A model generated the notes under the pieces. The model was not told the DNA's origin. It worked only from the letters and a program-made list of their open reading frames with translations, and ran no database searches. The translations under genes were made by a program, and so were the position numbers. From a virus: DNA of 20,054 nucleotides. The stretch is taken from the IMG/VR virus record IMGVR_UViG_3300035698_005006, positions 1-20,054 of that record; one strand, 5' to 3'. Shown piece after piece: positions 1-20,054 of the stretch. The stretch's first letter is position 1. Every line of letters starts with the position of its first letter.

Positions 1-2
1 AA

Positions 3-119
3 GATGTTTTAGTTACGGGAATAAAAGAAATTAATTATGTAGGTAAAAAAGAGCTTATAGGATTTGGGCTAGATAAAGACCATTTATTTGTTGCGGGAGA
101 CTTTACCGTAACTCATAAC
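3..119 (+). mobile_element. Intein C-terminal end inserted at the TerL Walker A motif
   Basis: The 39 residues read from the window edge end with HLFVAGDFTVTHN followed by Ser. This is the classic intein C-terminal signature (block F/G: hydrophobic-VAGDF-TVTHN, terminal His-Asn, Ser at +1). The downstream extein continues SFKMSIM, so the insertion lies between Lys and Ser of the expected GKS P-loop, a known hot spot for inteins. The visible length is close to that of a free C-intein (the other one here has 38 residues), so this could also be a split intein whose start lies just upstream; no start codon is visible in this frame. Whether it carries an endonuclease cannot be seen. Confidence 0.88.
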
Positions 120-1778
120 AGTTTTAAGATGTCTATTATGACAACTTATTTTATTCATCTTCTTCTTTGTTTAGATAATCCTCAAAAATATCTTAGGCAG
201 GGAAAGTCTTCTAAGATAGCTATTATGAATATGTCTATTAATGCAAATAATGCAAAGAAAATTATTTTTTCAGAATTATCTTCTATGATAAATGATAATG
301 AATGGTTTAAATCTAAACCGTGGGAGCTTAAAGATTCCAGAATGCCTGACCCGATATGTCAATCAGAATTAAGATTTAAAGGAAATCTTTTTGTGATTCC
401 GGGTTCTGGACAATGGAGAACTGCGGTTGGTTATAATATTTTAGTAGGGATTATGGATGAAGCTGGTTCATATCGTAATACAGATAATTCAGACCAAGCG
501 GGGGAAATTTATGATGCTTTACAGCGTCGTATCGGTGGGAGGTTTGAAGATAAAGGAGCAGTTATTATAGGTGGTTCTCCTATGTATGAATTAGATTTTA
601 TTGAAAAGAAAATACATGAAGGAGAAAGTGAGACAAGTAAAGTATTAGCAAGGAGAAGAAATCTTTGGGATAGTAAGTATCCTAATTGGAGCGGAGAATA
701 TTTCTATGTTGATAAAACAGATAGAATAATATTAGAAAATCCTACTGAAGAACAAATAAGTAAAAAGGATATATTAAAAATCCCTGCTATACCTTTTCTA
801 TTCAAAGATTTTAGAGCCAATGTTACAAAAGCGTTAAGAGATTTTGGAGCGCATCCTTCAGCAAGTATAAATTCATTTTTCGAAACACCAAAAACTGTTA
901 TTCATAGAATTAATACAGAAAGAACGGAAGACCCTGTAAACCATGATGGAACGCTTAAGGATTGGGTTAAACCTATTATGCCTAATTCGTATCATTGTAT
1001 TCATGTTGACCTTGCTCTTACTGGATGTGCTTGTGGATTTGCACTAGGTCATTTTAACGGATTTGATGAAGAAGGTGCGGTACAAGTCTATATTGATTTA
1101 ATGATGAGGATAGAGGGCTCTAAGGAAAGCCCTATAAGGATAGGTAAGGTTAGAGATTATATTTATGCACTGACAGCTAGAGGGTTTAATATTAATTTGA
1201 TTACTTATGATGGATTTCAAAGTGTAGATTCAAGACAAATGTTAGAAGGCAAGGGATACAATACAGAACCTTTATCAGTTGATAGAACTATGGAGGCTTA
1301 TGCAGACTTAAAAGAATCTATTAATGAAGATAGGGTAGATTATTATTGTATAAGTCCGAACAATATGCCTTTAGAGGAAAGGCTAGGATTAAATAATAGT
1401 GAGTTGACAGCATCAGAAGTATTTGTTAAAGAGGCTATGAGGCTCGAAGAAATCGAAGGTAAGAAAGTAGACCACCCACCAAAAGGTTGCACAAGTGCTG
1501 ATACTGCAATACTTTACAACGACACTATAAAAGAGATTGGAGATATATCAGAAGAATCTTTCGAGGTTGTTAGCTATAAAGATGGGAAGTTTATTAAAAC
1601 AAAGGCTAAGAATGCTCGTATAACAAAATATGTAAACGAGCTAATAGAGGTAGAGTTTGAAGACGGAAGTATATTAAAGTGCACTCCAGAACATCCGATA
1701 TTATTAGATAATGAAGAATGGATACAGGCCCAGAGCCTTAAACCTAATGATAATATAAAATGTTTGACAAAGGTTTAG
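3..1778 (+). CDS. Terminase large subunit (TerL), main part, flanked by intein pieces; 5' end outside window
   Basis: This frame is open from base 3, so the first ATG at 129 is not a start. It encodes 39 residues of intein C-terminus (3-119), a 456-residue TerL segment (120-1487) and a 96-residue N-intein (1488-1775, stop TAG). TerL is the packaging motor ATPase and headful nuclease. Visible motifs are SFKMS directly after the intein (the last Ser of a Walker A GKS), Walker B GIMDEAG near 447-467, and GGSP as motif III. Two RNase H-like acidic motifs follow: HVDLALTG (Asp at 1008) and TYDGFQS (Asp at 1209). The third nuclease Asp is not in this polypeptide; it is encoded in the separate gene at 2472-2678 (KDVSDAVAG). 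A working enzyme therefore needs trans-splicing to G1487/S2586, plus splicing at the Walker A site. The TerL assignment is firm; the protein-splicing chemistry is inferred from motifs. Confidence 0.93.
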   Translation, partial: DVLVTGIKEINYVGKKELIGFGLDKDHLFVAGDFTVTHNSFKMSIMTTYFIHLLLCLDNPQKYLRQGKSSKIAIMNMSINANNAKKIIFSELSSMINDNEWFKSKPWELKDSRMPDPICQSELRFKGNLFVIPGSGQWRTAVGYNILVGIMDEAGSYRNTDNSDQAGEIYDALQRRIGGRFEDKGAVIIGGSPMYELDFIEKKIHEGESETSKVLARRRNLWDSKYPNWSGEYFYVDKTDRIILENPTEEQISKKDILKIPAIPFLFKDFRANVTKALRDFGAHPSASINSFFETPKTVIHRINTERTEDPVNHDGTLKDWVKPIMPNSYHCIHVDLALTGCACGFALGHFNGFDEEGAVQVYIDLMMRIEGSKESPIRIGKVRDYIYALTARGFNINLITYDGFQSVDSRQMLEGKGYNTEPLSVDRTMEAYADLKESINEDRVDYYCISPNNMPLEERLGLNNSELTASEVFVKEAMRLEEIEGKKVDHPPKGCTSADTAILYNDTIKEIGDISEESFEVVSYKDGKFIKTKAKNARITKYVNELIEVEFEDGSILKCTPEHPILLDNEEWIQAQSLKPNDNIKCLTKV

Positions 1779-1792
1779 GAGGGTGGTATAGC
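1764..1792 (+). promoter_or_regulatory. Promoter of the HNH-AP2 gene, leaderless position
   Basis: A perfect -35 TTGACA (1764-1769), a 17-base spacer ending in TGG, and -10 TATAGC (1787-1792) make an extended -10 promoter. The predicted start of transcription is at about 1798-1799, which is the ATG of the endonuclease gene (1798). The AGGAGGG at 1777-1783 lies inside the spacer and 14 bases from the ATG, so it is upstream of the transcript start and badly spaced for read-through mRNA. The promoter overlaps the stop codon of the N-intein gene. Confidence 0.55.
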
Positions 1793-1797
1793 TAGAT

Positions 1798-2478
1798 ATG
1801 AAAAAAATAAAACTAAATGGAAGAACTGATAAAGAAGCTTTAATAGATAACGAAGACTTTGACAAGATAAATAAATATAAATGGTATCCTAGAGCTCCAA
1901 ATAAGAATGTTACTTACGCTTATTGTAATATACATAGAAAGGGGTCATCTAAAAAAGATAAGAATCGAAACATAGGATTTTCGATGCATAGAATTATACT
2001 TGGACTTAAGAAAGGTGATGGAAAATACGTAGACCATAAAGACGGAAACGGATTAAATAATCAAAAATTTAATATGAGGGTTTGCTCTAATCAACAAAAT
2101 TGTTGGAATAGAAAAAATTATGAAGGATATTTAGGAGTAGCGAAATGTAAAGAAGATGGATTCTGGAGAACTAGAGTCGGTACTGTAGAATATGGACAAT
2201 ATAAAGACCCGAAAATAGCTGCAATGGTTTATGATAAAATAGTCAGAGAGCTCAGAGGTGAATTTGCTAGTTTAAATTTTCCTAATGAATACCTTCCCGA
2301 AAATTTTAAGATACCTAACTTTAATATATCTCCACAAAAGGCTAAAAAGCAATCTAGTATAACTGGAATAACGTGGCACAAAATAAAAAAGAAGTGGAGA
2401 ATAACAATAAAAGGGAAATCTTATGGATACTTTGACAATATAAAAGATGCCAAGACGAGAAAGGATGAGATATGTTGA
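1798..2478 (+). CDS. Free-standing HNH homing endonuclease with AP2 DNA-binding domain
   Basis: The protein has 226 residues. It starts like phage HNH_3/AP2 endonucleases (MKKIKLNGRTDKEALIDNED, then KWYPR). The HNH core is MHRIILG, then VDHKDGNGLNN and N-MRVCSNQQNCWNRK, near residues 63-103. An AP2-like domain follows (GYLGVAKCKEDGFWRTRV to GEFASLNFP, about 110-161), and a second shorter AP2-like unit is at the C-terminus (TGITWHKIKKKWRITIKGKS). The gene sits between the two halves of the TerL split intein and overlaps the C-intein gene by 7 bases. The expected role is cutting intein-free TerL genes to spread the split-intein cassette. It has its own promoter (1764-1792). The family assignment is firm; the target site is inferred from location. 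Confidence 0.88.
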   Translation: MKKIKLNGRTDKEALIDNEDFDKINKYKWYPRAPNKNVTYAYCNIHRKGSSKKDKNRNIGFSMHRIILGLKKGDGKYVDHKDGNGLNNQKFNMRVCSNQQNCWNRKNYEGYLGVAKCKEDGFWRTRVGTVEYGQYKDPKIAAMVYDKIVRELRGEFASLNFPNEYLPENFKIPNFNISPQKAKKQSSITGITWHKIKKKWRITIKGKSYGYFDNIKDAKTRKDEIC

Positions 2479-2678
2479 TAAAATCTATTAAAAGGATTAA
2501 ATTAGAAGAAGAGATTCCCGTCTATGACATTACTGTCCCCGAAACTGAAAATTTTTGCTTAGCGTCTGGAGTCGTGATTCATAACTCGAAAGATGTATCT
2601 GATGCAGTGGCGGGAGTGGTTAATACTATCATCACTCATAAAGACGAAATGGGACAAGTGGAGGTTTGGACATCTTGA
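2472..2678 (+). CDS. C-intein plus C-terminal 30 residues of TerL
   Basis: This 68-residue polypeptide starts at ATG 2472, with AAGGA six bases upstream, inside the end of the endonuclease gene, so its translation is probably coupled. Residues 1-38 are a C-intein ending GVVIHN. Residues 39-68 are TerL C-extein: SKDVSDAVAGVVNTIITHKD and a short tail. The Asp in KDVSDAVAG matches the third metal-binding acid of the TerL nuclease domain, which is absent from the upstream TerL gene. The small protein must associate with the N-intein at the end of the upstream polypeptide and splice in trans to finish TerL. Without the intein context this gene would look like an unknown short ORF. Confidence 0.88.
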   Translation: MLIKSIKRIKLEEEIPVYDITVPETENFCLASGVVIHNSKDVSDAVAGVVNTIITHKDEMGQVEVWTS

Positions 2679-2684
2679 TAGTAT

Positions 2685-2713
2685 TTGCTTTACAAAAGAT
2701 AGAGTGCTAAAAT
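2685..2713 (+). promoter_or_regulatory. Promoter candidate for the portal gene
   Basis: TTGCTT (2685-2690), a 17-base spacer ending TGC, and TAAAAT (2708-2713) form an extended -10 promoter candidate in the gap after TerL. The portal ribosome site AGGAGA and ATG 2735 follow. The -35 is only a partial match. Confidence 0.35.
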
Positions 2714-2734
2714 ACAAGATAGGAGATAAATTTA

Positions 2735-4216
2735 ATGAGCAAGACAAAAGTTAAAAAAGTTAAAAAAGCAAATAAAGTTCAGGGACAAGAAAGTATAGAA
2801 TGTATTATTACAGATAGAGGTATGGTATTAGAAAAGGAAATCTGCAAAGAGTTTCAAATAAATGATTCCGTTACGAAACAAATAGATAATATAGAGTGGG
2901 GAGAAGAGATAATTCAGCCTCCATATAATCTAGTTAAACTTTTGGCATGGATGAATCAATCCGTTGTACATTCAAGTTGTGTTAGAGTTAAGACACAAGA
3001 TGCCGTAGGAGTTGGTTGGTATTTAGAGGTTGACGAAGATGAAATAACAGATGAAGAAAAAGATAAAGATATCAAAGACAATTCAGATTATCAAATCTTA
3101 TATAAATTTTTCAAAAAAGTAAATCCAGATGAAAACATTACAAAAATGATTAAGAAAGTATTTCTTGATTATGAAGCCAATGGTAATGGTTATATCGAAG
3201 TCACTAGAGATGTCAACGGAGTAATAAATGGACTTTATCATATGAATAGTGGAACGATATGGTGGGCTAAAGATAAAAAAAGGTTATGTCAGATAGTTGG
3301 AGAAAATCAAGTTTGGTTTAAATTATTTGGTAGTGATGAAAAATTAAATAGTAAGACGGGGAATTTTGTTAAAAGCATAAAAAATATAGATGATACCGCA
3401 AACGAAATTATTCCTATTACTCAATATACTTGGATGTCTTCTGTTTACGGGTTACCTGAATGGTTGCCTGCAATTTATTCTATGTTTGGAGACGTTAAAG
3501 AAACAGAATATAATATTGATTTCTTTTTGAATTTTGGTGTTCCAGCCTATGCAGTAATAATTGAAGGACAAGGAGCCATGGACCCTAAGGTAAAAGAAGA
3601 GATTGAAAAATATTTCGAGACAACCTTAAAGGGTACTGGAAGCAATCATAAGACTTTAACTTTATCTACTCCAAAAGGAGTTAATATTAGATTTGAGAAA
3701 TTAAACGTTGAAGAAAAAGAGGCAAGTTTTAGAGCATATCATAAAGATAATAGAGATACAGTTTTAATGGCTCACCATGTTCCTCCTTATAGAATTGGAA
3801 TGGTAGAAAAAGGACAACTTGGTGGAAGCGTTGCCTCTGAGACTGATAGAATTTATTTAGATTCAGTTATTAATCCGAGACAAGAAGTTTTTAGTTTTGT
3901 ATTGACGGAAATGGTTTGCAAATTAGGGTTTGGAATCAGTGGTTATATTTTTAAATTCAAAGATATTAATATTTATGATGAAGAAAGAGATAGTAAAATA
4001 GCAGAAAAATATGTTCAAAATGGTATCTTTAGCCGAAATGAAATAAGAAAAGAAAAGGGATTAGACCCATTCAAGGGCGGAGATATCATTACTATAGGAA
4101 GTGGGATGACACCTATTGGAGTAACAGAAGGAAGTAAAGATGTTATTGAAACAGAGATTCCAGAAGAAGAAGAAGCGAGTGGTCAAGAAGAAATTGAAGG
4201 AGCAGAGGAAGAATAA
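2735..4216 (+). CDS. Phage portal protein (PBSX-type)
   Basis: The protein has 493 residues, a usual length for portals. It forms the dodecameric ring at the head vertex through which TerL pumps DNA. Features that fit are QPPYNLVKLLAWMNQSVVHS near the start of the core, a DYEANGNGYIEV segment, a PITQYTWMSSVYGLPEWLPA clip/wing-type segment, a KGQLGGSVASETDRIYLDSV stretch, and GIFSRNEIRKEKGLDPFKGG near the C-terminus. These are all typical of Phage_portal (PBSX-like) proteins. The N-terminus is Lys-rich and the C-terminus is a Glu-rich acidic tail. AGGAGA lies nine bases before the ATG. Its position between TerL and the minor head gene supports the call. The stop overlaps the next start (TAATG). 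Confidence 0.9.
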   Translation: MSKTKVKKVKKANKVQGQESIECIITDRGMVLEKEICKEFQINDSVTKQIDNIEWGEEIIQPPYNLVKLLAWMNQSVVHSSCVRVKTQDAVGVGWYLEVDEDEITDEEKDKDIKDNSDYQILYKFFKKVNPDENITKMIKKVFLDYEANGNGYIEVTRDVNGVINGLYHMNSGTIWWAKDKKRLCQIVGENQVWFKLFGSDEKLNSKTGNFVKSIKNIDDTANEIIPITQYTWMSSVYGLPEWLPAIYSMFGDVKETEYNIDFFLNFGVPAYAVIIEGQGAMDPKVKEEIEKYFETTLKGTGSNHKTLTLSTPKGVNIRFEKLNVEEKEASFRAYHKDNRDTVLMAHHVPPYRIGMVEKGQLGGSVASETDRIYLDSVINPRQEVFSFVLTEMVCKLGFGISGYIFKFKDINIYDEERDSKIAEKYVQNGIFSRNEIRKEKGLDPFKGGDIITIGSGMTPIGVTEGSKDVIETEIPEEEEASGQEEIEGAEEE

Positions 4217-4416
4217 TGACTGGAGGCTCAAGTATATATTACGGAAGCTTTACAGACGACAGAGCAGATTATACTGAATATATTAATTCACATGAAGAAA
4301 TTATATTCGAAGATTTTATTAAAGATTACGATAATGTTCCAATATATAAAAGCCCACTTAAACTAGATTCAATTTTATTTTTCAAAATAACTCCTAGAGC
4401 GAGGAGTAGATGTTGA
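4216..4416 (+). CDS. Small protein between portal and minor head genes, unknown function
   Basis: The 66-residue ORF has its ATG overlapping the portal stop (TAATG) and GAGGA about eight bases upstream. It is rich in acidic and aromatic residues (SIYYGSFTDDRADYTEYINS), with a basic end (TPRARSRC), and has no recognisable domain. Tight coupling on both sides (portal upstream, minor head gene overlapping its stop) and lack of competing frames support a real gene. Its 3' end carries the hairpin that covers the ribosome site of the next gene, so translating it may be needed to open that site. No function is proposed. Confidence 0.6.
   Translation: MTGGSSIYYGSFTDDRADYTEYINSHEEIIFEDFIKDYDNVPIYKSPLKLDSILFFKITPRARSRC
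4390..4407 (+). promoter_or_regulatory. Hairpin covering the ribosome site of the minor head gene
   Basis: ACTCCT (4390-4395) and AGGAGT (4402-4407) are perfect inverted repeats around a six-base loop. The 3' arm contains the GAGGAG ribosome site used for the start at 4410 or 4413. Ribosomes translating the 66-residue ORF pass through this hairpin, which suggests translational coupling. Confidence 0.45.
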
Positions 4417-5321
4417 GTGTTAAAACATATCTTAAAATAAATAAAGCCAAAAAATTACCAATGATGAACTCAGTAGCTTACCTCAAAGTCCTCAAAGGAT
4501 ATAATAATGCAGTCTATAAAGAATTTCAAAGAGAAAAGAATGCTACTTTAAAATTTCTTGCTGTTGATAATGTTCTAGGAAAGTTAGAGGATGAGTCAAG
4601 AAAGCTATGGCCTGAAGCCTGGGATAAAAATGCAGAAAAAATTTATAAAAAGAAAGTAACTGCAAAAGAAAAAGCGTTTGTAAGTAAATATATTAAAGGA
4701 TGGGATAAAAATGTTAAACCTGAGAAGATGGAAAAGGTTTTTAATAAATGGAATCCTATTGCGGCAGAGATGGGTGGGAATAAAGCTTTAAGTTCGTTAG
4801 GATATTCTTTAGCGTTTCACTTGAAAGACCCAGCTATGATAGCGGAGTTAGGGAAAAGAGGAACAAAAATAACTGGAACCGTATCTAAGAAAACATTAAA
4901 AGACTTTCAAAAAATATTAGTAGATTCATATTACGAAAAAGGTGTATCACCTTATGAAGTCAGAAAAAAAATAAAAGGCTTATTCGAAGATACTTATAAA
5001 AATAGAGCTATGATGATAGCGAGAACTGAAACAGGTGTCGCTTCATCTACGACACAGTTTGCAACTTATAAAAATAACAGAGTAGAAAAAAAGAAATGGA
5101 TGGTATTGGTTGACGATAGGACTAGAGATAGCCATGAAGAAATGTCTCTTGTTCCAGCTATTCCAGTGAATGATTTCTTTATTGTTGGAGGCCATCCAAT
5201 GTTACATCCTCACGATTCTGCAGGCCCAGCGAAAGAAGTTATAAATTGTCGTTGCGATTTATTGGCAGTTTTTACTACGTCTAAATTACCTAAACCCGCA
5301 TTAGCGTGGACAGGTGGATAA
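4410..5321 (+). CDS. Minor head protein, Mu F / SPP1 gp7 family
   Basis: The protein has 303 residues. The C-terminal half holds the family signature: NRAMMIARTETGVASS (199-213), a Trp (W230) followed by DDRTRDSHEE (235-244), and NCRC (279-282). SPP1 gp7-like proteins enter the capsid bound to the portal and act in head assembly or DNA ejection. The N-terminal half is Lys-rich and less conserved. GAGGAG lies three bases before ATG 4410, which is tight. TTG 4413, six bases away, is an equally good start and would overlap the previous stop as TTGA, as another gene here does. It lies downstream of portal in the usual order. Confidence 0.88.
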   Translation: MLSVKTYLKINKAKKLPMMNSVAYLKVLKGYNNAVYKEFQREKNATLKFLAVDNVLGKLEDESRKLWPEAWDKNAEKIYKKKVTAKEKAFVSKYIKGWDKNVKPEKMEKVFNKWNPIAAEMGGNKALSSLGYSLAFHLKDPAMIAELGKRGTKITGTVSKKTLKDFQKILVDSYYEKGVSPYEVRKKIKGLFEDTYKNRAMMIARTETGVASSTTQFATYKNNRVEKKKWMVLVDDRTRDSHEEMSLVPAIPVNDFFIVGGHPMLHPHDSAGPAKEVINCRCDLLAVFTTSKLPKPALAWTGG

Positions 5322-5330
5322 AATATGTTC

Positions 5331-5359
5331 TTGAACTATATATTATATTGTGTTATATT
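5331..5359 (+). promoter_or_regulatory. Promoter candidate for protease-scaffold-capsid genes
   Basis: TTGAAC starts at 5331. After a spacer of about 17 bases, TGT-TATATT gives an extended -10. It lies in the 55-base gap before the protease gene; the ribosome site GGTGAGG follows. The surrounding AT alternation makes chance matches easier. Confidence 0.35.
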
Positions 5360-5376
5360 TGAAGGTGAGGTAAATT

Positions 5377-6336
5377 ATGTCAGAAGAAGAAAAAAATATT
5401 AGAATTCCAGTCAAAGACGAAGAGGGCAAACATAAAGGACATACAGTCCGCACCGTTGTACTTTCTTCAGGCGAAGGGCAGAAGGCTCTTTATTGTTCTA
5501 CTTGTAAAAAATTAATTACTTATATCTTTGCTAAAAATAAAAATTGGACAATAGATAAAGCTAAAGAATTTGTTCAAGAACATGAAAGCAAACAAAAAGC
5601 ATTTCAAGAAAATCATGTTGACCAAATTGAAGAATTTATTTCATTGACTGTTACTTATGTTGATGGAACAGTAAAAGTTTTTATTCCTAATTCTGAAAGT
5701 TTTGTTATGAATACAGAAATAGAAGAAGCTACAATGGGACAAAATATTTGGGATGACGAAAGCGAAAAGGCAAGAGGAGACGGACAGGGAAATGGTGGGC
5801 CTAAACAAGGAGATGGCGGAGCTAGTAAATGTGTTTGTCCTGAATGCGGAAAAGAATACTCTAAAACTAAAGGAAAAGCTTGCGCAGACCAAAAATGTAC
5901 AAAATGCGGAGTAGCTTTAGTTGGAAAATCAAATAAATCATTAGAGGAACATGAATCCAACGAAGCAATAGATATTATCAAATTAGATAAAGCAAAACAA
6001 ATCGTATATGGAGTTTATCTTGTTCCAGAAAAAGCAGACCATGATGGAGATGTTATATCAGAAGAAGATATAGAGAAAGTCGCACACGGATTTTTAGTAG
6101 ATTATAGAGATATTGATGAAATGCACAAACAACTTATTCAAGCAGATATAGTTGAATCGGCAATAGCCTGGGAAGATATGAATTATTATGGTAAAGATAT
6201 TACTAAGGGAACTTGGTATGGAGCCATAAAAGTACATGATAAAGATGTTTGGGCTAAAATAGAAAAAGGAGAATTAAAAGCTTTCTCTGTTCAAATAGCA
6301 GGGGTAAGAGAAGCTATAAACAAGGAGGAATTATAA
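5377..6336 (+). CDS. Prohead protease, XkdF-like (Peptidase_S78_2), with zinc-finger-like insert
   Basis: The protein has 319 residues. The C-terminal half (about 205-310) fits XkdF-type prohead proteases: KQIVYGVYLVPEKADHDGD, a H250 in DEMHKQ, S261 in IVESAIAW, then KGTWYGAIKVHDKDVWAKI and GELKAFSVQIAG. H250 and S261 are the likely catalytic His and Ser. The enzyme cleaves scaffold and capsid precursors during head maturation. Before it comes a Gly-rich linker (134-149) and a rubredoxin-like CPEC (154-157) ... CTKC (174-177) pair that could bind zinc; C40/C43 form another CxxC. The usual C-terminal 'LVDRPA' segment of this family is missing here and appears at the start of the next gene. Confidence 0.82.
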   Translation: MSEEEKNIRIPVKDEEGKHKGHTVRTVVLSSGEGQKALYCSTCKKLITYIFAKNKNWTIDKAKEFVQEHESKQKAFQENHVDQIEEFISLTVTYVDGTVKVFIPNSESFVMNTEIEEATMGQNIWDDESEKARGDGQGNGGPKQGDGGASKCVCPECGKEYSKTKGKACADQKCTKCGVALVGKSNKSLEEHESNEAIDIIKLDKAKQIVYGVYLVPEKADHDGDVISEEDIEKVAHGFLVDYRDIDEMHKQLIQADIVESAIAWEDMNYYGKDITKGTWYGAIKVHDKDVWAKIEKGELKAFSVQIAGVREAINKEEL

Positions 6337-6337
6337 T

Positions 6338-7615
6338 ATGGCTGTACCAGTTGCTAAAAATAGACTTCACGCTTCAAAGGTTAGTAGGATAGCACTTGTT
6401 GATAGACCCGCTGTACCTGATGCTGAAATGGTAGCATATAAAAGAAGAGATAAAGTTCAAGAAAATAAAAATTATGAATTTGATGTTGAGAAAATGGTTG
6501 GACTAATTAAAGATAAAAAGTTCGACGAATGCTCAAAAGAAATTCTTAATATAGACAAAGGATATTTTTACGCTGATTTTAATGTTGCTTTTATTTTTAA
6601 AGGTATTTACGCCGCTGTAGATGCTCTTAATAATGAGGTTTGGGATGCTATTTATTCTGATACAGAAAATAAATCAGAAACAATTAACAAAGCTATTTCT
6701 GATTTTGAAGAATTAATGTTAACTGTATTCATAAAATTAGGTAAAAAGAATAAAGCAGAGAAAGAAGAGAAAATAAAGGTAGACGAAATGAAAGAATCTG
6801 TCAATAGAATGTTTAGCTTAAACGCTATTGCAGGAACTTTCGAAAATTTATCTTATATGATGACTTTTATTGTTTTAGAGCAGTCTGAGTTTGAGGATGC
6901 TAAAGGAACGATAACTGGGGCAATGGAAGTATTAAAAGAATTTATTAATAAAAATCTTGAAGGAGTTATAAATAAATCTTTCGCAGAAATGAAAGACGAA
7001 GATTTTCTTTTCGAGAAAGCTGGAAGAGTAATTTCTGCGGCAAGGTTAAAAAAACTTAAAGAATCTGCTATATTAATAAATGAGATTATTAGTGAAGCAG
7101 AAACAGAAAATAATGATAAAACCGAAAGCGAGGCAAATAAGATGAGTGATATTACAAAAGAAGAATTTGAAGTAGTAACCAAATCTGTTGAAGGTATTGT
7201 AGAGGTTCTTAAAACTCAGGGATATCTTTTGAATGAAGAGGAACAAAAAGAGTTCGATAAAAAGAAACAAGAAATTGCAGACAAAGCTAAAGAAGACCAA
7301 GACGAAGTTGTAAGAAAAGCAAAAGATGCGCAAGATATAATTGATAAGGAAGCATCAGACGCTCAAGAAGTTATCAACAAAGCAAAGACAGACCAAGAAA
7401 TAACTGATAAAGCTTGGAAAGAAGATATCAACAAAGGCATGGAAACTCTTAAAGAAATGGCTACGAGCCTTGAAACATTAACTACTTCTTTGAATAAAAG
7501 ATTAGGTATTTCTAAAATAGCTGAAGGAGAAGAAACAGTCGTAGCAGGAGAAACAGATGTTTTTGCTGAAGGTTTGCAAAACAAAACTCCAGTAAACGAA
7601 GAAGAAAAAGAATAA
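6338..7615 (+). CDS. Scaffold-like protein with XkdF-type C-terminal motif at its start
   Basis: The protein has 425 residues. The N-terminus (about 15-36) reads SRIALVDRPAVPDAEMVAYK, a motif that normally closes XkdF-like proteases ('LVDRPA'). The middle part is helical and unrecognised. Residues about 290-375 form a highly charged coiled coil with repeating KAK-DQ/DAQ-I-K units (for example KAKDAQDIIDKEASDAQEVI), followed by an acidic tail. Position between protease and major capsid gene, high charge and coiled coil point to an internal scaffold. AGGAGG precedes the ATG by ten bases, and only one base separates it from the protease stop. Alternatively it is a protease-associated protein; 'scaffold' is inferred from position and composition. 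Confidence 0.65.
   Translation: MAVPVAKNRLHASKVSRIALVDRPAVPDAEMVAYKRRDKVQENKNYEFDVEKMVGLIKDKKFDECSKEILNIDKGYFYADFNVAFIFKGIYAAVDALNNEVWDAIYSDTENKSETINKAISDFEELMLTVFIKLGKKNKAEKEEKIKVDEMKESVNRMFSLNAIAGTFENLSYMMTFIVLEQSEFEDAKGTITGAMEVLKEFINKNLEGVINKSFAEMKDEDFLFEKAGRVISAARLKKLKESAILINEIISEAETENNDKTESEANKMSDITKEEFEVVTKSVEGIVEVLKTQGYLLNEEEQKEFDKKKQEIADKAKEDQDEVVRKAKDAQDIIDKEASDAQEVINKAKTDQEITDKAWKEDINKGMETLKEMATSLETLTTSLNKRLGISKIAEGEETVVAGETDVFAEGLQNKTPVNEEEKE
7142..7615 (+). CDS. Possible nested scaffold from an internal in-frame start
   Basis: M269 of the preceding protein (ATG 7142) has GAGG eight bases upstream. Starting there would yield a 157-residue product that is almost entirely the acidic/basic coiled coil. 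Several phages make scaffold from such an internal start of a protease-scaffold gene (lambda C/Nu3). The domain break falls in the right place, but the ribosome site is only moderate. Confidence 0.3.
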   Translation: MSDITKEEFEVVTKSVEGIVEVLKTQGYLLNEEEQKEFDKKKQEIADKAKEDQDEVVRKAKDAQDIIDKEASDAQEVINKAKTDQEITDKAWKEDINKGMETLKEMATSLETLTTSLNKRLGISKIAEGEETVVAGETDVFAEGLQNKTPVNEEEKE

Positions 7616-7684
7616 AAACCGTAACAGGTTTATTAAGAGGGTAACTCCTAAATATACTTTTATATTTAAACTTTAACAAGGAGT
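7616..7684 (+). promoter_or_regulatory. Structured leader of the major capsid gene
   Basis: The leader holds three pairings: AAACC/GGTTT (7616-7620 with 7627-7631); AAATATA/TATATTT with a CTTT loop (7650-7656 with 7661-7667); and ACTCCT (7644-7649) with AGGAGT (7679-7684). The last would bury the capsid ribosome site AAGGAG (7678-7683). No convincing promoter is seen here. Folding is inferred by eye only. Confidence 0.35.
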
Positions 7685-7691
7685 GTGTGGA

Positions 7692-8645
7692 ATGAAATAT
7701 AATATCGCAGAGATTATCGATAAAGCTTTTACAAGTTCAGACCTTGCAAATGGTGGGTTACTTCAACCTACGCAAGCTTTGAAATTTGTTAAAGGTGCTA
7801 TCGATAGCGCAGTTATCATCAAAGAATGTAGGGTAGTTCCTATGAGGGGTGATAAAAAGCAAATTGATAAAATTACTTATGGTTCGGCTGTTTTGCAAAA
7901 ACCGAATGCAGTAGGTACAGTACCAACGACTACTACAAAACCAACGACTTCAAAAGTAACTTTGGATGTGGCTGAAACTATTGTTGCCGTTGATATTGGT
8001 TACGATTCTCTTGAAGATAGTATTGAAGGAAAAGGTTTATTTAATACTATAATGGAATTGACAGGAAAGAGAATGGGATACGACTTAGATAATTTAGCTT
8101 TAAATGGAGATACGGAGGGTGGAACATCAGATTTTCTTGAAATTCTTGATGGAATCTTTGACCAAATTTCTACTTATTCATTAGATGCAGATGCGGCAAC
8201 ATTGTCAGATGAAGTTTTATTTGACTGTTTGAAACTTTTACCTTCAAGGTATTATGATGAAGATGAAGCGAAAATGCGTTTTTATGTATCTCATCGTGCA
8301 AAATTAGATTACACTAAAGCCCTTGCTGATAAGAACGTAGATAGTGCATTTGTTTCTTATCTAGTACAAGGCAAAGAACCAAGATACAATGGTATTCCAG
8401 TACGAAAAGTTCCAGCTATTACGACTGAAACGATTACTTACGGGACGACTACTGCAAATGGTTCTAAAGGTTTATTTATCAATCCAAAAAATATTGTAAT
8501 GGGTATTCATAGAAATATTATGTATGAATTCCAAAGACAACCAAGAAAAAGAATCATCGAAGTTACTATTACAATGAGGCTTGATTTTAAGCTTGAAGAA
8601 GAAAATGCTTGTGTTGAGATTCTAAACATTAGACACTCGGCTTAA
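7692..8645 (+). CDS. Major capsid protein, HK97 fold
   Basis: The protein has 317 residues from ATG 7692, which has AAGGAG eight bases upstream. An upstream in-frame GTG at 7683 overlaps that ribosome site and is unlikely. The N-terminus contains GGLLQPTQALKFVKG, followed by a beta-rich segment with a Thr/Pro run (VPTTTTKPTT) and AETIVAVDIGYDSLEDS, typical of the HK97 P-domain. Then come LDNLALNGDTEGGTSDF, a recurrent major capsid motif, MRFYVSHRAKLDY, and PRYNGIPVRKVPAI. It assembles as the shell and lies right after protease and scaffold, as usual. A strong terminator follows immediately, consistent with high and separately controlled expression. Confidence 0.9.
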   Translation: MKYNIAEIIDKAFTSSDLANGGLLQPTQALKFVKGAIDSAVIIKECRVVPMRGDKKQIDKITYGSAVLQKPNAVGTVPTTTTKPTTSKVTLDVAETIVAVDIGYDSLEDSIEGKGLFNTIMELTGKRMGYDLDNLALNGDTEGGTSDFLEILDGIFDQISTYSLDADAATLSDEVLFDCLKLLPSRYYDEDEAKMRFYVSHRAKLDYTKALADKNVDSAFVSYLVQGKEPRYNGIPVRKVPAITTETITYGTTTANGSKGLFINPKNIVMGIHRNIMYEFQRQPRKRIIEVTITMRLDFKLEEENACVEILNIRHSA

Positions 8646-8653
8646 ATTATTGA

Positions 8654-8684
8654 TGGGGTGAGCTACTTAAGCTTACCCCATTTT
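8654..8684 (+). terminator. Rho-independent terminator after the major capsid gene
   Basis: An 11-base stem with one G-U pair (TGGGGTGAGCT, 8654-8664; AGCTTACCCCA, 8670-8680) encloses an ACTTA loop and is followed by TTTT-ATCTT. It separates the head genes from the glycosyl/methyltransferase run. Confidence 0.88.
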
Positions 8685-8710
8685 ATCTTGGAAAGAAAGG
8701 ACTAAGGTAA

Positions 8711-10516
8711 ATGGAAAGAGAAAGTTTCGTTTTTAAATTAATCCAACCTGAAGGAGTTTACAGTTTAAGAGGAAAACAATATAATGCAGGACAAGAGTAC
8801 AGAGTCCCCGAAGATGTAGCTTATAAAGATGCTTTTTATTTAATTCAAGATGCAAAAAAAGCAGTAGCTATAACTGATATTAGTCAACCTAAACCAATAG
8901 AAAATAAAAAAGCAGATGAACAGCCTTTAATTCCTGTTTACACCAAACCCGAAATTCTTCAAATAGGTATTATTCGTATTGGTGGGCTAGGCGATGCTTT
9001 AATTATGAGTGGTTTAGTTCACGCAATCAAAAGAAAATATCCTAAAAGTTTTTTAACAGTTTATGTAAGAGATGATTTAGCGTCAAGAGTTCTTGCAGAT
9101 AATAAATATATTAATAGAGTCGTTAAAGCAAATAAAAAAATATGGAACACTTTAGTTCAAAGCATACTTGATAAAGGAATGTTTGATATTTTTTATGATA
9201 ATAGATATGTTACTAAAGTATCGTATCGTAATCAAAAAGATTTCGAGAAAGACAAAAAAGAAACAGACGAAGCTTTTGCTTCTTTTAAGATAGATGATTT
9301 ATTTAATAACTTTCCTTATATGAATAATGATTTTTATAAAAGAACAAAGATTAATGAATATGAATTAGCCTTGAAGTCCGCTTGTCTCGAAGGTTCCAGA
9401 GATGATTTATTTATTAAAATGAATATAGAAGATTATGCTTGTACCGATATTTTAGAAGACACTCCCTATGTTACCGTTCATCATGGAGCAGATGTTGGAA
9501 GACAGACTAAATGTTGGTTAATGGAATATTGGGAAAAGGTAGTAGATTATTTAAAAGAAGGTGGATATAAAGTAATTCAATTAGGTGTTCTAGGAGACGA
9601 GCCAATTAAAGGTTGTATTAATATGGCAGGGAAAACAAATATCAGACAAACTGCGGCCCTTATAGACCGTGCTAAATTTCATATAGACTCTGAATCTGGA
9701 TTAGTACATTTAGCTAGAGCGGTAAGAACAAGAAGTATAGTTTTGTTTGGACCTACAAGTTATGGACATTTTTCATATCCTGAAAATATAAATATTGAGA
9801 CACCTAATGAATGTAAAGATTGTTGGTGGAAAAATGATTTATGGTGGAGAGAATGCGGAGACGGCGGGACAGCATTTTCATCTTGTATGAAAGCTATCAC
9901 TCCAGAATTAGTTATTAATGAAATTAAATATATAAAATTTCCTGATGATTCTCCTTTAGTTAAAAGAGAAAGAAAAGAGCCAAAAGTTAAGAAAAATTTA
10001 AATGAAGAATTTGCAGAAGAATTATTATTAAATGAAGAGCATTATATAAGTGAGCCATGGCAATATGAGAGAGTAGAATTGATGATGAATAAATGTAAAA
10101 AGGGTGGAAAGATTCTCGAAGTAGGAGCAGGCGATGGTTATTGTGTTGAACAATTATTAAAGAGAGGATACGATATTGAAGGAGTAGAATTTTCTCCTCT
10201 TAGATATTCAAGATGCAAAAAGGCCGGGTTGCCAGTTCTACAGGGAGATATTCATTGTCTCCCTTTTCCAGACAATTATTTTGATACTGTTATGTGTGGT
10301 GAAGTTCTAGAGCATATTCCGTCAATGGCATTAGGTATGAAAGAACTTGAAAGAGTATGTAAACCAGATGGAAATATAATAGTTAGTGTTCCTATATCTG
10401 CGATACATGATAATACCAAAATGCACTTATGGGCGATTAGACATCATGTAATTAATAGAGAACAGAAACCAGATATGTTGATTTTAGATATGAAAAGGAT
10501 AAATAGAGATGAATAA
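8711..10516 (+). CDS. GT9-like glycosyltransferase fused to a SAM methyltransferase
   Basis: The protein has 601 residues in three parts. Residues 1-55 form a small unrecognised domain (FVFKLIQPEGVYSLRGKQYN) followed by a charged linker. Residues about 82-410 match ADP-heptose:LPS heptosyltransferase-type GT-B enzymes: RIGGLGDALIMSG (89-101) at the start and FHIDSESGLVHLARAV then VLFGPT near 322-346. Residues about 440-601 are a Methyltransf_11 domain with ILEVGAGDGY (motif I, near 467-476) and VMCGEVLEHIP (near 527-537). It probably transfers a heptose-like sugar and methylates it or a related residue. A first gene after the capsid terminator, it overlaps the next gene by eight bases. Sugar donor and acceptor cannot be deduced. 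Confidence 0.85.
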   Translation: MERESFVFKLIQPEGVYSLRGKQYNAGQEYRVPEDVAYKDAFYLIQDAKKAVAITDISQPKPIENKKADEQPLIPVYTKPEILQIGIIRIGGLGDALIMSGLVHAIKRKYPKSFLTVYVRDDLASRVLADNKYINRVVKANKKIWNTLVQSILDKGMFDIFYDNRYVTKVSYRNQKDFEKDKKETDEAFASFKIDDLFNNFPYMNNDFYKRTKINEYELALKSACLEGSRDDLFIKMNIEDYACTDILEDTPYVTVHHGADVGRQTKCWLMEYWEKVVDYLKEGGYKVIQLGVLGDEPIKGCINMAGKTNIRQTAALIDRAKFHIDSESGLVHLARAVRTRSIVLFGPTSYGHFSYPENINIETPNECKDCWWKNDLWWRECGDGGTAFSSCMKAITPELVINEIKYIKFPDDSPLVKRERKEPKVKKNLNEEFAEELLLNEEHYISEPWQYERVELMMNKCKKGGKILEVGAGDGYCVEQLLKRGYDIEGVEFSPLRYSRCKKAGLPVLQGDIHCLPFPDNYFDTVMCGEVLEHIPSMALGMKELERVCKPDGNIIVSVPISAIHDNTKMHLWAIRHHVINREQKPDMLILDMKRINRDE

Positions 10517-10793
10517 ACTTATAGAAAGAACATCACAAGACCCAAAGATGGATAAATTATATAAAAAAAGAATAAGGAAGGACCAGTCTATAATAACTTT
10601 AGATGGAAAAAAGGTGGTTGTAGACAACAATATGAAAAATTTATTAAAAGCTATGAATAAAGCAGGAATAAAAACGCTTTCTCATTGCGGAGGACACGGA
10701 AAGAATACTGCATTTATTCGTTTGGATTTAGGTCAAGTAAATATAGAAGTTGATTCTTTAGGGGTATTACTAAGATTCGATTACAAGAAATAA
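10509..10793 (+). CDS. Small SHCGGHG-motif protein, unknown function
   Basis: The 94-residue protein starts with an ATG overlapping the previous stop (eight bases) and AAGGA nine bases upstream. The core KNLLKAMNKAGIKTLSHCGGHGKNTAFIRLDL has H59-C60-G61-G62-H63-G64, which could bind a metal or act as a nucleophile site. Short proteins with a 'GIxTxxxCxGHG' core occur as unknown phage genes; the function is not known to me. The N-terminal 30 residues are strongly basic. Its place in the glycan gene run suggests co-expression but does not show its job. Confidence 0.6.
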   Translation: MNKLIERTSQDPKMDKLYKKRIRKDQSIITLDGKKVVVDNNMKNLLKAMNKAGIKTLSHCGGHGKNTAFIRLDLGQVNIEVDSLGVLLRFDYKK

Positions 10794-10812
10794 TGAATAG
10801 AAGGGAACTAAG

Positions 10813-11691
10813 ATGTTTGATGAAAATGTCAAGTTAAATCCTGTCCAGAATAGGCTCTGTATGGCGTTCTTTGTGTCGGGAGACATATACCCTTCATATA
10901 TCCCGTTCTTGCTCTACAGTCTGTTTAAGGCTTATCCTGAGTATTTCATCATTATATCTGTAAAAGGCACACTTTCGGACAAAATTAAGGTAAAAATCAA
11001 GGATTTAGGCCATAGAAGTAACTTTATTATAAAAGAAAATTTTGGAGACGAATTCGCAGAAGACCCTAACATTTGGAAGACTTTAAGATGGGTTCATATC
11101 CATCCAGAGTATTATAATTTTGAATATGTTTATATCGGAGATATAGATTATATTTTTACTAGAGAAGACATTCCTTTACTTGAAAGAAAAATTAAAATTT
11201 GTGAAATGGAAAACCTACCTTATGCAAATACAACTAAAGCAGATAATCCAGAGACTAGAGGATTAAGAATGACAGGTATACATTTTTATAAAGTTTCAGA
11301 ATATTTACCTGAGATGATTGAAGTAATGGAAAAATATAAAGAGCAATTAAAGAAGGGTATGCCAAAAATATTTTATAACAATAAATTAAAAAGATATGAT
11401 AACCAAATGGCATTAAGAATTATGATAGAAGAAGCAGAGTTAGGTATGCCAGAGTTTAATACTTTTGAATATAATGGACTACATATCGGTCATTCAAGGT
11501 GTAAAGGTAGATGGGAACAATTTCTAAAAGAGGATGGATTACATAGAGGATATATGAAATACTTTTTAGAGAATCTTGACACTCCAGAGTTTAGAAAATT
11601 ATATGAGTCCACTAGTAAACAAGTTTGGATGGAAATAAATAGAATGGTAAACGCTGGTTACGAATATTTTGGAGGAGTATTAGATGAATAA
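10813..11691 (+). CDS. GT-A-type glycosyltransferase with DID metal motif
   Basis: The 292-residue protein begins LCMAFFVSGDIYPSYIPFLL, a beta strand and helix typical of GT-A folds. FEYVYIGDIDYIF contains D110 and D112, the likely DxD metal and nucleotide-sugar site. Later come the HFYKVSEYLPEMI segment and YNGLHIGHSRCKGRW, resembling acceptor-side loops. It looks distantly like GT8/GT2-type enzymes; exact family and sugar are uncertain. The first ~40 codons use visibly more C/G than their surroundings, which may reflect recombination at this point. It overlaps the next gene by eight bases. Confidence 0.72.
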   Translation: MFDENVKLNPVQNRLCMAFFVSGDIYPSYIPFLLYSLFKAYPEYFIIISVKGTLSDKIKVKIKDLGHRSNFIIKENFGDEFAEDPNIWKTLRWVHIHPEYYNFEYVYIGDIDYIFTREDIPLLERKIKICEMENLPYANTTKADNPETRGLRMTGIHFYKVSEYLPEMIEVMEKYKEQLKKGMPKIFYNNKLKRYDNQMALRIMIEEAELGMPEFNTFEYNGLHIGHSRCKGRWEQFLKEDGLHRGYMKYFLENLDTPEFRKLYESTSKQVWMEINRMVNAGYEYFGGVLDE

Positions 11692-12343
11692 ATATTTAAA
11701 TGTGTTGGTTTTGTTTAGAAACAACGAAAAATTAGTTGCTCCTTATTTTTTCTTTTTAAGAAGAAGTACAAAGATTCCATTAAGAGTCTTTGCTTTAAAT
11801 AATGGGTCAGACGATAATACTTTAAAAGAGATTCAGAAATACAAAATGCCTCAAGATATTGCTTTAACTGTTCCAGAAAATGTAGGAACATCTAAAGGTA
11901 GAAATATCGTATTAAGAGAAATCTGGAAGCAAGAAGGTGGTTATTGTGACGTACTTTGTACTGATAGCGATATGTTTTTTATAAGAGAAAATAGTATTGA
12001 TAGGATGGTAGAAACCAATCTTCCAATGGTGTACGCTATGACATTAGCTTTTGACGATAATAGACAAGAAAGTGACGGAGGAATCTGGTGTGCATTATAT
12101 AAAAAACCAGTATGGGAATTAAACAAAGAATTTGATGAAGGTTATTATAATTATTATGATGATACAGATTTATTTGTGAACTCTTTAAAGCATGGATTAA
12201 AGGCTACAAAATGTCCTTTAGCTCAATGCCTACATATTTGGGGTTCAACGAATAGTACTGGAACAGAAGCCGAGACTCGTATGGTAGTTTTAGCTAAAGA
12301 TAAAGCTAGGATGGTAGAAAGATGGGGAGAAAAGTATGCTTAA
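11684..12343 (+). CDS. Glycosyltransferase family 2-like enzyme
   Basis: The protein has 219 residues. LNVLVLFRNN then VFALNNGSDDNTLKEIQ matches the GT2 start (VDNGSxDxT). NVGTSKGRN is the usual NxGxxxARN-type motif, and LCTDSDMFF holds D94 and D96 as the DxD motif. YDDTDLFVNSLKHGLK resembles the late GT2 ED-type motif. A soluble sugar transferase of the phage glycan set is the likely role. ATG 11684 overlaps the previous stop and has GGAGG upstream. Confidence 0.82.
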   Translation: MNKYLNVLVLFRNNEKLVAPYFFFLRRSTKIPLRVFALNNGSDDNTLKEIQKYKMPQDIALTVPENVGTSKGRNIVLREIWKQEGGYCDVLCTDSDMFFIRENSIDRMVETNLPMVYAMTLAFDDNRQESDGGIWCALYKKPVWELNKEFDEGYYNYYDDTDLFVNSLKHGLKATKCPLAQCLHIWGSTNSTGTEAETRMVVLAKDKARMVERWGEKYA

Positions 12344-12902
12344 TATAGATAAGTTTCATGAATTATTTCGGTGGAGACAATACGAACCCTCTCAAAATTA
12401 TTTTGAATTATGGACTTTAATAAAATATTTAGAAGTTTATTTCGAAAAAAATATAAATTCAGGAATTGAAGTTGGAACTTTTCATGACGGGACATTAAGA
12501 TTTTTTGCAGAGATATTAAATGAAGATGGATTCTTTATAAGCGTAGATTTAAATGATAGAGGATTTATCCCTGATTTAATAAAAGAATATGTTAATGATG
12601 ACAGAGTGAATTTTATAATAGGCGACAGTACGGCAGAGGAGACTCTTCGCTTAACAGAGGCTCGGTTACAAGATAGAAAAGTAGACTTTGTTTTTATTGA
12701 TGGAAACCATCAAGAAAAATATGTAACGGCAGATTTTGAAAATTATTCTAAGTATGTTAGAAGAAACGGATTAATTATTTTCCATGATATTGTTGGAGAA
12801 GAGCTTAATGCTTGTTGGGTTAAATTTAGAGAAGGTAAAAAATATATTGAAATTTATGGAGATGTAAACCCTTGTGGAATGGGAGTAATAATTAATGAGT
12901 GA
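12336..12902 (+). CDS. SAM-dependent methyltransferase, Methyltransf_24-like
   Basis: The protein has 188 residues. Motif I is SGIEVGTFHDGTLRFF (about 41-56), motif II has FISVDLNDR, and the acidic motif is VDFVFIDGNHQEKY (near 117-130), followed by NGLIIFHDIVG. This arrangement is typical of class I methyltransferases of the Methyltransf_24 type, often O-methyltransferases acting on sugars or small molecules. It overlaps both neighbours by eight bases, so translation is coupled. It is paralogous in outline to the genes at 12895 and 14178. Confidence 0.82.
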   Translation: MLNIDKFHELFRWRQYEPSQNYFELWTLIKYLEVYFEKNINSGIEVGTFHDGTLRFFAEILNEDGFFISVDLNDRGFIPDLIKEYVNDDRVNFIIGDSTAEETLRLTEARLQDRKVDFVFIDGNHQEKYVTADFENYSKYVRRNGLIIFHDIVGEELNACWVKFREGKKYIEIYGDVNPCGMGVIINE

Positions 12903-13512
12903 TATAGGGAAAAAGATTCATACAGAAGTACCAAACTTTGTTAATCCAAGTGAAGTAGATTATTTAATTGAAGCTTGTGAGCCTTTAGATAAAATAGCAG
13001 ACGTAATTAATGTTGGAGTCTATAAAGGATGTTCTGGTTGTGCTTTATTAGAAGGTATGAAAAAATATAGTATTACTGGAGTCTTACATTTAATCGATGT
13101 CTATAAACTAGTAGATAAGCCTCCTCCATTAAACAATGAAGGAATATCGGTAAGGTCAAGAGACGATATTGAATGGACTGATAGTTTTTTTGAAGAAGCT
13201 AAAAGGAATGTTTTACGTTTTAATAGTAATCAAAGAATTAATATGTATCAAGAGTATTCAGATGATGTTAATATAAATAAAAAAATTGCTCAAGCTTCTC
13301 TTATTTTTATTGACGGAGACCACTCTACACAAGGAGCTTTATTAGATATTTTAAAATATTCACAGATAATTATTAAAGGTGGATATATTTTAATGCACGA
13401 TTCACAATTCCCAACTGTAGATAAAGCTATAGAAATCTTTTTAAGTATTAGAGAAGACTTTGAAGTTGTAGATAAATTTAATACAATAAAGAAAATTAGG
13501 AGGAAAATTTGA
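12895..13512 (+). CDS. SAM-dependent methyltransferase, Methyltransf_24-like (paralog)
   Basis: The protein has 205 residues. ADVINVGVYKGCSGCALLEG (about 34-53) is motif I, VLHLIDVYKL gives the ribose-binding acid, ASLIFIDGDHSTQGALLD (near 133-150) is the acidic motif, and GGYILMHDSQFPTV follows. The order and spacing match the other Methyltransf_24-like enzymes of this cluster. GGGAG precedes ATG 12895. Its end carries AGGAGG for the TTG-started gene that follows. Confidence 0.8.
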   Translation: MSDIGKKIHTEVPNFVNPSEVDYLIEACEPLDKIADVINVGVYKGCSGCALLEGMKKYSITGVLHLIDVYKLVDKPPPLNNEGISVRSRDDIEWTDSFFEEAKRNVLRFNSNQRINMYQEYSDDVNINKKIAQASLIFIDGDHSTQGALLDILKYSQIIIKGGYILMHDSQFPTVDKAIEIFLSIREDFEVVDKFNTIKKIRRKI

Positions 13513-13799
13513 TAGACAGGAAAAGCTTTTCTCATTTAATAATGGATTCATGTCAGAACGTTCCAGAGTTTTGGCATTTCATAAAATTTCTACAAGCTCA
13601 TAAGGAGAACTACGACAATATTTTAGAGCTTGGATGTTTTAAGGGCGGAAGTGTAAGAAGATTTATCGAAACAATATCTGATAGCTATGCTATGGATGGA
13701 GATTTTGATTTTAGAATTCAAATAGATGGAAGTAAATGGAAAGGGCATTGTGGAATAACTGCTTTCATTAAAGGAGATTTAGATGAACATAAAGGTTAA
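13509..13799 (+). CDS. Truncated methyltransferase (N-terminal part only)
   Basis: The 96-residue protein is read from TTG 13509, with AGGAGG (13498-13503) five bases upstream; the TTG overlaps the previous stop (TTGA). DNILELGCFKGGSVRRF (about 36-52) is a clear SAM-binding motif I. The protein ends just after FIKGDLDEHKG, before the 'DFIFIDGDH'-type acidic motif that its neighbours have. It lacks half of the Rossmann fold and probably cannot methylate alone. A deletion that joined it to the next gene start is the simplest explanation; a short regulatory or partner role is possible. Confidence 0.6.
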   Translation: MIDRKSFSHLIMDSCQNVPEFWHFIKFLQAHKENYDNILELGCFKGGSVRRFIETISDSYAMDGDFDFRIQIDGSKWKGHCGITAFIKGDLDEHKG

Positions 13800-14187
13800 G
13801 CACCCAGACGATAATTGGATATTAGGTAATTGGGGAAGAGAGATTCAGAAAAGGATGCCACAAGCAGATGGTAGGCTTATAAGATTTTATGTTCAGTATA
13901 ATATGTTTACAAAAAGAGAAAATCCAGAGGATATTAATGTAGTTTATTTTACTCACGATAATAAAGATGGAATATTTGAAAGAACAGCATTACAAGCAGA
14001 TTTTTGTATTTGTCAAGCTCCTCAGTACGAAAGATTTTTACGTTCAAAAGGTATTAAAAATGTATGCACTATTCCTTGTCCTCCTCCCGAAATAGATATG
14101 TTTAAACCTAAATTAATGTTAGCCTGGATAGGACACTTCTTTTCTCCGTTTAGAAAAGGACAAAAAGGGAGCATAACGTGGAATTAG
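13783..14187 (+). CDS. Truncated GT-B glycosyltransferase, N-terminal domain only
   Basis: The protein has 134 residues. AAAGGAG precedes ATG 13783, which overlaps the previous gene by 17 bases. It reads like the N-domain of a GT4-type enzyme: HPDDNWILGNWGREIQKRMP, NVVYFTHDN, ADFCICQAPQYERFLRSKG, then PPPEIDMFKPK and LMLAWIGHFFSPFRKG. In full enzymes the RKG motif opens the C-terminal, donor-binding domain; here the protein stops nine residues later. The nucleotide-sugar site is therefore missing. The gene looks like the survivor of a deletion, though a two-protein enzyme cannot be excluded. Confidence 0.55.
   Translation: MNIKVKHPDDNWILGNWGREIQKRMPQADGRLIRFYVQYNMFTKRENPEDINVVYFTHDNKDGIFERTALQADFCICQAPQYERFLRSKGIKNVCTIPCPPPEIDMFKPKLMLAWIGHFFSPFRKGQKGSITWN

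Positions 14188-20054: not shown

What the first reader, a model, noticed from the sequence alone, without database searches (positions are those of the whole stretch)
1488..2678. TerL is a fractured gene: split intein with an HNH-AP2 endonuclease gene between the halves
Seen directly: an N-intein (Cys1, block B CTPEHPILL) ends in a stop; an HNH-AP2 gene follows; then a 68-residue gene has a C-intein ending HN-Ser and 30 residues with the last TerL catalytic Asp. The exteins join cleanly as HPPKG-SKDVSDAVAG. Known: fractured genes with split inteins were described in phage metagenomes, where the intervening endonuclease was typically of a Vsr-like (EDxHD) family. An HNH-AP2 enzyme in that place, and TerL nuclease as host, make this cassette unusual. 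It would be an efficient new trans-splicing pair with a short 38-residue C part.
Basis: partly seen in the sequence, partly recalled or inferred. Interest (0 to 1): 0.85.

Follow-up and report, generated by a model that had tools for sequence, protein, structure and literature searches.

The report
Mobile split intein in phage terminase
A phage's DNA-packaging enzyme is encoded in two separate pieces that a split, self-splicing protein (intein) should join, with a DNA-cutting "homing" gene between them; relatives show that this whole cassette is a single lineage that has jumped between unrelated phages and then lost its cutter or drifted apart, a natural record of how split inteins arise and spread.

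Summary
TerL is interrupted by an N-intein (1488-1775), a free-standing HNH-AP2 endonuclease gene (1798-2478) and a separate 68-codon gene carrying a 38-residue C-intein plus the last 30 TerL residues. Five close intein-free TerLs (54-62% identical) read DHPPKG-SKDV[AS]DA straight through, so the G|S junction is exact.

IMG/VR holds about ten further fractured TerLs at this same site. Their split points are homologous and their inteins form one clade (96/82 without split-adjacent columns). The endonucleases also form one clade (95/93). Their TerL hosts do not (AU p=4e-29). So the cassette has moved as a unit between unrelated TerLs. It then decays: the endonuclease is intact in five loci; deleted inside, truncated or gone in four lineages; replaced in one; and in one phage the halves lie 5.7 kb apart with no HNH gene between them.

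Fractured genes, split TerL inteins, nuclease-domain TerL inteins and an HNH gene between PolB intein halves are already known. New, as far as I could search, are this site, the HNH-AP2 partner, and the mobile, decaying lineage. Splicing and homing remain untested.

The parts
3..119 (+). C-terminal end of TerL intein 1 (in cis, P-loop site GSGK|S; LAGLIDADG type in the full-length copies), cut by the contig start; +1 Ser at 120
   Evidence: Ends VTHN|SFKMS; full copy in L002 (Cys1 at L002:1868, +1 Ser at L002:2909) and L003; intein-free at this site in L089, GSGKSFKIS
120..1487 (+). TerL N-extein (ATPase and most of the nuclease domain), ends HPPKG
   Evidence: 31-34% identity to isolate phage TerLs, 54-62% to IMG/VR TerLs
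1488..1775 (+). N-half of the split intein, 96 aa, Cys1, block B CTPEHPILL; stop codon 1776-1778
   Evidence: NCBIfam TIGR01445 36.6 bits, above cut-off; stop position homologous in the fractured relatives
1777..1782 (+). AGGAGG, possible ribosome binding site of the endonuclease gene, overlapping the N-half stop codon
   Evidence: sequence itself
1798..2478 (+). Free-standing HNH-AP2 homing endonuclease gene, 226 aa: HNH_3 (residues 64-101) and two AP2-like units (about 109-160 and 187-225)
   Evidence: Pfam HNH_3 24.5 bits (cut-off 24.8) in the window, matched in 5 of 5 homologues, best 1e-8; PHROG 99 E=1e-26; PDB profile hits AP2 WRI1 3.6e-13 and HNH homing endonuclease 1u3e 4.7e-5; AF2 model hits AP2 1gcc, TM 0.77 normalised by the target
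1921..2317 (+). 397-bp stretch, holding the HNH core, that is deleted (with frameshift) in the near-identical loci L002 and L003
   Evidence: alignment; gap 708 against 311 nt
2472..2478 (+). Overlap of C-half start codon (ATG) and endonuclease stop codon (TGA): ATGTTGA; upstream AAAGGA as possible Shine-Dalgarno
   Evidence: sequence; overlap of 4-23 nt also in L020, L031, L040, L035
2472..2585 (+). C-half of the split intein, 38 aa (MLIKSIKRI...VVIHN)
   Evidence: NCBIfam TIGR01443 32.5 bits, above cut-off; initiator at homologous position in the fractured relatives
2586..2678 (+). TerL C-extein, 30 aa, SKDVSDA... with the last nuclease Asp motif, and stop
   Evidence: gapless junction with intein-free TerLs

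Best explanation
The TerL gene carries a naturally split intein (class-1 residues) whose halves are made as separate proteins: TerL up to HPPKG fused to IntN, and IntC fused to SKDV.... The halves associate and trans-splice to restore TerL, including its last nuclease Asp motif. The gene between them encodes a homing endonuclease (HNH nuclease plus two AP2-like DNA-binding units) that is expected to cut intein-free TerL alleles near the codons for G-SKDVxDA, so that repair copies N-half, endonuclease and C-half as one cassette. Relatives show that this cassette arose once at this site and has moved between unrelated phage TerLs. After homing the endonuclease erodes or is replaced, but the split intein stays because TerL depends on it; once the endonuclease is gone the halves can even move apart. 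Shown from sequence: anatomy, exact junction, common origin of the fracture, horizontal transfer, endonuclease decay. Inferred: trans-splicing activity, cleavage site and homing.
For: Intein motifs and complementary halves. Exact G|S junction in nine intein-free TerLs. HNH and AP2 both supported. Halves 100% conserved in L002/L003 although the endonuclease has a 397-bp frameshifting deletion; other erosion states in L032, L056, L062, replacement in L016, halves 5.7 kb apart in L074 with ThyX and small genes but no HNH gene between, where only splicing in trans can give full-length TerL. Fractured inteins one group, 96/94 for 9 of 10 with the tenth not rejected, 96/82 without split-adjacent columns and without L062. 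Endonucleases one clade, 95/93, against 11 free-standing phage HNH-AP2 genes. TerL hosts not one clade, AU p=4e-29, and the intein data reject the TerL groupings, p=3e-7, 6e-8 and 5e-4. C-half N-terminus basic (+2 to +4 in the first 12 residues in 8 of 9), unlike the equivalent stretch of contiguous relatives (-5 to +1).
Against: No splicing, cleavage or homing was measured. The L002 and L003 deletions are probably one event. The intein tree rests on 113-135 columns and single inner branches are weak. L062 has only a partial N-half and its place is open. The homing target is inferred only from the insertion point. The basic C-half may be shared ancestry rather than adaptation.
Confidence: 0.85

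Rival explanations
1. The intein is not split in function: ribosomal frameshifting or stop readthrough joins the N-half, endonuclease and C-half into one precursor that splices in cis.
For: N- and C-halves lie in the same frame (1488 and 2472 are both 0 mod 3); C-half start overlaps the endonuclease stop.
Against: The endonuclease has its own ATG and a possible RBS; a stop lies between the N-half and it, and it is in another frame. In L074 the halves are 5.7 kb apart, and in L062 and L056 separate initiators remain after endonuclease loss.
Confidence: 0.05
2. TerL is a decaying or dead gene: the stop and the endonuclease insertion broke it, and the phage uses another terminase or is defective.
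For: The contig is a fragment, so another TerL cannot be excluded.
Against: Both halves are intact and 100% conserved in L002/L003 while the endonuclease decays; motif residues are kept in all fractured relatives over long branches; the portal gene follows directly.
Confidence: 0.04
3. Fractures arose many times independently by HNH-AP2 genes landing in contiguous inteins at the canonical endonuclease site; the lineage is not one mobile cassette.
For: Hosts are scattered over at least five places of the TerL tree; L056 and L062 sit near the contiguous inteins in one or other tree; isolates CL2 and BL3 seem to show separate fractures at a neighbouring site with another HNH type.
Against: Homologous stop and start positions, fractured inteins one supported group, endonucleases one clade.
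Confidence: 0.15
4. A group I or II intron, not an intein, interrupts TerL.
For: Intron-borne HNH genes are common in phages.
Against: The interruption is flanked on both sides by translated intein halves with Cys1 and HN|S, which have homologues in contiguous in-frame inteins at the same site. No RNA-family search was run.
Confidence: 0.01

Closest known systems
Fractured genes with split inteins and a free-standing endonuclease (Dassa et al. 2009, NAR 37:2560; known here through citing papers, full text not held)
   Same: Host gene in two pieces, each with half an intein, and an endonuclease gene between them; phage/metagenome setting
   Different: Endonuclease there is the EDxHD (Vsr-like) family (own knowledge); here HNH-AP2. 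Here the host site is the TerL nuclease motif, and a lineage with decay states and host jumps is visible
Atypical split TerL inteins AceL-TerL, GOS-TerL, Cat-TerL (PMC11766414)
   Same: Naturally split intein in TerL
   Different: Those are 25/104, 37/115 and 30/104 residues with +1 Cys; here 96/38 with +1 Ser, split at the canonical endonuclease site. Their TerL insertion sites could not be compared here
PolB split intein with HNH gene in Pseudomonas phage MIJ3 (PMC6892783)
   Same: HNH homing endonuclease gene lies between the two halves of a split intein
   Different: Host is DNA polymerase B; no AP2 unit or wider lineage described in the passages read
Contiguous TerL inteins (mycobacteriophages PMC5050341; Mic1 PMC7156551; the contiguous loci)
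   Same: TerL as frequent intein host; the loci sit at exactly this site
   Different: Mycobacteriophage sites are all in the ATPase domain; Mic1 has a nuclease-domain intein with Thr/Cys at the extein boundaries; the contiguous relatives at this site are mini-inteins or carry nested HNH of another kind
IPA-HNH (HNH plus AP2) homing endonucleases (PMC10448857; Magnani et al. 2004, cited there)
   Same: N-terminal HNH, C-terminal AP2 architecture
   Different: Described there in phage genomes without a split-intein setting; here the gene sits between split-intein halves, with two AP2-like units

Membership tests
Intein (class 1 splicing) | Cys/Ser at intein position 1 and block A | tested here: met
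   Cys1 at 1488; TIGR01445 36.6 bits above cut-off 24.5
Intein (class 1 splicing) | Block B TxxH | tested here: met
   CTPEHPILL, conserved in the fractured relatives
Intein (class 1 splicing) | C-terminal HN and +1 Cys/Ser/Thr | tested here: met
   VVIHN|S; TIGR01443 32.5 bits above cut-off 15.6
Intein (class 1 splicing) | Precise absence in intein-free alleles | tested here: met
   nine intein-free TerLs, gapless junction
Intein (class 1 splicing) | Splicing activity | not testable with these tools
   needs expression
Fractured gene | Two separate ORFs, each extein part fused to an intein half | tested here: met
Fractured gene | Endonuclease ORF between the halves | tested here: met
   1798-2478 HNH-AP2
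Fractured gene | EDxHD (Vsr-like) endonuclease (typical of the 2009 set, not taken as strictly defining) | tested here: not met
   matches HNH_3, PHROG 99, AP2 structures and HNH endonuclease 1u3e instead
HNH-AP2 (IPA-HNH type) homing endonuclease | HNH domain | tested here: met
   HNH_3 in all 5 intact homologues, best E=1e-8; window 24.5 bits, just under cut-off 24.8; 1u3e 4.7e-5
HNH-AP2 (IPA-HNH type) homing endonuclease | C-terminal AP2 domain | tested here: met
   PDB profile search WRI1 3.6e-13, Foldseek 1gcc TM 0.77 by target, E 1.3e-2; Pfam did not report AP2
HNH-AP2 (IPA-HNH type) homing endonuclease | Site-specific cleavage of the empty allele | not testable with these tools
   needs an enzyme assay
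AceL/GOS-TerL atypical split inteins | Split after 25-37 residues, +1 Cys | tested here: not met
   96/38 split, +1 Ser (against the table in PMC11766414)

The most novel reading that the evidence does not exclude
A single fractured-intein lineage, carried by its own HNH-AP2 homing endonuclease, has spread between distantly related phage terminases as a three-gene cassette. It passes through a visible sequence: intact cassette, endonuclease decay or replacement, and dispersal of the two halves to distant places. This would be a direct natural series from homing-driven fracture to dispersed split inteins of the cyanobacterial DnaE kind.
Probability: 0.65. Interest if true: 0.75.

Novelty: new variant of a known kind. 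Interest (0 to 1): 0.62.

Why it matters
Split inteins are major tools, yet how they arise, spread and become permanent is little documented. Here one lineage shows intact, eroded, replaced and dispersed states at one site, so the path from a homing cassette to a stable split intein can be tested with natural alleles, including near-identical phages with and without a whole endonuclease and close empty-site relatives. It also offers several new intein pairs (about 96/38, Ser+1, short and often basic C parts), and shows an essential packaging nuclease held hostage at its last catalytic motif.

Tried and rejected
Single-sequence searches in IMG/VR found only L002, L003 and one unrelated intein. 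An alignment of six endonucleases and fragments had no stretch conserved enough to search with. The DNA pattern in bacterial genomes gave two hits without an intein (L053 is an unrelated ORF; L054 lies in a contig of the same length as that of the intein-free L047). L015 first looked fractured but is a contiguous intein read through in-frame TGA codons. L039, L045, L047, L053 and L060 match the pattern without an intein. Pfam did not report AP2; PDB profile and fold searches did. RNA folding found no hairpin over the endonuclease start in the window, but a strong one in L016. Monophyly of the fractured inteins was re-tested without split-adjacent columns because those could bias the tree. Intron, frameshift and dead-gene readings were considered and rejected (see rivals). 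The Dassa 2009 paper and a 2020 PNAS paper are not held, so earlier mention of this exact arrangement cannot be excluded.

Full report
What is there. The window is the whole of a 20,054-bp IMG/VR viral contig. TerL opens the contig. An ORF from base 3 to 1778 holds the end of a first, in-cis intein (ends VTHN|SFKMS at 119/120), the TerL N-extein, and from 1488 a 96-residue N-intein that ends at TAG 1776-1778. An HNH-AP2 gene follows at 1798-2478. A 68-codon gene at 2472-2678 encodes a 38-residue C-intein ending HN and 30 residues of TerL from Ser. Both splicing regions pass the NCBIfam cut-offs. The portal gene follows at 2735.

Junction. Against four isolate phage TerLs (31-34% identity) the joined protein aligns without a gap at DHPxxG-SKDVxDA. 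Five closer IMG/VR TerLs without this intein (54-62% identity) read GKK[IV]DHPPKGSKDV[AS]DA through the site. The same relatives show TerL to be an intein hot spot: L089 is empty at the P-loop site, while L090, L091 and L093 end a different intein just before SISEKNAR or its equivalent.

The endonuclease. HNH_3 is found in all five intact homologues; PHROG 99 matches at 1e-26. A profile of five homologues finds AP2 transcription factors (3.6e-13) and an HNH homing endonuclease, 1u3e (4.7e-5), in the PDB. The AlphaFold model (mean pLDDT 75, pTM 0.44) has two strand-strand-strand-helix units at the C-end, and its eight best PDB matches are all AP2 domains. Free-standing relatives sit in many phage genomes, for example between helicase and primase of Bacillus phage Stahl.

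Same site elsewhere. Two DNA patterns for HN-[STC]-KD[VI]-x-DA gave 48 stretches, most of them inteins at this TerL site. Most are contiguous: mini-inteins or inteins with nested HNH of another kind. Fractured ones are the window, L002/L003, L016, L020, L031, L032, L056, L062, and, after fetching more of the contigs, L066 (contig of L040), L067 (of L035) and L074 (of L055). The N-halves stop and the C-halves start at homologous places. In the five loci with an intact endonuclease its stop overlaps the C-half start by 4-23 nt, which suggests coupled translation.

Fate of the endonuclease. Intact: window, L020, L031, L066, L067. Deleted inside: L002 and L003 lack exactly 397 bp (window 1921-2317), with frameshift, while the intein halves are 100% identical. 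Remnants: L032 keeps AP2 pieces only; L056 keeps 47 N-terminal codons. Gone: L062, about 60 nt between the halves, with a GAGGAG and a TTG start for the C-half. Replaced: L016 has a different gene, without a Pfam match, whose start lies in a strong hairpin. Dispersed: in L074 the halves are 5.7 kb apart on one strand, with the thymidylate synthase ThyX and small genes but no HNH gene between. There, full-length TerL can only come from splicing in trans.

One lineage, several hosts. In a tree of N plus C inteins the fractured ones form one group, 96/94 for nine of ten, and placing all ten together is not rejected, p=0.44. Without split-adjacent columns and without L062 the support is 96/82. The endonucleases form one clade, 95/93, against eleven free-standing phage genes. 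The TerL exteins do not: one clade is rejected at p=4e-29 and at least five changes are needed. The intein data in turn reject the TerL groupings: p=3e-7 for the L032/L066/L067/L074/L010/L024 group, 6e-8 for window with L021/L041, 5e-4 for L056 with L057. The simplest reading is one fracture, then transfer of the whole cassette between unrelated TerLs, as homing by the HNH-AP2 enzyme would do.

Function. Trans-splicing follows from established intein chemistry (Cys1, TxxH, HN, +1 Ser) and from the L074 arrangement, but is not measured. The first 12 residues of the C-half are basic in eight of nine fractured inteins (+2 to +4), against -5 to +1 in contiguous ones; this fits electrostatic capture between halves but may simply be inherited.

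Compared with what is known. Fractured genes are known (Dassa 2009, seen only through citing papers). Split TerL inteins are known, but split atypically (25-37 / 104-115) with +1 Cys. An HNH gene between split-intein halves is known in PolB of MIJ3. Mycobacteriophage TerL inteins all lie in the ATPase domain; Mic1 has one in the nuclease domain. HNH-AP2 homing genes are known in phages. I found no paper with HNH-AP2 in a split intein, but most subscription papers are not searchable here. I therefore call it a new variant of a known kind.

Noticed in passing
L002:1783-2909 and L003:206-1332 (TerL intein 1, P-loop site): L002 and L003 differ at 21 positions in the roughly 85 nt of aligned extein upstream of intein 1 (last mismatch 16 nt before Cys1) and did not align further up by blastn, yet show one mismatch in the aligned 3.7 kb from there on. 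This looks like recent homing of the LAGLIDADG intein with one-sided co-conversion, though a chimeric assembly is possible.
   Followed up: partly
L074:940-9836: TerL halves 5.7 kb apart with ThyX and small genes between them: a dispersed split TerL.
   Followed up: yes
L076:506-2771 (Lactobacillus phage CL2) and L077:727-2607 (Brochothrix phage BL3): Isolate phages seem to have unrecognised fractured TerLs at a neighbouring nuclease-motif site (for example HDH|C...HN|CMDATRY), with a zinc-finger HNH gene (CL2) or its remnant (BL3). In CL2 the C-half has no obvious start codon near its beginning.
   Followed up: partly
window 19024-20052: Third intein of the contig: N-part with Cys1 after HEWL and a LAGLIDADG-like motif (LYLAEGH) in a gene cut by the contig end.
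   Followed up: no
window 17471-18319: A further free-standing HNH endonuclease gene (HNH_3, 41 bits, above cut-off).
   Followed up: no
window 8711-16473: Cluster of glycosyltransferase- and methyltransferase-like genes next to the structural genes, perhaps for virion or host glycan modification.
   Followed up: no
L015/L065 (contig IMGVR_UViG_3300035698_017699): TerL intein read through five in-frame TGA codons, suggesting a phage with TGA recoded.
   Followed up: partly
L016:2415-2485: The start of the replacement gene lies in a 12-bp hairpin that hides GGAGAG (-24.2 kcal/mol, z -2.3), which may regulate its translation.
   Followed up: partly
L090, L091, L093: A third TerL intein site, just before SISEKNAR/SVSASNAS, in close relatives of the window TerL.
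   Followed up: no
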